Source: Levilactobacillus fuyuanensis (GTDB taxonomy: Bacteria; Bacillota; Bacilli; Lactobacillales; Lactobacillaceae). From it: DNA of 64,000 bases. Below the pieces are notes generated by a model. The model ran no database searches. It saw only the letters and a list, made by a program, of their open reading frames with translations, and was not told the origin of the DNA. Numbering within the stretch: the stretch's first letter is position 1; each line of letters opens with the position of its first letter. The position numbers were made by a program, and so were the translations under genes. This document shows positions 1-64,000 of this stretch, piece after piece. The stretch covers positions 1 through 64,000 of the forward strand of contig NZ_RHNZ01000012.1 in assembly GCF_003946395.1 (NCBI RefSeq), in the 5' to 3' direction.

Positions 1-217
1 CATTCTTTGATTATACAAAAACATCCGTTGCCAGTAATCAAATTCGTTTGATTACCAACAACAGATATTTTAGAACCATTAATTTTGTAAAGCTAAAAAA
101 GATGGCGATATAATTACTTTATTGATAGCGATATCACATACAGGATGGCTGCCATCCTGTATGAACTGGGGCCAGTCTTGATCTGACAAAAATTGACCGA
201 AACTTTTACACCAAATA
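1..217. other. Left-edge spacer with two hairpins, no gene seen
   Basis: No open frame with a ribosome site is visible. The stretch holds two perfect inverted repeats: 34-55 (9-bp stem, TTCG loop) and 137-163 (12-bp stem, CTG loop). Neither is followed by a U-run on either strand, so neither is a clear intrinsic terminator. A gene lying to the left may end nearby, but the window edge hides it. Confidence 0.5.
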
Positions 218-273
218 AAATAAGGTGTCATCACCAGGGGCTTTTAGCGCTCCTAGGCGATGACACCTTATTT
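218..273 (-). terminator. Terminator of the 2-hydroxyacid dehydrogenase gene
   Basis: A 15-bp perfect inverted repeat (218-232 with 259-273) has a partly self-complementary loop. Read on the minus strand it is followed by a T-rich tail (TTTTATTT). It lies 17 bp past the stop codon of the minus-strand gene ending at 290. Confidence 0.8.
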
Positions 274-289
274 AAGAAGTTCCTTTGTT

Positions 290-1237
290 TTAGTACCCCA
301 AACTCACATCCGTCAAATTAACCGACAAGCTGCCGTCAGCCAACCAACTCGTCAGGTTCTTCCCGAAAATATCCAGAATTGGCTTCGTATTTTCCTTAGC
401 GAATCCAGTTTGGTGTGGGGTAACCAATACGTTCGGGTAATCCCACAGCCGGGAATCCTTAGCCAACGGTTCTTCTTCAAACACATCCAGTGCCGCGTGC
501 AACACGTTTTGGTAGAGGAGGGCGTTCATCAGCGCCTGTTGGTCGACCGATTTGCCGCGGCCCACGTTAACGAAGATGTTGAGCCCGTCCAATTGCTTGA
601 AGAAGCTTTCGTCGAAGTAGTGGACGGTCGTGCTGGTCGCTGGCATGGCATTGATCACCACGTCCGCATCCTTCAGCAGGGTGCTATCGTTGTCTAAGTT
701 AGTCGTTTCCGCAAAGCCCTCTACCGGGTGACCCGAGCGATTGACCCCGTATGGGTGATTGCCGAAGCCATTCAATAAGGTCGCAATCGCTTGGCCAATA
801 CTCCCGGTACCGTAGATGACGACCTTCTGACTCGCCAGCATGCTCAAATCATCCCGTGCAGGCACCTGCCAGAAGTGACCGGCCTGATTCTTCACGGCTT
901 CGTTAAAGCCCCGCACAAAGTACAGCAGGTAGCCCAGCGTCGATTCTGCAATCGCCGGTGAGTAGACGCCACTGGCATTGGTCACCTGGACGTCATGGGC
1001 CTTGATCCAGTCCAGCGGCAGGTAGTCGATCCCAGCACTGACCGTTTGAATCCATTTGACCTGGTTATTTGGCGCCATCAAGGCCGCCGGGCCAATCTTT
1101 TTGTCCCAGCCAAAGATGATGGTGATGGGCGCTGCTGCCTCCCAGTTTTTAGCGTCGACGACCTCGACACCAGTCTTTTCCAATTGCACCCGTTGTTCTG
1201 CTGCCAAGGGTTGTAAGGCAAGTACACGTTCTGTCAT
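290..1237 (-). CDS. D-isomer specific 2-hydroxyacid dehydrogenase family protein
   Basis: Cytoplasmic NAD(P)-dependent oxidoreductase that should interconvert a 2-oxo acid and its D-2-hydroxy acid; the true substrate cannot be read from sequence. The 315-aa protein has the family layout: a catalytic domain split by a Rossmann domain with GTGSIGQ near residue 143, then NVGRGKSVDQQAL, EEEPL and the catalytic-His motif TPHQTG near the end. I chose ATG 1237 (MTERVLAL) because AGGAGG at 1248-1253 sits 10 nt upstream; an in-frame ATG at 1255 lies before that ribosome site and is unlikely. Single gene with its own terminator, convergent with nothing and divergent from cydA. Glyoxylate/hydroxypyruvate reductase or 2-ketoacid reductase are the likeliest specific roles. 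Confidence 0.88.
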   Translation of the reverse strand: MTERVLALQPLAAEQRVQLEKTGVEVVDAKNWEAAAPITIIFGWDKKIGPAALMAPNNQVKWIQTVSAGIDYLPLDWIKAHDVQVTNASGVYSPAIAESTLGYLLYFVRGFNEAVKNQAGHFWQVPARDDLSMLASQKVVIYGTGSIGQAIATLLNGFGNHPYGVNRSGHPVEGFAETTNLDNDSTLLKDADVVINAMPATSTTVHYFDESFFKQLDGLNIFVNVGRGKSVDQQALMNALLYQNVLHAALDVFEEEPLAKDSRLWDYPNVLVTPHQTGFAKENTKPILDIFGKNLTSWLADGSLSVNLTDVSLGY

Positions 1238-1310
1238 GATGAAAAACCTCCTCATACCTATTACTTATCTATTATTTTAGCACGACTTTGTGTCTTTTAT
1301 CCGTTAAATT

Positions 1311-1324
1311 TGAAAGCGCATGCA
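1311..1324 (+). promoter_or_regulatory. cre-like site upstream of cydA
   Basis: TGAAAGCGCATGCA matches 12 of 14 positions of the Gram-positive catabolite-responsive element TGWAANCGNTNWCA, including the TG...CA ends and the central CG. It lies about 115 bp upstream of the cydA -35 box. CcpA control of cydABCD is reported in other lactic acid bacteria; here it is inference from the motif. Confidence 0.45.
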
Positions 1325-1439
1325 TAATTTGTTGGCAAACATAACACACATTTTCAGAAGTGTTACGAAAGTCACCGAACAATTAACACACGAATTTCGA
1401 ATATATACCATCAACTTTGGTGATATTGGGGCGCAACCA

Positions 1440-1468
1440 TTGAAAATTCACTTATCACTAGATATAAT
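1440..1468 (+). promoter_or_regulatory. cydA promoter
   Basis: TTGAAA (1440-1445), a 17-bp spacer and a perfect TATAAT (1463-1468), placed 56 bp before the cydA start. No convincing Rex-type operator was found in the 270-bp spacer. Confidence 0.8.
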
Positions 1469-1524
1469 GAACACAAGACAGCAATTATTTATTTACACTA
1501 ATAACGTTTGGGGAGGTTAGAAAA

Positions 1525-2979
1525 ATGCTAAATCTTGGTCTGGATATCCTAGGCCTAGCGCGGTTCCAATTTGGAATGACCACTGTCTTTCACTTCTTCT
1601 TCGTTCCATTTTCAATCGGGTTAGCCTTCGTGGTGGCAGTCATGGAAACCATGTATGCCATCAAGGGTGATGAGGACTACAAGAAGATGGCGCAGTTCTG
1701 GGGCAAAATGTTCCTCTACAGTTTCGCCGTCGGTGTAGTTACCGGTATCATTCAAGAGTTCCAATTCGGGATGAACTGGTCCGAATACTCTCGGTTCATG
1801 GGGGACATCTTCGGTGCACCATTGGCCATTGAAGCCCTGGCTGCATTCTTCTTGGAATCTACGTTCATTGGGATGTGGATGTTTACTTGGGGCCGCTTCA
1901 ATAAGTGGGTCCACACGCTCTTTATTTGGTTAGTTATGTTCGGGTCTTCACTATCTGCATTATGGATTCTGGCGGCCAACAGTTTCATGCAAAATCCTTT
2001 GGGCTACATCATCAACCAGAAGACTGGTCACGTTCAAATGGTCAGTTTCGGTAAAGTGGTGGGGAACCCGCAGCTGTGGAATGAGTTCCCGCATGTTATT
2101 TTCGGGGCTTTTGTAACCGCTGCCTTCGTCATCGCTGGGTGCTGTGCTTGGCGTTTACTTAAGAAAGACCACGTGGACTTCTACCGGAAGTCATTGAACG
2201 TTGCCTTGGTTATCGGTTTAATCTTCTCTCTGGGGTCCATCGCAACTGGTGACCTGCAGAGTCGTTACCTGATCAACAACCAGCCCATGAAGTTCGCCGC
2301 CATGGAAGGGCTCTACAAGAACTCAACCAACAAGGGTGAATGGGCCGCTGTCTCTGGTTTCAATACGAAGCAACACAAGACCACTTGGTCCGTCGATGTG
2401 CCTTACGTTCTGAACTTATTAAGTTATCACAAGACGACTGGGACCGTTAAAGGCATGAATCAAGTCAATAAAGATATGCACGCGAAGTACGATAAGAAGT
2501 TTGGGAGCGACATGAACTACTACGTCCCAACTAAGACGCTGTTCTGGAGCTTCCGAATCATGTCAGGTGCTGGGGCCCTGTTCGCCTTACTCGCCATCGT
2601 GGGCTTGATCTTTAACCGTAAGCGATCGCAATTGATTATGAAGCAGCGCTGGTTCCTCTACATCATGGGACTGTGCCTGTGGTTACCGTTTGTTGTCAAC
2701 ACCGCTGGTTGGTTTATCACTGAATTTGGTCGTTACCCTTGGATCGTCTATGGCCTGTTGACCATTGCCGACGCGGTTTCGCCGAATGTATCTGTGGCCT
2801 CACTGCTGACAACGAACATCGTTTACTTCGCGATGTTTGCCATCATGGGGCTCGTCATGATTATCCTCTGCCACCGGACGTTAAAGGCTGGTCCGGATGC
2901 CGAGAACACCGACGGCTACTCAGCTGGTGATACGAAAGAGTTAGATCCTTACTCGAAGGGGGCGTTCAACCATGACTAG
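1525..2979 (+). CDS. cydA: Cytochrome bd quinol oxidase subunit I
   Basis: Membrane subunit that carries the haems and oxidises quinol while reducing oxygen to water. The 484-aa length fits the short-Q-loop form of Firmicutes. Visible landmarks: haem ligand His23 in the first helix (FQFGMTTVFH), His190 in NEFPH, QPMKFAAMEG at the start of the quinol loop, and GWFITEFGRYPW in a late helix. ATG 1525 follows GGGAGG by 8 nt. First gene of cydAB; cydB overlaps its end by 8 bp. Lactobacilli generally cannot make haem, so the enzyme is expected to work only when haem is supplied; the menaquinone genes at 8.4-10.4 kb would provide the electron donor. Confidence 0.97.
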   Translation: MLNLGLDILGLARFQFGMTTVFHFFFVPFSIGLAFVVAVMETMYAIKGDEDYKKMAQFWGKMFLYSFAVGVVTGIIQEFQFGMNWSEYSRFMGDIFGAPLAIEALAAFFLESTFIGMWMFTWGRFNKWVHTLFIWLVMFGSSLSALWILAANSFMQNPLGYIINQKTGHVQMVSFGKVVGNPQLWNEFPHVIFGAFVTAAFVIAGCCAWRLLKKDHVDFYRKSLNVALVIGLIFSLGSIATGDLQSRYLINNQPMKFAAMEGLYKNSTNKGEWAAVSGFNTKQHKTTWSVDVPYVLNLLSYHKTTGTVKGMNQVNKDMHAKYDKKFGSDMNYYVPTKTLFWSFRIMSGAGALFALLAIVGLIFNRKRSQLIMKQRWFLYIMGLCLWLPFVVNTAGWFITEFGRYPWIVYGLLTIADAVSPNVSVASLLTTNIVYFAMFAIMGLVMIILCHRTLKAGPDAENTDGYSAGDTKELDPYSKGAFNHD

Positions 2980-3982
2980 CCTGCAGCTTGTATGGTTCAT
3001 TCTCATTGGCGTGTTGTTTAGTGGTTTCTTCTTCCTTGAAGGGTTCGACTTCGGTGTCGGGATGTTGGTGAAGAGTTTCGCCAAGAACAGTGACGAACGG
3101 GACGTGGTCATCAAGACCATCGGCCCACACTGGGACGGTAACGAAGTCTGGTTGATCACTGCCGGTGGGGCGATGTTCGCGTCCTTCCCAATGTGGTACG
3201 CCACCTTATTCTCTGGTTTCTATCTGATTTTATTCTTGATTCTAGCTGCCCTGATTTTCCGGGGCGTGTCCTTCGAGTTTCGGGCAAATATGAAAACGGA
3301 TACTTGGCGGAGCTTCTGGGAATGGGCCTCGACTATCGGGAGCTTCTGTGCAGCCTTCCTCTTCGGGATGCTGTTCACCGCGATGATTGCCGGGATGCCA
3401 ATCGATAAGAATGGTGACATGACCGCTCACTTTGGCGATTACGTGAACCTGTTCTCCCTCGTTGGTGGGGTCGCTGTGACCGTCTTGAGTCTGGTTCACG
3501 GCTTGAACTTCATCCGCCTGAAGACCTCTGGCGGCTTGCGGGACCGGGCCTTGGCCTGGAACAAGATTCTTTACCCCGTCTTATTCGCTGGGGAAGTGCT
3601 CTTCGCCGTTCTGTTATTCTTCTCCACCGACTTCTTCGCCAAGAAGCCAATGACCACCACGGCAATCGTCGTGGCACTGGTCATCTTCACCGCCTTGGCT
3701 TACTGGGGTGTTCTGGGGAACCACGAATGGCTGTCCTTTGTCGGCAGTGGGTTATCGCTGATTAGTGTGGTTGTCCTGATCTTCAATGGGTTATTCCCAC
3801 GGGTCATGATCGCCAACAACCCGGCCAACTCGCTACTGATCAAGAATTCTTCAAACTCACCGTACACGCTTCACCTGATGACGATTCTCACGTTCAGTAT
3901 TCTACCGATCGTGCTGATCTACTTCATCTGGAGTTACTGGGTCTTCTACAAGCGCCTGGCTTCACCAAAGCAGAGCGCTTAG
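2972..3982 (+). CDS. cydB: Cytochrome bd quinol oxidase subunit II
   Basis: Second integral membrane subunit of cytochrome bd (336 aa, about eight to nine hydrophobic helices). The N-terminus FFLEGFDFGVGML and the segment GPHWDGNEVWLI are hallmarks of CydB. The start ATG 2972 lies inside the last codons of cydA (8-bp overlap), which points to coupled translation; a G-rich ribosome site (GAAGGGGGCG) precedes it. A terminator follows directly, so cydAB and cydDC may also be transcribed separately. Confidence 0.97.
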   Translation: MTSLQLVWFILIGVLFSGFFFLEGFDFGVGMLVKSFAKNSDERDVVIKTIGPHWDGNEVWLITAGGAMFASFPMWYATLFSGFYLILFLILAALIFRGVSFEFRANMKTDTWRSFWEWASTIGSFCAAFLFGMLFTAMIAGMPIDKNGDMTAHFGDYVNLFSLVGGVAVTVLSLVHGLNFIRLKTSGGLRDRALAWNKILYPVLFAGEVLFAVLLFFSTDFFAKKPMTTTAIVVALVIFTALAYWGVLGNHEWLSFVGSGLSLISVVVLIFNGLFPRVMIANNPANSLLIKNSSNSPYTLHLMTILTFSILPIVLIYFIWSYWVFYKRLASPKQSA

Positions 3983-4001
3983 CTTAAATGAAAGCAATCG
4001 G

Positions 4002-4030
4002 GGATGTCGTCTTTGGGCGGCGTCCTTTTT
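4002..4030 (+). terminator. Terminator after cydAB
   Basis: A 10-bp stem (4002-4011 with 4016-4025, some G-U pairs), loop TTTG, then TTTTT. It separates cydAB from cydDC, though read-through is possible. Confidence 0.75.
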
Positions 4031-4082
4031 GAGTGGCATGAAGGTGGGTGATGAGGACGCTTAAAATGTCTGATATCAGCGA

Positions 4083-4120
4083 TGTAAGCGCTCGAAATGT
4101 AACGGTTAAAGCTGTATTAT
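4083..4120 (+). promoter_or_regulatory. Probable cydDC promoter overlapped by a cre-like site
   Basis: TATTAT (4115-4120) with a weak -35 TCGAAA (4092-4097) at 17 bp. TGTAAGCGCTCGAA (4083-4096) matches 12 of 14 cre positions and overlaps the -35 box, a placement that would repress when CcpA binds. Inferred from motifs only. Confidence 0.4.
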
Positions 4121-4156
4121 AGCAGTAAGACTTACTTGTTTAGAGGGGGCGTTATT

Positions 4157-5893
4157 GTGATTGATCAACGTGTTTTTAAATTTCCGGGCGTCAAGCCGGC
4201 CGCAGCGGTCATGGCCGTTTTGACGTTCATTCAGGCTTTCATGATTATCTTTCAGGCGCGATACCTGTCGATTGCCATCGTGAACCTGTGGCACATGAAA
4301 TCCGTGCGGACCATTGTGGCGCCACTAGCGCTGTTTGCCGTGGCCTTTCTGGCTCGTCATCTCCTAACGCTAGCGCAGAATTGGCTCCTGTATCCGTTCG
4401 TGGAGAAGACGACGAAGACCTTGCGGAAGCAGTTCATGGCCAAGTTGTTTGATCTCGGTCCCAGCGTCGTTGCACAGAAGGGGACCGGGAACGTGGTCAC
4501 GATGGGGCTTGAAGGGATCGATAAGATTCAGACGTATTTGATGCTGATTATTGGCAAGGTGCTGGATCTGTCGCTGACGCCGTGGATCGTGTTGATTTAC
4601 ATAGCCTTGATCCAGTGGAAAGAGGCGCTGTTCCTGTTAGCCATTTACCCGTTAATTATCTTCTTCATGATTATTCTGGGACTCGCGGCGCAGGCCAAAG
4701 CCGACCGGCAGTATGCGGGCTACCAGCGGCTATCCAATCACTTTGTCGATACCCTACGTGGACTACCGACGTTAAAGCAGTTGGGATTGAACAAGACCTA
4801 TGCCAACAACGTCTATCAGGTCAGTGAGGACTATCGGAAGAAGACGATGTCGACCCTGACGATTGCGATGACCTCGACGTTTGCCTTGGATTTCTTCACG
4901 ACGTTGTCCATCGCCATTATTGCCGTCTTCTTAGGCTTTGGTCTGATGAACGGATCGATTCAATTGTTGCCAGCCTTAATCATTTTGACCCTGGCACCAG
5001 ATTACTTTGCGCCAATTCGTAACTTTGCGAATGACTATCACGCGACGCTAAACGGGAAGAACGCCCTGACAGCGGTGCTGGACGTCTTACAGCGGGAGAC
5101 ACCGACTGACCGGGACTTGTTGCCCGTACGGGACCCCGTTTGGCAGGCGAACGATGCGATCAAATTTGATCACGTCAATGTCAGCTACGGTGATGCTGAC
5201 AAGCCGACGTTGAAGGATATTAATTTTGACGTTCATGGCTTTCAAAAGGTGGGAATCATCGGGGCTTCCGGTTCTGGGAAATCTACACTGATCAACACGC
5301 TAGGGGGCTTCTTGAGCCCGGCTGACGGCCAGATTGAGGTGCGAGGGACAACTGTCCCACACCTCGACCAACAGGCTTGGCAACGTAGCTTTGTGTATAT
5401 TCCACAGGCACCGTATCTCTTCCATGCCAGCCTGCGCGATAACTTGGCCTTCTACGCGCCCGATGCGAGTGATGATGCGATTACCGCAGCGGCGGCGAAG
5501 GCTGGTCTGACTGACTGGATCGCCACATTACCGGCTGGGTTAGAGACACCGATTGGTGAAGGCGCGCGGGGCGTCAGTGGGGGGCAAGCCCAACGAATTG
5601 CGTTGGCCCGAGCCTTCCTGGACGATTCGCGGCGAATCCTATTATTCGACGAGCCCACGGCGCATTTGGATATTGAGACGGAAGTTGAGTTAAAGCAGAC
5701 GATGCTACCGGTCTTCGACAACCATCTGGTCTTCTTCGCGACCCACCGGCTACATTGGATGAATGAAATGGATTATATCTTAGTCATGGATCACGGCGAG
5801 ATTGTCCAGCAAGGGACGCCCGCCGAACTTCAGCAACAGGGCGGCGCGTACGTGCGGTTGCGGTCTGAAATGGAAGGGGCGACGGTCAAATGA
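4157..5893 (+). CDS. cydD: Thiol reductant ABC exporter subunit CydD
   Basis: One half of the heterodimeric CydDC exporter, which moves glutathione/cysteine-type thiols out of the cytoplasm and is needed to assemble cytochrome bd. 578 aa: N-terminal six-helix membrane domain (about 1-320), then an ATPase domain with Walker A GASGSGKST near 369, signature VSGGQAQR near 473 and Walker B ILLFDEPTAH near 494. I chose GTG 4157 because AGAGGGGG (4142-4149) lies 7 nt upstream; the in-frame TTG at 4136 precedes the ribosome site. It overlaps cydC by 4 bp (ATGA). Gram-positive literature often swaps the cydC and cydD names; assignment follows E. coli. Confidence 0.93.
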   Translation: MIDQRVFKFPGVKPAAAVMAVLTFIQAFMIIFQARYLSIAIVNLWHMKSVRTIVAPLALFAVAFLARHLLTLAQNWLLYPFVEKTTKTLRKQFMAKLFDLGPSVVAQKGTGNVVTMGLEGIDKIQTYLMLIIGKVLDLSLTPWIVLIYIALIQWKEALFLLAIYPLIIFFMIILGLAAQAKADRQYAGYQRLSNHFVDTLRGLPTLKQLGLNKTYANNVYQVSEDYRKKTMSTLTIAMTSTFALDFFTTLSIAIIAVFLGFGLMNGSIQLLPALIILTLAPDYFAPIRNFANDYHATLNGKNALTAVLDVLQRETPTDRDLLPVRDPVWQANDAIKFDHVNVSYGDADKPTLKDINFDVHGFQKVGIIGASGSGKSTLINTLGGFLSPADGQIEVRGTTVPHLDQQAWQRSFVYIPQAPYLFHASLRDNLAFYAPDASDDAITAAAAKAGLTDWIATLPAGLETPIGEGARGVSGGQAQRIALARAFLDDSRRILLFDEPTAHLDIETEVELKQTMLPVFDNHLVFFATHRLHWMNEMDYILVMDHGEIVQQGTPAELQQQGGAYVRLRSEMEGATVK

Positions 5894-7626
5894 AGGGATT
5901 CTTTGCGACATTTAAAAATGATCACTGGGTCATGCCCTATCTCCGTCGTTACAAGAAACTACTGGTATTGGTTCTGTTCCTGGGCTTCATGACCTTCTTC
6001 TGTGGGGGCGCACTGATGTTTAACTCCGGCTATCTGATTAGCCGGGCGGCCACGCATCCCTACAACATCTTGATGATTTATGTGCCGATCGTTTTAGCCC
6101 GGGCCTTCGGGATCGGGCGGCCAGCCTTTCGCTATGCGGAACGGTTGACCAGCCACAACTGGGTGCTGCGTATCGTTTCAGACTTTCGGAAGCGACTCTA
6201 TGAGGCCGTTGAGAAGCAGGCCGTGGCGATTCGGCAGACGCACCAGACCGGGGATGTCCTAAGCATCCTCGCCGAGGACATTGACCACATTGAGAACCTG
6301 TATTTGCGGACGGTCTTTCCCTTGGTGATTGGCTGGTTGCTCTACGCCTTCGTCGTCATCGGTATCGGCTACTTTAACTGGGCCTTTGGGCTATTGATGC
6401 TGATCCTGCTGGGGGTCATTGTGATTGTGATGCCACTCTTGTCCGTGGCCGTTAACGGTCGGCGAGAGTTTCAAGCCCGACAGGTACAGCGGACCTTCTA
6501 CACCCAATTGACAGATGCTGTGCTGGGTTTAGGTGACTGGCTGATTTCTGGTCGGCGTCACGACTTTCTGGCACAACAGGACGCGCCAATCGATGAGATT
6601 GCCTCGTTGCGGCGGGCCGATCATCATTTCCAGTGGTGGCGCAACTTTGCCATTCAATTTATCTTTGGTGCCGCGGTCATCTTGCTGGTATGGTGGGCCG
6701 GTGTCATGTTTACCCACAATCAAGCGGAGGCCAACTGGGTCGCTGCCTTTGGGCTGGCACTGTTTCCGACCGTGGAGCCCTTTGCCGATATGAGCCAGGG
6801 GGTCAGCGAGTGGCCGGTCTACCAGGATTCCATCAAGCGAGTCAACGCGTTGGATGAAAATGAACCGAAGCAGGTCGAACAGACGACGATTGGTGAGCTG
6901 AACGAATTGAAGCTGGATCACGTAAAGTTCACGTATCCGGGAGCCTCACGTGAGGTTATCGACGATCTATCGTTAACGCTGCATCCCGGAGAAAAGCTGG
7001 CCTTGTTGGGGCCAAGCGGAACTGGGAAGAGTACGTTATTGAAGCTGATGCTGGGCGATGAAACACCGACGAGCGGTCAGGTTACCTTGAATGGAGAGCC
7101 GATTGCTCGACTACAGGATCAGCGAGCCCAATTGTTTGGGGTGCTCGACCAACAGCCGTATCTGTTCAATACGACGGTGATGAATAACGTCCGGTTGGGG
7201 AACCTCAACGCCTCCGATGAAGAGGTTATGGCGGCAGTCAAGGCCGTGGAACTGGATGACTTGATTGCGCGCTTGCCGGCGGGGTATCAGACCCAGGTTC
7301 AAGAGGCCGGTAGTCGCTTCTCCGGTGGGGAACGGCAGCGATTGTCTCTGGCACGAATCTTGTTGCAAGACGCGCCAATTATTATCTTGGATGAACCCAC
7401 CGTCAGCCTGGATCCCATTACCGAGCAGCATCTGCTGGATACGGTGTTTGATGTCCTGCATGATAAGACGATTATCTGGGTAACGCACCATCTGGCGGGA
7501 ATCAACCACGTCGATCAGGTCCGCTTTATTGAGGACGGACACTTCGACATGCAGGGGACGCCCGCAGAACTATATCGGGACAATCCGCGGTTCCAGTCGC
7601 TGTATGATTTGGATCGGGGCCGGTAA
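5890..7626 (+). CDS. cydC: Thiol reductant ABC exporter subunit CydC
   Basis: Partner of CydD. 578 aa with a membrane domain and a C-terminal ATPase (Walker A GPSGTGKST near 374, signature FSGGERQR near 477, Walker B IIILDEPTVS). The stretches FRYAERLTSH and IDHIENLYLR match the CydC rather than the CydD half of the E. coli pair. ATG 5890 overlaps the cydD stop (ATGA), a sign of translational coupling and equal expression. A strong terminator follows at 7644. Confidence 0.93.
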   Translation: MKGFFATFKNDHWVMPYLRRYKKLLVLVLFLGFMTFFCGGALMFNSGYLISRAATHPYNILMIYVPIVLARAFGIGRPAFRYAERLTSHNWVLRIVSDFRKRLYEAVEKQAVAIRQTHQTGDVLSILAEDIDHIENLYLRTVFPLVIGWLLYAFVVIGIGYFNWAFGLLMLILLGVIVIVMPLLSVAVNGRREFQARQVQRTFYTQLTDAVLGLGDWLISGRRHDFLAQQDAPIDEIASLRRADHHFQWWRNFAIQFIFGAAVILLVWWAGVMFTHNQAEANWVAAFGLALFPTVEPFADMSQGVSEWPVYQDSIKRVNALDENEPKQVEQTTIGELNELKLDHVKFTYPGASREVIDDLSLTLHPGEKLALLGPSGTGKSTLLKLMLGDETPTSGQVTLNGEPIARLQDQRAQLFGVLDQQPYLFNTTVMNNVRLGNLNASDEEVMAAVKAVELDDLIARLPAGYQTQVQEAGSRFSGGERQRLSLARILLQDAPIIILDEPTVSLDPITEQHLLDTVFDVLHDKTIIWVTHHLAGINHVDQVRFIEDGHFDMQGTPAELYRDNPRFQSLYDLDRGR

Positions 7627-7643
7627 ATAGCGTTGTGGATTTT

Positions 7644-7675
7644 AGGAGCCTGGGACAAAATCCCAGGCTCCTTTG
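7644..7675 (+). terminator. Terminator after cydDC
   Basis: A perfect 11-bp stem (7645-7655 with 7661-7671), extended by one A-T pair, loop CAAAA, followed by TTTGCT. Confidence 0.85.
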
Positions 7676-7695
7676 CTATCTTATATGGCCGAAAC

Positions 7696-7806
7696 GTGCG
7701 CCAAAAGGCAGCCGGTTCCGCTTAAAACTACTAACCAAACACGCCAAGTTCGGGATTATTCGGTTAGCAACCTTAATGCTCACCAGCTCACCGCCTTTTG
7801 TCGCAC
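7696..7806 (-). repeat. Palindromic repeat family 1, copy A (111 bp)
   Basis: Reverse-orientation copy of the element at 45307-45417 and of the same length. Outer arms GTGCGCCAAAAGGC (7696-7709) and GCCTTTTGTCGCAC (7793-7806) pair except for one base. An inner stem pairs CTAACC (7731-7736) with GGTTAG (7762-7767). The conserved GAGCATTAA and TAAGCGGAAC words are present in reverse complement. It starts 20 bp after the cydDC terminator. Confidence 0.8.
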
Positions 7807-7815
7807 TCTTTTTGA

Positions 7816-7851
7816 TTAAAAAAAATCCTCTGGTGGGTTGTCCAGAGGATT
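7816..7851 (-). terminator. Minus-strand intrinsic terminator with no clear gene
   Basis: A perfect 10-bp stem (7824-7833 with 7842-7851), 8-nt loop, followed on the minus strand by a run of eight T. It would end a transcript arriving from the right, but no convincing gene lies between it and the terminator at 8246. Confidence 0.7.
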
Positions 7852-8245
7852 CTGTGTTGCCTGTGAAACGTGGAGCGAGTCCAGCGCTTTGTATGGCCCC
7901 ATAGGGATCGTTGTCTATGGGATGTGTTTGGGTGTGTGTGCTTGTATCTCGGAACAAAGGAAACGTTTTTCCATGTTAGAAAGTGAATTGCGCCACTGCT
8001 TGTTGGTTGTGTGGAAACTTGCGATAATTCGGTTGGCGAGTCTTGATATTGAAAACTGAGAGCGAACATTGTGTGGTACTTGCTGGGCTCAACTGTCATG
8101 ATACGGAATGGCCAGTTCATTCGCAAGCGAACGGCTCAGTAATCGTAGCCACCCTTTAAGTAGTTAAAACGCCTGATAATATGGCTCACGAACCGCGCAA
8201 TCTCAGCAATGATCGTTTGACAGTATCGTTCGGCAGACAAACTAA
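7852..8245. other. Spacer without a recognisable gene
   Basis: About 390 bp between two minus-strand terminators. Frames are interrupted and no start has a convincing ribosome site. A minus-strand open segment of 34 codons near 8142-8243 (containing IAEIARFVSH) reads somewhat like the end of a protein, but it begins right after an in-frame stop. It may be a decayed gene or an untranslated RNA; nothing firmer can be said. Confidence 0.35.
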
Positions 8246-8276
8246 AAGATCACCAGCATAATGTGCCGGTGATCTT
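8246..8276 (-). terminator. Terminator downstream of polyprenyl diphosphate synthase
   Basis: A 12-bp stem (8246-8257 with 8265-8276) that is complete only when read on the minus strand, where its one irregular position becomes a G-U pair; TTTT follows. It lies 112 bp past the stop of the minus-strand gene. Confidence 0.7.
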
Positions 8277-8388
8277 GAAAGCTATTGTCTCATTTCACGG
8301 AGAAACAGTTGGCGTTGCAGGCAACTAAGGGGCTAGGTACGATTATCCTGGCTTCTCTAGCTGACTCCTGTATAGTGGACCATACCAA

Positions 8389-9366
8389 CTAGTGATCGCG
8401 GCGAAGGAGCATCCCCGTCAAGCTGGCGAGATCAGTCGCTGCCTGACTTGCGGGTAGACGGCCAATCAGGGCCAAAGCCTGGTCAGTCAAGTCCGTAGCT
8501 AACTTGCGGGCAGCACCGACGCCATCGTATTGTGTCACTAAATTCTGAACTTGTTCGATATCTGCAGTCGTCATGTCTTGTTTCTTTTTCAGCAGTCGGT
8601 GAAAATCGCGTGGTGCCTTGGGAATTGCCAAAATTAGTGGTAAGGAGTAAACGCCTGAACGCAGATCCTCTAACACCGGTTTGCGTGTCTTCTTGGGATT
8701 ACCGGCGTAGTCTAGGATATCGTCTAGAATCTGATAGGCACTTCCAATCGTCAGCCCAATTTCACGGGCAACTTCGGTGACGGCAGTGGGGGCACCGGCT
8801 AACCGGGCGCCCTGGTAACAGCTCAGCGCAAAGAGCTCAGCCGTTTTGCCCGCAATCTCCTTGAGGTAGGCGTCTACACTCACGTCCTCGCGGTAGTTCA
8901 GTGCCATCTGGCTGAGTTCCCCCTGAAGAATCCGGTGCATAGCATCGATGTGATTCTGAATCAGGTCACGGTCGTCGGTAGACTTGAGCACCTGGTTAAA
9001 GTAGGCGGTGAACATGAAATCACCGGCGTAGATGGCGTTACGTTGTCCGTATTTCATCTGAATCGTGCGAATCCCACGGCGAGTGGGAGACTCGTCGATG
9101 ACGTCATCGTGAATCAGCGTGCCTACGTGGAGAATTTCCAGGGCTGCGGCACCAGCCTGAAGCTGTGCTGGCGTGGCCGCATCACCAAATGCGGCGAATA
9201 GGTAAAAGTAACCGGGGCGTAGGAGCTTACCACCGGCGTTGAGTAGAGCTAATATTTTGCTGTGGATGGGTTGGTTATCTAACTGGACCGCGGCTAACAA
9301 GTAATCTTGTAGCGCGACGAGTTGCGGTTCCACCTGGGGAAATTGCCGCCAAAGTTGTCGATCCAT
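8389..9366 (-). CDS. Polyprenyl (probably heptaprenyl) diphosphate synthase
   Basis: Soluble trans-prenyltransferase that lengthens an allylic diphosphate with isopentenyl diphosphate to make the side chain of menaquinone. 325 aa with both aspartate-rich metal sites of the family: DDVID near residue 85 and DDILD near 213, plus GGKLLRP near the N-terminus. I chose ATG 9366 (MDRQLWRQ), preceded by GAGGTG; the frame extends 20 codons upstream but across the promoter. It faces menA, the enzyme that would use its product. Chain length is inference: a single-subunit enzyme of this type beside menA fits a menaquinone role better than undecaprenyl synthesis, which uses the cis family. Confidence 0.9.
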   Translation of the reverse strand: MDRQLWRQFPQVEPQLVALQDYLLAAVQLDNQPIHSKILALLNAGGKLLRPGYFYLFAAFGDAATPAQLQAGAAALEILHVGTLIHDDVIDESPTRRGIRTIQMKYGQRNAIYAGDFMFTAYFNQVLKSTDDRDLIQNHIDAMHRILQGELSQMALNYREDVSVDAYLKEIAGKTAELFALSCYQGARLAGAPTAVTEVAREIGLTIGSAYQILDDILDYAGNPKKTRKPVLEDLRSGVYSLPLILAIPKAPRDFHRLLKKKQDMTTADIEQVQNLVTQYDGVGAARKLATDLTDQALALIGRLPASQAATDLASLTGMLLRRDH

Positions 9367-9397
9367 ACTGCACCTCACTATATGTACGTTAAAATTT

Positions 9398-9426
9398 ATC
9401 TTACTGGCAAGTGGAAACGTTGTCAA
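9398..9426 (-). promoter_or_regulatory. Promoter of the polyprenyl synthase gene
   Basis: On the minus strand: TTGACA (9421-9426), 17-bp spacer, TAAGAT (9398-9403), about 32 bp before the start codon. A plus-strand TTGTCA (9420-9425) overlaps the same -35 position and may serve menA, so divergent transcription could compete here. Confidence 0.75.
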
Positions 9427-9471
9427 ATAAAGGTTATCATCTAATTATAATTTATTTGCGGGGGGATTACG

Positions 9472-10380
9472 TTGACACTCAATATCTTTTTTGAATTAGT
9501 TGAAATCAAAGCGAAGATTGCGTCGGTTTGGCCGTTTTTACTGGGTCTAATCTTTGTTCAGGCCAACTTCCATCACCTGAACTGGGGAGTCACAGCGCTG
9601 TTTTTTATTGCGATGCTACTCTTCAATATGGCCGTTGATATCAATGATAACTATCAGGATTACACCAAGGCTGGCAATCAGGCCGCCGAGTGGAAAAAGA
9701 AGACCAACATCATTGGCGTGCAGCACCTTCACATTCACCGAGTCTTTGCTTTGATGGCTAGTTTCGCCGTGATTGCTGGGGTGATTGGTCTTTACCTGGT
9801 CTGGGTCACCGGCTGGCCGTTACTGGTCATGGGCGTGCTGTGTTTCCTAGTGGGCTACCTGTATGCGGGTGGTCCCAAGCCGTTATCCGGGACGCCCACT
9901 GGCGAGTTCTTTGCCGGATTTACCATGGGCTACCTAATCATGCTAATCACCGTTTACTTGAATCTGTATCAGACGACTCAATTTACCGGCGGACTCATGG
10001 CGCGGGTTTTGCTGGCTTCCGGAATTGCCGTCATGGCCATTGCCGCGCTACTGTTGGCCAACAACATTTGTGACGCAAAGGAAGACCTTGATTTAGCGCG
10101 CAAGACCATTGTTTATTATTTGGGCAAACGACATTCCTTATGGTTATTTGCTGGGTTTTACATTGTCGGGTATCTGTCATTGATTGCGAGTGTTTTGATT
10201 GGGGATCTGCCAGCCTGGTCACTGCTGTCCTTAATCAGTATCCCACTAATTTACCGAAATGTGGCGGCTTTTTTCCGGATTCAGGTCAAAAAACAGACAT
10301 TTATTTTGGCGGTTCGTAACTTGGCTATCCTAGCGCTGACCACGGTCTTAGCAGAGTTGCTTGGGTTATGGATTGGTTAA
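9472..10380 (+). CDS. menA: 1,4-dihydroxy-2-naphthoate polyprenyltransferase (UbiA family)
   Basis: Membrane prenyltransferase that attaches the polyprenyl chain to 1,4-dihydroxy-2-naphthoate, giving demethylmenaquinone. 302 aa with about eight hydrophobic helices. The two metal-binding UbiA motifs are visible: DINDNYQDY near residue 57 and NNICDAKEDLDLARK near 197. It starts with TTG at 9472 behind GGGGGG. No other men genes are in the window, so the naphthoate precursor must come from genes elsewhere or from the surroundings. With the divergent polyprenyl synthase and cydABDC it completes a respiration block. Confidence 0.92.
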   Translation: MTLNIFFELVEIKAKIASVWPFLLGLIFVQANFHHLNWGVTALFFIAMLLFNMAVDINDNYQDYTKAGNQAAEWKKKTNIIGVQHLHIHRVFALMASFAVIAGVIGLYLVWVTGWPLLVMGVLCFLVGYLYAGGPKPLSGTPTGEFFAGFTMGYLIMLITVYLNLYQTTQFTGGLMARVLLASGIAVMAIAALLLANNICDAKEDLDLARKTIVYYLGKRHSLWLFAGFYIVGYLSLIASVLIGDLPAWSLLSLISIPLIYRNVAAFFRIQVKKQTFILAVRNLAILALTTVLAELLGLWIG

Positions 10381-10407
10381 GCCTTCGTAAATTTTAGGGC
10401 CGGGCCG

Positions 10408-10437
10408 TTGTGATTTTAAGGTTCAGTCGGGTAGAAT
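10408..10437 (+). promoter_or_regulatory. Probable xpt promoter
   Basis: TTGTGA (10408-10413), 18-bp spacer, TAGAAT (10432-10437). The leader of about 85 nt can form one 7-bp hairpin (GAGGTCG with CGATCTC), but the conserved core of a purine riboswitch is not visible. Confidence 0.5.
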
Positions 10438-10529
10438 ATAAACAAGCATGTCTGTTTTGAGGTCGTTCACAGCTTAACCGGCGATCTCGGATGAGACTCT
10501 AAACAAGGACTAATGGAGGCCGCGTTGTC

Positions 10530-11105
10530 ATGAAACTTTTAGAAGATCGTATTCGCCAGGACGGCACCGTATTACCGGGAAACGTCCTTAAGGTCGATAA
10601 TTTTTTGAATCACCAGGTAGACCCACAACTCATGAATCAATTGGGTGCTGAATTTGCGCGGCGGTTTGCCGACGCTGGCATCACGAAGATCCTGACGGTA
10701 GAATCCTCGGGAATTGCTCCCGCCGTGATGACTGGGTTGCACTTGAATGTGCCCGTAATCTTTGCTCGAAAGCACAAGAGTCTCACGCTGACCGATCACT
10801 TATATACGGCGAAGGTTTATTCGTATACCAAACAGGTCAATAACGATATTTCTATCGATCGTCGGTTCCTCAGTCCCGAAGACCGGGTGCTGATCATCGA
10901 TGACTTCTTGGCCAATGGTCAGGCTGTCCAGGGACTACTCGATATCGCCAAGACGGCGCAGATTGAGGTCGCCGGTGTGGGTGTCGTGATTGAGAAACGG
11001 TTCCAAAAGGGGCACAAAATGGTGACGGATGCGGGCATTCAATTGGAGGCCCTAGCAAGCATCGCTGCCTTTGAGAATAACACGGTTACTTTTGCGGAAG
11101 ATTAA
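10530..11105 (+). CDS. xpt: Xanthine phosphoribosyltransferase
   Basis: Cytoplasmic purine salvage enzyme that joins xanthine to PRPP to make XMP. 191 aa, the normal family length. The N-terminus [12 protein letters not shown], the [16 protein letters not shown] segment and the PRPP loop [12 protein letters not shown] (near residues 121-132) are typical of Xpt. ATG 10530 has GGAGG upstream. In many Firmicutes xpt lies in a guanine-riboswitch operon with the xanthine permease pbuX; here it stands alone and no permease follows. Confidence 0.95.
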
Positions 11106-11212
11106 CTAAACACCTTGCTTGTTTATTCACTACGCAAACTTTAAAATAAGTGTTGAAGTGTCTGATTATTTTTAGCAATCATCTAAATTTGAGTTAGAAA
11201 GTAGGGAGCAAA

Positions 11213-12388
11213 TTGGCGAACACGGTCTTATATCCTGGAGATACCATTGGGGTGATCGGTAACAGCGCAAATGCCGCAATGTTAGTGACTACCGCCCGCA
11301 AGATGGGGTTACGAGTCGGTGCGTACGGCGCTGACGAAACCAGTGAAGCGTTACAGTTAGCAGATTTTAAAGCAGTCGGTAGTAACAAAGATAGTGATAA
11401 ATTGCAGCACTTTGCGGAAAGTTGCGCGGCAATCGTTTACGACTCTGATCGCGTCAGCACTAGCGTTGTAAAATTCTTGGCCCAATACACACGGGTTCCC
11501 CAGGGATCGGACATGCTCGAAATGATGCAAGATCGGCTATTGGAACGGGCATTCTTCGAACAATTAAACGTCAATATTGCGCCATATGCGACGATCATCA
11601 ATCTCGATGACGTCTACCAATCCATCAACTCGATTGGGTATCCGTGCGTCCTCAAACCGATTCAAAAGGAATGGTCTCGAGGTCGTGAATTGGTCATCAA
11701 GACCCAAACGGATATCGCTAAGGCGGCGGGGCTCCTCGACTGGGGGACCTACATTCTTGAATCCCAAATTGCCTATGATCGTGAGTACTCCATTATTGTG
11801 GCGCGCGACCAAGACGGTAACGGCCAAGCCTTTCCAATTACGGAAACACAGTCGGTAGACGACCGGCCCGTACGGACATGGGTGCCAGCGCAGGTCGATG
11901 ATGCCGTTGCCGGTGAGATTCAGCGGATCGCGACAGAGGTGACGAAGCACGTGAACTACGTGGGGGTCTTTGAAGTATCCTTCTACCTCACGAGCAGTGG
12001 TGCCATCTACGTCAAGAAGATCGTCCCAGCCCCGAGTGAGACGGGCTACGTCTTCGAAGCCGCTGCTAATTTAACGGAATTCGATCAACATCTGCGGGCC
12101 ATTGCCGGCTTGCCATTGGCTTCGGCCCACATCCTGACGCCAGCGGTGACTGCGGCCTTTACCACGGCCCAACTGCCCGCAATGCGGACGCAGTGGCAAT
12201 TGAAGGCCAACTGGCACTTTACCTTCTATCACTTGAAGCATCAGGAAGATAACGATGTCATGGGGCATATCGCCGTGCAAGGAGACAGCATCAAGCCAAT
12301 TCTGGATCAATTAGATGATACGGGCATCTGGTCAGATGATGCCAGTGTGGCGGCCGCTACACCAAATGATACAACAACGAATGAATAA
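11213..12388 (+). CDS. PurK-like ATP-grasp protein, active site altered
   Basis: Related to N5-carboxyaminoimidazole ribonucleotide synthase (PurK), which carboxylates AIR using ATP and bicarbonate. The 391-aa protein keeps the N-terminal IGVIGNSANAAML Rossmann-like region, an ATP-grasp core (PCVLKPIQKEWSRG, YVGVFEVSF) and a PurK-type tail (TEFDQHLRAIAGLPL). The PurK signature that normally reads roughly NE-APRPHNSGH is replaced by KKIVPAPSETGY near residue 267, so a metal ligand and substrate contacts appear lost. TTG start at 11213 behind TAGGGAG. It is not in a pur operon; the pcrA-ligA genes follow after a terminator. Probably a divergent paralogue with another role, or inactive. Confidence 0.7.
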   Translation: MANTVLYPGDTIGVIGNSANAAMLVTTARKMGLRVGAYGADETSEALQLADFKAVGSNKDSDKLQHFAESCAAIVYDSDRVSTSVVKFLAQYTRVPQGSDMLEMMQDRLLERAFFEQLNVNIAPYATIINLDDVYQSINSIGYPCVLKPIQKEWSRGRELVIKTQTDIAKAAGLLDWGTYILESQIAYDREYSIIVARDQDGNGQAFPITETQSVDDRPVRTWVPAQVDDAVAGEIQRIATEVTKHVNYVGVFEVSFYLTSSGAIYVKKIVPAPSETGYVFEAAANLTEFDQHLRAIAGLPLASAHILTPAVTAAFTTAQLPAMRTQWQLKANWHFTFYHLKHQEDNDVMGHIAVQGDSIKPILDQLDDTGIWSDDASVAAATPNDTTTNE

Positions 12389-12413
12389 GCTTAATTTTAA
12401 AAACTAACGTGAG

Positions 12414-12458
12414 ACTGCATTGGCCTGGTTGTTAACCGCACCAGGAAGATGCAGTTTT
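12414..12458 (+). terminator. Terminator after the PurK-like gene
   Basis: Two stacked stems: ACTGCAT/ATGCAGT (12414-12420 with 12449-12455) and CCTGGT/ACCAGG (12424-12429 with 12440-12445), followed by TTTT. Confidence 0.75.
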
Positions 12459-12765
12459 GCTGTCTACTGAGGCTAAACACCTAGATTGGTTGGGCCAGTA
12501 TTAATCTGATAATAAGAGATTTGAAAAGATAGCTACGGGTGGTAGGCGTGGCCTCTGATATTTGCTACAATGATAGATGACAAAAAGGGAACGTATGTGC
12601 GCATCTTAGTAAGGGCACAGCTTTCTTTAAAATCTAAAATTTGATAATTATTTAAATTCCGACGTTGGCAAATGACGGGCGGTTAGGGGCACGGAACCCA
12701 GTGATTTCAAGGGTAAAAGGGGATGACTTATTTAGGCCCTGGCGGTGTCGTCAACCCCGGAATTT
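12459..12765 (+). other. Long spacer before pcrA with an extra promoter-like site
   Basis: No protein gene is evident. TGCTACAAT near 12564-12572 is a good extended -10 box some 235 bp upstream of pcrA, giving a possible long leader or a small RNA. Only a five-codon frame follows a weak ribosome site near 12595. I see no terminator hairpin in the stretch. Confidence 0.4.
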
Positions 12766-12774
12766 TGCTATAAT
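12766..12774 (+). promoter_or_regulatory. pcrA extended -10 promoter
   Basis: TGCTATAAT: a perfect -10 hexamer (12769-12774) with a TGN extension, 36 bp before the GTG start. No good -35 box is visible. Confidence 0.65.
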
Positions 12775-12809
12775 AGTCAGGACTAACTACAGAGAGGATT
12801 GTGTTCACG

Positions 12810-17119
<4,310 letters not shown>

Positions 17120-17142
17120 TGACCTTTAGGAGGAAACAAGTC

Positions 17143-18291
17143 GTGAAACGGTTACGAACTTTTATCGCGTTAGCTGCGGTTCCGTTATTTTTGGCTGCGT
17201 GTGGTAATTTAGGTAGTTCCAGCATGTCTTCGAGTTCTGGCGGTAGTGGTAAATCTGGGAGCACCCAGTTAACCGGTCAGTCGACGGACGGGGACTATGA
17301 AGGTGTCATCAAGAGTGGACACTACCAGACGAGTAAGTCTCGTGGGGTCACGAACAGCCAGGATTCTGGTAACACGTATAACTTGAAGAGCTTTGAAAAT
17401 GGGATGCTCAGTGTCTCAAAGAAGGTCTTCTCAACGAAGAAGTACGTGTTCCAAGAAGGCCAGTACCTGAGCTCTTCAACCGTCCAGAACTGGTTGGATC
17501 GGAAGTCTAAATCTAATCCAGACGGGTTGAATCCTGCTAGCAACGGTTCAACCTCGCCAAGCAAGCGGAATCCCGTCTACATCCAAGCCCTTGAAGAGCA
17601 GGATTACATGACGCAAAAGGACAACAAGCTTTCACTGAGCGGCGTGACGATTGGGATTGCCGTAAACTCGGTTGACTACTACAAGAAGACCCAGTATGGG
17701 GCAACCTATGAGACGAAGATCAGCAAGGCTGCTGGCGAGGCGTATGCCAAGAAGGCAGCCGACACGGTGCTTCAGCGTCTGCGGAAGAAGTCCGCGTTGA
17801 AGAACGTGCCGATTGTGATCGCCGTTTACCGGCAAGCCTCTAACGATAGCTTGGTCGGTGGAACCTTCATGGCGTACTCGAATAATAAGGCCGGCGCAAC
17901 CAGTGTAAAGAGCTGGACACCGCTTGGTGAAAAGAACTACGTCTTCCCAGTTGAGAGTGGTTCAAGCAGTCCTAACAGTAACGACGAGAGTTCCTTTACG
18001 AACTTTAAGACGCAGGTCGAGAACTTCTTCCCGAACCTGAGTGGGGTGACAGCCCAAGCGCGTTACGACGGTAAGAACTTACAGGGGATGCACGTCAACA
18101 TCACCATCCAGTTCTACAGTCAAACGGAAATCATCAGCTTTACGCAGTATCTCCAAACGGCGGCTCAGAAGTATCTGCCATCCGGGGTGCCGATTGACAT
18201 TACGGTTTCCTCGACCGATGGGACGCAGAGCTTCCTGTCTCGTGCGAGTGGTGCAAAGAAGTTTACCAGTCACGTCTTTAACAGTTACTAA
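17143..18291 (+). CDS. camS: CamS-family sex pheromone lipoprotein
   Basis: Secreted lipoprotein of the CamS family; in enterococci and staphylococci the cleaved signal peptide of such proteins acts as a peptide pheromone, while the role of the mature protein is unknown. 382 aa. I chose GTG 17143 because AGGAGG (17128-17133) is 9 nt upstream and the protein then begins directly with a signal peptide, MKRLRTFIALAAVPLFLAAC, whose Cys20 is the lipidation site. In-frame ATGs at 17116 and 17119 precede the ribosome site. A Ser/Gly-rich linker follows the cysteine. Operon with pcrA and ligA, ended by the terminator at 18310. Confidence 0.92.
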   Translation: MKRLRTFIALAAVPLFLAACGNLGSSSMSSSSGGSGKSGSTQLTGQSTDGDYEGVIKSGHYQTSKSRGVTNSQDSGNTYNLKSFENGMLSVSKKVFSTKKYVFQEGQYLSSSTVQNWLDRKSKSNPDGLNPASNGSTSPSKRNPVYIQALEEQDYMTQKDNKLSLSGVTIGIAVNSVDYYKKTQYGATYETKISKAAGEAYAKKAADTVLQRLRKKSALKNVPIVIAVYRQASNDSLVGGTFMAYSNNKAGATSVKSWTPLGEKNYVFPVESGSSSPNSNDESSFTNFKTQVENFFPNLSGVTAQARYDGKNLQGMHVNITIQFYSQTEIISFTQYLQTAAQKYLPSGVPIDITVSSTDGTQSFLSRASGAKKFTSHVFNSY

Positions 18292-18309
18292 AATAAATGA
18301 ATTTTAAAC

Positions 18310-18358
18310 AAAGTTGCGGAGTCCTTTCGTCGTTTTGACGAGGGGCACCGCGACTTTT
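18310..18358 (+). terminator. Terminator of the pcrA-ligA-camS operon
   Basis: Outer 10-bp stem (18310-18319 with 18348-18357, one G-U) and inner 9-bp stem (18323-18331 with 18337-18345). The U-run is short (TTTTGTCTT). Confidence 0.75.
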
Positions 18359-18644
18359 GTCTTATCTGCGCCATATTATTTCACATGATAATGATTTGGT
18401 GGGCGGATAGTGGCATGACTCACTTGTACCAGAAAGTGATAAGTTAGGCGCAAATGTGTTGTTATCGGGCGGACTAACTGTTATTATGGGCATTCGGCGG
18501 TAGCCACATCCCGGAGAAAAGTTCAAGACAACTTTTTTCGAGTTGAAAGCCAGCCGCATTCTAGTCCGGTTACCTCGGAATCTAAATGAGGTCACAGAAA
18601 AACAACCATTTTCTTGTCAGAATCTTTGGTGTACTGCGGATATA
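18359..18644 (+). other. Spacer before gatCAB, no gene seen
   Basis: About 290 bp without a supported gene. A small hairpin GAAAAGTT/AACTTTTTTC lies near 18516-18541 and could be a weak terminator. No T-box core was found despite the amidotransferase genes downstream. Confidence 0.35.
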
Positions 18645-18653
18645 TGGTAGAAT
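18645..18653 (+). promoter_or_regulatory. gatCAB extended -10 promoter
   Basis: TGGTAGAAT at 18645-18653: TGN plus TAGAAT. The -35 region (TTTGGT at 17 bp) is weak. It lies 73 bp before the gatC start. Confidence 0.55.
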
Positions 18654-18726
18654 ATTAATGTATGTTTATCTTCAAGTAAGTTGGGGATAAACGGTGAATG
18701 CGGATAAATTAGAAAGAGGGATATTG

Positions 18727-19035
18727 ATGGCTAATCGAATTAATCGAGACCAAGTTCAACACGTTGCCAGTTTGGCAAAACTTGAATTTACGGATGCCCA
18801 GTTGGATGCTTTCACGCCCCAACTTGATGACATTATTGGCCTTTTTGAAACGCTCAGCGAAGTTGATACTGACGGCGTTGAAGCAACGAACAATGTATCT
18901 GATCAATTAAACGTTATGCGTGAAGATGTCGCCGATAACTGGGGGCAGAGCCAAGCACTGCTTAAGAACGCACCAGATGCCGCTCGCGGCTTCATTAAAG
19001 TGCCGGCCATCATTGACGAAAGCGAGGATAACTAA
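18727..19035 (+). CDS. gatC: Asp-tRNA(Asn)/Glu-tRNA(Gln) amidotransferase subunit C
   Basis: Small subunit that stabilises GatAB, the complex that converts Glu-tRNA(Gln) (and Asp-tRNA(Asn)) to the amide form in organisms lacking the matching synthetase. 102 aa, typical. HVASLAKLEF near the N-terminus is the family signature. Start ATG 18727 (MANRINRDQ) is chosen for GAAAGAGGG 6 nt upstream; an in-frame upstream ATG at 18694 has no ribosome site. Followed after 3 bp by gatA. Confidence 0.95.
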   Translation: MANRINRDQVQHVASLAKLEFTDAQLDAFTPQLDDIIGLFETLSEVDTDGVEATNNVSDQLNVMREDVADNWGQSQALLKNAPDAARGFIKVPAIIDESEDN

Positions 19036-19038
19036 CAG

Positions 19039-20508
19039 ATGAATTACTTTAAACAAGATCTCGCCAGTCTCCACGCCGACTTGGTCGCTAAGAAGCTTAG
19101 TGCTAAGGAATTGACGCAGGCAACCTTCGACAACATCAAGGCAACTGACCCAAAGATCGACGCCTTCTTAGCTTTAAACGAAGACGCTGCACTGGATCAA
19201 GCTGCTAAGGTCGATGCTGCTGGCATCAAGGAAGACCAGCCTTTAGCTGGGATTCCCGTTGCCATCAAGGACAACATCGTCACCAAGGACTTAACGACGA
19301 CGGCTGCTTCCAAGATTTTAACCAACTTTAATCCAATCTACGACGCTACGGTCACGACCAAGTTAGCCGATGCGCAAATGATCACGGTTGGGAAGACCAA
19401 CATGGATGAATTTGCCATGGGTGGTTCGACTGAAACGTCTGCCTTCAAGCAAACGAAGAACGCTTGGGACCAAACCAAGGTTCCCGGTGGGTCTTCTGGT
19501 GGTTCCGCAGCCGCTGTGGCCTCTGGTCAAGTGGTTGCTGCCTTAGGAACCGATACCGGTGGTTCCATTCGGCAACCTGCCGCATTTAACGGTGTGGTTG
19601 GGATGAAGCCAACGTACGGTCGGGTTTCCCGTTGGGGTCTGATTGCCTTTGGTTCTAGTCTGGACCAAATCGGGCCATTGACGCGTGGTGTTAAGGATAA
19701 CGCCACGATTTTAAGCACGATTGCTGGGCATGACGAACATGACCTGACGAGTTCAACCCAGGCAGTTCCTGATTTTGCCAAGGACTTAAACGACGCAACT
19801 AGCGTCAAGGGCTTGCGTATTGGTTTGCCTAAGGAATTCTTAGCCGAAGGGGTCGACGAAGACGTGAAGAACGCCATCTTGGCTGCCGCTGACACTTACC
19901 GCAAGTTAGGTGCCACGGTCGACGAAGTTTCCTTACCACACAACAAGTACGGGGTCGCTGCTTACTACATCATCGCTTCATCCGAAGCCTCATCTAACCT
20001 GCAACGGTTCGATGGGATTCGTTACGGGTACCGGGCACAGGACGTTAAGAACTTGGAAGACGTCTACGTGAAGTCCCGTTCCGAAGGTTTTGGCGACGAA
20101 GTTAAGCGTCGGATCATGTTAGGGACCTTCTCTCTGTCCGCTGGATTCTATGACGCCTACTTCTTAAAGGCTGCCAAGGTCCGGACGGTCATCATTAATG
20201 ACTTTAAAGCGGTCTTGAAAGACCACGACTTCATCATGGGACCCGTTGCACCAACGCCTGCATTTGATTTGGGCGCTGAGATCAAGGATCCAATCACGAT
20301 GTACATGAACGATATCCTGACGATTCCAGTCAACTTGGCTGGGTTACCAGGACTCTCACTACCTGCTGGCTTTAGCAACAACTTGCCAGTCGGGATGCAA
20401 TTGATTGGCCGGCCATTCGATGAAAGCACGCTGTACAAAGCAGGGTACGCCTTCGAGCAAAGCACGGACTTTCATTTGCAAGTACCAACGTTAGGAGGTC
20501 AAAACTAA
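19039..20508 (+). CDS. gatA: Asp-tRNA(Asn)/Glu-tRNA(Gln) amidotransferase subunit A
   Basis: Amidase subunit that releases ammonia from glutamine for tRNA-bound glutamate. 489 aa. Amidase signature with the catalytic Lys77 (VAIKDN) and the serine pair in GGSSGGSAA (about 151-159), followed by [12 protein letters not shown]. The stop overlaps the gatB start by one base (TAATG), implying coupled translation. Confidence 0.97.
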
Positions 20509-21929
20509 TGAACTTTGAAACTACGATTGGACTAGAAGTCCACATTGAGTTAAAGACAAATTCAAAGATCTTTAGCCCATCCCCCGTTGCTTACGGTGCT
20601 GACCCTAACGCCAACACCAACGTCATTGATTTTGGTTATCCTGGTGTTCTACCAACGACTAACAAGGGCGTCGTTGCCGACGGAATCATTGCGGCTTTGG
20701 CCTTACATGCGACCGTTGAACAACACACGCACTTTGACCGGAAGAACTACTTCTATCCTGATAATCCTAAAGCTTACCAGATTACCCAATCCGACAAGCC
20801 TATCGGTCATGACGGTTGGGTCGAAGTTGACGTTGATGGCGTGAAGAAGAAGATCGGTATTTCTGAAATGCATATTGAAGAAGATGCCGGGAAGAACACC
20901 CATGAACGTGACTATTCTTACGTCGATTTGAACCGGCAAGGGACGCCGTTGATTGAAATCGTTTCTAAGCCAGATATCGCTTCACCTGCTGAAGCTTACG
21001 CCTACTTGGAAGCACTGCGTCAACGTATCCAATTTACCGGGATCTCCGACGTGAAGATGGAAGAAGGGTCCATGCGGGTCGACGTCAACATTTCCGTTCG
21101 GCCTGTCGGTCAAGAAAAGTTCGGGACCAAGACTGAGCTGAAAAACTTGAACTCCTTTAACTACGTGCAACGTGGGTTGGAGTACGAAGAAAAGCGGCAA
21201 CAACAAGTCTTGATGTCTGGCGGCGCGGTTCAACAAGAAACGCGGCGGTTTGACGAAAAGACCGGTGAAACCATTCTGATGCGGGTCAAGGCCGGCGCTG
21301 ATGATTACCGGTACTTCCCAGAACCCGACTTGCCAGCACTGAACATCAGTGATGACTGGATCAAGGAACTCGGCGATGCCATGCCAGAAATGCCAACTAA
21401 GCGGCGTGAACGTTACGTTAACGAGCTTGGCTTAACGGATTATGACGCCATGGTTATCACCCAGACCAAGGAAATGTCTGACTTCTTCGATGCGACGGTT
21501 GCGTTGAAGGCAGATCCTAAGATGGCCGCTAACTACCTGCAAGGGGACGTTAACGCCTACCTGAACGACAACCACGTTGATTTACAAGCCACGAAGCTGA
21601 AACCAGCTAACCTGGCTGGCATGATCAACCTGATTTCTGACGGGACGATTTCTAGCAAGATGGCCAAGAAGGTCTTCAAGGCAATTACCAATGGTGAAGA
21701 ACCTAAGGCATTCGTTGAGAAGAACGGCCTGGTACAATTGTCAGATCCTGCTAGGTTACAGCCAATCGTCGACGATGTTTTGCAGTCAAATCCACAATCC
21801 ATCGAAGACTTTAACAACGGTAAGAAACGGGCCGTTGGGTTCTTAGTTGGTCAAATCATGAAGCAAACGCACGGGCAAGCTAACCCGCAAGTCGTTAACA
21901 AATTGTTGATGGCAGCATTACAGCAATAG
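20508..21929 (+). CDS. gatB: Asp-tRNA(Asn)/Glu-tRNA(Gln) amidotransferase subunit B
   Basis: Kinase-like subunit that activates the tRNA-bound glutamate or aspartate with ATP and holds the tRNA. 473 aa. It opens with [13 protein letters not shown], carries [17 protein letters not shown] and ends in the tail domain that contacts tRNA ([17 protein letters not shown]). AGGAGG lies inside the end of gatA just before the ATG. The diacylglycerol kinase gene follows after 17 bp. Confidence 0.97.
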
Positions 21930-21946
21930 AGCAATGGAGGCACATC

Positions 21947-22960
21947 ATGCGTAAACGGGCACGGGTCATTTATAATCCAACTTCAGGGCGTGAAGCACTG
22001 AAAAAAGACCTGATTGATATTCTAGCGGTGTTTGAACAGGCGGGGTACGAAACGAGTGCCTTTGCCACCACAGCCGATCCTAACTCGGCACAAAACGAAG
22101 CGACCAGAGTGGCGAAAGCTGGCTTTGAGTTGATCGTGGCTGCCGGGGGCGATGGGACGATCAATCAAGTTGTCAACGGGATTGCTGGATTGCCGCATCG
22201 TCCTAAAATGGCCATTATTCCTGCCGGTACCACGAATGATTATGCCCGGGCGCTTCACATCCCGCGCGAAGATCCGTTGGCGGCAGCGAAGGTTGTCCTG
22301 AAGGATCAGACCATCAAGATGGATATCGGTCAGGCGGGTGAGACTTACTTTATCAACATCGCCGGTGGGGGACTACTAACGGAGCTGACTTACGACGTCC
22401 CATCTAACTTGAAGTCCATCTTCGGCTATCTGGCATACCTGTTGAAGGGTGCCGAGCTCTTGCCACGGATCAAGCCCATTGATATGGACTTGACCTATGA
22501 CGGTGGTCATTTCCGCGGTAAGGCGTCCATGTTTCTCTTGGCACTGACCAATTCCATCGGGGGTTTCGAGCAGATTGTGCCCGATGCCGCGTTGGATGAT
22601 GGGAAGTTCACCATGATCATCGTCAAGACGGCCAGCATGCCGGAAATTCTCCGGTTGATGGGCTTAGTCTTGAACGGGGGGAAGCACATCAACGACCCCC
22701 ACATCATTTACAAGAAGACCAGCAAGGTGATCGCCAAGCCGGTCGAGGATCGAATGATGATCAACTTGGATGGCGAGTATGGTGGCGATGCCCCAATGAA
22801 GTTCCGAAACCTCGGTCAACACATTGAGATGTACGCCAACCTAGACGCTATCCCAGATTCGGCGGTTACTAGTGAATCACCGGAAGTTCTGGAAGCAGAA
22901 CAGCGCTTCGTCAAGCAGGTCGAAAGCCTGCCCGAAGGCGAACGTCAAACGGAAGATTAA
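21947..22960 (+). CDS. dagK: Diacylglycerol kinase (DgkB/YegS type lipid kinase)
   Basis: Cytoplasmic lipid kinase that phosphorylates diacylglycerol, returning the by-product of lipoteichoic acid synthesis to phospholipid synthesis. 337 aa with the N-terminal nucleotide site NPTSGRE, the GGDGTINQVVNG loop near residue 67, and PAGTTNDYARAL. The C-terminal 25 residues are acidic and variable. GGAGG precedes ATG 21947. Its place after gatB and before the rRNA methyltransferase is conserved in lactobacilli. A hairpin terminator separates it from the next gene. Confidence 0.92.
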   Translation: MRKRARVIYNPTSGREALKKDLIDILAVFEQAGYETSAFATTADPNSAQNEATRVAKAGFELIVAAGGDGTINQVVNGIAGLPHRPKMAIIPAGTTNDYARALHIPREDPLAAAKVVLKDQTIKMDIGQAGETYFINIAGGGLLTELTYDVPSNLKSIFGYLAYLLKGAELLPRIKPIDMDLTYDGGHFRGKASMFLLALTNSIGGFEQIVPDAALDDGKFTMIIVKTASMPEILRLMGLVLNGGKHINDPHIIYKKTSKVIAKPVEDRMMINLDGEYGGDAPMKFRNLGQHIEMYANLDAIPDSAVTSESPEVLEAEQRFVKQVESLPEGERQTED

Positions 22961-22967
22961 GATACTG

Positions 22968-23008
22968 AAGGGATTTTGCACGAACATTTAGTGGCAAAGT
23001 CCCTTTCT
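22968..23008 (+). terminator. Terminator/attenuator between dagK and rlmD
   Basis: A 12-bp stem (22968-22979 with 22994-23005, one G-U), 14-nt loop, followed by TTTCTC. The short T-run suggests partial read-through to the gene 19 bp further on. Confidence 0.65.
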
Positions 23009-23023
23009 CATTAAGGAGTACAC

Positions 23024-24391
23024 ATGAAAACTAAAGCACCAGTAGCAAAGAATGAACGCCTCGACGTCACGATCGCCGACCTGACTTATCAGGGGATGGG
23101 TGTGGCTAAGGTGGACGATTTCCCATTGTTCATCGAAAATGCCTTACCTGGCGAAGAACTGACGATTCAGGTCACTAAAGTTCAAAGCCATTATGGTTTT
23201 GCCCGGGCAATCGCCTGGAAGTCCGAATCACCAGACCGGGTGACGGACGTTGACAAGACGTACCGCCAAACTGGGATTGCCCCTCTGCAACACTTGGCTT
23301 ACCCAGCCCAATTGAAGTTCAAGCAACACCAGATTGCTGAATTATTTAGCAAGGACCACCAAGATGTTGAGGTTGCCCCAACGTTGGGGATGGAAAATCC
23401 TACCCAATACCGGAACAAGGCGCAAGTCCCTGTTCGGATGATCAAGGGTCAACTGGAGACCGGTTTCTACCGGCAACACAGCCATGACTTGATCCCCTTG
23501 ACGGACTTCTACATTCAAGATCCAGCCATTGACGCTGCCATTGTCAAGGTGCGCGACATTCTCCGTCAATTTGAGATTCCAGCCTACAATGAAATCAGTG
23601 ACAAGGGTGTTATCCGCAACATCATGGTTCGGCGTGGTTATTACAGTCATGAAATGATGATTGTGCTGATCAGCCGGACGCAGAAGATGCCAAGTCAGGC
23701 CCAATTGGTCGATCAGATTCACCAGGCCTTACCAGAGGTCACCAGCATCGTCCTGAACGTTAACGCCAAGAAGACGAATGTCATCATGGGTAACGTGACG
23801 CGGACGCTGTACGGCAAGCCTACTATCGAGGATAGCCTGTTAGGGTTGACCTTCGCCATTTCGGCCCGGTCATTCTACCAAGTGAACCCGCAACAGACCG
23901 AAAAGCTGTACCAAATGGCCATCGACAAGGCTGGTCTGACCGGTGAAGAAACTGTGATCGATGCCTACTGTGGGATCGGGACGATTTCACTGGCCTTGGC
24001 TAAGCATGCCAAGCAAGTCTACGGGGTCGATGTGGTCTCCGAAGCCATTGAAGATGCTAAGGTCAACGCTCAGAAGAACCATTTGAGCAACGTGACTTTC
24101 GAAATCAACAAGGCCGAATTCCAAATGGCCAAGTGGCAAGAAGATGGTATCAAGCCCGACGTTGTCGTGGTCGATCCACCACGCAAGGGCCTGGCAGAAA
24201 GCCTGATTGATTCCACCGCTAAGATGGGACCTAAGAAGGTCGTTTACGTTAGCTGTAACCCAGCAACGTTGGTCCGTGACGTGGCCCGGTTCCAAGAACT
24301 CGGCTACGAAATTGACGGCCCAATCCAACCCGTCGATCAATTCCCACAGACACCACACGTGGAAAGTGTTACGGTTTTAGTGAAAAAGTAG
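23024..24391 (+). CDS. rlmD: 23S rRNA (uracil-C5) methyltransferase, RlmD/RlmCD family
   Basis: SAM-dependent enzyme that methylates uracil in 23S rRNA. 455 aa: TRAM RNA-binding domain (about 8-67), central domain, then the methyltransferase fold with DAYCGIGTISLALA near 315, DPPRKG and the catalytic cysteine in VSCNPATL near 411. The iron-sulfur cysteine cluster that many relatives carry just after the TRAM domain is missing: the region reads TGIAPLQHLAYPAQ with no cysteine. AAGGAG precedes ATG 23024. Substrate position (U747, U1939 or both) cannot be decided here. Confidence 0.93.
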   Translation: MKTKAPVAKNERLDVTIADLTYQGMGVAKVDDFPLFIENALPGEELTIQVTKVQSHYGFARAIAWKSESPDRVTDVDKTYRQTGIAPLQHLAYPAQLKFKQHQIAELFSKDHQDVEVAPTLGMENPTQYRNKAQVPVRMIKGQLETGFYRQHSHDLIPLTDFYIQDPAIDAAIVKVRDILRQFEIPAYNEISDKGVIRNIMVRRGYYSHEMMIVLISRTQKMPSQAQLVDQIHQALPEVTSIVLNVNAKKTNVIMGNVTRTLYGKPTIEDSLLGLTFAISARSFYQVNPQQTEKLYQMAIDKAGLTGEETVIDAYCGIGTISLALAKHAKQVYGVDVVSEAIEDAKVNAQKNHLSNVTFEINKAEFQMAKWQEDGIKPDVVVVDPPRKGLAESLIDSTAKMGPKKVVYVSCNPATLVRDVARFQELGYEIDGPIQPVDQFPQTPHVESVTVLVKK

Positions 24392-24407
24392 TTTTTTAAC
24401 ATAATGA

Positions 24408-24441
24408 AGACCTCAGTGAGCGATTGCTGAGGCCTTTTTTT
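24408..24441 (+). terminator. Terminator after rlmD
   Basis: A 9-bp stem with one mismatch (24408-24416 with 24427-24435), followed by seven T. Confidence 0.8.
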
Positions 24442-24683
24442 CGCAAAAATTAGGTCGGAGAATACTGAAACTTGCTCAAAGTGGGTCCAAAAACAGTCTT
24501 TTTTTGAATATACCTCAGCTTACCAAAGGTACATAGCCGATACGAGATTGGCCATTTTTTGCACACGTGACACTGTAATGAAAGCTTGCTTCCAACACGT
24601 AAAGCGGTTTACCAGAAAGCATTTTCAACCTGTGCACCGTAACACAATTAACGGGGTTGCTGAACAGAATTTCAAGATTTTAC
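24442..24683 (+). other. Regulatory spacer upstream of the deo genes
   Basis: No gene is seen. The stretch carries T-runs and the near-palindrome GTAAAGCGGTTTAC at 24599-24612 (listed separately). Confidence 0.4.
24599..24612 (+). promoter_or_regulatory. Operator-like palindrome upstream of deoC
   Basis: GTAAAGCGGTTTAC: arms GTAAA/TTTAC around GCGG. It differs by one base from the site upstream of rbsD (32219-32232). It resembles LacI/CcpA-family operators with a central CG. It lies 72 bp upstream of the deoC -35 box. Confidence 0.5.
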
Positions 24684-24712
24684 TTTACAAACGTGCAGGA
24701 ATCCGTTATGCT
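24684..24712 (+). promoter_or_regulatory. deoC promoter
   Basis: TTTACA (24684-24689), 17-bp spacer, TATGCT (24707-24712), 30 bp before the deoC start. Confidence 0.75.
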
Positions 24713-24742
24713 AATTGTGATAAATGAAAGGGGTTTCATATT

Positions 24743-25432
24743 ATGACATTAACGACTGCACAATTAGCAAAATACATTGATCACACTAACTTAAAGGCCG
24801 ATGCCACCGAGGCTAGCATCAAGCAAACCTGTGACGAAGCCAAGCAATTTGATACAGCTTCCGTCTGTGTTAACTCCTACTGGATTCCGTTCGTTGCTGA
24901 GCAATTGAAGGACAGCGACGTCAATCCTATCGCCGTTGTTGGTTTCCCACTAGGGGCCATGGCAACCGATAGTGAAGTTTTCGAAGCAAACAAAGCAATC
25001 GATGATGGTGCCGAAGAAATCGATATGGTTATCAACGTCGGTGAATTAAAAGCCGGTAACAATGATAAGGTTGGCAAGGACATTCTCGCCTTGGCCGAAG
25101 CCGTTCACGCCAAGGGTAAGCTGCTCAAAGTTATCTTGGAAACTTGCCTATTGAACAACGAAGAAATCATTCGCGCATGCAAGTTGAGTGAACAAGCTGG
25201 TGCCGACTTCGTTAAGACCTCTACTGGGTTCTCAACCGCAGGTGCCAAGCTCGAAGACGTTAAATTAATGCGTGAAACTGTGGGTGACCGTTTAGGCGTT
25301 AAGGCTTCCGGTGGGATTCACAGCAAGGACGAAGCCTTAGCTATGATCGATGCTGGTGCTAGTCGTTTAGGTGTCAGCGCAACCGTTGCTATTTTGACTG
25401 GTGAAGCTACTGGGACGAAGTCAGGTTACTAA
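24743..25432 (+). CDS. deoC: Deoxyribose-phosphate aldolase
   Basis: Splits 2-deoxyribose 5-phosphate to acetaldehyde and glyceraldehyde 3-phosphate, the last step of deoxynucleoside catabolism. 229 aa. The Schiff-base lysine (about 158) lies in FVKTSTGF and the second active-site lysine in [17 protein letters not shown] precedes ATG 24743. First gene of a cluster with deoB and deoD. Confidence 0.97.
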
Positions 25433-25461
25433 AATAAGTTTGTGAAAGTGGGGATACGGAT

Positions 25462-26649
25462 ATGAAGTTTAAACGCATTTTCGGTTTAGTTATGGATTCT
25501 GTTGGAACGGGGGCCGCACCGGACTCTGCGAAGTACGGTGACGCCGGGGCCGATACTCTGGGTCACGTTGGTCACTACTACGCGGGTAAGCTAGCCTTAC
25601 CGAACCTGGCTAAATTGGGGATATCCAATCTCCGGGATACACCAATCGAGGGTGTTCCCGCAGTCGATGCGCCACACGCTTATTACGGTAAAATGCAAGA
25701 AATCTCTGCCGGTAAGGATTCCATGGATGGCCACTGGGAAATGATGGGTCTGCCCGTTCGTAAGGCCCTCGACACGTTCCCTAACGGCTTTCCTGCTGAC
25801 ATCATCAAGAAATTGGAAACGTTTTCTGGTCGCAAAGTCATCGGTAACCGTCCCGAATCTGGCACCAAGATTATTGCTGAATTAGGGGAACAACAGATGG
25901 CTAAGGGCGATCTGATCGTCTACACATCTGGTGATTCCGTCTTGCAGATTGCAGCGCACGAAGAAGTCATTCCATTGGATGAACTCTACAAAATCTGTGA
26001 ATACGCCCGTTCATTGGTTAATGGTCCAGAATACCTGATTGGCCGGATCATTGCCCGGCCTTACGTTGGACCAGATGCCGATCACTTTACGCGGACGGCT
26101 AACCGGCGTGACTTCACGCTGGAACCAACCGGTGAGACCGACATGGATCGCCTGCAAGCCGCTGGCATTCACGTGGTCGGTGTTGGGAAGATCAACGACA
26201 TCTTCTCCGGTCATGGAATTGACGAAGGCTACCATAACGAAAGTAATATGGACGGGATGGACCACGTGGATCACGTCATGCAAGAAGACTTTACCGGCTT
26301 CTGCTTCACGAACCTGGTGGACTTCGATGCCATGTACGGTCACCGCCGGAACCCTAAGGGCTTTGGTCAAGCCTTGATGGACTTTGACCAACGGCTCGGC
26401 ACGGTGATGGCGAACATGAATGACGATGACCTGTTGATGATCACCGCCGACCATGGGAATGACCCAACCTACACTGGGACGGACCACACCCGTGAATTTG
26501 TCCCATTACTGGCTTACTCCCCAGGCTTTAAGCAGGGTGGAAGCTTAGGTATCCGGTCACCGTTCTCAGACTTTGGGGCAACTGTGTTGGATAACTTTGG
26601 CGTGGCTGGCAACAACGAAGGCCACAGTTTCTTAGCTGACTTGAAGTAG
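25462..26649 (+). CDS. deoB: Phosphopentomutase
   Basis: Interconverts (deoxy)ribose 1-phosphate and 5-phosphate, linking nucleoside phosphorylases to deoC. 395 aa, alkaline-phosphatase superfamily: the metal and nucleophile region [17 protein letters not shown] at the N-terminus, GHWEMMG near 92, and [17 protein letters not shown] near the C-terminus, which supplies metal ligands. Between deoC (29 bp upstream) and deoD (23 bp downstream) without terminators. Confidence 0.97.
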
Positions 26650-26672
26650 CGCAACCGAGGAGGAAAACCATC

Positions 26673-27380
26673 ATGAGTAACCATTTGGAAGCAAAAATGG
26701 GCGACATCGCCGATACTGTCTTAATGCCTGGTGATCCATTACGGGCGAAGTACATTGCCGAAACGTTCTTAGAAAATCCAGTCTGCTACAACAAGGTCCG
26801 GAATGCCTTCGGGTACACCGGAACTTACAAGGGTCACCGGATTTCCGTTCAAGGAACTGGGATGGGGATTCCGTCCATTTCCATTTACGCTCACGAATTG
26901 ATCAATGATTACGGTGCCAAGAAACTCTTCCGGGTCGGCACGGCCGGCGGGATGAGTCCAGACGTTCACGTCCGCGACGTGGTTCTGGCACAGGGGTCAA
27001 CGACGGATTCCGCCATTATTCACAACGTCTTTGGCGGGGGCATCTACTACGCAACGTTGAGTGACTTTGGGTTGCTGGACGCCGCGTACCACGCCGCCAA
27101 GGACATGCAGATTCCGGTTAAGGTTGGGAACATTCTGGCCGAAGACCGTTTCTACAACGATGAAATGGACCGGCAAAAGTTGGTCGACTATGGGGTGATC
27201 GCGACCGAAATGGAATCAGCAGCACTGTTCCTGATCGCCGCGAAGTACCACGTCAAGGCCTTATCTGTCCTGACCATCAGTAATCACTTGGTTACCGGTG
27301 AATCTACAAGTCCCGAAGAGCGTGAAACGTCCTTCAACGATATGATCAAGGTTGCTTTGGAAGCTGCCATTGCAGAGTAA
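26673..27380 (+). CDS. deoD: Purine nucleoside phosphorylase DeoD type
   Basis: Phosphorolysis of purine (deoxy)ribonucleosides to base and sugar 1-phosphate. 235 aa, the hexameric short form. Landmarks: [13 protein letters not shown] near the N-terminus (phosphate site), [12 protein letters not shown], and [11 protein letters not shown] carrying the ribose-binding glutamate. AGGAGG lies before ATG 26673. A strong terminator closes this transcription unit. Confidence 0.97.
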
Positions 27381-27390
27381 CCCTGAAGTT

Positions 27391-27434
27391 GGTGGCCGCA
27401 GCGCTTTAAGAACCGCTAGCGGCCACCATTTTTA
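27391..27434 (+). terminator. Terminator between deoD and deoR
   Basis: A perfect 10-bp stem (27391-27400 with 27420-27429) with a further AGCG/CGCT pairing in the loop, followed by TTTTT. It implies separate or reduced expression of the regulator. Confidence 0.85.
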
Positions 27435-27474
27435 GTCTGGTAACACGTTTAAAAATTACAAGGAGGGCAAGTAT

Positions 27475-28431
27475 ATGGCGGAGACGACGGCACAACGACT
27501 GGCACAGAGCTTAGCCGTGGCTAAGATGTACTATCAATCGGACCAGAGTCAAAGTCAGATTGCCCACCAGCTCGGCATTTCTCGCCCAACGGTGTCGCGC
27601 TTGCTACAGTTTGCCAGAGAGCAGGGTCTAGTCCGGATTCAGATTGTGGACCCGGTCCAGGACGTTCAAACACTGGAGCGCGCACTGACCCAGGCCTATC
27701 ACGTGGAAGTTCACGTGGTGCCGACCCAGTTAACGGTAGCCAGTGAGCTACTCAACACGGTCGGTCAGTATGCAGCCCACTATCTCGAAGAAATCGTGTC
27801 CGAACACGACATCATCGGGATTGGGTGGGGGAAGACCATCTATGCAATTGGTTCGAATCTACAGCCCGATACCTTAACGGGTGTCGAGGTGATCCAACTC
27901 AAGGGAAGCGTGAGTTATGCCACGGAGCACACCTACGCGTACGAAAGTATTGACGCCTTTGCCAATGCCTTTCACGCCGTGCCCCAATACTTACCGCTGC
28001 CGGTCATCTTTGATCACCAACAAACTAAGGAATTGGTGGAAGCTGAGCGACACATTCAGTACCTGCTCGAGTTGGGGAGAAAAGCCAATATTGCGATTTA
28101 TTCCGTGGGAACCGTCCGGAACTCTGCGCTGGTCTTTCAACTGGAGTACCTGCAGGAACGGGAAAAGAGTTTCTTGCAGGCCCATGCGGTGGGAGATATC
28201 TTCTCTCGCTACATCGACGAAAATGGTGAAGTCGTCGATCGACAGTTGAATCAACGGACAATCGGTATCGACCTCGACAATCTCCGTCAGAAGGAACATT
28301 CGATTCTGGTGGCGGCTGGCGATGCCAAGGTACCGGCGGTCAAGGCGGCCCTCAGAGGTGGTTACCCGAATTGCTTGATTATTGATCAACACGCAGCAGC
28401 ACAACTACTTAAGGTTACCCCGACGGCCTAG
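27475..28431 (+). CDS. deoR: Deoxyribonucleoside regulator, SorC/DeoR family
   Basis: Transcription factor of the SorC family (B. subtilis DeoR type). 318 aa: a helix-turn-helix near residues 23-45 (SQIAHQLGISRPTVSRLL) and a sugar-phosphate-binding domain whose effector is expected to be deoxyribose phosphate. AAGGAGG lies before ATG 27475. Its place between deoD and pdp supports control of the deo genes by repression released by inducer; operators were not identified with certainty. Confidence 0.9.
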   Translation: MAETTAQRLAQSLAVAKMYYQSDQSQSQIAHQLGISRPTVSRLLQFAREQGLVRIQIVDPVQDVQTLERALTQAYHVEVHVVPTQLTVASELLNTVGQYAAHYLEEIVSEHDIIGIGWGKTIYAIGSNLQPDTLTGVEVIQLKGSVSYATEHTYAYESIDAFANAFHAVPQYLPLPVIFDHQQTKELVEAERHIQYLLELGRKANIAIYSVGTVRNSALVFQLEYLQEREKSFLQAHAVGDIFSRYIDENGEVVDRQLNQRTIGIDLDNLRQKEHSILVAAGDAKVPAVKAALRGGYPNCLIIDQHAAAQLLKVTPTA

Positions 28432-28472
28432 CCGTGGTGACCGCATCCAATTAGAAATGGAGTGGCTGAAAC

Positions 28473-29771
28473 ATGAGAATGGTTGACATTATTGATAAGA
28501 AACGTAACGGTGGCGAATTGACCAAGGAAGAGATTCAAACTTTCGTGGACGGCGTTGTTTCCGGTGAAATTCCTGATTACCAAACCAGTGCCTTTTTGAT
28601 GGCGACTTACTTCAAGGATATGACCGATGCAGAACGTTCTGAGCTGACGATGGCCATGATGAAGTCTGGGGACCATTTGGACTTATCAAGCATCGACGGC
28701 ATCAAGGTCGACAAGCATTCAACCGGTGGGGTCGGCGATAAGACCAGTATCCCATTGGCACCAATCGTTGCTGCTCTGGGAATTCCCGTTCCAATGATCT
28801 CTGGCCGGGGCCTCGGGCACACGGGTGGCACATTGGATAAATTGGAAGCGATTCCAGGCTACCAAGTGGAAATCAGCGAAGCGGACTTTATCAAACAAGT
28901 TCAAAACGAAGGTTTAGCCATTGTTGGGGCAACCGGGAACATTGCGCCTGCTGATAAGAAAATTTACGCCTTGCGGGATGTGACCGACACGGTTGATTCT
29001 ATTCCGTTGATTGCCAGCTCCATCATGAGTAAGAAGATTGCTTCTGGCACGGATGCACTGGTCATCGATGTGAAGACTGGTTCCGGGGCCTTCATGAAGA
29101 CGCTGGACGATTCACGGGAACTCGCCAAGGCCTTGGTTGGTATCGGTAAAGGGGTCGGCATGAACTGCATGGCCATCATTTCCGATATGAATCAACCTTT
29201 GGGGAATGCCATTGGGAACGCCTTGGAAATCAAGGAATCCATTGATCTTCTGAAGGGTGAAGCGCCTGCCGACATTACCGACTTGGTACTGACGCTTGGC
29301 TCCTACATGGTTGTGATGTCTGGCAAGACCGACAGCATGGCGGAAGCACGTAAGATGTGTGAAGGCACGATTACGGATGGCTCTGCCCTGAAGAAATTCG
29401 GTGACATGGTTGCCGCCCAAGGCGGGGACCGGAGTGTTGTTGACCATCCAGAAATCATGCCACAGGCCAAATACAAGATTCCATTACCAGCCAAGACAGC
29501 CGGTGTGGTTAGTCGGGTTGAAGCTGACGAAATGGGTGTTGCCAGCATGTTACTTGGCGGTGGCCGGCAAAAGGCTGACGACAAGTTGGACTACGCCGTT
29601 GGGATCATGATGAGCAAGAAGGTCGGCGACAAGGTAGCCGCTGGCGACTCACTACTGACCATCTACAGCGACCGCGAAAACGTCGATGACATCAAGGATC
29701 TGTTATACGCCAACATTGAAATCAGTGACTCAGCCGAACCACTGACGCTGATTCATGAGACTGTGAGGTAG
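28473..29771 (+). CDS. pdp: Pyrimidine-nucleoside phosphorylase
   Basis: Phosphorolysis of thymidine, deoxyuridine and uridine to base and (deoxy)ribose 1-phosphate. 432 aa, thymidine phosphorylase family. Visible: [12 protein letters not shown] near residue 81 (phosphate site) and the family signature [15 protein letters not shown] near 112. ATG 28473 follows AATGGAG. It lies 42 bp after deoR and completes the salvage cluster. A palindromic repeat begins 2 bp after its stop codon. Confidence 0.96.
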
Positions 29772-29772
29772 A

Positions 29773-29882
29773 GTGTGGAAGCAGGCGGTAGTTAGTGAGC
29801 ATTAACGTCGCTAGGTTAAAAATCCCGGGTTTGGATTTTTGGCCTAGCGGGGTTAAGCGGAGCTGACTGCCTGCTGGAGCAC
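29773..29882 (+). repeat. Palindromic repeat family 1, copy B (110 bp)
   Basis: About 80 percent like the copy at 45307-45417 by eye. The right part of the outer stem pairs AGCAGGC (29780-29786) with GCCTGCT (29869-29875). The inner stem pairs GCTAGG (29810-29815) with CCTAGC (29843-29848). Both stems differ from copy C by paired changes. It starts 2 bp after the pdp stop, so it may act as the 3' end structure of that mRNA. Confidence 0.85.
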
Positions 29883-29895
29883 GTTTCGGCAACGT

Positions 29896-30056
29896 GGCAT
29901 GAAGGGCGAGCTTATCTAAATTCAGGAATAACAAGGGCTGAGCACCTTTCTTGGATTAACGCGATAGCTAACTTGGCACCACGCCTCGAACAGTTCCAAG
30001 TTTCTAAATCTCAGATTTTCCAGTCATGCATAACTTAACAACCACACACGTAACTG
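29896..30056. other. Spacer after repeat copy B, no gene seen
   Basis: No supported frame. The following terminator at 30057 may end read-through from pdp. Confidence 0.35.
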
Positions 30057-30089
30057 AGAAGCCAACTCCTGCGAGCTGGCTTCTTTTTT
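30057..30089 (+). terminator. Intrinsic terminator in the pdp-gshA spacer
   Basis: An 8-bp stem AGAAGCCA/TGGCTTCT (30057-30064 with 30077-30084), then TTTTTT. Confidence 0.8.
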
Positions 30090-30457
30090 ACGCCCTTATT
30101 TAGTACTAATGTATTTTTTCGAGAATCTGTCTCACTGAATAACCAAATAACGCAAATAATCGTTTTAATACACGAGTAATTAATAGGAAGAAAGGCCAAC
30201 ATTGCAAATACTTTGTCATCGAGATAAGTGAATGATGTTCTCAATATCAGCTGTGACGTCCTGAATAGGTTAAAAATCGGCAAAGCTTTGGTCGATTTCT
30301 TCAGGATAATTTAACGAAAACTTGGAAAAGAGTATAGTCAAGAAAACCAACAAATTTAAATTCACTGAAAACGGACAATATCAGTGACAGTACGGCTTTT
30401 TTTGGGTAAACTTTAGGTATCAGTAAAACCATTTGAACGTCAGGGGATGTTACCGCC
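30090..30457 (+). other. AT-rich upstream region of gshA
   Basis: About 370 bp, distinctly AT-rich, without a supported gene. The gshA promoter should lie here, but several AT-rich hexamers compete and I cannot single one out. Confidence 0.35.
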
Positions 30458-31990
30458 ATGCTGGACAATTTATTAGCGGTTATTCATGAAGAAAACTTAT
30501 CAGAACAGCTTTATCACAGCCTTGTGGGATTAGAAGTTGAAGAACAGCGAATTGATCAGCATGGCCGTTTGAGTCGTCGTCCGCATCCCAGCAAATTTGG
30601 CTCACGGACTTTTCACCCATACTTCCAAACGGACTTCAGTGAAAGTCAGTTGGAGGTCATCACCGATCCCAATCCTAATATTGGGGGCACCCTGGATCAG
30701 TTGGATACCTTGCAAACGGTGGCTTACCGCACCCTCGAGGGGAATGACCGCATCTGGCCACTGAGTATGCCGCCCGTCATGGACGATAGCGACCTGCAAT
30801 TTATTGCGGATCATTTCGATCGGCCAGCGATGAAGCCTTATCGGGAATACCTGGTCAAGAAGTATGGCCTGCAACATGGCTGTGTGACCGGGGTTCACGT
30901 GAACTACAGTATTCCCGATCCCGTGATTCACCGCCTCTTTAGTCACTATACTGACGAGTTTGAGTCGCTGGTGGCCTTCAAGAATGCCCTGTATTTCCGT
31001 ATTGCTCAGAACTTCGTGCGGTACCAGTGGTTGTTGACGTACCTCTTTGGGGCTAGTCCAATTGCCGAGAAGGGATTCTTTGAAACGACGCCGCCAGAAT
31101 TAGCCGATCCCGTCCGGAGTATTCGCAACAGTCGCTTTGGCTTCGTCAACCGGCCAGAGGAGCAGGTAACCTACGCCTCGTTGCCAGATCACTTGGCGCA
31201 ATTGCAGCGGATGATCGATGCCGGAACGTATTTTTCGGCCCACGAATTCTATGGTCCGGTTCGTTTGAAGGGACGAGCTAATGCCCAGGATTTCCTAACC
31301 GGCGGGATTCAGTACCTGGAGCTCCGGGATTTTGACAACACATCGTTCACGCCCAATGGCGTCAGCCGGCATGCGTTGTACTTTTTGAAGATATTTATGA
31401 TTTATCTGATGACTCAACCGTTACCCGCGGCCAATGTTCTAGAATTATTGGCAACGGGGCGGCAACGGAATCAAGCCGTTGCATTGGAACATCCTCTCGA
31501 AACTACGCAGTTTCAGGCTAACGGTCAGCGTATTTTCCGTGAAATGCGGGCGATGGCCGATCAACTGCAGGCCCACAATGAGCAGTGGGGTGCCATTGAG
31601 GATTTGGAAGAGGTGCTGATGCATCCCGAACTGACGCCGGCGGCCAAATTGTTGACGCACGTCAAGCAGGGGAGTCTGATGGCGTATGGTCAACGGGTTG
31701 CCAGAGAGTGGTATCACAAGCGGATTACCGCGGATCAACTGTTGCCGCAGATGCCACGCCTGGGTGAAGACACCCAGCGTCTGATCATGGTCGCTCTTCA
31801 ATTGGGCGTGAAGTTCTATCAGGTTCGTGATGAGGATGGTGAGGATATGTTCATGTTTACCTTCGACGGCATCACGCAAGTCCTGCAAGAGCGGGATACG
31901 GTGGGCAAGGAACCGGAGGCGTTATTGCGGCAACTGTTCCCGGATCTGCCGGAGCGTCCTACACCATTAAATTATGGACAATCAAAATAA
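30458..31990 (+). CDS. gshA: Glutamate--cysteine ligase (gamma-glutamylcysteine synthetase)
   Basis: ATP-dependent ligation of glutamate and cysteine to gamma-glutamylcysteine, a low-molecular thiol and glutathione precursor. 510 aa, GshA type 1-like: VGLEVEEQRID near the N-terminus, LEVITDP, and GVHVNYSIPD. The C-terminal ATP-grasp module of bifunctional GshF/GshAB, which would bring the length to about 750 aa, is absent, and no gshB is in the window. ATG 30458 follows AGGGGATG. Own terminator at 32095, so monocistronic. The product could be the end thiol, or serve the CydDC exporter's thiol pool (inference). Confidence 0.88.
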   Translation: MLDNLLAVIHEENLSEQLYHSLVGLEVEEQRIDQHGRLSRRPHPSKFGSRTFHPYFQTDFSESQLEVITDPNPNIGGTLDQLDTLQTVAYRTLEGNDRIWPLSMPPVMDDSDLQFIADHFDRPAMKPYREYLVKKYGLQHGCVTGVHVNYSIPDPVIHRLFSHYTDEFESLVAFKNALYFRIAQNFVRYQWLLTYLFGASPIAEKGFFETTPPELADPVRSIRNSRFGFVNRPEEQVTYASLPDHLAQLQRMIDAGTYFSAHEFYGPVRLKGRANAQDFLTGGIQYLELRDFDNTSFTPNGVSRHALYFLKIFMIYLMTQPLPAANVLELLATGRQRNQAVALEHPLETTQFQANGQRIFREMRAMADQLQAHNEQWGAIEDLEEVLMHPELTPAAKLLTHVKQGSLMAYGQRVAREWYHKRITADQLLPQMPRLGEDTQRLIMVALQLGVKFYQVRDEDGEDMFMFTFDGITQVLQERDTVGKEPEALLRQLFPDLPERPTPLNYGQSK

Positions 31991-32094
31991 ATTTAAAAAA
32001 AATTTGGAAATAAAATAGCAAATTTTAGCAATCTTATGAAAAATGTTTTCATTTTGAGATGCCAGTTATTACGCTATTAGTTGCACCTAAATGA

Positions 32095-32126
32095 GTCAAC
32101 CACGGGTAACCGGGTTGGCTTTTTTT
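32095..32126 (+). terminator. Terminator after gshA
   Basis: A 7-bp stem with one G-U (32095-32101 with 32113-32119), followed by seven T. Confidence 0.8.
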
Positions 32127-32198
32127 GACCGCTTTCTGAAAATGAATTGCTTCACAAGTTGGTAAATGGGCCTTGAAAGCCTTTTAACTTTATGATAA

Positions 32199-32233
32199 TG
32201 TAAACGATGTCGCTAAACGTAAAACGGTTTACA
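32199..32233 (+). promoter_or_regulatory. Operator region upstream of rbsD
   Basis: TGTAAAC (32199-32205) and GTTTACA (32227-32233) are inverted repeats. Inside, GTAAAACGGTTTAC (32219-32232) is a compact near-palindrome almost identical to the site before deoC. A possible promoter lies just upstream: TTGAAA (32173-32178) with TAATGT 18 bp later. The layout fits repression by a LacI-family protein (RbsR or CcpA). Confidence 0.55.
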
Positions 32234-32353
32234 TACGATTTTTAGTCAATTAATTTGTCAAATAGAGCCGGACAACCGGTTGATTCGAGAATTAGTTGGA
32301 AAAGGGTTGCACGTGTACCAGTGATCAATTTAGTTAAAAAGGAGAAATATCTG

Positions 32354-32749
32354 ATGAAAAAGACGACCGTTATTAATTCCGAATTATCTACGGTAATTGC
32401 CGGCATGGGCCACATGGACTGGTTAAGTATCGGTGATGCAGGGATGCCTGTTCCTATGGGGACTAAGAAAATTGACTTGGCCTTAACCAAGCAACTCCCA
32501 AGTTTCCAAGACGTATTGAAGAACATCTTGGCTGAACTTGAAGTTCAAAAGATTTACTTAGCCGATGAAATTAAGACGGAAAACCCAGAACAATTGGCTG
32601 CCATCAAGGAATTGTTGCCTAACGTCGAGATTGAATACATGCCTCACAGTCAGTTGAAGAAGGACTTAGCGCAAACGCACGCCTTCGTCCGGACTGGTGA
32701 AATGACGCCATTCTCTAATATCATTCTTGAATCAGGCGTAACGTTCTAA
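32354..32749 (+). CDS. rbsD: D-ribose pyranase
   Basis: Interconverts the pyranose and furanose forms of D-ribose so that ribokinase can act. 131 aa, normal length, beginning [20 protein letters not shown] with the catalytic His20, then GDAGMPVP and ending [15 protein letters not shown] 32354 follows AAAAAGGAG; an in-frame upstream ATG at 32255 has no ribosome site. Paired with the sugar symporter 66 bp downstream. No rbsK is in the window. Confidence 0.94.
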
Positions 32750-32767
32750 TTTATCGTTTAGGCTTAA

Positions 32768-32779
32768 TAAAACGTTTTA
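32768..32779 (+). promoter_or_regulatory. Perfect palindrome between rbsD and the symporter
   Basis: TAAAACGTTTTA, a 12-bp perfect palindrome with central CG, the same general type as the rbsD operator. It could be an internal operator. Confidence 0.4.
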
Positions 32780-32814
32780 CTTAACTTTAAATTCATTACA
32801 AAGGAGTCTTTACC

Positions 32815-34176
32815 ATGCAAGCAAACGCAGTTGAATCAAAGCACGGTTGGACCCAGTTAGCTGATGGCTATCTGAGCAAAACCCCGCTTTTCCAATTTAT
32901 CCTAGTGTCACTGATCTTCCCATTGTGGGGGACGGCCGCTAGTTTGAACGATATCTTAATCACCCAGTTCAAGACGGTCTTCATGTTGAACGATGCTGCT
33001 ACGGCCTTCGTTCAAAGTGCCTTCTATGGTGGTTACTTCTTGATTGCCATTCCAGCCTCATTAATTATTAAAAAGAACAGTTATAAATTTGCTATTATGA
33101 CCGGGCTAATCTTCTACATCGTGGGTTGTGGTTTATTCTTCCCAGCTTCTCACCTGGCAACTTACAGTATGTTCTTAGTCGCTATCTTCGCGATTGCTAT
33201 CGGGTTGAGCTTCTTGGAAACGTCCTGTGATACTTACAGCTCAATGCTTGGACCGAAAGCCAACGCCACGATGCGGTTGAACTTCTCTCAAACCTTAGTG
33301 CCACTTGGTGACATCATGGGGATCGTCTTAGGGAAGTACCTGATCTTCGGTTCCGTTGATAACTTGGCTAACAAGATGAGCACGATGCACGGTGCCGCCC
33401 GGTTAGCTTACGGTGAAAAGATGCTGCAATTGACGTTGCGTCCTTACAAGTACATCTTGATTGTGCTGGTTGTGATGTTCATCATCTTTGCCTTATCACC
33501 AATGCCTCGCGCTAAGGCTACCAAGACGGTTGAGGGTTCTGACGAAGCCGTTGAAGACCGTCCTAGCTTGGGCGAAACGATCAAGTACCTGTCTCATAAC
33601 AAGCGTTACATGAAGGGTGTATTAACCCAATTCTTCTACGCTGGTTTACAGACGACGGTTTGGTCCTTCACCATTCGTTTGGCCTTGAACTTGGATCACC
33701 ACATTACCGATAGTGCAGCTTCAACCTTCATGATCTACAGCTACATTGCTTGGTTCGTGGGTAAGCTGGTCGCTAACGTCTTCATGAGCAAGTTCTCCAT
33801 CACTGGTGTCTTGACTTGGTTCTCCCTGTTAGGGACGTTGTCATTAATCGTTACCTTTACGATTCCTAGCATGGTTGCCGTTTACACGGCTATCCTGACC
33901 AGCTTCTTCTTCGGTCCAGAATGGCCAACGATTTACACCCACACGTTGGATGCTATCGATGAAAAGCGTTACACGGAAACTGGTGGGGCCATCATCGTTA
34001 TGGCTTTGATCGGTGGGGCCATTATCCCAGCCATCCAAGGTTTGGTTTCTGACTTCTCTGGTTCAATGCAGTTCTCATTCGTTGTCCCAACGCTTTGCTA
34101 CGCATTGATCACGTTGTACTTCTTCATCGAACACCGTTTCGAAAAGAAGCACCCAGAAGAAATGCAAGAACACTAA
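32815..34176 (+). CDS. FucP-type MFS sugar:proton symporter
   Basis: Twelve-helix major facilitator of the fucose/glucose/galactose permease family, 453 aa. It has the early FPLWGTAASLNDIL segment, GLSFLETSCDTYSS in mid-protein (the conserved FLE-AN-Y motif region of FucP relatives) and a charged central loop near residues 235-260. AAGGAG precedes ATG 32815. Next to rbsD, so D-ribose uptake is the best guess; fucose is less likely because no fucose enzymes are nearby. Confidence 0.85.
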   Translation: MQANAVESKHGWTQLADGYLSKTPLFQFILVSLIFPLWGTAASLNDILITQFKTVFMLNDAATAFVQSAFYGGYFLIAIPASLIIKKNSYKFAIMTGLIFYIVGCGLFFPASHLATYSMFLVAIFAIAIGLSFLETSCDTYSSMLGPKANATMRLNFSQTLVPLGDIMGIVLGKYLIFGSVDNLANKMSTMHGAARLAYGEKMLQLTLRPYKYILIVLVVMFIIFALSPMPRAKATKTVEGSDEAVEDRPSLGETIKYLSHNKRYMKGVLTQFFYAGLQTTVWSFTIRLALNLDHHITDSAASTFMIYSYIAWFVGKLVANVFMSKFSITGVLTWFSLLGTLSLIVTFTIPSMVAVYTAILTSFFFGPEWPTIYTHTLDAIDEKRYTETGGAIIVMALIGGAIIPAIQGLVSDFSGSMQFSFVVPTLCYALITLYFFIEHRFEKKHPEEMQEH

Positions 34177-34199
34177 TTTTAAATTTATCAGTTAACATT

Positions 34200-34233
34200 A
34201 GCCAGTCGGTCCCTCTACCGACTGGCTTTTTTT
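34200..34233 (+). terminator. Terminator after the sugar symporter
   Basis: A perfect 11-bp stem (34200-34210 with 34217-34227), 6-nt loop, then seven T. Confidence 0.9.
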
Positions 34234-34254
34234 ATGCTTCAATGGGCCAAACCA

Positions 34255-34445
34255 TTCGCCTACGGCTGCCAGAGATTCCGTCTGCTGTGGGGCCGTCTGC
34301 AGCCCAAGGGCGGGCTTCCGACTCGACTTGAAACCTCGCCAAGTTCAGCGAGTTTCCAAGTGCGTCCCGTGGGGTAAGACCCGGAAGAACATCGTGTCTA
34401 ACGCCACTGACACAGCTGCCTCCATCTCTGTCCTCCTGCGGCTAA
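34255..34445 (-). repeat. Palindromic repeat family 2, copy A
   Basis: Shares a long core with 41667-41833 (same strand) and 41964-42134 (opposite strand): GCTGTGGGG, CAGCCCAAGG, GGGCTTCC and CTTGAAACCTCGCC words in the same order. Terminal arms CAGAGAT (34270-34276) and ATCTCTG (34424-34430) pair. The central hairpin pairs CTTG with CAAG and AACCTCGC with GCGAGTTT apart from irregular bases. It lies just downstream of the symporter terminator. The strand label is relative to copy C. Confidence 0.75.
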
Positions 34446-34708
34446 AGGTAGTGTGTCGAATTGAAGATAATATCGCCAATAACCAGCCAGTAGGTTCTGC
34501 ATGTATTAGAAATAAGGCCCCATGTATGAATCAGAATTAACGTAAATTGACTGGATTGCTGAGTCCCACGGCTGAGTCGATTTTCACCACCCTCACGGCT
34601 TGGACTAGCGTTGAAACATTAAGATCCTTAACCTATCCTCATAGCTTCTTAGAGCACCGCAGCACCATCAATGAAGACAGTTTACGGTAGAGCAATTAAG
34701 GTAATCAA
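34446..34708. other. Spacer with a fragment of repeat family 2
   Basis: No gene supported. TCCCACGGCTGAG near 34563-34575 is identical to 13 bp near the right end of the family 2 copy at 41667-41833, so a broken copy may lie here. Confidence 0.4.
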
Positions 34709-34753
34709 AAACCGCTAGTCATCGTCTCAATTGAGAATCATGACTAGCGGTTT
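34709..34753 (-). terminator. Terminator of the APC permease gene
   Basis: A perfect 14-bp stem (34709-34722 with 34740-34753). Read on the minus strand it is followed by TTTTTGATT. The loop contains the palindrome TCTCAATTGAGA. Confidence 0.85.
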
Positions 34754-34767
34754 GACTCGTTTTAACG

Positions 34768-36096
34768 TTATTCAACGCGGTTCTGGCGCCGACGTTGATG
34801 GATAAAGTAAATCGGTAAACCTATCAAGGTTAAGGCCAGTCCAGTGACGGCTAAGCCGATTTCCGTGACGAGGGTGGTGACGATAATGAAGATGCCACCA
34901 ACGAGCGCTATCAGCGGGACAATGGGGAATCCGGGGACCTTGTATGGTCGTGCGAGCTCCGGTTCGCGTTTGCGCAGGATGAAGATGGCCACGAAGATGA
35001 GGCAGTTGAAGAGCCACATCACGAAGACCAACATGTCGGTCAGAATATCAAAGCTACCCATCAACATCATCAAGAGGGCAATCCCAAACTGAACGATGCC
35101 GGCGAAGTAGGGGACGTAGGTCCGACGTGATAGACGACCAAAGTATTTCGACAATGGTAGACTGTTCTCGGTTGCTAACGCATAAGGTACCCGCATCCCG
35201 GTCATGGTATAGCCGTTGATGGCGCCATAGACGGAGATCAGAATGCCGATGGTGACGAGCTTACCTCCGAATTGGCCGAAGAGCTTCATGGCCGCGTCGG
35301 CCGCAGCGTTCTGATTGCCGGCAATCATGTCTACTGGGAGTGTACGTAAGAATACCAAGTTAATCAGTGTATAGACCACGGTGATCAGGGCTAGACCCAA
35401 CACGATTGCACGCGGCAAGTCGCGTTCGGGATGCTTCATTTCACCGGCGATATTCCCGATGTTGATCCAGCCATCGTAGGCAAACATCGTGGCAAGTAGG
35501 CTGGAAGCGAAGGCCCCACCGAAACCAATGTGATCACCAGTCGTGATGGGCCAGAATTGAATAGCGGTGTGTGCCGGGGCAAAGAGCCCGAAGACCACAA
35601 TTACCACGATGGGGATTAATTTAAAGATCAGGGCAATCGACTGAACGCGACCACCAACCCGGGCACCGAGAAAGTTAAGCCCGGTGATGCTCAGACCGCA
35701 GATAATCGCGACGGGAAGCTTCCAGGCACTGTCCAAGTGAAAGAGATTCACGAACTGAACGCCGAAAATAATCGACAGCGCCGCAATGTTTGCTGGATAG
35801 TAGACCAACATCTGGGCCCAGCCCATCAGGAAGCCCACTGGTTTGCCGTAGGTGTACTCTAGATAGCGCATGGCGCCACCCGTTCGGGGAATGGCGGCAG
35901 CTAATTCTGCACTGGTCAAACCGGCACAGATGGTCAACAGGCCCCCAAGAATCCAGGCGACCAGGGTCATGTTAGCGGAATGGTTGGCGGCCACCACGCT
36001 AGCGGTCTTGAAGAAGACCCCTCCACCGATGACAGTTCCCATGACGGTGGCGAGGGCGGTAAACGTGCCGATTTCGCGGCGTAACTCCTTTGCCAA
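34768..36096 (-). CDS. APC-family amino acid permease
   Basis: Twelve-helix amino acid-polyamine-organocation transporter, 442 aa. The first helix motif GTVIGGGVFF and FAYDGWINIGNIAGE in helix 6 are typical of the L-type/SteT-like subgroup; serine/threonine exchange is possible, but substrate is not readable. I chose TTG 36096 (MAKELRREIG) because AAGGAG lies 8 nt upstream and the -10 box at 36137 is further upstream; the frame extends past the promoter, so longer forms are unlikely. Monocistronic with its own terminator. Confidence 0.88.
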   Translation of the reverse strand: MAKELRREIGTFTALATVMGTVIGGGVFFKTASVVAANHSANMTLVAWILGGLLTICAGLTSAELAAAIPRTGGAMRYLEYTYGKPVGFLMGWAQMLVYYPANIAALSIIFGVQFVNLFHLDSAWKLPVAIICGLSITGLNFLGARVGGRVQSIALIFKLIPIVVIVVFGLFAPAHTAIQFWPITTGDHIGFGGAFASSLLATMFAYDGWINIGNIAGEMKHPERDLPRAIVLGLALITVVYTLINLVFLRTLPVDMIAGNQNAAADAAMKLFGQFGGKLVTIGILISVYGAINGYTMTGMRVPYALATENSLPLSKYFGRLSRRTYVPYFAGIVQFGIALLMMLMGSFDILTDMLVFVMWLFNCLIFVAIFILRKREPELARPYKVPGFPIVPLIALVGGIFIIVTTLVTEIGLAVTGLALTLIGLPIYFIHQRRRQNRVE

Positions 36097-36136
36097 AATA
36101 AAGACTCCTTTTCCTCTCAAATGCTTAGATTTAACC

Positions 36137-36145
36137 ATTATAGCA
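36137..36145 (-). promoter_or_regulatory. Extended -10 promoter of the APC permease gene
   Basis: On the minus strand TGCTATAAT, a perfect extended -10 box, 41 bp before the TTG start. No clear -35. Confidence 0.65.
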
Positions 36146-36199
36146 CGGAACTTTAGGAATCGTATGGGATTGCGGGAGTTTTTTAGGGAGAAAATAGGC

Positions 36200-36480
36200 A
36201 ATTATGAGAAGATGCAGTATTTTGTGAACTCAGCATCTGATGCGTTGGTGAAGAAGCCAGTAATCACCAAGCCCGTTGCCGATTAACGGCAGGCCAATCA
36301 TCATTGGCGTGATGCGGAACAGGGTGAACATTAGCATGAGATGAATTACTTCCGATTGATCATTACTTAGGCTTTTTGCCAGTATGCCACAACGGCAATC
36401 CATAAGCAATATAGACCAGGGTATGAATTTTATTATAAGCGATTGTAAGTCGATACTTGAAAGGAGGATGGTCGTTGATA
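36200..36480 (-). pseudogene. Possible remnants of small minus-strand genes
   Basis: Minus-strand segments here read like protein pieces in different frames: FKYRLTIAYNKIHTLVYIAY (about 36390-36460) recalls the last strands of RelE/HigB-type toxins, and a hydrophobic piece with LPLIGNGLGDYWLL lies near 36225-36270. No start, ribosome site or partner gene supports an intact gene. The toxin resemblance is pattern-based and weak. Confidence 0.2.
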
Positions 36481-36530
36481 TTTAAATAATTATTTTGAAA
36501 TCGGCTCTTCCCAGTGTATCGGACGAACGA

Positions 36531-36570
36531 AAATGGTTGGCAATCCAATAGTTTGGATTGCCAACCATTT
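36531..36570 (-). terminator. Terminator of the gntK-gntP operon
   Basis: A perfect 18-bp stem (36531-36548 with 36553-36570) with the 4-nt loop TAGT. On the minus strand TTTTCGTT follows. It lies 50 bp past the gntP stop. Confidence 0.85.
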
Positions 36571-36619
36571 GCAGAAATAGACGTTAATTTATAACCTTTA
36601 TTTTTGACCAATAAACGGA

Positions 36620-37978
36620 TCAGTGGAAAGCCATGTTCAGTAGCAGGACAATCAGAATACCCACGACGGAAATTACGGTTTCCAACACGGTCCAGATACT
36701 CAGGGTCTGCTTTACCGTCAAATCGAAGTATTCTCTGAACATCCAGAACCCAGCATCGTTCACGTGAGAGGCGGCCAATGACCCAGCTCCAATAGCGAGC
36801 ACCATTAATGCGGGATCAACGCCAGCTTGTGCCATCAGTGGCGCAACAATCCCAGCGGCAGTCAGTGCGGCCACGGTTGCGGAACCCAAGGCTACCCGGA
36901 GAACAACGGCGACCAGCCACCCCAGAATCAGTGGGGACATGTTGGAGTCGATGAAGATCTTAGCGACTTCCTTACCGACACCACCGTCGATCAGGACTTG
37001 CTTGAAGGCGCCACCACCCCCGATAACCAGAAGCAACATGGCAATCGACTTCACAGCGTTTTCGATGGATTCCATGATTTCTGAGGTCTTGCGGTTCCGG
37101 CCCCAACCCATGGTAAACATCGCTACCATTAGTGAGATCAGCATGGCAATTGCGGGGTCCCCAATCAGCGCGACGATTTGGTCGAGTAGGGAGGCATTCT
37201 TGGTGGGCGTTGCGCCACCGTCGACCGTCATCTTGTAGATGGTCGTGATGGCCATCAGGATTACGGGGAACAGAGATGTCAGCACGGAGAGCCCAAAGCT
37301 GGGTGATTCGGACGGTTTAAACGTCTTGATTTCACCCAGTGACGACAGGTTCCCCTTACGCTCGAAAGCGGCGGGGGCGTAACGTTGGGCCAGCTTGGTA
37401 AACATAGGCCCGGCAACAATGGCACACGGAATGGCGACGACTAACCCGAACAGCAGAACCTTCCCATCGTTAGCGTTCAAGATCGCCGCGATGGCAACAG
37501 GTGCTGGGTGAGGGGGCAGAAATCCGTGGGTCACGGACAGTGCAGCCGCCATGGAAATCCCTAAGTAAAGGATTGGCACATCGGCTTCAATAGCGATGGC
37601 AAAGACGATTGGGATCAACAGAACCATCCCAACTTCAAAGAAGAGCGCGATACCCAGAATAAATGAAGCGAGCATGATGGCCATTTGCAGGCGTTTCTTC
37701 CCGAATTTGTCAATCAACGTGGTAGCAATAACGTAGGCCCCACCGGCATCGGCGACTAACCGACCCAGCATGGCACCAAATCCGAAGACTAAGGAGAGTT
37801 CGCCAAGTTGGCTCCCAATCCCAGCCTCCACGGTCGTGGCAATTTTGGTTAAGTCCATCCCCAGCAGAATCGCTGTAAGAACGGAGGTCAAAATCAGGGA
37901 GACGAAAGTATTGATCTTAAACTTGATGATTAAAACCAATAAAAAAATGACCCCGATGACTAAAGCTATAAGTTCCAT
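36620..37978 (-). CDS. gntP: Gluconate permease, GntP family
   Basis: Proton-coupled gluconate importer of the inner membrane, 452 aa with about 12-14 helices. Family marks include LVFGFGAMLGRLVADAGG, FLPPHPAPVA near the middle (the GntP signature region) and SHVNDAGFWMFREYFDL near the C-terminus. ATG 37978 follows GAAAGGGC. Downstream of gntK in the same direction, with a weak terminator between them. A paralogue lies at 47799-49154. Confidence 0.93.
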   Translation of the reverse strand: MELIALVIGVIFLLVLIIKFKINTFVSLILTSVLTAILLGMDLTKIATTVEAGIGSQLGELSLVFGFGAMLGRLVADAGGAYVIATTLIDKFGKKRLQMAIMLASFILGIALFFEVGMVLLIPIVFAIAIEADVPILYLGISMAAALSVTHGFLPPHPAPVAIAAILNANDGKVLLFGLVVAIPCAIVAGPMFTKLAQRYAPAAFERKGNLSSLGEIKTFKPSESPSFGLSVLTSLFPVILMAITTIYKMTVDGGATPTKNASLLDQIVALIGDPAIAMLISLMVAMFTMGWGRNRKTSEIMESIENAVKSIAMLLLVIGGGGAFKQVLIDGGVGKEVAKIFIDSNMSPLILGWLVAVVLRVALGSATVAALTAAGIVAPLMAQAGVDPALMVLAIGAGSLAASHVNDAGFWMFREYFDLTVKQTLSIWTVLETVISVVGILIVLLLNMAFH

Positions 37979-38011
37979 AAGGTAAGCCCTTTCATTTTTA
38001 GAATTTTGAAA

Positions 38012-38033
38012 AGCCGATGCATCAGCACCGGCT
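38012..38033 (-). terminator. Hairpin between gntK and gntP
   Basis: A 9-bp stem (38012-38020 with 38025-38033), fully paired only in minus-strand RNA (one G-U), loop of 4, then TTTTC. It probably lowers gntP relative to gntK or protects the mRNA end. Confidence 0.6.
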
Positions 38034-38144
38034 CTTCACTGTAAGCAAACATCATTGTAACCGATTCATCTTGAAATCGCCACAATAACGTTTCATAAAT
38101 TTAATTGTATGTTAGCTTACTTTCTGAAAATTTCAGGGGCTTAC

Positions 38145-39695
38145 TTATTTCTCTTTGGAAATATCAACATGTGTCCGTTGGTATTCGGCAATGTTCTTGT
38201 ATTCAGATTGCAGTTGCCGACTCAGACGGATGTAGATTGGCACCAAGGCCCGGTAGGCACTGTAGGTGTCTGGGTTTGGATGGTGAACGTTAGCGACCCC
38301 GATGAAGTTCTTCACAACGGAGAGGTCGTCGATCATACCCAAGGCGTACATCCCTAGGGTTGCGGCACCCAAGGCAGTCCCTTCAGGACTCTCAGGAATC
38401 GTCACATCTTGTTCAAAGATGTCCGCCAACATTTGGCGCCAGAGAGCAGAACGGGCGAAACCACCAGTTGCTTGGATGCTAGAAGGCTTGCCGACAACTT
38501 CTTCCAGGGCCAACATGACCGTGTAGAGGTTGTAGACGATACCTTCGAGGGCAGCCCGCACCATGTGGGCCCGCGAGTGCGTCCGTGTCAGACCGAAGAA
38601 GGAACCACGCGCGTTGGCGTCCCAGATTGGGGCCCGTTCGCCACCCAGGAAGGGATGGAAGATCAGACCGTCGGAACCGGCTGGAATCTTTTCAGCAATC
38701 TCAGTTAAGAGGTCGTAAGAATCCACGTGCATCTGTTCTGCGGTCAACTTTTCTGGTGCGAAGAGTTGGTCACGAACCCAACGGAAGACGATCCCACCGT
38801 TGTTGACTGGCCCACCAACGACCCAGTGATCTTTGGACAGGTAGTAACAGAATACCCGGCCCTTAGGATCGATCTTGGGCTTGTCAGTAACGACCCGCAC
38901 GGCACCGGAAGTCCCGATGGTTACGGCAACGACACCGGGATCGATGGCGTTAACCCCCAAGTTAGCCAGGGGACCATCGGAAGCCCCCATGACGAATGGC
39001 GTGTTGGCGTCCATACCGATAACGCCGGCGTAATCAGCCTTCATGCCGGTAATTTGATCAGTGGTATCAACCAGCTTTGGCAATTGGTCGCGGGTAATCC
39101 CGGCGACTTCCAAGGCTTGGTCGTCCCAGTCCATGTTGAAGATATTGAAGAGCCCCGTAGCGTTGGCAATGGAGTAGTCTTCTTGCAACACGCCAAATAA
39201 CTTGTAGATGACGTATTCCTTGATACCCACGAACCAACGTGCTTGTTTGAAGAGGTCTGGTTGTTCATTGCGTAACCAGATCAACTTGCTCAGGGGGGTC
39301 ATTGGGTGAATTGGCGTCCCAGTCTTTTCGTAAAGTTGCTTACCAACGCCGTTCTCACGGAGTTCATCAGCGTATTTTACGGCCCGGTTATCTGCCCAGG
39401 TAATGGCCCGCGTCAGTGGCTTGTGATTCTCATCTAGCAGAATCAAGCTGTGCATTGCTGCGGAGAAGGAGACACCGTGTAGGTCGCCGTTCTTCAAGTC
39501 TGCCTTCCGTAAGACGGTCGTCAAACCATCAATGATGGCGGAGAAGATTTCTTCTGGATCTTCTTCAGCCATGTCCGGTACATCCTGGTAGAGGGGATAA
39601 AGGTTGTTGGAGTAGCCCTGCATCTTACCCGTGGTATCATACAGAACGGTCTTAACGCTGGTCGTGCCAATATCGACCCCAATCATGTAGTCCAT
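38145..39695 (-). CDS. gntK: Gluconokinase, FGGY family
   Basis: Phosphorylates gluconate to 6-phosphogluconate, the entry to the pentose-phosphate/phosphoketolase route. 516 aa: N-terminal ATPase-fold motif IGVDIGTTSVKTVLYD, VTIGTSGAVR near the middle, and ATGGFARSALWRQMLADI in the C-terminal domain. ATG 39695 follows AAAGGAAG. First gene after the divergent promoter, with gntP downstream. The FGGY-type (GntK of Bacillus) is unrelated to the small E. coli gluconokinase. Confidence 0.93.
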   Translation of the reverse strand: MDYMIGVDIGTTSVKTVLYDTTGKMQGYSNNLYPLYQDVPDMAEEDPEEIFSAIIDGLTTVLRKADLKNGDLHGVSFSAAMHSLILLDENHKPLTRAITWADNRAVKYADELRENGVGKQLYEKTGTPIHPMTPLSKLIWLRNEQPDLFKQARWFVGIKEYVIYKLFGVLQEDYSIANATGLFNIFNMDWDDQALEVAGITRDQLPKLVDTTDQITGMKADYAGVIGMDANTPFVMGASDGPLANLGVNAIDPGVVAVTIGTSGAVRVVTDKPKIDPKGRVFCYYLSKDHWVVGGPVNNGGIVFRWVRDQLFAPEKLTAEQMHVDSYDLLTEIAEKIPAGSDGLIFHPFLGGERAPIWDANARGSFFGLTRTHSRAHMVRAALEGIVYNLYTVMLALEEVVGKPSSIQATGGFARSALWRQMLADIFEQDVTIPESPEGTALGAATLGMYALGMIDDLSVVKNFIGVANVHHPNPDTYSAYRALVPIYIRLSRQLQSEYKNIAEYQRTHVDISKEK

Positions 39696-39856
39696 TGTGC
39701 TCTTCCTTTCGTGGTGCGATTATTAAATGAAAAAATCATCCTGCTTTGAACGATACCGCATCGTCCGTTAGAACGCAACGACAATGCTCGTGAAACACCA
39801 AGACACCTGTTAAACGGTAGCGTTCAGTGCGCAGATGTAAAATTTCCGCTTCGACT

Positions 39857-39893
39857 ATTATATGAAAAGAAGTTTCACATTTCAAGTGAAATG
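39857..39893 (-). promoter_or_regulatory. gntK promoter with overlapping operator
   Basis: Minus strand: TTGAAA (39880-39885), 17-bp spacer, TATAAT (39857-39862). The perfect palindrome CATTTCA-AG-TGAAATG (39878-39893) covers the -35 box, the right place for a repressor, probably the product of the divergent RpiR gene. Confidence 0.75.
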
Positions 39894-39910
39894 TTGTAAA
39901 ATGTTTACAA
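39894..39910 (+). promoter_or_regulatory. Second palindrome in the gnt divergent region
   Basis: TTGTAAA-ATG-TTTACAA, a perfect 7-3-7 inverted repeat directly beside the first operator. Its centre is the ATG at 39901. TAAAAT (39897-39902) may be the -10 box of the regulator gene, with TTTCAC (39873-39878) as -35 at 18 bp. Confidence 0.5.
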
Positions 39911-40809
39911 AAGGTAATCTTTTTGAAAATTATCGGAAGGGGGCGGCGACTATCGCACGCTCAACCATTGGAAAGATTCGGGGGACGTATGATCAGTTGT
40001 CTCGAACGGAAAAAAAGGTGGCCCAGTTGGCGTTGGATAACCCAGCCGTGGTCAGTGAAATGACGATTAAGGAATTAGCGAGTGCCACGGGGGTTTCGAC
40101 CGCGACCATTTCCCGTTTCGTCAAGCGGATGGACTACTCGAACTATCGGGAATTTACGATGGCTCTGGCCCATACCGCAGCCGAGATGACGCCGCAACAG
40201 AATAGTTTTCCAGAATTAGCCGAGGGGGATTCACTTGCAACGATTGCGAACAAAACCTTTCGCTTTTCCATAAATTCTTTACGGGCAACAAACGAAGCGT
40301 TGAACGAGGATGATTTGGCGCGAGCTGTTATCAAAATTATCAATGCTAAGACGGTGGCTTTCTTTGGTTTGGGCGGCTCTGCTGTAGCGGCTCTCGATGG
40401 CTACCACAAGTTCTTGCGGACACCACTGAACGTGACTTACCATCCCGACTACGATATTCAACTGATGCAGGCGGCCCGAATGACGGCCCAGGACTGTGCG
40501 ATTGTGATTTCTCACTCAGGTCGAAACCATGAGACCTTGGAGATTGTACGGGAGCTCAAACGTAACGGGGTGGCCATTATCGTCATTACCAGCTACAGCG
40601 GTTCCGAACTGGCTCAGGCAGCAGCGGTCACATTTCTCTCCCTCACGGATGAGGTCAAGTACCGTTCAGAGGGGATGTACTCGTTGATTTCGCAAATGAC
40701 GATCCTCGACAGTCTTTTTATGATGACCGTCTTGCGCAGTTCTTCACGTACTAAACCCGTTTTGACCCGGGTCAGAGACGTTATCGAACAGACCCGTTAC
40801 GATTCCTAG
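39901..40809 (+). CDS. RpiR/MurR-family transcriptional regulator of gluconate genes
   Basis: DNA-binding regulator with an N-terminal RpiR helix-turn-helix (ELASATGVSTATISRFVKRM) and a C-terminal SIS sugar-phosphate domain (ISHSGRNHETLEIV). Divergent from gntK, so control of gntKP by 6-phosphogluconate is inferred. The start is uncertain. ATG 39901 sits inside a palindrome and a possible -10 box and has no ribosome site. The only strong ribosome site, GGAAGGGGG (39935-39943), is followed 8 nt later by in-frame ATC (39952), from which the protein would begin with ARSTIGKIRGTYDQLS, the natural start of this family. From 39901 it has 302 aa, from 39952 285 aa. Confidence 0.85.
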   Translation: MFTKGNLFENYRKGAATIARSTIGKIRGTYDQLSRTEKKVAQLALDNPAVVSEMTIKELASATGVSTATISRFVKRMDYSNYREFTMALAHTAAEMTPQQNSFPELAEGDSLATIANKTFRFSINSLRATNEALNEDDLARAVIKIINAKTVAFFGLGGSAVAALDGYHKFLRTPLNVTYHPDYDIQLMQAARMTAQDCAIVISHSGRNHETLEIVRELKRNGVAIIVITSYSGSELAQAAAVTFLSLTDEVKYRSEGMYSLISQMTILDSLFMMTVLRSSSRTKPVLTRVRDVIEQTRYDS

Positions 40810-40815
40810 CAGTCA

Positions 40816-40824
40816 TGGTATAAT
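40816..40824 (+). promoter_or_regulatory. Extended -10 promoter before the GH25-like gene
   Basis: TGGTATAAT, perfect -10 with TGN extension, 52 bp before the TTG start. Confidence 0.65.
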
Positions 40825-40875
40825 GGACGGCATACCTCCAATAGGGGGTGAATACCTGACGAAGGAGAATGGTGA

Positions 40876-41643
40876 TTGACGGTGAAACGACGCGACTATC
40901 AACCCATATATGACAACACGTTTCGGCGCCGCCACCGGTATCGCCGCTGGTTTATCGTGTTGGCCTTAGTCCTGCTCATTCTTGGGGGCGGCTGGGGCTG
41001 GTTCCGATGGGACGCTCACCAGCGCGCTCAGGTGGCCAGCTATCCCGTTCGCGGGGTCACGGTCAATCAGGACAGTGGTTACCTAGACTTTCAGCAGTTG
41101 GCAAAGAGTGAAACGTTTGTCTACCTGCAAGCGACGTCGGGAGCGACCTATACCGACGATGACTTTAGCGATAATTATTCGCGGTCCCAAGGGGCAGACA
41201 TTCAGGTTGGGGTGGCCCACACCTTTAGTTTCACCACTTCGGCACAACGCCAGTTCAATCACTTTAAAAGAACAGTTAAGAGAAATTCAGGAACCTTACC
41301 TATTATGGTAGCGGTTAGTTACTACGGTAAATATAACAGTAGCAATACGGAAATGGCAACAGAGGGGCAGAAACTCAAAACGTTGGTACAGCTGCTCAAT
41401 AGCCAGTACCATCAGGGCGTAGTCATCTTTGCTAGCAAGTCCGTATTGACACAATTTGTAAGGCCAGTCTTGCCCAACCAGGACTATTGGACCGCCGGTG
41501 GTAAGCTGTCAGGGCATTCGCAACAGGTCAAGCTGATCGAATACGATGCCAACGGGAAGGTTACCCAGAATGGGCAGGATCTGCCGGTGGCTAAGTCGGT
41601 GTTCAATGGTACCCGCCGCGACTGGCACGCCTTTACCAAGTAA
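40876..41643 (+). CDS. Membrane-anchored GH25-like protein, catalytic residues missing
   Basis: 255 aa. A basic N-terminus, one membrane helix (about 26-46) and an outside domain with the fold pattern of GH25 muramidases: YPVRGVTVNQDSGYLDF, FVYLQATSGATYTDDDF, VGVAHTFSF and LPIMVAVSYYG. In active GH25 enzymes the corresponding places read GIDVS, ATEG and DxE; here the acids are T, S and A/S. Cell-wall binding without hydrolysis is a possible role (inference). TTG 40876 lies 8 nt after GAAGGAG. Own promoter; two palindromic repeats and a terminator follow. Confidence 0.75.
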   Translation: MTVKRRDYQPIYDNTFRRRHRYRRWFIVLALVLLILGGGWGWFRWDAHQRAQVASYPVRGVTVNQDSGYLDFQQLAKSETFVYLQATSGATYTDDDFSDNYSRSQGADIQVGVAHTFSFTTSAQRQFNHFKRTVKRNSGTLPIMVAVSYYGKYNSSNTEMATEGQKLKTLVQLLNSQYHQGVVIFASKSVLTQFVRPVLPNQDYWTAGGKLSGHSQQVKLIEYDANGKVTQNGQDLPVAKSVFNGTRRDWHAFTK

Positions 41644-41666
41644 ATTATCCTAAATTTCGGCTCTCA

Positions 41667-41833
41667 GTCGCCCCTGAAGATGCCGGGACGCTGTGGGCGG
41701 ACGCTCAGAGCCAAAGAGCGGTCTCTGAGCTTGTCTTTGAACCGCAAAGAAGCGCGTTTCAAAGACACCAATTATCTAAGTGGCTATGTCGCCACTTAGA
41801 TAATTCCCACGGCTGAGCATCTTCAGGGGCGAC
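41667..41833 (-). repeat. Palindromic repeat family 2, copy B (167 bp)
   Basis: Bounded by a perfect 17-bp inverted repeat (41667-41683 with 41817-41833). The core matches copies A and C (GCTGTGGG, GAGCCAAAG, TTTGAA). Internal hairpins: GTCTTTGAAA/TTTCAAAGAC and a 14-bp stem AATTATCTAAGTGG with its complement at 41770-41805. It starts 24 bp after the stop of the GH25-like gene. Orientation matches copy A. Confidence 0.8.
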
Positions 41834-41895
41834 TTCCGCCTTAAACTGCAGGATAATTGCAAGACTTGGTGTTCTTGAAAATTAATATGTATTGA

Positions 41896-41924
41896 AACAG
41901 TAGTCAGCTTGGCTACTGTTTTTT
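41896..41924 (+). terminator. Terminator between the two family 2 repeats
   Basis: An 8-bp stem AACAGTAG/CTACTGTT (41896-41903 with 41913-41920) running into TTTTTT. It would end transcription from the GH25-like gene after repeat copy B. Confidence 0.75.
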
Positions 41925-41963
41925 ATTTGCGTTAAACGGCAAAAACTTACTTAGCCGGAGGAG

Positions 41964-42134
41964 GGCAGGGGTGGCGCCAGCCGTGACAACGGTGTTAGAC
42001 CGGGTGGTTGATTCTTCCCGGCCTTACTGCGTGGGACGTGTTTGGAAACTCGCCTGAATTTGGCGAGGTTTCAAACCGAGCTGGAAGCCCGTACTTTGGC
42101 TGCAAGCGGTCCCCATAGCGGCAGAACCCCTGCC
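41964..42134 (+). repeat. Palindromic repeat family 2, copy C (171 bp)
   Basis: Terminal arms GGCAGGGGT (41964-41972) and ACCCCTGCC (42126-42134) pair perfectly. The central hairpin pairs GGAAACTCGCC with GGCGAGGTTTC-type arms (about 42048-42084). Opposite orientation to copies A and B. The arms differ from copy A (CAGAGAT/ATCTCTG) by paired changes. Confidence 0.8.
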
Positions 42135-42179
42135 AGCCGCAGGTGACAATTTTTATCCGATTTTACACAAATCAAACAA

Positions 42180-42212
42180 AAGCCGCAGCCTCCAAATCTG
42201 GGGCTACGGCTT
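42180..42212 (-). terminator. Terminator of the DUF4828-like gene
   Basis: A stem of about 12 bp (42180-42193 with 42200-42212). On the minus strand TTTTGTTTG follows. Confidence 0.75.
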
Positions 42213-42246
42213 CGTTAAGTATTTAACACACGACATGGGTACCAGT

Positions 42247-42624
42247 CTATGAAGGCTGATCTGTCGATGCCAGTGGTTTCATCGCGTAAGTACAATCGTC
42301 GGCTTCATCGAAAAAGGAAATTGGTTGGTGTTCGTTGGCGTGAATGGTTAAGTGATAGCCAAACTTATCCTGAAAGGTAAGCTGTTGGTCGTTGAGGTTC
42401 TTTACGGACACCTGTAGCTGATGGTTATCGATCTGCACGTCAAGATTAGGACTAATTTCTAACCGGTGACGTCGCTGGTTATGGGGGTCAACGAACTGCC
42501 ACGTACCGACATAAAACAACGGCGACTCACTGGGCTGGGGCTTTTTCTTTCTACGTAATGAGAATCCACCTGTTAAACCAGCCACGAGTGAAACGCCAAA
42601 TAATGCGAGTTCTCGACCTTTCAC
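42247..42624 (-). CDS. Small membrane-associated protein, DUF4828-like
   Basis: Function unknown. 125 aa: MKGRELALFGVSLVAGLTGG is a hydrophobic N-terminal segment followed by RRKKK, then a soluble domain beginning FYVGTWQFVDPHNQRRHRLEI. It resembles the Lactobacillales family DUF4828 from memory. GTG 42624 is chosen because GGGAGGG (42632-42638) lies 7 nt upstream; the frame extends 28 codons further without a ribosome site. Single gene, convergent with nothing nearby and divergent from the oxidoreductase at 42792. Confidence 0.7.
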   Translation of the reverse strand: MKGRELALFGVSLVAGLTGGFSLRRKKKPQPSESPLFYVGTWQFVDPHNQRRHRLEISPNLDVQIDNHQLQVSVKNLNDQQLTFQDKFGYHLTIHANEHQPISFFDEADDCTYAMKPLASTDQPS

Positions 42625-42747
42625 CGGTAATCCCTCCCTTGAATTATTAGTTACTCTCAATATAACATTTCTGGACAGAAAACTGGGGCTTTTTCTCCCA
42701 GATTTCAAAGAAAATTAATTCTATTGCTATGCCTAACGCGATGCGAC

Positions 42748-42756
42748 TGTTAGAAT
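42748..42756 (+). promoter_or_regulatory. Extended -10 promoter of the Gfo/Idh-helicase pair
   Basis: TGTTAGAAT with TGN extension, 35 bp before ATG 42792. Confidence 0.5.
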
Positions 42757-42791
42757 AAAGTTAACGCTAGAAAATCGATGGAGGGATTGCA

Positions 42792-43793
42792 ATGATTCGC
42801 ATTGGAACTGTAGGGACGAACTGGATTACGCAACAATTGGTCGAGGCGGTAGCTTTATCGAAACGCTACACGCTGGCTGGGGTCTACTCCCGGCACCAAG
42901 AAACGGCGGACGCCTTCGCTCAGAAGAACCAGGCCGAGAAGAGCTATACCGATTATGAAACCATGTTAGACCAGGCCAACTTGAATGTGGTCTACATTGC
43001 GTCACCAAACAGCTTGCACTTTAAGCAAGCCATGGCTGCAATTGACCGGGATATTTCCATCATCGTTGAGAAGCCAGCCTTCAGTAACCGACGGGAAATG
43101 GCTGCAATCATGGCCGAACTCAAGCAGCATCCAGCCGTGAAATACTTTGAAGCGGCTCGGCACGTCCACACACCAAACTTCAAGGCCATCAGTAAGGCGC
43201 TCATGGCACTCCCAACTGTTCAAGGGGCCGCTTTGACTTACATGAAGTACTCCTCTCGTTACGATAAGGTTTTGGATGGTGAACAACCAAATGTCTTCAC
43301 CAAGGAATTCTCCGGTGGGGCACTTCAAGACTTGGGGGTCTACCCAATTTACTTGGCCATCGCGTTGTTTGGCCAACCTGAACACGTGGCCTTTTTCCCA
43401 ACGATCATTGCAACCGGTGCCGATGGTAAGGGCTTGGCAATGCTACGCTATGGTGACTTCGATGTGACCGTGAACTTCGGGAAGACCAGCAACTCTTACG
43501 CCTTATCCGAAATTTACGGGCTGAAGGAAACTATCACCATCGACAGTGCTGGCGAATTGACCCACGTTGAAGAACGTGATGCTAGTGGTAAGGCCACCGA
43601 CTTGAGCTCTGCCGAATTGGCCAACCCAATGTTACCGGAAGCTGAGGACTTTGCCCGGATTCTGGAAGCACCAGATGATAAGCAGAACGTGGCCGATTAC
43701 CAACGCTGGTTACAGTGGAGTTTGACGGTCAACCAAGTATTATTCGATCTGCGGGTCTCCGCTAACTTGAAGTTCCCAGCCGATCAACACTAA
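42792..43793 (+). CDS. Gfo/Idh/MocA-family oxidoreductase
   Basis: NAD(P)-dependent sugar or polyol dehydrogenase fold, 333 aa. N-terminal Rossmann domain MIRIGTVGTNWITQQLVEA, then VYIASPNSLHFKQA and the family motif VEKPAFSNRRE with the substrate-site lysine (about 95), followed by the C-terminal sheet domain (ALQDLGVYPIYLA). The substrate is unknown. The helicase gene starts 15 bp downstream, so the two are probably co-transcribed, an order seen in other lactobacilli. Confidence 0.88.
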   Translation: MIRIGTVGTNWITQQLVEAVALSKRYTLAGVYSRHQETADAFAQKNQAEKSYTDYETMLDQANLNVVYIASPNSLHFKQAMAAIDRDISIIVEKPAFSNRREMAAIMAELKQHPAVKYFEAARHVHTPNFKAISKALMALPTVQGAALTYMKYSSRYDKVLDGEQPNVFTKEFSGGALQDLGVYPIYLAIALFGQPEHVAFFPTIIATGADGKGLAMLRYGDFDVTVNFGKTSNSYALSEIYGLKETITIDSAGELTHVEERDASGKATDLSSAELANPMLPEAEDFARILEAPDDKQNVADYQRWLQWSLTVNQVLFDLRVSANLKFPADQH

Positions 43794-43808
43794 GAAAGAG
43801 GAAAATAA

Positions 43809-45164
43809 ATGCTAAAACAATTCGAGGCTCATTTTAAAGACTTGGGCTACACTGAACCGACCGCAATTCAGACGGCAGTTTATGAGCCGCTAGCGGGAGA
43901 CCAGAACGTCTTGGGCCTCGCGCCAACGGGTTCGGGGAAGACCGTGGCGTTTACGCTACCGGCCTTAGCCAACCTGTTACCCGGGGACGGCACCCAACTG
44001 ATTGTGTTGGAACCCTCCCAGGAGCTGGCCATTCAGACCAGTCGGGTCATGCGTGATTGGGCCAAACTGTTGGATTTGAAGGTGGTTGCCCTGACCGGGG
44101 GGGCCAACGTCAAACGCCAAACGGAACGCTTGAAAAAACGGCCAGAAGTCATCGTCGGAACGCCGGGCCGGGTCTTGAATCTGGTCAGCGACCGGAAACT
44201 AAAGCTACACCTGGTTTCCCTACTGATCGTCGATGAGGCCGATGACCTGTTGACGGGGGATACTCTGGATACGGTGCGGTCAATCGCCCAGGACATGCCA
44301 GCCGATGTTCAATTGGGCTTCTTCTCCGCAACGGATACGCCAATTCTTCACGAACTCGAGCAATGGTTTGGACAGTCTGTGACCCGGATTGACGTCCGTC
44401 AGGAGGATAATACCCAGGGCGTCGTCCGGCATGGCCTTTTACAAGTCGGTATGGGTAAGCGTGACCAGATGCTGAAGCGGATGCTCGCGATGCCAAACTT
44501 CCGGGCATTGGTCTTCTTCAAACAAGCCAACACCTTACGGCAGACGGCAACGCGGTTCTATCATGAGCACATGTCTGCGGCGAGTCTGACCAGTGATCTT
44601 CGTCAGGTGCAACGGGAAAAGGCCTTGCAGGACTTCCGGTTAGGTCGGACACGCTTATTGTTGACGACGGATGTCGCGGCACGGGGGCTCGATATTCCTA
44701 AGCTGCCGGCCGTTATCAACTATGATCTGCCAACTTCCGTGAACGAATACGTTCACCGGGTTGGCCGGACGGGTCGGATGGGCGAACCGGGACAGGTTAT
44801 CAGTCTCGGGGATGACCATGATTTACGGGACCTCAAGAAACTCTTGAAGGATACCGACTATGACTTGGTACCGCTGTACTTCAGTGGGCGAACATTGACG
44901 ACTGAGAAACCAGTTGCGGTGACACCACAAGCAACGGCAGCAACCGCCAAGCCAAGTGCCGCTGCATCGGCCAAAACGCCTAAGGGTGCGGGTAAGCCAG
45001 CAGCCGCAGGTGAAAAGCCAACGGGCAAGGCCAGTGCCAATGCTCCGCGTGCCAAGCAGGAACCCAATCCTTCTAAGAAAAAGAAGCATAAGAACCGCCA
45101 TACCAAGAATAAGGGTATGCGTAAAAAGTGGCGCGACCGCGATGCACAACAATCACAACAGTAA
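43809..45164 (+). CDS. DEAD-box ATP-dependent RNA helicase
   Basis: RNA helicase of ribosome assembly/RNA decay type, 451 aa. Motifs in order: Q motif GYTEPTAIQ, Walker A APTGSGKT near 37, PGR, DEAD in VDEADDLL, SAT, TDVAARGLDIP and HRVGRTGRMG. The last 90 residues are Ala/Pro/Lys rich and end in a very basic KKKKHKNRHTKNKG tail, expected to bind RNA. ATG 43809 follows AGAGG. Nearest match is the CshB-like group; the exact name is not certain. tRNA-Arg lies 57 bp downstream. Confidence 0.9.
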   Translation: MLKQFEAHFKDLGYTEPTAIQTAVYEPLAGDQNVLGLAPTGSGKTVAFTLPALANLLPGDGTQLIVLEPSQELAIQTSRVMRDWAKLLDLKVVALTGGANVKRQTERLKKRPEVIVGTPGRVLNLVSDRKLKLHLVSLLIVDEADDLLTGDTLDTVRSIAQDMPADVQLGFFSATDTPILHELEQWFGQSVTRIDVRQEDNTQGVVRHGLLQVGMGKRDQMLKRMLAMPNFRALVFFKQANTLRQTATRFYHEHMSAASLTSDLRQVQREKALQDFRLGRTRLLLTTDVAARGLDIPKLPAVINYDLPTSVNEYVHRVGRTGRMGEPGQVISLGDDHDLRDLKKLLKDTDYDLVPLYFSGRTLTTEKPVAVTPQATAATAKPSAAASAKTPKGAGKPAAAGEKPTGKASANAPRAKQEPNPSKKKKHKNRHTKNKGMRKKWRDRDAQQSQQ

Positions 45165-45220
45165 TTAACCTTTTGAAATCAAATAATCCGTGGTAAACTT
45201 AAAAGCGGATTATTGATATT

Positions 45221-45293
45221 GTCCCTATAGCACAACAGGATAGGGCACTCGCCTCCTAAGCGAATGATCCCGGTTCGAGTCCGGGTGGGGACA
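45221..45293 (+). tRNA. tRNA-Arg (anticodon CCU)
   Basis: A 73-nt cloverleaf without encoded CCA. Acceptor GTCCCTA pairs with TGGGGAC, anticodon loop CTCCTAA gives CCU (reads AGG), T arm CCCGG-TTCGAGT-CCGGG. The D stem has an A-G mismatch and the anticodon stem a C-A end mismatch. A possible promoter lies upstream (TTGAAA 45173-45178, TGGTAAACT 45191-45199), with a short spacer. Tandem palindromic repeats start 14 bp downstream. Confidence 0.93.
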
Positions 45294-45306
45294 TATTAGA
45301 AAAGAG

Positions 45307-45417
45307 TGCGCCAGAAGGCGATTAGTCAGTGAGCATTAACGTCGCTAAGGTGAAAATCCCGGGTTTGGATTTTTGGCTTAGCGGGGTTAAGCGGAACTGA
45401 CTGCCTTCTGGCGCACG
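45307..45417 (+). repeat. Palindromic repeat family 1, copy C (111 bp, complete)
   Basis: Best-preserved copy. Outer 14-bp perfect arms GTGCGCCAGAAGGC (45307-45320) and its complement (45404-45417). Next AGTCAGT (45325-45331) with ACTGACT (45397-45403). Inner GCTAAG (45345-45350) with CTTAGC (45378-45383) and AAAATCC with GGATTTT around CGGGTTT. The tail GTTTCAGCAA follows, shared by all copies. Confidence 0.88.
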
Positions 45418-45432
45418 TTTCAGCAACAGAGA

Positions 45433-45527
45433 GTCGGAGCACGTCGCTAAGTAAAAAATCCTGGGCTTGGATTATTTGCTTAGCGGGGTTAAGCGCAACC
45501 AGCTGCCTGGGGATGCACGTTTCAGCA
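45433..45527 (+). repeat. Palindromic repeat family 1, copy D (left arm shortened)
   Basis: Direct tandem with copy C. It keeps the inner stem GCTAAG (45447-45452) / CTTAGC (45480-45485), GGGGTTAAGCG and the tail GTTTCAGCAA, but lacks the GAGCATTAA word and the matching left outer arm. Confidence 0.75.
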
Positions 45528-45535
45528 ATAGAGCG

Positions 45536-45631
45536 TTGGCGCACGGCAATAAGACGGGAATCCCGGGTTTGGATTTTTGGCTTAGCGGGGTTAAGCGGAA
45601 CTGACTGCCTTCTGGCACACGTTTCAGCAAT
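45536..45631 (+). repeat. Palindromic repeat family 1, copy E (left arm decayed)
   Basis: Third tandem unit. The right half is almost identical to copy C (GGATTTTTGGCTTAGC onward through CTGCCTTCTGGC), while the left half is shortened and altered (TTGGCGCACGGCAATAAG). It ends with GTTTCAGCAA. Confidence 0.75.
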
Positions 45632-45664
45632 AGAGAATTACTGAAACCGATTAACAACCACAAG

Positions 45665-45708
45665 AAAAGAGCTAGGACAACGTCAACGAACGTTATCCTA
45701 GCTCTTTT
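45665..45708 (-). terminator. Terminator of the secreted-protein gene
   Basis: A perfect 13-bp stem (45665-45677 with 45696-45708) plus AACGT/ACGTT inside. On the minus strand TTTTCTTG follows. Confidence 0.8.
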
Positions 45709-45736
45709 GGTAATCTCTAATGTTCAGTTGACTTGG

Positions 45737-46273
45737 CTACTTCGAAGCATCAACCACCCATTTGCCGGTATCAGCAAGGCGATACCAGTTGTAGAGCGGT
45801 AAATTCTGACCACTATAGTTATACAGCCAATATTGATTGCGGTAGACCTGGGTCTTGGCCTTCAACATGACCTTGTTAGGCTGATTGGGCTTGACTGTCG
45901 AAATCAGTTTGTGACCGCTGCGCCACGTGTTGTAACGGTAAAGTCGGGTGTCATTAGTATTGACGTAATAATACTGATGCCGATAGATGACCTCGTAGAC
46001 GCGCTTACTTGAAGTCTTCCGGGCATAGAATTTCTTACTGTTGCTGATGATTCGGCCAGTATCGGTGTCTTGAGTCTGTGCGTTCTGCTTAGTCTTGTAG
46101 AGTGCCATATACTCGTTGTTGCCGTACATATACGCTTGGGCATACGTTTTGTGAGAGAATGAATTGGATGGTGTGACAGAATAATGCCATGTTTTGGCGT
46201 CCGCATTGGTGGGCGTTAGGAGGAGTAAGGCCAATGAGGAGATAGTGAAGAGCAACAGCTTCTTTAAATGCAA
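45737..46273 (-). CDS. Secreted protein of unknown function
   Basis: 178 aa with a clear signal peptide: MHLKKLLLFTISSLALLLL, then cleavage after ...TNADA before KTWHYSV. The mature part (about 152 aa) is rich in Tyr, Asn, Lys and Thr with repeated pieces of the form YRHQYYYVN, RLYRYNTW, VYRNQYWLY, which suggests a small beta-repeat wall or surface protein, like those with SH3-type or cell-surface repeats; no named domain was recognised. TTG 46273 follows AGGAGG (46282-46287) by 8 nt. A TGATATGAT extended -10 box lies on the minus strand at 46297-46305. Confidence 0.75.
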   Translation of the reverse strand: MHLKKLLLFTISSLALLLLTPTNADAKTWHYSVTPSNSFSHKTYAQAYMYGNNEYMALYKTKQNAQTQDTDTGRIISNSKKFYARKTSSKRVYEVIYRHQYYYVNTNDTRLYRYNTWRSGHKLISTVKPNQPNKVMLKAKTQVYRNQYWLYNYSGQNLPLYNWYRLADTGKWVVDASK

Positions 46274-46305
46274 AATAATGACCTCCTTTTAGGTTAATCA
46301 TATCA

Positions 46306-46437
46306 AACTTATTACTATATATCATTATTATTTTTTAATTAATTCCTTTAGCAATGGTTTGTGAGGGTTCGAGTCCTGACCAGGCTATAAATAGTGTAAC
46401 GGAATAACACGGTTGGCGAAGTCGCGGTCGCCGTTAA
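46306..46437. other. Spacer with a tRNA T-arm-like fragment and a hairpin
   Basis: GGGTTCGAGTCCTG near 46367-46380 looks like the T arm of a tRNA, but no cloverleaf can be built around it. A hairpin with GGCGA/TCGCC lies near 46413-46433. No gene. Confidence 0.35.
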
Positions 46438-46452
46438 TAAAAGCGCTTTACA
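46438..46452 (+). promoter_or_regulatory. cre-like palindrome
   Basis: TAAAAGCGCTTTACA with perfect core AAAGCGCTTT. It lies 36 bp before the -35 box of the small membrane protein/usp group. Confidence 0.4.
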
Positions 46453-46487
46453 TTTAAAATTATTCGTGCCAGAATATAAGATAAGTT

Positions 46488-46517
46488 TTGTTATCACTAA
46501 CGATAACGTAATATAAA
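46488..46517 (+). promoter_or_regulatory. Promoter with inverted repeat before the usp group
   Basis: TTGTTA (46488-46493), 18-bp spacer, TATAAA (46512-46517). GTTATC (46490-46495) and GATAAC (46502-46507) form an inverted repeat inside the promoter, a likely repressor site. Confidence 0.5.
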
Positions 46518-46584
46518 ATGTTATGAATTAGGTTGTCCCTATACATATAGAAGAAATAATTATTAAGAGAGCGGGTCATTTAAC

Positions 46585-46809
46585 ATGGGTGTTGGTTTTA
46601 AGTTATTACTACGAGCTATCTTTTGGTCAGCTCTGTCTTGGTACTTCTGGTTCTTCAGCGGTGCCCAAGCCTCTGGTGGGGTGGGGATCATTCAGAAAGT
46701 CTTTGCCGTATTCTCCACGGTGGCCGCAGCGTTCTACATTGTCATGTTCCTGATTGGCTGGATGAAGAGCTGGGGCATGTTTCAGGGGAAGGGTAACAAG
46801 AAAGATTAA
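46585..46809 (+). CDS. Small two-helix membrane protein, unknown
   Basis: 74 aa: two hydrophobic segments (about 5-30 and 36-60) and a lysine-rich end (GKGNKKD). No family recognised. The ribosome site is modest (GAGAGCGGG). Grouped with a second small membrane gene (24 bp downstream) and then usp, so a joint membrane-stress role is possible but unproven. Confidence 0.7.
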   Translation: MGVGFKLLLRAIFWSALSWYFWFFSGAQASGGVGIIQKVFAVFSTVAAAFYIVMFLIGWMKSWGMFQGKGNKKD

Positions 46810-46833
46810 TCATGATTCCTGGGGAGGAAGCAG

Positions 46834-47094
46834 ATGTTTCGTAAAGCCATGGGTGACGCCCGCAGTTGGTTAGCCTTGTCGTTGATTTTCGGGGTCCTTA
46901 AGGATTTGATTGGCCTGTTTCAGCACCGCAACTTGACGGTCGTCTGGTTATGGCGGTATCACGACTGGCGGGTCTGGGCCTTATTTGTGGGAATTCTAGT
47001 CGCATACTGGGTTATTTGGACGCTGATCTTCTGGGGCCTACGTGCACTCAAACAAGTGATGGGCCGTAACGACCCACCAGTTACTAAAAATTAA
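46834..47094 (+). CDS. Small membrane protein, unknown
   Basis: 86 aa, Trp-rich, with two hydrophobic stretches (about 12-30 and 46-70) and a polar tail NDPPVTKN. GGGGAGG lies 8 nt before ATG 46834. Not recognised. It follows the 74-aa membrane protein and precedes usp. Confidence 0.7.
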   Translation: MFRKAMGDARSWLALSLIFGVLKDLIGLFQHRNLTVVWLWRYHDWRVWALFVGILVAYWVIWTLIFWGLRALKQVMGRNDPPVTKN

Positions 47095-47155
47095 AACGGT
47101 ATTGAACGGAAAGTTTCTAGTAATTTTCGCGTTTGGTACCGTTTTCCTTTATAAT
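47094..47155 (+). promoter_or_regulatory. Inverted repeat and promoter before usp
   Basis: AAAACGGTA (47094-47102) pairs with TACCGTTTT (47137-47145), a long-loop hairpin that may terminate the preceding transcript. TATAAT (47150-47155) directly follows, so usp can be transcribed on its own. No clear -35. Confidence 0.45.
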
Positions 47156-47185
47156 AAAGATATTCAAACAAGAGGAGGATTTTCG

Positions 47186-47638
47186 ATGGAAAATTCAGAA
47201 TCAATGAATCCTAAGAAATTTAGTCGAATTTTAGTTGGGGTAGACGATTCACCTGATGCACAGCTAGCCTTCCGCTACGCGATGAATCGGGCCAAGTTTG
47301 ACGATTGTGAGCTGGTCATTTGTTCCGTGTTGGAATCGGATAACATGAATATTTACCAAGCCTTGAGCAAAAACTATGTGCACGGGCAACGGGCGGACTT
47401 ACAGAAACACTTACAACAATATCAAAAATTAGCCGAACGTTTCGGCATTAATAAAGTCACCATTATTATCGGGGAAGGGGATCCCGGTGAAACCATCGTG
47501 AAGACAATTATTCCGGAAGTGCAACCAGATTTATTGGTCATTGGGTCATTGTCTCAGACTGGCGTTCGGAAGTATTTTGGGAGCCAGGCAGCCTACATGG
47601 CAAAATATTCTCCAGTTTCCGTAATGATTGTTCGATAG
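47186..47638 (+). CDS. Universal stress protein, UspA family
   Basis: Soluble stress protein of 150 aa. The first strand reads RILVGVDDSPDAQLAFRYA, the last VSVMIVR, as usual. The ATP-loop G-2x-G-9x-G(S/T) is not canonical: the region reads GSLSQTGVRKYFGS, one residue short with Ser in place of the second Gly, so nucleotide binding is doubtful. ATG 47186 follows AGAGGAGG; an in-frame start at 47102 lies before the promoter and is unlikely. Confidence 0.88.
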   Translation: MENSESMNPKKFSRILVGVDDSPDAQLAFRYAMNRAKFDDCELVICSVLESDNMNIYQALSKNYVHGQRADLQKHLQQYQKLAERFGINKVTIIIGEGDPGETIVKTIIPEVQPDLLVIGSLSQTGVRKYFGSQAAYMAKYSPVSVMIVR

Positions 47639-47691
47639 CGTCAGATAAGGCTTTAACCAACTGCATGTGAAAATAATATACAAGTAAGCCC

Positions 47692-47720
47692 TTGCATTGG
47701 GAAACTTTTTTTCATACAAT
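47692..47720 (+). promoter_or_regulatory. Promoter of the second GntP permease
   Basis: TTGCAT (47692-47697), 17-bp spacer, TACAAT (47715-47720). The leader of about 72 nt holds a 6-bp hairpin CACCCA/TGGGTG near 47742-47761. Confidence 0.65.
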
Positions 47721-47798
47721 GTACCTTATGCAAAATGATTCACCCAACTCCGACTGGGTGGGAGAATCTGAATCGAGCATAGGAAAAGAGAGAAAAGC

Positions 47799-49154
47799 AT
47801 GCAGTTCGTCGTTTTATTATTGGGTATTTTACTGTTACTCTTTTTAATTATTAAAGTAAAATTGAATACCTTCGTTTCACTGATTGTCACGTCGATCTTA
47901 GTGGCATTAGGGTTGGGCATGAACCCAGCCAACATCGCCAACTCCATCAAGGACGGAATCGGTAGCTCCATGGGCGAACTGATTATCGTGTTTGGTTTCG
48001 GGGCCATGATTGGCCGGTTGGTTGCCGATGCCGGGGGTTCTTACCGGATCGCCCGGACCTTGATTAACGTGTTTGGAAAGAAACGCTTACAAGTGGCCAT
48101 CGTAGTCGCTTCCTTCCTGATCGGGATTTCCTTACTTTTCGAAGTCGGGTTAGTTCTGGTTACGCCAATCGTCTTTGCGGTTGCGTTGGAAGCCGAAGTG
48201 CCATTCCTCTATCTGGGGATTTCCATGGCCGCGGCACTGTCCGCCACGCAAGGATTCTTGCCGCCACAACCATCACCTACGGCCGTTGCGACGGTCTTGG
48301 GCGCCAACATTGGTGAAATGTTGCTGATTGGGATCATCGTGGCGATTCCTTGTGTGATCGTTGCTGGTCCTATCTGGACGCGCGTGATTCGGCGGTTCAA
48401 TCCAGACCTATTCGTCATCAAACGTTCTTTACCTGCCTTCGGGGAAGTTAAGGAATTTGATATCGACGAAACGCCTGGATTTGGTTTGTCCGTTGTAACG
48501 TCACTGTTCCCAGTTATTTTCATGGCTGCGGCGACGGTTTACCAGCTGTCAGTCGATGGTGGGGCAGCACCCAAGAATCCACACGGTCTCGATGCCATTG
48601 TGGCGATGTTGGGGAACCCCGTCATTGCCATGGTATTGGCCTTGCTGTTTGCCATTTGGTCCATGGGTTTCCACCGTCAACGAACGATGAAGGAAATCAG
48701 TGCGACCCTGGAAGATGCCATCAAGTCGATTGCCATGTTACTGATGGTTATTGCCGGGGGCTCTGCCTTTAAGGAAGTTCTGATCGATGGTGGGGTCGGG
48801 AAGGCCGTGCAACAATTAATGATGCACTCCAGCCTTTCCCCAATCCTGTTGGCTTGGTTGATCACGGTTATCTTGCGGATCTCTTTGGGTTCCGCTACGG
48901 TGGCCGGGATGACCGCCGCTGGGCTGGTCTTACCGTTGATGACCACGTTGAGTGCCGATCCCGTCATGGTCGCTCTGGCCATTGGTGCCGGGTCATTGGC
49001 CGCTTCACACGTGAACGACGCTGGATTCTGGATGTTCTCAGAATACTTTGATTTAAGTGTTAAGCAGACGTTCCAGGTTTGGACGACGTTGGAAACCGTT
49101 ATTTCTGTCGTTGGTTTGGGCATGGTTATGCTGATGAACGCAATTATTAACTAG
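47799..49154 (+). CDS. GntP-family permease (second copy)
   Basis: 451-aa importer paralogous to the gntP at 36620-37978: shared VFGFGAMIGRLVADAGGSY, FLPPQPSPTAVA and SHVNDAGFWMFSEYFDL. By eye about 60 percent identical. It stands alone without a kinase or regulator beside it, so the substrate could be gluconate or another aldonate. ATG 47799 follows AAAAGAGAG. Own promoter and terminator. Confidence 0.9.
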   Translation: MQFVVLLLGILLLLFLIIKVKLNTFVSLIVTSILVALGLGMNPANIANSIKDGIGSSMGELIIVFGFGAMIGRLVADAGGSYRIARTLINVFGKKRLQVAIVVASFLIGISLLFEVGLVLVTPIVFAVALEAEVPFLYLGISMAAALSATQGFLPPQPSPTAVATVLGANIGEMLLIGIIVAIPCVIVAGPIWTRVIRRFNPDLFVIKRSLPAFGEVKEFDIDETPGFGLSVVTSLFPVIFMAAATVYQLSVDGGAAPKNPHGLDAIVAMLGNPVIAMVLALLFAIWSMGFHRQRTMKEISATLEDAIKSIAMLLMVIAGGSAFKEVLIDGGVGKAVQQLMMHSSLSPILLAWLITVILRISLGSATVAGMTAAGLVLPLMTTLSADPVMVALAIGAGSLAASHVNDAGFWMFSEYFDLSVKQTFQVWTTLETVISVVGLGMVMLMNAIIN

Positions 49155-49164
49155 ATTTGAAATG

Positions 49165-49202
49165 AGCCCCATCATCGGAAAATTCAGGTGATGGGGCTTT
49201 TA
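49165..49202 (+). terminator. Terminator after the second GntP gene
   Basis: A perfect 10-bp stem (49165-49174 with 49189-49198), followed by TTTTA. Confidence 0.85.
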
Positions 49203-49380
49203 CTTTGCAGAAGGTTATGGTCACCTACTGCGATGCACTGTTCTAGAACGGTAAGTTGAAGATAGACAGTATGCAGATTGAAAGATATAAGGATTCGATT
49301 GTCGCATGGGATCGAATGATTGTGGAGAGAGCGTCTAGATGAAAAATACACGATACATCATTTTTTCGAGCACACAGAAA

Positions 49381-49409
49381 AAGGGAACCAGTCCACGACT
49401 GATTCCCTT
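49381..49409 (-). terminator. Terminator of the GT2 gene
   Basis: A 13-bp stem with one wobble (49381-49393 with 49397-49409), loop CAC. TTTTTC follows on the minus strand. It lies 8 bp past the stop. Confidence 0.85.
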
Positions 49410-49416
49410 AAGCATT

Positions 49417-50358
49417 CTACTTTTCTTCACGAATGATGTACTTTGGCCGGTGCTTGGTTTCCAGGTAGATCTTACTGATGTACTGCCCCAGAATACCGAG
49501 ACAGAACAGTTGAATTCCACCGATTGCCAAGAAGATAGCGACCATGGAAGGCCAGCCGGCAACGGAACCGCCAACGGTCAGGGCCCGAATGATCACGAAA
49601 ATCAGGGCGACAATCGAGGCAAAAAACGACAAACTGCCGACCCACGTGGCTAACCGTAATGGCGCATTGGAGAAATCAATGATTCCCTCAATGGAATAGG
49701 CAAATAGTTGCCGCAGATTCCAATGCGTCGTGCCGGCCGCGCGGGGCTGACTCTCGTAGGTCAGGTAGGTCGTCTTGAAGCCGACCCAACTGAAGATACC
49801 CTTTGAGAAGCGATTGAATTCAGGTAGTGAGAGAACCGTATCCACAAATTGCCGGGTCATTAACCGGTAGTCGCGGGCGTTGGGCTCAATCCGCACGTCT
49901 GAGATCCAATTGATAATGCTGTAGAAACTCCGGGAGAGAAAGGCCCGAATGTGGCTCTGACCGCGACGTTCCTGTTGGATGGTTCCAACGCAGTCGTAGT
50001 CTCTGTTTTCAATCAGATCAACCATTTCTGGCAGGAGCTCTGGTGGATCTTGAAGGTCGACGTCCATCACGGCCACCATATCCCCGGTAGTGGCTTGTAA
50101 CCCTGCGGCGAGCGCCGATTCCTTCCCAAAATTCCGGGAGAACGACCGAAAGTGGACGATCTCCGGATGATCTTGGTGTAATTGCTTCATTTCTTCTAAG
50201 GTGTGGTCGCTGGAACCATCATCCACAAATATATACTCCGGCGTTACCGTTGGAGTAGGGGTATTCATGGAATCGATCACCTTGCTAACGGTTCGGTAAA
50301 ATAATGGAATAGACTCCTCCTCGTTATAGCAAGGAACGACCAGACTAAGCTTTTTCAT
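49417..50358 (-). CDS. Family 2 glycosyltransferase, GtrB/DPM1-like
   Basis: Membrane-associated transferase expected to move a sugar from a nucleotide donor to undecaprenyl phosphate for wall polymer glycosylation. 313 aa: VVPCYNEEESIPLFY at the N-terminus, FVDDGSSD, MDVDLQDPP (the metal-binding aspartates), and two C-terminal helices (about 230-255 and 265-290) typical of GtrB. I chose ATG 50358 (MKKLSLVVP) with AAAGGA 9 nt upstream. Single gene. Confidence 0.87.
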   Translation of the reverse strand: MKKLSLVVPCYNEEESIPLFYRTVSKVIDSMNTPTPTVTPEYIFVDDGSSDHTLEEMKQLHQDHPEIVHFRSFSRNFGKESALAAGLQATTGDMVAVMDVDLQDPPELLPEMVDLIENRDYDCVGTIQQERRGQSHIRAFLSRSFYSIINWISDVRIEPNARDYRLMTRQFVDTVLSLPEFNRFSKGIFSWVGFKTTYLTYESQPRAAGTTHWNLRQLFAYSIEGIIDFSNAPLRLATWVGSLSFFASIVALIFVIIRALTVGGSVAGWPSMVAIFLAIGGIQLFCLGILGQYISKIYLETKHRPKYIIREEK

Positions 50359-50376
50359 CGCAGACATTCCTTTCAC

Positions 50377-50862
50377 ACAACGATACCATCTTACCTCAAA
50401 TATTGGGGGCTTACCATTAAATTTTTCTTACAGGCAGAAGTCAATTCTGTCAGGGGAGATGACGGGCATGGGTCGAGGAAGACGTGTAAACTGCGGCACA
50501 CAGGTCTTGCATCACTTTTTTGAGTGTTATTTCAAATAAATGGATGCCGAATTAGTCGGTTACAATGACTATTGTTTCACTAGATACGAAAAGGATTGTG
50601 ATTGCCGCCATCTTCGGGTAAAGTCTTCTGTAACCCTTCAAATATTTCGACACAGGTCACTGTCGCTTATTAGTCTAGCCGATTGGATATGGAGAAGCTA
50701 GTTGTAGGTCTGAGATTGTTAATGTAACGATGGTTGGGCACTGCAAATATAAGGGTGAGACGCGATGGCTACAAATTAATGCGTCCAGTAACAAGTTTTC
50801 CTGCGGGATTCTGATAATTCACGGTGAAAAGCGGTTAATCCGTAACATGGCGGGCGGCGTTC
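50377..50862. other. Spacer before mnaA, no gene seen
   Basis: About 490 bp with interrupted frames and no clear hairpin or repeat. I see nothing in it beyond scattered promoter-like AT boxes. Confidence 0.4.
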
Positions 50863-50871
50863 TGCTATAAT
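50863..50871 (+). promoter_or_regulatory. mnaA extended -10 promoter
   Basis: TGCTATAAT (TGN plus perfect -10), 38 bp before GTG 50910. Confidence 0.65.
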
Positions 50872-50909
50872 TGACCCTAATCAATCAACGTTAATTTGGA
50901 GGGAACATA

Positions 50910-52043
50910 GTGACAAAACCAATCAAAGTAATGACGGTGTTCGGTACCCGTCCGGAAGCCATTAAGATGGCCCCAATCATTCTAGCCATGCAACAACGGC
51001 CAACTGAATTTACACCGATTACGGTGGTGACGGCACAACACCGTGAGATGCTTGACCAAGTGTTGGACATCTTTAAAATCAAGCCGGACTATGACTTGAA
51101 CATCATGAAGGCGAAGCAGACGCTCAGTGACATTACCACGCGGGTGCTGACTAAGCTCGATGGCATTATCACGGAAGCAGCACCCGACATTGTGCTGGTC
51201 CATGGCGACACGACCACGACGTTTGCGGCTAGTATCAGTGCCTTTTACCACCAGACCATGTTGGGCCATGTGGAAGCTGGATTGCGGACCTGGAACAAGT
51301 ATTCACCATATCCAGAAGAAATGAACCGGCAACTGACCGACATCTTGAGCGACCTGTACTTTGCGCCGACCGAGTTATCTAAGGAAAACTTGTTGAAGCA
51401 AGCCCATCCACTTGACCATATTTATGTGACGGGGAATACGGCGATCGATGCCTTGAAGCAGACGGTGGATGCCAACTACCATCACGCGGTTCTAGACGAA
51501 GTACAGCCTGGTCACCGACTGATCTTGATGACGATGCATCGTCGCGAGAATCAAGGGGCACCGATGCACGCCGTCTTTAAGGCTGTGCGGGCAGAAGTCG
51601 AGGCGCATCCTGACGTGGAAGTGATCTACCCAGTTCACTTGAGTCCGGCCGTTCAAACGGTAGCTCACGAGGAGTTGGGTGGCATGGATCGGATTCACCT
51701 GATCGATCCGTTAGACGTGGTTGATTTCCACAATTTGTCGGCTAAGAGTTACTTCATCATGACCGATTCCGGTGGTGTCCAAGAAGAGGCACCATCGTTG
51801 AACAAGCCGGTACTGGTCTTGCGGGACACCACTGAACGACCGGAAGGGGTCACCAACGGAACGCTGAAGCTGGTGGGAACCGACCCTAAGCGTGTCACGG
51901 CAGCAATGGAAAGTTTATTAAGTGACCAAGCTGCTTACGATAAGATGGCGCAGGCCGAAAACCCTTATGGGGATGGTCACGCGTCAGAATACATTTTGGC
52001 GGCGATTCAAGAAAAATTCAATGGAGGAAATGCTAATGGGTGA
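50910..52043 (+). CDS. mnaA: UDP-N-acetylglucosamine 2-epimerase (non-hydrolysing)
   Basis: Converts UDP-GlcNAc to UDP-ManNAc, needed for the linkage unit of wall teichoic acid (and some polysaccharides). 377 aa. Signature pieces: FGTRPEAIKMAPII, HGDTTTTFA, HVEAGLRTWNKYSPYPEE and DSGGVQEEAP. GTG 50910 follows GGAGGG. The next gene overlaps its end by 8 bp. It fits functionally with tagD and the TagF-like gene at 59-63 kb. Also called wecB. Confidence 0.94.
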   Translation: MTKPIKVMTVFGTRPEAIKMAPIILAMQQRPTEFTPITVVTAQHREMLDQVLDIFKIKPDYDLNIMKAKQTLSDITTRVLTKLDGIITEAAPDIVLVHGDTTTTFAASISAFYHQTMLGHVEAGLRTWNKYSPYPEEMNRQLTDILSDLYFAPTELSKENLLKQAHPLDHIYVTGNTAIDALKQTVDANYHHAVLDEVQPGHRLILMTMHRRENQGAPMHAVFKAVRAEVEAHPDVEVIYPVHLSPAVQTVAHEELGGMDRIHLIDPLDVVDFHNLSAKSYFIMTDSGGVQEEAPSLNKPVLVLRDTTERPEGVTNGTLKLVGTDPKRVTAAMESLLSDQAAYDKMAQAENPYGDGHASEYILAAIQEKFNGGNANG

Positions 52044-52887
52044 AACGGCGTACGATCGAGCCGAAATAAAGACGACTGAACAGTTGTATGAAATTATGCG
52101 GGAGATTCATCAGAGCGCTGCAAAACATCACGAACGTTTCGACTATAAGATTCTGCGTAACGTGCACTTTGCCAACAAGGTTAAGAATCCTGTGACTCAG
52201 GAAATGAATGAGGGAGACTCGTGGCGGGTCATGCAGATCGACAATCTGTTAGTGACTTCTTTTGGCGTAATTAACGTGGAAAGTAAGTATTGGCGCGGTA
52301 TGATCTTTCATGATCTGTCCGAAGAAATCTTTTCATCCAGTCTGGATGACTTCTCCGGCGTCAACCTGAGCGGGCGCGAGAAAGAAGTTCCGAAGGCCCT
52401 GGCCAATCACTTGGATCGTTTCTTCTTGCCTAACTTGTCGGAAGAAAACGAATCCTTGACGCAAGGCTACACGATGAGTCTGGAACAAGAAGGTCGCGGA
52501 CAACGGTCGATCACGCTCCACACTGGAATCAGTAATCCGGCTACCCAGGCGGAGTTGTCCTCTAAATTGCTGGTGCGCTACATCAATAGTGAAATTACGA
52601 TGCACCGTCAATTGGAAAATAAGAACGATCGAATCATCGACTTTGTGAAGCCGTTGGTTTACTATAATTACTACGACCGTTACAATCACAGTAACTCGTT
52701 AGTGGTTGGAAACAAGACAAAACTGAACGCCCATGATGCCTACAACTGTACGGCGGTGGCTAATTATGACGATTTGGCGACCTTTATTGAAGCCTTTCGT
52801 CAGGCCAAACGGGTCCGGTTCAGTCGTAAGACCTTGGAGAAAATGATTGGTACCCTGAAATTCGCCGAGGATTACGGGTCGTTCTAA
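52036..52887 (+). CDS. NERD-domain (nuclease-related) protein
   Basis: 283 aa. Residues about 30-110 show the NERD pattern of a PD-(D/E)XK-like fold: a hydrophobic strand YKILRNVHF, then QIDNLLVTSFGVINVESKYWRG, with Asp and Glu-x-Lys placed as in nucleases. The rest is unrecognised. Whether it cuts nucleic acid is unknown. ATG 52036 lies 8 nt after GGAGG and inside the end of mnaA, so it is translationally coupled to it; yihY follows after 24 bp. The coupling to a teichoic-acid gene is odd for a nuclease-type protein. Confidence 0.75.
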   Translation: MGETAYDRAEIKTTEQLYEIMREIHQSAAKHHERFDYKILRNVHFANKVKNPVTQEMNEGDSWRVMQIDNLLVTSFGVINVESKYWRGMIFHDLSEEIFSSSLDDFSGVNLSGREKEVPKALANHLDRFFLPNLSEENESLTQGYTMSLEQEGRGQRSITLHTGISNPATQAELSSKLLVRYINSEITMHRQLENKNDRIIDFVKPLVYYNYYDRYNHSNSLVVGNKTKLNAHDAYNCTAVANYDDLATFIEAFRQAKRVRFSRKTLEKMIGTLKFAEDYGSF

Positions 52888-52911
52888 ATCTAGTGAAAGG
52901 GGCCATGGCTC

Positions 52912-53823
52912 GTGTGGCAGAAATGGCGCCCGCATTTAGCGGGAATCAACCGGATCATCCAAACCATCAGTAAACACTATCAAATGGCGAATGTTTCCGA
53001 CTCGGCGGCAGTATTAGCGTACTATACCCTTTTGTCATTATTTCCAGCATTATTGGTTTTAGCAAGTCTATTGCCCTTTTTTCATATTGAAACAAGTACG
53101 GTGATGAACAGTATCGAACCGTTCATTCCGGAAAACGTCTACGATCTACTAGCACCGATCATCCATTCATTCCTGAATAACCGAAGCGGCAGTGTGCTGT
53201 CAATCGGGGTAATCGTCGCTATCTGGTCGTCATCTCGGGCGGTTGCGGCATTTCAGCGGACGGTCAACGGGGCGTATGGGGTCGTGCGCAAGCAAAATGC
53301 CATCGTCAATCGAGTGATGGCATTCTTCTGGATGGTGGCACTGATTGCCTTTCTATTCTTAATGATGTTGTTCTTTAGTGTGGGACAGATCGTGTTGGAG
53401 CGGCTGACACCACTCTTGCATTTGCCAACGCAAATTCTGGCGTACGTCAATGCGGCGAAGTGGCCGGTCACGTTTGTGATGACGTTCTTTATTCTGATGA
53501 TTCTGTTTTACTTCGTTCCCAGCGTGAAATTGAAGTTACGCTATGTTTGGCCTGGAGCTTTAACGGCGACATTAGGTTGGTTACTGCTTTCACAGGCATT
53601 TAGTTGGTATTTAAAATTTTTCGTCCACAATATCGATAGTTATAAGACGATTGGAACGTTTATTGTCTTGATGTTCTGGTTGGACTTTACGGCCCTAATC
53701 CTGATGTTTGGTGCGGTGCTAAATGCCGCCATTCAGGACTTGGTTGAGGGAACCATTGAAGAACAAGCGGTCTTTACCTACATTCTGCGAAATCGGCTTA
53801 AGCGTAACAACAAAGGTGATTAA
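52912..53823 (+). CDS. YihY/BrkB-family membrane protein
   Basis: 303-aa inner-membrane protein of the YihY/virulence factor BrkB family, function unsettled (once misassigned as RNase BN). About six helices. Family pieces: DSAAVLAYYTLLSLFPALL near 33, WSSSRAVAAFQRTVNGAYG near 106, and VLMFWLDFTALILMFGAVLNA near 255. GTG 52912 follows GAAAGGGG. Last gene of the mnaA group. Confidence 0.9.
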   Translation: MWQKWRPHLAGINRIIQTISKHYQMANVSDSAAVLAYYTLLSLFPALLVLASLLPFFHIETSTVMNSIEPFIPENVYDLLAPIIHSFLNNRSGSVLSIGVIVAIWSSSRAVAAFQRTVNGAYGVVRKQNAIVNRVMAFFWMVALIAFLFLMMLFFSVGQIVLERLTPLLHLPTQILAYVNAAKWPVTFVMTFFILMILFYFVPSVKLKLRYVWPGALTATLGWLLLSQAFSWYLKFFVHNIDSYKTIGTFIVLMFWLDFTALILMFGAVLNAAIQDLVEGTIEEQAVFTYILRNRLKRNNKGD

Positions 53824-53892
53824 ATGTGTTTGCCAAGTGAATTGCTCAGGCTGGCAAACGCGATGCAGAAAGCTATTCGTTAAAAGCAATCA

Positions 53893-53941
53893 AAAAGCTA
53901 CGACTCGTCAACTCCGAAAAGTTTGATGAGTCGTAGCTTTT
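53893..53941. terminator. Bidirectional terminator between yihY and flavodoxin genes
   Basis: A perfect 14-bp stem (53893-53906 with 53928-53941) with further pairing inside. It is flanked by A-runs on the left and T-runs on the right, so it can end both converging transcripts. Confidence 0.85.
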
Positions 53942-53988
53942 AGACTCGGTAGCATTGTGGTGATGTCACTGAATATCGTTGCTAGTGA

Positions 53989-54441
53989 TTAAGCTTGTTG
54001 CGTGTGGGCGACCAGTTGGGTAGCAAATGTATCGAGTTCTTCGATAGCTGCTTGATCGGGCTCAAGATTGATTTTGAGGCTAGGAGCGCCCTGCGTGGCC
54101 CCGGTTTTGGCGAAAGCTGCTTCAAAGTGGTCGACGGTCGTGTTATAGTACTCCCCGTAAAAGGTGTCCCCAGAGCCAGCGACCCCAAAGGTTTTGCCAC
54201 TCAGGTCTAACGTCTGCAGGTCCTCATAGAAGTCGAGACCCTCGTCCGGTAGGGAACCCTCGTCGTAGGTGTAGGCGCAGACCACGCAGAGGTCGGCTTG
54301 ATTGAATTCGGCGGCGTCGGTCTGAGAGATTTCGGTTTCAGTGACTTGGCAGCCCAAATCCTCTAATTTTTCGGTAACGATGTCGGCAACGTCTTCATTA
54401 TTGCCGGTAATTGTGGCAAAGACCACGTGTGCTTTTAGCAA
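53989..54441 (-). CDS. Flavodoxin
   Basis: Short-chain FMN electron carrier, 150 aa. The phosphate-binding loop reads TITGNNEDVA (usual T/S-x-T-G-N-T/S-E), followed by CVVCAYTYDEGSLPD (60s/90s FMN loops) and GVAGSGDTFYGEYY. Net charge is strongly acidic, as in flavodoxins. TTG 54441 follows AAAGGAG by 9 nt. Its redox partner is not in the window. Confidence 0.88.
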   Translation of the reverse strand: MLKAHVVFATITGNNEDVADIVTEKLEDLGCQVTETEISQTDAAEFNQADLCVVCAYTYDEGSLPDEGLDFYEDLQTLDLSGKTFGVAGSGDTFYGEYYNTTVDHFEAAFAKTGATQGAPSLKINLEPDQAAIEELDTFATQLVAHTQQA

Positions 54442-54477
54442 AATCGTTCACTCCTTTAGATGTATTGATTGCCGTTA

Positions 54478-54486
54478 ATTATAGCA
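54478..54486 (-). promoter_or_regulatory. Flavodoxin extended -10 promoter
   Basis: On the minus strand TGCTATAAT. TAGTCA 17 bp upstream is a moderate -35. Confidence 0.6.
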
Positions 54487-54637
54487 GGCTATTGTGATGG
54501 TGACTAGAGATGGTGACGTGTGGGGATGATGGTGCTGTCGAAAAGATGATTGACTAACTAAACCGCGGTTGGGGTCGTCACCTTGATGCGAGAACTGGTA
54601 AAATGATGACAGAAGACGAGAAAAGGATGTGACCTGA

Positions 54638-55438
54638 ATGGCCGAAATTACCATGATTGAAGCGCAGAAACGCAGTGGCCGCTTCAACATTTATGTTGAC
54701 GGGCACTATGCGTTTCCCGTGAGTGAGAGTGTGTTGGTCGACTTCCGTCTGTACAAGGGGATGGAAATCGACAAGGAACTGGAAGAACAACTGACGGCTG
54801 CCGATGATGTGGCGAAGGCCTACAATCGCGCGCTGGATTACTTGTCCCACCAGCTACGAACCGAGAGGGAAGTTGCTGACAAGTTGGTGACGTTGGAGAT
54901 TCCCGAAGAGACCATCGAACAGACGTTAAAGAAGCTGCGCGAGTTTACACTGGTTGATGATGCCCATTACGCTGCCAGTTACGTGCGTACGGTGATGCAT
55001 ACGGGTGACAAGGGACCGCGGGTGATTCGCCAACATTTGCGGCAGAAAGGTGTTGGTGAAAAGGTGATTGACGCTGCCTTGACCCTGTATACGCCGGAAG
55101 AGCAAGTGACCGTGGGGACGGCCGTTGCGGAGAAGTTAGCGAAGCGTTATCAGCATAATTCGTCGCGTAATCAGGAACAGAAGATGCGCCAGGGATTAAT
55201 GGCCCGGGGCTTTGGCGGCGATGAGATCAAGGCGATGCTCGATGCTGTGGATTTGACGCCGGACGTGGACGAGCAGCAGGCGCTACTAGCCAAGCAGGGT
55301 GAAAAATTTCTGCGCCGTTACCGAGCACTCAGTCCCTCGGAGCGGCAGTATAAAACAAAACAAATGTTGTATCGCAAGGGCTTCAAACTGGATGACATTA
55401 GTCAATGGCTGGCTGATTTAGGGGAATCGGCTGAATAG
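54638..55438 (+). CDS. recX: Recombination regulator RecX
   Basis: Binds RecA and limits its filaments. 266 aa, the long Firmicutes form of three-helix repeats: RALDYLSHQLRTEREVADKL near 68, then a HYAASYVR region, and GPRVIRQHLRQKGV. ATG 54638 follows AAAGGATG. A TGGTAAAAT extended -10 box lies at 54596-54604. No SOS-type operator was recognised. recX beside a DUF402 gene (at 57234) is a recurring neighbourhood in lactobacilli, here interrupted by two genes. Confidence 0.93.
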   Translation: MAEITMIEAQKRSGRFNIYVDGHYAFPVSESVLVDFRLYKGMEIDKELEEQLTAADDVAKAYNRALDYLSHQLRTEREVADKLVTLEIPEETIEQTLKKLREFTLVDDAHYAASYVRTVMHTGDKGPRVIRQHLRQKGVGEKVIDAALTLYTPEEQVTVGTAVAEKLAKRYQHNSSRNQEQKMRQGLMARGFGGDEIKAMLDAVDLTPDVDEQQALLAKQGEKFLRRYRALSPSERQYKTKQMLYRKGFKLDDISQWLADLGESAE

Positions 55439-55473
55439 GTCCGTACGGAAGTAAAGGGTAAGGGGGAGTTACC

Positions 55474-56652
55474 ATGAATTCGAAAGTGATGGGAACGGTG
55501 CTGGCATTTGCCACGGTCTTGGGTCTCAGCGGGGGGCTAGCTTGGTGGTTCAATAACCAGGCCAAGACGCAGGCGGAAACGAAGACGAGTAGCAGTTCAA
55601 TTGTCCGGCAAGTCAAGCCGAAGAAGAAAAAGCCGGTTGTGAAGAAGGTCGTGGTCAAGGCGAAGCCAACGGCGGCCACCCGGGAAATCGATGCGGTTCT
55701 CCGAGCCAATCGTTTTGTGGGAACTGCATTAGTGGTTCATAACAAGCAGGTCATCTATCAAAAGGGCTGGGGATACGCGGATGCAGCGGCCCACAAGAAG
55801 AACGGGGCTCACAGCGTGTACCAGCTGGCGTCCGTTCAGAAGTCATTTACGGCGGGTCTGATCATGAAGCTCGCCAGTGAGGGCAAGCTGTCACTGACCG
55901 ACCCCCTGTCGAAATACTACCCGACGATTGCCGGTTCCAATGAGATTACGCTTCGGGATATGCTGGACATGAAGAGTGGCTTGACACTACCTGCTTTTCC
56001 CAACAAGCTCCACTCGGAAAAGGGCATGATTCGCTTTATTCTAACCAATGTGGTCAGCCGACCAGCCCAGATTGGCAAGTGGGATTACTCGCCTGTTAAC
56101 TTCATGCTGCTGTCCGGAATCATTCAGAAGACGAGTGGCGAGAGTTACCGGCGTTACTTCACGCAGAACATTACCGATGCTTGGCGGCTGAAGCACACCG
56201 GATTCGTCTTTAACATGGCGGATCAGGCGACGTACTCACAGGGGTATCAGAATGCCAACAATGCGGATGTGACCGCCAACTATGGGTCTCAATTTGGGGA
56301 ATCCAAGGCGTCGATGTTCTATCAGTTCGGTACGGGACAGGTCTACATGTCTGCACGCGACCTCTACACGGCTCAGCGCAACATGTTGCAAGGCAAGCTT
56401 TATCCGGAAAGTGACGTCAACGTCTTGTTGGCACCGGGAACGGCTTCCATGTACGGTGGCGGGATGTATGTCTACCCAGGCTACGTCCGGACTCACGGCC
56501 TCGCTTACGGGTATGAAGCGACCTCACTGCTGAGCAAGGACGGCACGGATGGTGTGGTACTTCTGAGTAATTACTACCGGGTCAACCAGCTGTCACAGAC
56601 ACCAGCCATTCAGATTTGGAATCTCTTGCAGGCTGGTGAGCTCGGTAAGTAA
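55474..56652 (+). CDS. Membrane-anchored serine hydrolase, class C beta-lactamase fold
   Basis: 392 aa: a single N-terminal membrane helix (about 5-26), a Lys-rich linker (KPKKKKPVVKK), then a beta-lactamase/DD-peptidase domain. Active-site motifs: SVQK (S-x-x-K) in QLASVQKSFTAG near 116, YSP in WDYSPVNFM as the Y-x-N equivalent, and RTHG as the HTG-like third motif. Likely acts outside the cell on peptidoglycan peptides or as an esterase. GTAAGGGGGAG precedes ATG 55474. It follows recX by 35 bp. Confidence 0.87.
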   Translation: MNSKVMGTVLAFATVLGLSGGLAWWFNNQAKTQAETKTSSSSIVRQVKPKKKKPVVKKVVVKAKPTAATREIDAVLRANRFVGTALVVHNKQVIYQKGWGYADAAAHKKNGAHSVYQLASVQKSFTAGLIMKLASEGKLSLTDPLSKYYPTIAGSNEITLRDMLDMKSGLTLPAFPNKLHSEKGMIRFILTNVVSRPAQIGKWDYSPVNFMLLSGIIQKTSGESYRRYFTQNITDAWRLKHTGFVFNMADQATYSQGYQNANNADVTANYGSQFGESKASMFYQFGTGQVYMSARDLYTAQRNMLQGKLYPESDVNVLLAPGTASMYGGGMYVYPGYVRTHGLAYGYEATSLLSKDGTDGVVLLSNYYRVNQLSQTPAIQIWNLLQAGELGK

Positions 56653-56698
56653 GTGCGTTGCTATTGATTGATGAGATTATTTAGATTTGGGCAAAATT

Positions 56699-56765
56699 AA
56701 AAACAGACACGCTAGTACCGCGAATACCAACTTGGGTGGCAGAGGCGGCTATCGTGTCTGTTTTT
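56699..56765. terminator. Bidirectional terminator with a long structured loop
   Basis: A 13-bp perfect stem AAAAACAGACACG/CGTGTCTGTTTTT (56699-56711 with 56753-56765). The 41-nt loop folds further (CCGC with GCGG, ACC with GGT). It serves the serine hydrolase gene and the converging YdeI-like gene. Confidence 0.85.
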
Positions 56766-56819
56766 AGTCTACAGGCTGATCATAAGAAGCGGGTTGGAAT
56801 CACTCTAAAGAGTCCTAGA

Positions 56820-57065
56820 TTAATCTTTAGGCCAACTGCCATAGGCGCGTTTGGACTTGTAGCCGGCAGCCAGAATTTTTCGCATATCGGCGATGTGGCG
56901 GGCTTTCGTGTCGTCCGCTTTAGCACCGAAGATGTAGCGGGCCCATTCGCGTTGGTAACCAACGGTCAGGTCGGCAAAGAAGGCAGTCAGTTTGGGGTCA
57001 TCGGCCAAAAGGTCGGCGACTTGAGGAATCATGGGTTCAAAAGTACTCAGGGGAGCTTGCGTCAT
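56820..57065 (-). CDS. YdeI/OmpD-associated domain protein (C-terminal domain only)
   Basis: 81 aa. It matches from memory the C-terminal half of YdeI-type proteins: FADLTVGYQREWARYIFGAK followed by a Lys/Arg-rich helix with DMRKILAAGYKSKRAY. Full-length relatives have a preceding DUF1801-like domain and about 190 aa; here only about 20 residues precede. GAGGTG lies before ATG 57065, so it looks intact and expressed rather than a fragment. Function unknown. Confidence 0.7.
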   Translation of the reverse strand: MTQAPLSTFEPMIPQVADLLADDPKLTAFFADLTVGYQREWARYIFGAKADDTKARHIADMRKILAAGYKSKRAYGSWPKD

Positions 57066-57174
57066 TAAGTATTCACCTCGGTCATTGATTCTTTGAGTTT
57101 ATCTTAAATTTACGGGTCACCCAAGGATTTTGTTCAGGAATGTGGCGGTGCCTATTCATTAATACGGCCGAATC

Positions 57175-57183
57175 TGGTATAAT
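57175..57183 (+). promoter_or_regulatory. Extended -10 promoter of the DUF402 gene
   Basis: TGGTATAAT, 50 bp before ATG 57234. Confidence 0.6.
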
Positions 57184-57233
57184 ATTGATTGAATTTTTAT
57201 AGTTACCCGTTACTTAGAAAGTAGGGTTAATAC

Positions 57234-57785
57234 ATGACGCGCGAAGCTAGAGGACCTAAGGAAGGCGACTTCATTACGATCAAAAGCTACAAGCACGACG
57301 GAAGTTTGCATCGAACTTGGCGCGACACGATGGTACTCAAAACAAGCGAAAATGCCCTCATCGGGGTTAATGACCACACGTTGGTCACTGAAGACGATGG
57401 GCGGCGGTGGGTGACAAGAGAACCCGCTATCGTTTATTTCCACAAGCATTACTGGTTCAATATTGTTGCGATGATTCGGGATAACGGGGTGTCGTATTAC
57501 TGTAATCTGGCTTCCCCGTATGTTTTGGATAAAGAAGCGCTCAAATATATTGATTATGATCTCGACGTAAAGGTCTTTCCAGATGGTGAGAAACGCTTGC
57601 TCGACGTTGATGAATATCAAGATTTCAGTCAACGGTGGCAGTATGGCGAAGAAACCGATCAGATTTTGAAGGCAAACGTCTTGACCCTCGTCGATTGGAT
57701 TAATCATCACAAGGGCCCCTTTTCTAAAGCCTATGTCGATCTTTGGTATCAACGGTATCAGGAACTGTTACGACGCTCAAATTAA
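57234..57785 (+). CDS. DUF402 protein, probable nucleoside tri-/diphosphatase (Ntdp)
   Basis: 183 aa of the DUF402 family (B. subtilis YgaC / S. aureus Sav1646 group), reported to hydrolyse nucleoside tri- and diphosphates. Visible: [26 protein letters not shown], and the acid-rich [13 protein letters not shown] with VDEYQDF that would bind metal. ATG 57234 follows AAAGTAGGG. Cytoplasmic, single gene with a terminator. Confidence 0.87.
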
Positions 57786-57824
57786 TCGCGGCGTAGACCT
57801 GTAAGAGTTGTCTTCCGTATCACC

Positions 57825-57857
57825 AGGAGCAAGTCATTCGTGGCTGGCTCCTTTTTT
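57825..57857 (+). terminator. Terminator after the DUF402 gene
   Basis: A 6-bp stem AGGAGC/GCTCCT (57825-57830 with 57847-57852), then six T. Confidence 0.7.
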
Positions 57858-57959
57858 CAAAAAGCCATCGTTGTTACTGGACACAGTTAAAGGGCATCAG
57901 GATTGACTGTGTTCGGGACGGCGATTAAAAATAAACTAGGAACGAGAGGGGCACTGCCC

Positions 57960-59072
57960 ATGAAGTGGTTCGCCAATTCACGACTGATGTTTTGGTCCGT
58001 GGAACTGTTGATCGTTGCCGCCTTGATTTGGGTCTGTACGCAGATCAGTTTCTTATTCTCTCCAATTGGCATCTTTCTTTCCACAATTTTTGCGCCATTG
58101 CTGATTTCAGGAATTTTGTTCTATTTGCTGAATCCAGTGGTCAAGTTACTGGAAAAGGTGCGCTGGAAGAAGTTTCATATCAACCGAACGGGCGCCGTTG
58201 CCTTGGTTTTCTTACTCCTAGTCTTGGTTCTTGTGGCCGGGGCGATGTGGGTGATTCCCCGCTTGGTCTCGCAGGTCACGACGCTGGTCGGCAATATTCC
58301 AGACTTTGCCAAGTCCAGTGAAGCGGTTCTCAACAAGCTGATTAACCATCCTGTGCTGAAGGAGATTGATTTTTCCAAGTACTTAACGCAGCTGCAGAGT
58401 GCGCTGTCTAAATACGCGCAGGGCTTCATGAGTGGCTTGACCAGCGGTATCGGGAGTATTATCGGCACGGTCACCACGGTTACAGTGACGGCGGTTACGG
58501 TGCCCGTGATGTTGTTCTACATGTTAAAGGACGGCGACAAATTCATGCCAGCCATTCGAAAGTGGCTGCCTGCTAAGCATGGGGAGCAGACAGCCGAGTT
58601 ACTGGGACGGATGAACAACACGATTGCCCGGTACGTGGGTGGCCAAATCGTCGAGTGCCTTTTCGTGGGGAGTTTTACAGCAATCGGATATTTCTTCGTG
58701 GGTGAAAAATATGCGTTGTTACTAGGCTTCTTTGCCGGAATCTGTAATCTGATTCCTTACGTGGGTCCCTACATTGGGATTCTCCCAGCGTTGATTGTGG
58801 CCTTTGCGACGAGTACCAGCCTGATTATCTACGTGATTATCGTGGTCGTCGTGGTTCAACAGATCGATGGGAACCTGGTCTACCCCAACATCATCGGGAA
58901 GAGCCTGCAGATTCACCCGTTGACGATCATTATTATCTTGCTGGCGGCCGGCAATATAGCGGGGCTGCTGGGGATGATTCTGGCGATTCCACTGTACGCC
59001 GTAGTCAAGACGGTGGTACAGTACCTTTACAGCATCTGGCAATTGGAACACGCGGAGAAGAAGTCCCTATAA
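57960..59072 (+). CDS. AI-2E family transporter (PerM/YtvI type)
   Basis: 370-aa membrane protein of the AI-2E transporter superfamily, which covers autoinducer exporters, PerM-like permeases and Na+/H+ antiporters; the cargo is unknown. About eight helices in the usual 3 + 1 + 4 layout with a large outside loop (about 115-180), and the conserved NLIPYVGPYIG and QQIDGNLVYPNIIGKSL motifs near 265 and 300. I chose ATG 57960 with GAGAGGGG 8 nt upstream; earlier in-frame starts lack a ribosome site. Confidence 0.87.
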   Translation: MKWFANSRLMFWSVELLIVAALIWVCTQISFLFSPIGIFLSTIFAPLLISGILFYLLNPVVKLLEKVRWKKFHINRTGAVALVFLLLVLVLVAGAMWVIPRLVSQVTTLVGNIPDFAKSSEAVLNKLINHPVLKEIDFSKYLTQLQSALSKYAQGFMSGLTSGIGSIIGTVTTVTVTAVTVPVMLFYMLKDGDKFMPAIRKWLPAKHGEQTAELLGRMNNTIARYVGGQIVECLFVGSFTAIGYFFVGEKYALLLGFFAGICNLIPYVGPYIGILPALIVAFATSTSLIIYVIIVVVVVQQIDGNLVYPNIIGKSLQIHPLTIIIILLAAGNIAGLLGMILAIPLYAVVKTVVQYLYSIWQLEHAEKKSL

Positions 59073-59186
59073 AAGAATCATTCGGAAAGGCTACGTTATC
59101 CGATGGTTGGTGGTGCCGGAATTTTCGTAAATTCGCCCAAATTGCGTAGAAATTATCAAGAAATGACTAACGTTTGCGGTTTGAAG

Positions 59187-59214
59187 TTGACGTGACCGCT
59201 GAATATGCTACTAT
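59187..59214 (+). promoter_or_regulatory. tagD promoter
   Basis: TTGACG (59187-59192), 16-bp spacer, TACTAT (59209-59214) with a TGC extension. The leader is about 80 nt. Confidence 0.7.
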
Positions 59215-59297
59215 TTAGATTGTTATTGGATTTTTTGAAAAATAGACCCCTGGGTAAAACAACGGGGAAATTAACCAGATAAAGTAGGAGATTCTAC

Positions 59298-59717
59298 ATG
59301 AAAAAAGTAATTACTTACGGAACGTTTGACCTGATCCATAAGGGTCACATTCGTTTATTGAAGCGGGCCGCAGCCTTGGGTGACGATTTAACGGTTTGTG
59401 TTTCCTCCGATGAATTTAACGCGGAGAAGGGTAAGCGGGCGTATACCTCTTACGAAGACCGGAAATACATCCTGGAAGCAATCAAGTACGTTGACCACGT
59501 GATTCCAGAAACGACTTGGGATCAAAAGATTCGCGACGTCCAGGAAAACAACATTGACGTTTTTGTTATGGGTGATGACTGGAAGGGTAAGTTTGACTTC
59601 TTGAAGGACTACTGTGAAGTTATTTACTTACCACGGACGGAGGGTATCTCCACGACTAAAATCAAGCACGATTTAGGTCTTTCCGATGAAAAAACTTGGA
59701 CGGAAGACGAAAAGTAG
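59298..59717 (+). CDS. tagD: Glycerol-3-phosphate cytidylyltransferase
   Basis: Makes CDP-glycerol from CTP and glycerol 3-phosphate for teichoic acid chains. 139 aa. Nucleotidyltransferase motifs: TYGTFDLIHKGH with the HxGH site (His14-His17) and PRTEGISTTKIK near the end. GTAGGAG lies before ATG 59298. A terminator separates it from the next two genes, which belong to the same pathway group. Confidence 0.96.
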   Translation: MKKVITYGTFDLIHKGHIRLLKRAAALGDDLTVCVSSDEFNAEKGKRAYTSYEDRKYILEAIKYVDHVIPETTWDQKIRDVQENNIDVFVMGDDWKGKFDFLKDYCEVIYLPRTEGISTTKIKHDLGLSDEKTWTEDEK

Positions 59718-59729
59718 TGTTGGCAGTGA

Positions 59730-59759
59730 AATCCTTAGTCGCAGACTAGGGATTTTTTC
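59730..59759 (+). terminator. Terminator after tagD
   Basis: An 11-bp stem (59730-59740 with 59744-59754, one wobble), loop GCA, then six T. Confidence 0.85.
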
Positions 59760-59787
59760 TTAGGAACACGTAGACGGAGGCAAACGA

Positions 59788-60672
59788 ATGCAGCAAATGA
59801 TATTTTTATTAACGTCCCTCAATGGGATGCACAAGCCGAACTTTTCCACGCAACTACTGAAGGCCTTGCAGAACGGGGCACAGGTCAGTGTTCTCGTCGC
59901 CATGGTTGATTTTGAATCAGTCTGGACGGTCCGGCAATACTTAAATCAACTTGCCAGAAAAGACGGTCGGGTCAAGAATGTTCGGCTGATTACGTTGGCT
60001 GAGATGTTTGCTGATGAACCTGGCTTAGCGTTGACCGCCGAAGAACGCCAGAAAATGCTCTTGGATAATTACGAACAACGCTTGTTTGCTGACAATCAGG
60101 AACAGGTCAAGCGTTACCTGAGCGACGGTCACATGGTCGCAGAATTACGGCAGATCGATGATGAGACGCCTATGGTTCTCCGACAGTATCAGGCCGATCA
60201 GCTGATTCAGGTCGATACATATGGATTAGATGGCCAGGTCGTGGGCATTGAGAAAGTTCAAAATGAAGTGGCTCAGACCAGCTACCTGTTAAATCGTCGC
60301 GGAGAGGCTGTCTTACGCTTTGTCCGGCATGAACGACCAATTGAACACGTTTATAATTTAAGTGCCACCTCGGCCATGCTAGCTACCGAATTTGAAGGGG
60401 CTAAGCAAGTGGCCACCTCAGAGACGCTCTCGAAGCGTCAGCGGGAACGGGCGGAAGCTAAGACGGTCGACCAGACGCAGATCATTATGGCCACGGAAGC
60501 CTACTATGGTGTCTTAGCGTACTCAAACTATCGCCGCTTCAATGACGTCTTTGCCTTTTATCAGGCGGTTCTCAGTCGATTGTTGACGGATGATACCCGG
60601 TTGTACGTTGATTTAGCGGTCAACGCGCACTTCTCACCGCAAATGCCGAACCAACTGATTTTTAACTACTAA
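59788..60672 (+). CDS. Unknown protein in the teichoic-acid group
   Basis: 294 aa, soluble, not firmly recognised. Middle part (about 125-190) has segments of the kind VDTYGLDGQVV and LLNRRGEAVLRFVR, which resemble the N-terminal beta-rich part of poly(glycerol-phosphate) glucosyltransferases and of the GtfB/Asp1-type partners, but the Rossmann catalytic half is absent. The N-terminus (FLLTSLNGMHKPNFSTQLLK) resembles the first strand of a GT-B fold. GGAGG precedes ATG 59788, and the TagF-like gene starts 15 bp downstream, so it is probably a co-transcribed partner in teichoic acid synthesis or glycosylation. Confidence 0.6.
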   Translation: MQQMIFLLTSLNGMHKPNFSTQLLKALQNGAQVSVLVAMVDFESVWTVRQYLNQLARKDGRVKNVRLITLAEMFADEPGLALTAEERQKMLLDNYEQRLFADNQEQVKRYLSDGHMVAELRQIDDETPMVLRQYQADQLIQVDTYGLDGQVVGIEKVQNEVAQTSYLLNRRGEAVLRFVRHERPIEHVYNLSATSAMLATEFEGAKQVATSETLSKRQRERAEAKTVDQTQIIMATEAYYGVLAYSNYRRFNDVFAFYQAVLSRLLTDDTRLYVDLAVNAHFSPQMPNQLIFNY

Positions 60673-60686
60673 GGAGTTTTTCCATC

Positions 60687-62711
60687 GTGCGTGCGATTTT
60701 ATCAGGATTACATCATAAAAAGAATTTACAGGAACTCGAGCTTGAACTGATCGATGTGCCAGAGCCATTCGACGATCTCGCGGTAACGTTCTTGGAAAAA
60801 CAAACCAAGGCGTCCATCACGATTCCCGTCAGCAAGGTGCTGAGTGCACAGGTCGTGCGGTTACGGCTCAATGCGAATGATCTTCAATTTACAGCGGAGG
60901 GTCAGAGCGAATTTAGCTGGGAACTCTATCTGAACTTGCAACAGCAGAATACGCGTGGCTTGATTCAGGTTGAAAGTGAATACCTGAGTGACCGTCATCA
61001 GTTGACACTGACCAGCTATTACCAGCTGAACAGTGATGCCAACGGGATGGCACTGTTCAATATGCATACGGAACAGGCCGAAGATGAGTTCACCATTAAC
61101 GCGATTAACTTACAGGATGACCAACTTCAAGTGATCGGACCTAGCCGCATCAACAACCATGCCATTACGAACCAACGGCTGGTTCTGAAGAACGTGCAGG
61201 CGGATAGCTCAGCAGAGTGGCCAATTACCCAGATGACCTTACACGGGTTATTCACGGGGATTATTCCGCTATCTGATCTCGCGGCTGACAGTACCCAGCA
61301 GCTCTTCATTCGCTCAACGATCGATGGTCAGGACCTGGAACAGCGGGTGGTCTTAGCCAAGTCTTTGGCCGGTCAAGTGACACAAGCCGTGACACCGGGC
61401 CATCGTTTGGTCATCATCGACAAGCGGTTTGACAACGGGATTCGGGTGCAGGAAACGGCGGCACCATCCATTCCACAACGTCTGGCTAACGTGCCAGGCA
61501 AGGTGGGCGGCGCCACAAAGCTCCTCTCGATGTTGATGGACAAGGCCAACTTGTTCTACATGCGGCGGCTGTTCAAGCGGGGGCACCGGCCTTACGAGCA
61601 ACCAACTTTGATCTTTGAAAGTTTCGGTGGGCGGCAAGTCAGTGATTCACCTTACGCTATCTACCAGCTGTTCAAGCAACTCTACCCTGGGTTTACCTTC
61701 ATCTGGTCGATCGACCGGTCACAGAAGAAATTCTGTAAGGAAAATGGGATTCCGTTCATCATTCGGCGGACGTCTAAGTGGGTGCGGACGCTGGAGAAGT
61801 CCAGCTTCTGGATCAGTAACGCCCGCTTCCCATCCTGGGTCAAGAAACCGAACTACGTGACCTACATTCAAACGTGGCACGGGACGCCGTTAAAGAAATT
61901 GGGCTTGGACATTGAAAATGTCTCGATGCCCGGTACCACGACGACCAAGTATCACGCCAACTTCGTTCGAGAAGCCAACCGGTGGGATGCATTGGTCTCG
62001 CCTAACGACTATTCCACACGGATCTTCCGGTCGGCCTTTGGTTTTAACAACCAGATCTTAAAGGTCGGGTATCCACGAAACGATGAACTGATCAACAGTA
62101 CCCGCGAAGACGTGACTGCCTTGAAGCAGGAACTGGGAATTCCGTTGGATAAGAAGGTCGTCCTCTACGCGCCAACCTATCGGGATAACCAATTTGCCGA
62201 GAAGGGGAAGTATACGTTTGAATTACCATTCTCCCTCGACGAGTTTCGTGACCGGTATGGCAAGGATGCCGTGCTGGTTCTGCGGATGCACTACTTAATC
62301 AGTAATGCGTTAGATATCAGCGGATACGAAGGGGTCGTCTTTGACTTCTCTAACCATCCAAACATTTCCGACCTGTACCTGATCAGTGACATGTTGATCA
62401 CCGACTACTCATCCGTCTTCTTTGACTTCGCTTACCTCAAGCGGCCAATCCTGTTCTACCCGTACGATTACCACATGTACAAGGACGAACTGCGTGGATT
62501 CTACCTCGATTACGAGAAGGACCTGCCAGGTGAGATTGCCCACAACGAGTCGCAATTATTGACGATGATCGGCGATAAGCTGAAGACACCAGATATGAGC
62601 GATAATCAGAAGTTTATGGACTTCTACCAACGTTTCTGTTCGATCGACGATGGGTTAAGTTCCCTGAAGATCGTCAACTACGTGGTCCAACAGATTGAAA
62701 AGCACGGGTAA
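60687..62711 (+). CDS. CDP-glycerol glycerophosphotransferase, TagF/TagB-like
   Basis: Adds glycerol phosphate (or ribitol phosphate) units to a teichoic acid chain on the inner membrane face. 674 aa: an N-terminal region of about 270 residues of beta character as in TarL/TagF-type enzymes, then the glyphos-transferase domain with QTWHGTPLKKLG (catalytic His near 402), YPRNDEL, and DYSSVFFDFAYLKRPILFY near 575. GTG 60687 follows AAGGAG. Downstream of the unknown 294-aa gene. The choice between polymerase and primase cannot be made from sequence alone. Confidence 0.88.
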   Translation: MRAILSGLHHKKNLQELELELIDVPEPFDDLAVTFLEKQTKASITIPVSKVLSAQVVRLRLNANDLQFTAEGQSEFSWELYLNLQQQNTRGLIQVESEYLSDRHQLTLTSYYQLNSDANGMALFNMHTEQAEDEFTINAINLQDDQLQVIGPSRINNHAITNQRLVLKNVQADSSAEWPITQMTLHGLFTGIIPLSDLAADSTQQLFIRSTIDGQDLEQRVVLAKSLAGQVTQAVTPGHRLVIIDKRFDNGIRVQETAAPSIPQRLANVPGKVGGATKLLSMLMDKANLFYMRRLFKRGHRPYEQPTLIFESFGGRQVSDSPYAIYQLFKQLYPGFTFIWSIDRSQKKFCKENGIPFIIRRTSKWVRTLEKSSFWISNARFPSWVKKPNYVTYIQTWHGTPLKKLGLDIENVSMPGTTTTKYHANFVREANRWDALVSPNDYSTRIFRSAFGFNNQILKVGYPRNDELINSTREDVTALKQELGIPLDKKVVLYAPTYRDNQFAEKGKYTFELPFSLDEFRDRYGKDAVLVLRMHYLISNALDISGYEGVVFDFSNHPNISDLYLISDMLITDYSSVFFDFAYLKRPILFYPYDYHMYKDELRGFYLDYEKDLPGEIAHNESQLLTMIGDKLKTPDMSDNQKFMDFYQRFCSIDDGLSSLKIVNYVVQQIEKHG

Positions 62712-62742
62712 CCCGTGTCGCTAAATTTAAATTTACGAATAA

Positions 62743-62775
62743 GAAAAGCGGAGCCGTTTGGGCTTCGCTTTTCTG
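62743..62775. terminator. Bidirectional terminator after the TagF-like gene
   Basis: A 14-bp stem with one wobble (62743-62756 with 62762-62775), loop GTTTG. It is AT-rich at the foot on both sides. Confidence 0.8.
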
Positions 62776-62817
62776 TCAAAATAGATGTTGTTTTCGCAAC
62801 CAAAGACGTCGCGCTGA

Positions 62818-63372
62818 CTACTTGTGGAATGTCGTAGCCTGCTGGTAGGCGTGATTACTGAGCTGTGTGGCCGTACGACTGGGCTGAACGGTTTCTTGGA
62901 AGTAATGATCCAAAATCAAGCGGTAATTGTGCTTGACCAGTGTCAAGTCGGGTCGTTTCTGCGTAGTTAGCTGTGCTTGTGCGGCTTTCGCTAACCGCAG
63001 GGAAGTGGCCCCCTGACCCGTGTGTTTGACGAGGTAGGTCACATTCTTGCTGGCCTTCTTGTCGCGGGGCGTGACCGGCTGGTTGGCGGCGTGACTGCTG
63101 GCCAGTGAGGTGTTCATGTTGGCCGTCAGACTGACGATCTCGTAATACTGGTCTTTCTTGACCCGGACGTGATCGTAAGTCTTGAATAGCAGGACGTTGA
63201 GCAGTAACGCGATGATGACCAGACCAGCGCCACTAAATATAATGGTCATGGCCGGTCGCAGTCCGCGCCGACGGTGTTTAGCGATGAATAACCCAATCAG
63301 ACCACCCACGGCAATCAGGGCGCCCAGACTAAAAACTATTTCGATGATGATGGCTTCGGTACTCGCCGACAT
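62818..63372 (-). CDS. Membrane protein of unknown function
   Basis: 184 aa: two helices (about 8-32 and 42-62) separated by a basic loop (KHRRRGLR), then an outside domain of about 120 residues, rich in Ala, Thr, Gln and Lys and probably helical. No family recognised. GGGTG precedes ATG 63372. It converges on the TagF-like gene and diverges from prfC. Confidence 0.75.
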   Translation of the reverse strand: MSASTEAIIIEIVFSLGALIAVGGLIGLFIAKHRRRGLRPAMTIIFSGAGLVIIALLLNVLLFKTYDHVRVKKDQYYEIVSLTANMNTSLASSHAANQPVTPRDKKASKNVTYLVKHTGQGATSLRLAKAAQAQLTTQKRPDLTLVKHNYRLILDHYFQETVQPSRTATQLSNHAYQQATTFHK

Positions 63373-63548
63373 ATTTTCACCCGTTTCTCAATGCATTCAT
63401 TCCTTAATGATACCACGAAAGAACCGGGATGCGGGGCAAAAAGGGACCTAGGCCGTGAATTGTAACGTTAAATGTGTTAAAATCAAGAGCTGTGTAATCA
63501 AAAGATAACGACTACTTAAAATAAGAAATTTTGTGAGGACTAAACAAT

Positions 63549-64000
63549 ATGAGTGAAATTAAATTAGCATCTGCGGTGGACAAGCGCCGAACGTTTGCCA
63601 TCATCTCTCACCCTGATGCCGGGAAGACGACGATTACCGAACAACTCTTGCTGTTCGGGGGCGTTGTGCGTGAAGCCGGAACGGTCAAGGCCAAGAAGAG
63701 TGGTAACTTTGCCAAGTCCGACTGGATGGAAATTGAACAGAAGCGTGGGATCTCCGTCACGAGTTCTGTGATGCAGTTCGACTACCAAGGCAAGCGGATT
63801 AACATCTTGGATACCCCAGGACATGAGGATTTCTCCGAAGATACTTACCGGACTTTGATGGCTGTGGACTCCGCCGTCATGGTTATTGACTCCGCTAAAG
63901 GGATCGAACCCCAGACTAAGAAGCTGTTCCAAATCTGTAAGATGCGGGGCATTCCGATCTTTACCTTCATGAATAAGTTGGACCGAGATGGCCGGGACCC
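63549..64000 (+). CDS. prfC: Peptide chain release factor 3 (5' part, runs off the window)
   Basis: GTPase that removes class I release factors from the ribosome after termination. The first 150 codons are present: [19 protein letters not shown]1 loop [12 protein letters not shown]2 region near RGISVTS, G3 [11 protein letters not shown] and G4 NKLDRD, in the order and spacing of RF3. The full gene should be about 525 codons. ATG 63549 follows GTGAGGA. Confidence 0.95.

Follow-up and report, generated by a model that had tools for sequence, protein, structure and literature searches.

A repeat of about 120 bases that folds into one long hairpin is best read as a previously unnamed family of dispersed palindromes of the REP and BOX kind. 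The family is non-coding and confined mostly to lactobacilli, and from the fold, the strand, and the location of its copies we give an even chance to the proposal that its members act as RNA hairpins at transcript 3' ends. Copies were recognized in a window of 64,000 nucleotides from Levilactobacillus fuyuanensis (the whole stretch of DNA that was analyzed), where a sequence-only reading had claimed three units in a row after tRNA-Arg and two more near 7696-7806 and 29773-29882. All five are present, and they and their neighbors are as follows:

7644..7672, strand unassigned: terminator-like hairpin of subtype b (AGGAGCCTGGGATTTTGTCCCAGGCTCCT on the strand of the element), between convergent genes, seen in the sequence
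7687..7809, minus strand: complete unit A, subtype b (AAGGC...TTTTAAGCGG)
29770..29891, plus strand: complete unit B, following the pyrimidine-nucleoside phosphorylase gene (28473-29771)
45220..45294, plus strand: tRNA-Arg (CCT) preceding the array, called by ARAGORN
45303..45425, plus strand: complete unit C, with 5' arm, apical loop CGGGTTT, 3' arm, and conserved end CACGTTTCAGC
45427..45529, plus strand: incomplete unit 2 of the tRNA-Arg array, with the 3' arm kept and most of the 5' arm gone
45530..45631, plus strand: incomplete unit 3 of the array, a hybrid of two variants
45668..45709, plus strand: intrinsic terminator after the array, read in the sequence as AGAGCTAGGA...TCCTAGCTCTTTT and kept in genome G001

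Units in the Window

The array lies behind tRNA-Arg as described and ends near 45631, but it starts 8 bp after the gene (at 45303) rather than 14, and complete units measure about 118-123 bp instead of the proposed 111 bp. The outer and inner stem variants quoted for units A, B, and C are correct. A nested hairpin is indeed formed by the three complete units, for none of which did a shuffled sequence fold equally well: unit C folds at -71.2 kcal/mol (z -10.0) and scores 136.9 bits with the covariance model, unit B folds at -63.3 kcal/mol (z -8.5), and unit A at -54.8 kcal/mol (z -6.4). With its leading AG, unit B completes the TAG stop of the pyrimidine-nucleoside phosphorylase gene.

The hairpin claim does not extend to the two incomplete array units, which fold no better than shuffles. 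Unit 2 has a z of -2.0, 44.0 bits over 45427-45505, and a BLAST match at 45441-45522; unit 3 has a z of -0.2 and 28.4 bits. The inner 5' and 3' arms of unit 3 are mismatched, and its inner 5' arm (CAATAAGACGGGAATCC) complements not its own 3' arm but that of the copy at the same locus in G001 (L104). The head of unit 1 could serve as a pairing partner for the outer 3' arm of unit 3.

Size and Distribution of the Family

The L. fuyuanensis genome (2.72 Mb in 54 contigs) has 54 BLAST matches to the family, far more than chance would give. A covariance-model search for further copies, which the sequence-only reading had proposed, found about 40 full-length, high-scoring hits in this genome with a model built from 26 copies, and more in related species and genera. 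Among 35 other Levilactobacillus genomes (one per species), 28 have from 31 to at least 59 matches each and the remaining ones have 1-14; G016 and G022 have a single weak match each, and the family is therefore dispensable. In genomes sampled from other families of the order, 22 of 24 lack any match. A pattern scan of named genomes found copies mostly in Levilactobacillus, and also in Lactiplantibacillus, Paucilactobacillus, Furfurilactobacillus, and one Lacticaseibacillus. Collections of plasmids and phages gave zero family matches. That the repeat belongs to no named family was borne out by Rfam and the open-access literature: an Rfam scan of the window returned only tRNA, four loci scanned at E 0.1 gave nothing relevant, and no description of the family was found in open-access papers.

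Fold, Covariation, and Strand

The fold is conserved well beyond the copies of the window. When 26 copies were aligned without a structure reference, 97.6% of cells were paired, two-sided changes occurred at 24 of 41 pairs, and the covariation score was 0.442, against 0.139 when shuffled and at most 0.096 in slid versions. For 109 copies from named genomes, in an alignment fitted to the model, 95.9% of cells were paired (against 69.2%), 38 of 41 pairs showed two-sided changes, and the score was 0.676 (against 0.174, with slid versions at most 0.078). Each position displays four to six pair types in this larger set. The covariation test that had been suggested thus came out well above the shuffled and slid controls in both sets. 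Asymmetric internal loops are conserved as well, namely a GGTTA bulge, a TGA opposite GGAA, and a bulged A.

The strand that folds can be told from the mismatches. With conserved-wobble columns excluded, G.U cells outnumber A.C cells by 38 to 7 in the smaller set and by 167 to 44 in the larger one, and shuffles give about 1.3 to 1. This excess on one strand indicates that the sense strand is the folding strand, and RNA would be the simplest reading of such strand-specific folding. Part of the G.U excess could stem from strand-biased mutation of transcribed DNA.

Location at Gene Ends and Terminators

Gene calls were simple longest open reading frames. The upstream gene runs in the direction of the unit at 32 of 40 copies in L. 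fuyuanensis and at 67 of 81 named loci, leaving 8 copies and 14 loci without a co-directional nearest upstream gene; a sister family (see below) has a co-directional upstream gene at 17 of 17 loci in the same genome. The corresponding p values (2e-4, ~2e-9, and 2e-5) are only indicative, as the copies are kin to one another. At co-directional sites the stop codon mostly lies -2 to +11 bp from the unit. The stop at C34:19648 is native, in that species lacking the unit end the gene at the corresponding codon.

In a second class of sites a terminator comes first, and the unit begins mostly 3-9 bp after its T-run. Of 267 copies, 57 have a T-run no more than 22 bp upstream; the count for a control interval farther upstream is 11. 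The 3' end of the unit itself is CACGTTTCGGC rather than a T-run, and separate terminators stand before or after it. Subtype b has an intrinsic terminator of its own behind it and is often located between convergent genes; the tail at 7644-7672 also occurs after other copies of this subtype. At most compared sites that lack a unit, a plain intrinsic terminator is in its place.

The 150 bp after subtype-a copies in L. fuyuanensis, which are mostly terminator-less, have a composition of A.34, C.26, G.19, and T.21, and control spacers A.29, C.20, G.22, and T.30; the tail is thus A/C-rich and G/T-poor on the sense strand. This A/C-rich, G-poor DNA prompted a look at Rho-dependent termination. The Rho RNA-binding domain PF07497 was not found in L. 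fuyuanensis or in 12 other Levilactobacillus genomes, and controls including Lactococcus lactis were positive. Levilactobacillus appears to be without Rho, which makes Rho-dependent termination behind the units unlikely, and this candidate was rejected on the 13 genomes. An integron attC-like site was considered on anatomy alone (an extrahelical base and a GTTAAGC box) and was likewise rejected, as the units are solitary at gene ends and no cassettes are present.

Inheritance, Exchange, and Terminator Replacement

Twenty-nine flank segments of L. fuyuanensis copies were found in G001, with 86-99% identity, and most have a unit at the same place. At 14 of 25 comparable orthologous sites, a copy resembles one from a different locus more closely than it does its ortholog. 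The clearest exchange is at L281 in G001, where the unit differs at 1 position from the copy at C45:66485 and at 23 from its ortholog. Changes in the replaced units are mainly two-sided, with pairing preserved. The positions are old, and the units on them have been exchanged between sites. At the other 11 sites, where descent is vertical, there are 5 two-sided changes, and the single changes keep a pair in 14 cases and break one in 12. Since these changes are mostly single and nearly as often pair-breaking, present-day constraint on any one copy is modest or weak. Conversion of one arm is visible in L265.

These results qualify the earlier view that paired changes argue for a selected structure. 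Swapped copies at 14 of 25 sites mean that some of the paired change reflects the exchange of whole units, which alters both arms at once and weakens the argument. What continues to speak for selection is covariation across genera, the asymmetry between G.U and A.C, and the fixed orientation at gene ends. Even so, the variety of pair types seen among genera requires that compensatory change took place at some point.

Gains and losses were read at several sites. Losses are internal deletions from which the outer ends remain (G024, G029, and L212). Behind groEL, L. fuyuanensis alone among the species read there has a unit plus terminator in this orientation, and a plain terminator of the type AAAGAAGCCAACCG...CGGTTGGCTTCTTT is common to G001, G008, G024, G011, G002, G009, and G033. 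On this comparison the gain is polarized, the unit and its terminator having replaced the resident plain terminator. The joints display short matches, TTAACAG on the left and TTTC on the right. The site has also gained a unit in G007, there pointing the other way, and in G034 a unit stands behind the groEL terminator. No target duplication is present at the groEL gain or at the occupied/unoccupied pairs L028/L264, L030/L261, L088/L274, and L090/L276. A copy found only in G001 (L279) was considered as an empty-site candidate; its flanks are absent from L. fuyuanensis.

Arrays, Half Units, and Related Repeats

Tandem arrays (L012, L192, L268, and others) combine a full unit with further units in which mainly the 3' half is preserved. 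The 373 profile hits include 31 three-prime halves, nearly all of them 20-90 bp after a complete unit, and no real five-prime half, the sole hit of that shape being truncated where its contig stops. These 3' halves persist while lacking a hairpin. The sister family has the same ends and neck with a GC-rich apical hairpin and forms arrays of 2-4 hairpins; its arrays in L. fuyuanensis (L071, L067, L068, L069, and L070) carry their own variant at each position.

Two other repeats were seen in the window. A second, unrelated repeat (GCGGCTGCCAGAGATTCCGYCTGCTGTGGGG...CTTGAAACCTCG...CGAGTTTCCAAG) with hairpins of its own lies at 34244-34400 (plus strand) and 42010-42150 (minus strand). Its relatives follow units of the present family at C34:168302 and C34:19648, and in G019, G002, G010, and G028 they stand directly after stop codons. 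In addition, GntP-family permease paralogs at 36620-37978 (minus strand) and 47799-49154 (plus strand) share an inverted repeat of 183 nt at 74% identity, about 12 kb apart.

Proposed Role and Alternatives

Of the options raised by the sequence-only reading, a 3' RNA element is supported by covariation across genera, the preference for G.U over A.C, and orientation at gene 3' ends. Units point sense-wise behind a stop codon or terminator T-run, where they would be transcribed, and the sense strand folds into an extended hairpin whose internal loops are conserved. Such an RNA hairpin may shield the upstream mRNA against 3'-5' exonucleases, and it may serve as a backup for termination or read-through in a genus without detectable Rho. 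Copies probably spread and homogenize by template switching or ectopic recombination where short matches occur, and not through their own transposase. Against an RNA role, copies after a T-run would be reachable only through read-through.

A parasitic MITE- or REP-like DNA element, whose hairpin is kept as the single-stranded DNA target of a transposase or nuclease and which is merely tolerated at gene 3' ends, is a possible but doubtful alternative. A dispersed multi-copy family with conserved ends, near-absent in a few species, fits this description; pneumococcal BOX, RUP, and SPRITE have been judged parasitic on similar distributions (PMC3049150), and a single-strand recognizer could also yield strand asymmetry. 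Mere tolerance, however, predicts equal orientations, and gains replace a terminator instead of leaving a target duplication at occupied/unoccupied pairs. No long, possibly autonomous copy with an ORF between its half units was found in the loci examined, and the lack of real 5' halves in 373 hits also counts against this reading. Nor was a named helper found for the MITE-like mobile unit suggested earlier: L. fuyuanensis has four Y1_Tnp matches, and the two Y1 transposases checked are of the IS200/IS605 type (NF033573, 140 and 134 bits) and score 40.7 and 41.2 bits with the RAYT model for REP-associated tyrosine transposases, below the cut-off of 80. It is unlikely that the paired changes are mutational rather than selected, with palindrome arms corrected by template switching and copies overwritten by gene conversion. 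The whole-unit replacements, including the G001 copy with 1 rather than 23 differences, the one-arm conversion in L265, and the scarcity of double changes where descent is vertical (5, next to 26 single ones) are what such a process would leave. Arm correction would nevertheless erase the asymmetric loops, yet the GGTTA bulge, TGA/GGAA, and bulged A stay, and it gives no preference for G.U over A.C; exchange, for its part, relocates existing pairs and does not give rise to the four to six pair types seen at each position.

A further possibility is a class of mobile 3'-end cassettes that spread by terminator replacement, bounded by the stop codon and the RNA 3' end and possibly copied from transcripts, with the 3'-half tandem units as 5'-truncated copies; we consider this a long shot. 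Least credible of all is that the unit is just a long intrinsic terminator. Relatives do have plain terminators at unit sites, and outer stems of the AAAAGGC/GCCTTTT kind look like those of terminators, but no T-run directly follows the hairpin, subtype b has a separate terminator behind the unit, and many copies stand after a complete terminator.

Significance and Comparison with Known Systems

Food and plant lactobacilli, in which a REP transposase and Rho were not detected, have their own large family of gene-end hairpins, whose orthologous sites number in the dozens across about 36 species. Its copies hold their fold while swapping sequence and can replace the terminator of a gene. Because flanks stay while units are swapped or lost, natural swap experiments already exist, in which the same gene is found with the element, another variant, a remnant, or a plain terminator, and mRNA levels and 3' ends can be compared. 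The family also provides a caution, as whole-unit exchange can inflate covariation in repeats.

Several known repeats resemble the family in part. REP elements lie downstream of genes and often abut or supply a TAG stop, and the G-T pairs of their stems have been interpreted as a hint that they are transcribed (PMC3733652). The present units are likewise intergenic palindromes downstream of coding regions that abut or supply a TAG stop and are rich in G.U (G-T) pairs. In contrast, REPs are 20-40 bp long with a GTAG or CGTC tag, whereas the unit is about 118 bp and begins AGAGTG, a transposase of the TnpA-REP type was not found, and one orientation prevails among the copies.

ERIC is a 127-bp imperfect palindrome, and its RNA hairpins are reported to regulate neighboring genes in Yersinia (PMC2267715). 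The ERIC elements of enterobacteria and Vibrio share with the present family a single long hairpin of similar length in intergenic DNA; they belong to another phylum and are set apart by description alone. To our knowledge, neither gene-fixed orientation nor terminator replacement has been described for ERIC.

The BOX, RUP, and SPRITE elements of Streptococcus pneumoniae are small interspersed structured repeats that move slowly and whose insertions are old; SPRITE is terminator-like and lies near gene 3' ends, and BOX has a variable number of internal modules (PMC3049150). The present family is similar in being made of small structured repeats with old insertions in a Gram-positive genome, and differs in its strong sense bias and in whole-unit exchange between sites. 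Arrays of a full unit plus 3'-half units are unlike the boxA-boxB(n)-boxC arrangement of BOX, from which the family is set apart by architecture alone. Unlike a RUP-like MITE, it lacks a target-site duplication at four site pairs and at groEL.

As the defining features of REP and MITE elements that were tested are missing from it, the repeat is called a new family. It is a new family of a known kind, to which REP, ERIC, and BOX/RUP/SPRITE are nearest by how they work, and it is unusual in its sense orientation, the replacement of terminators, the exchange of whole units, and its arrays of 3' halves.
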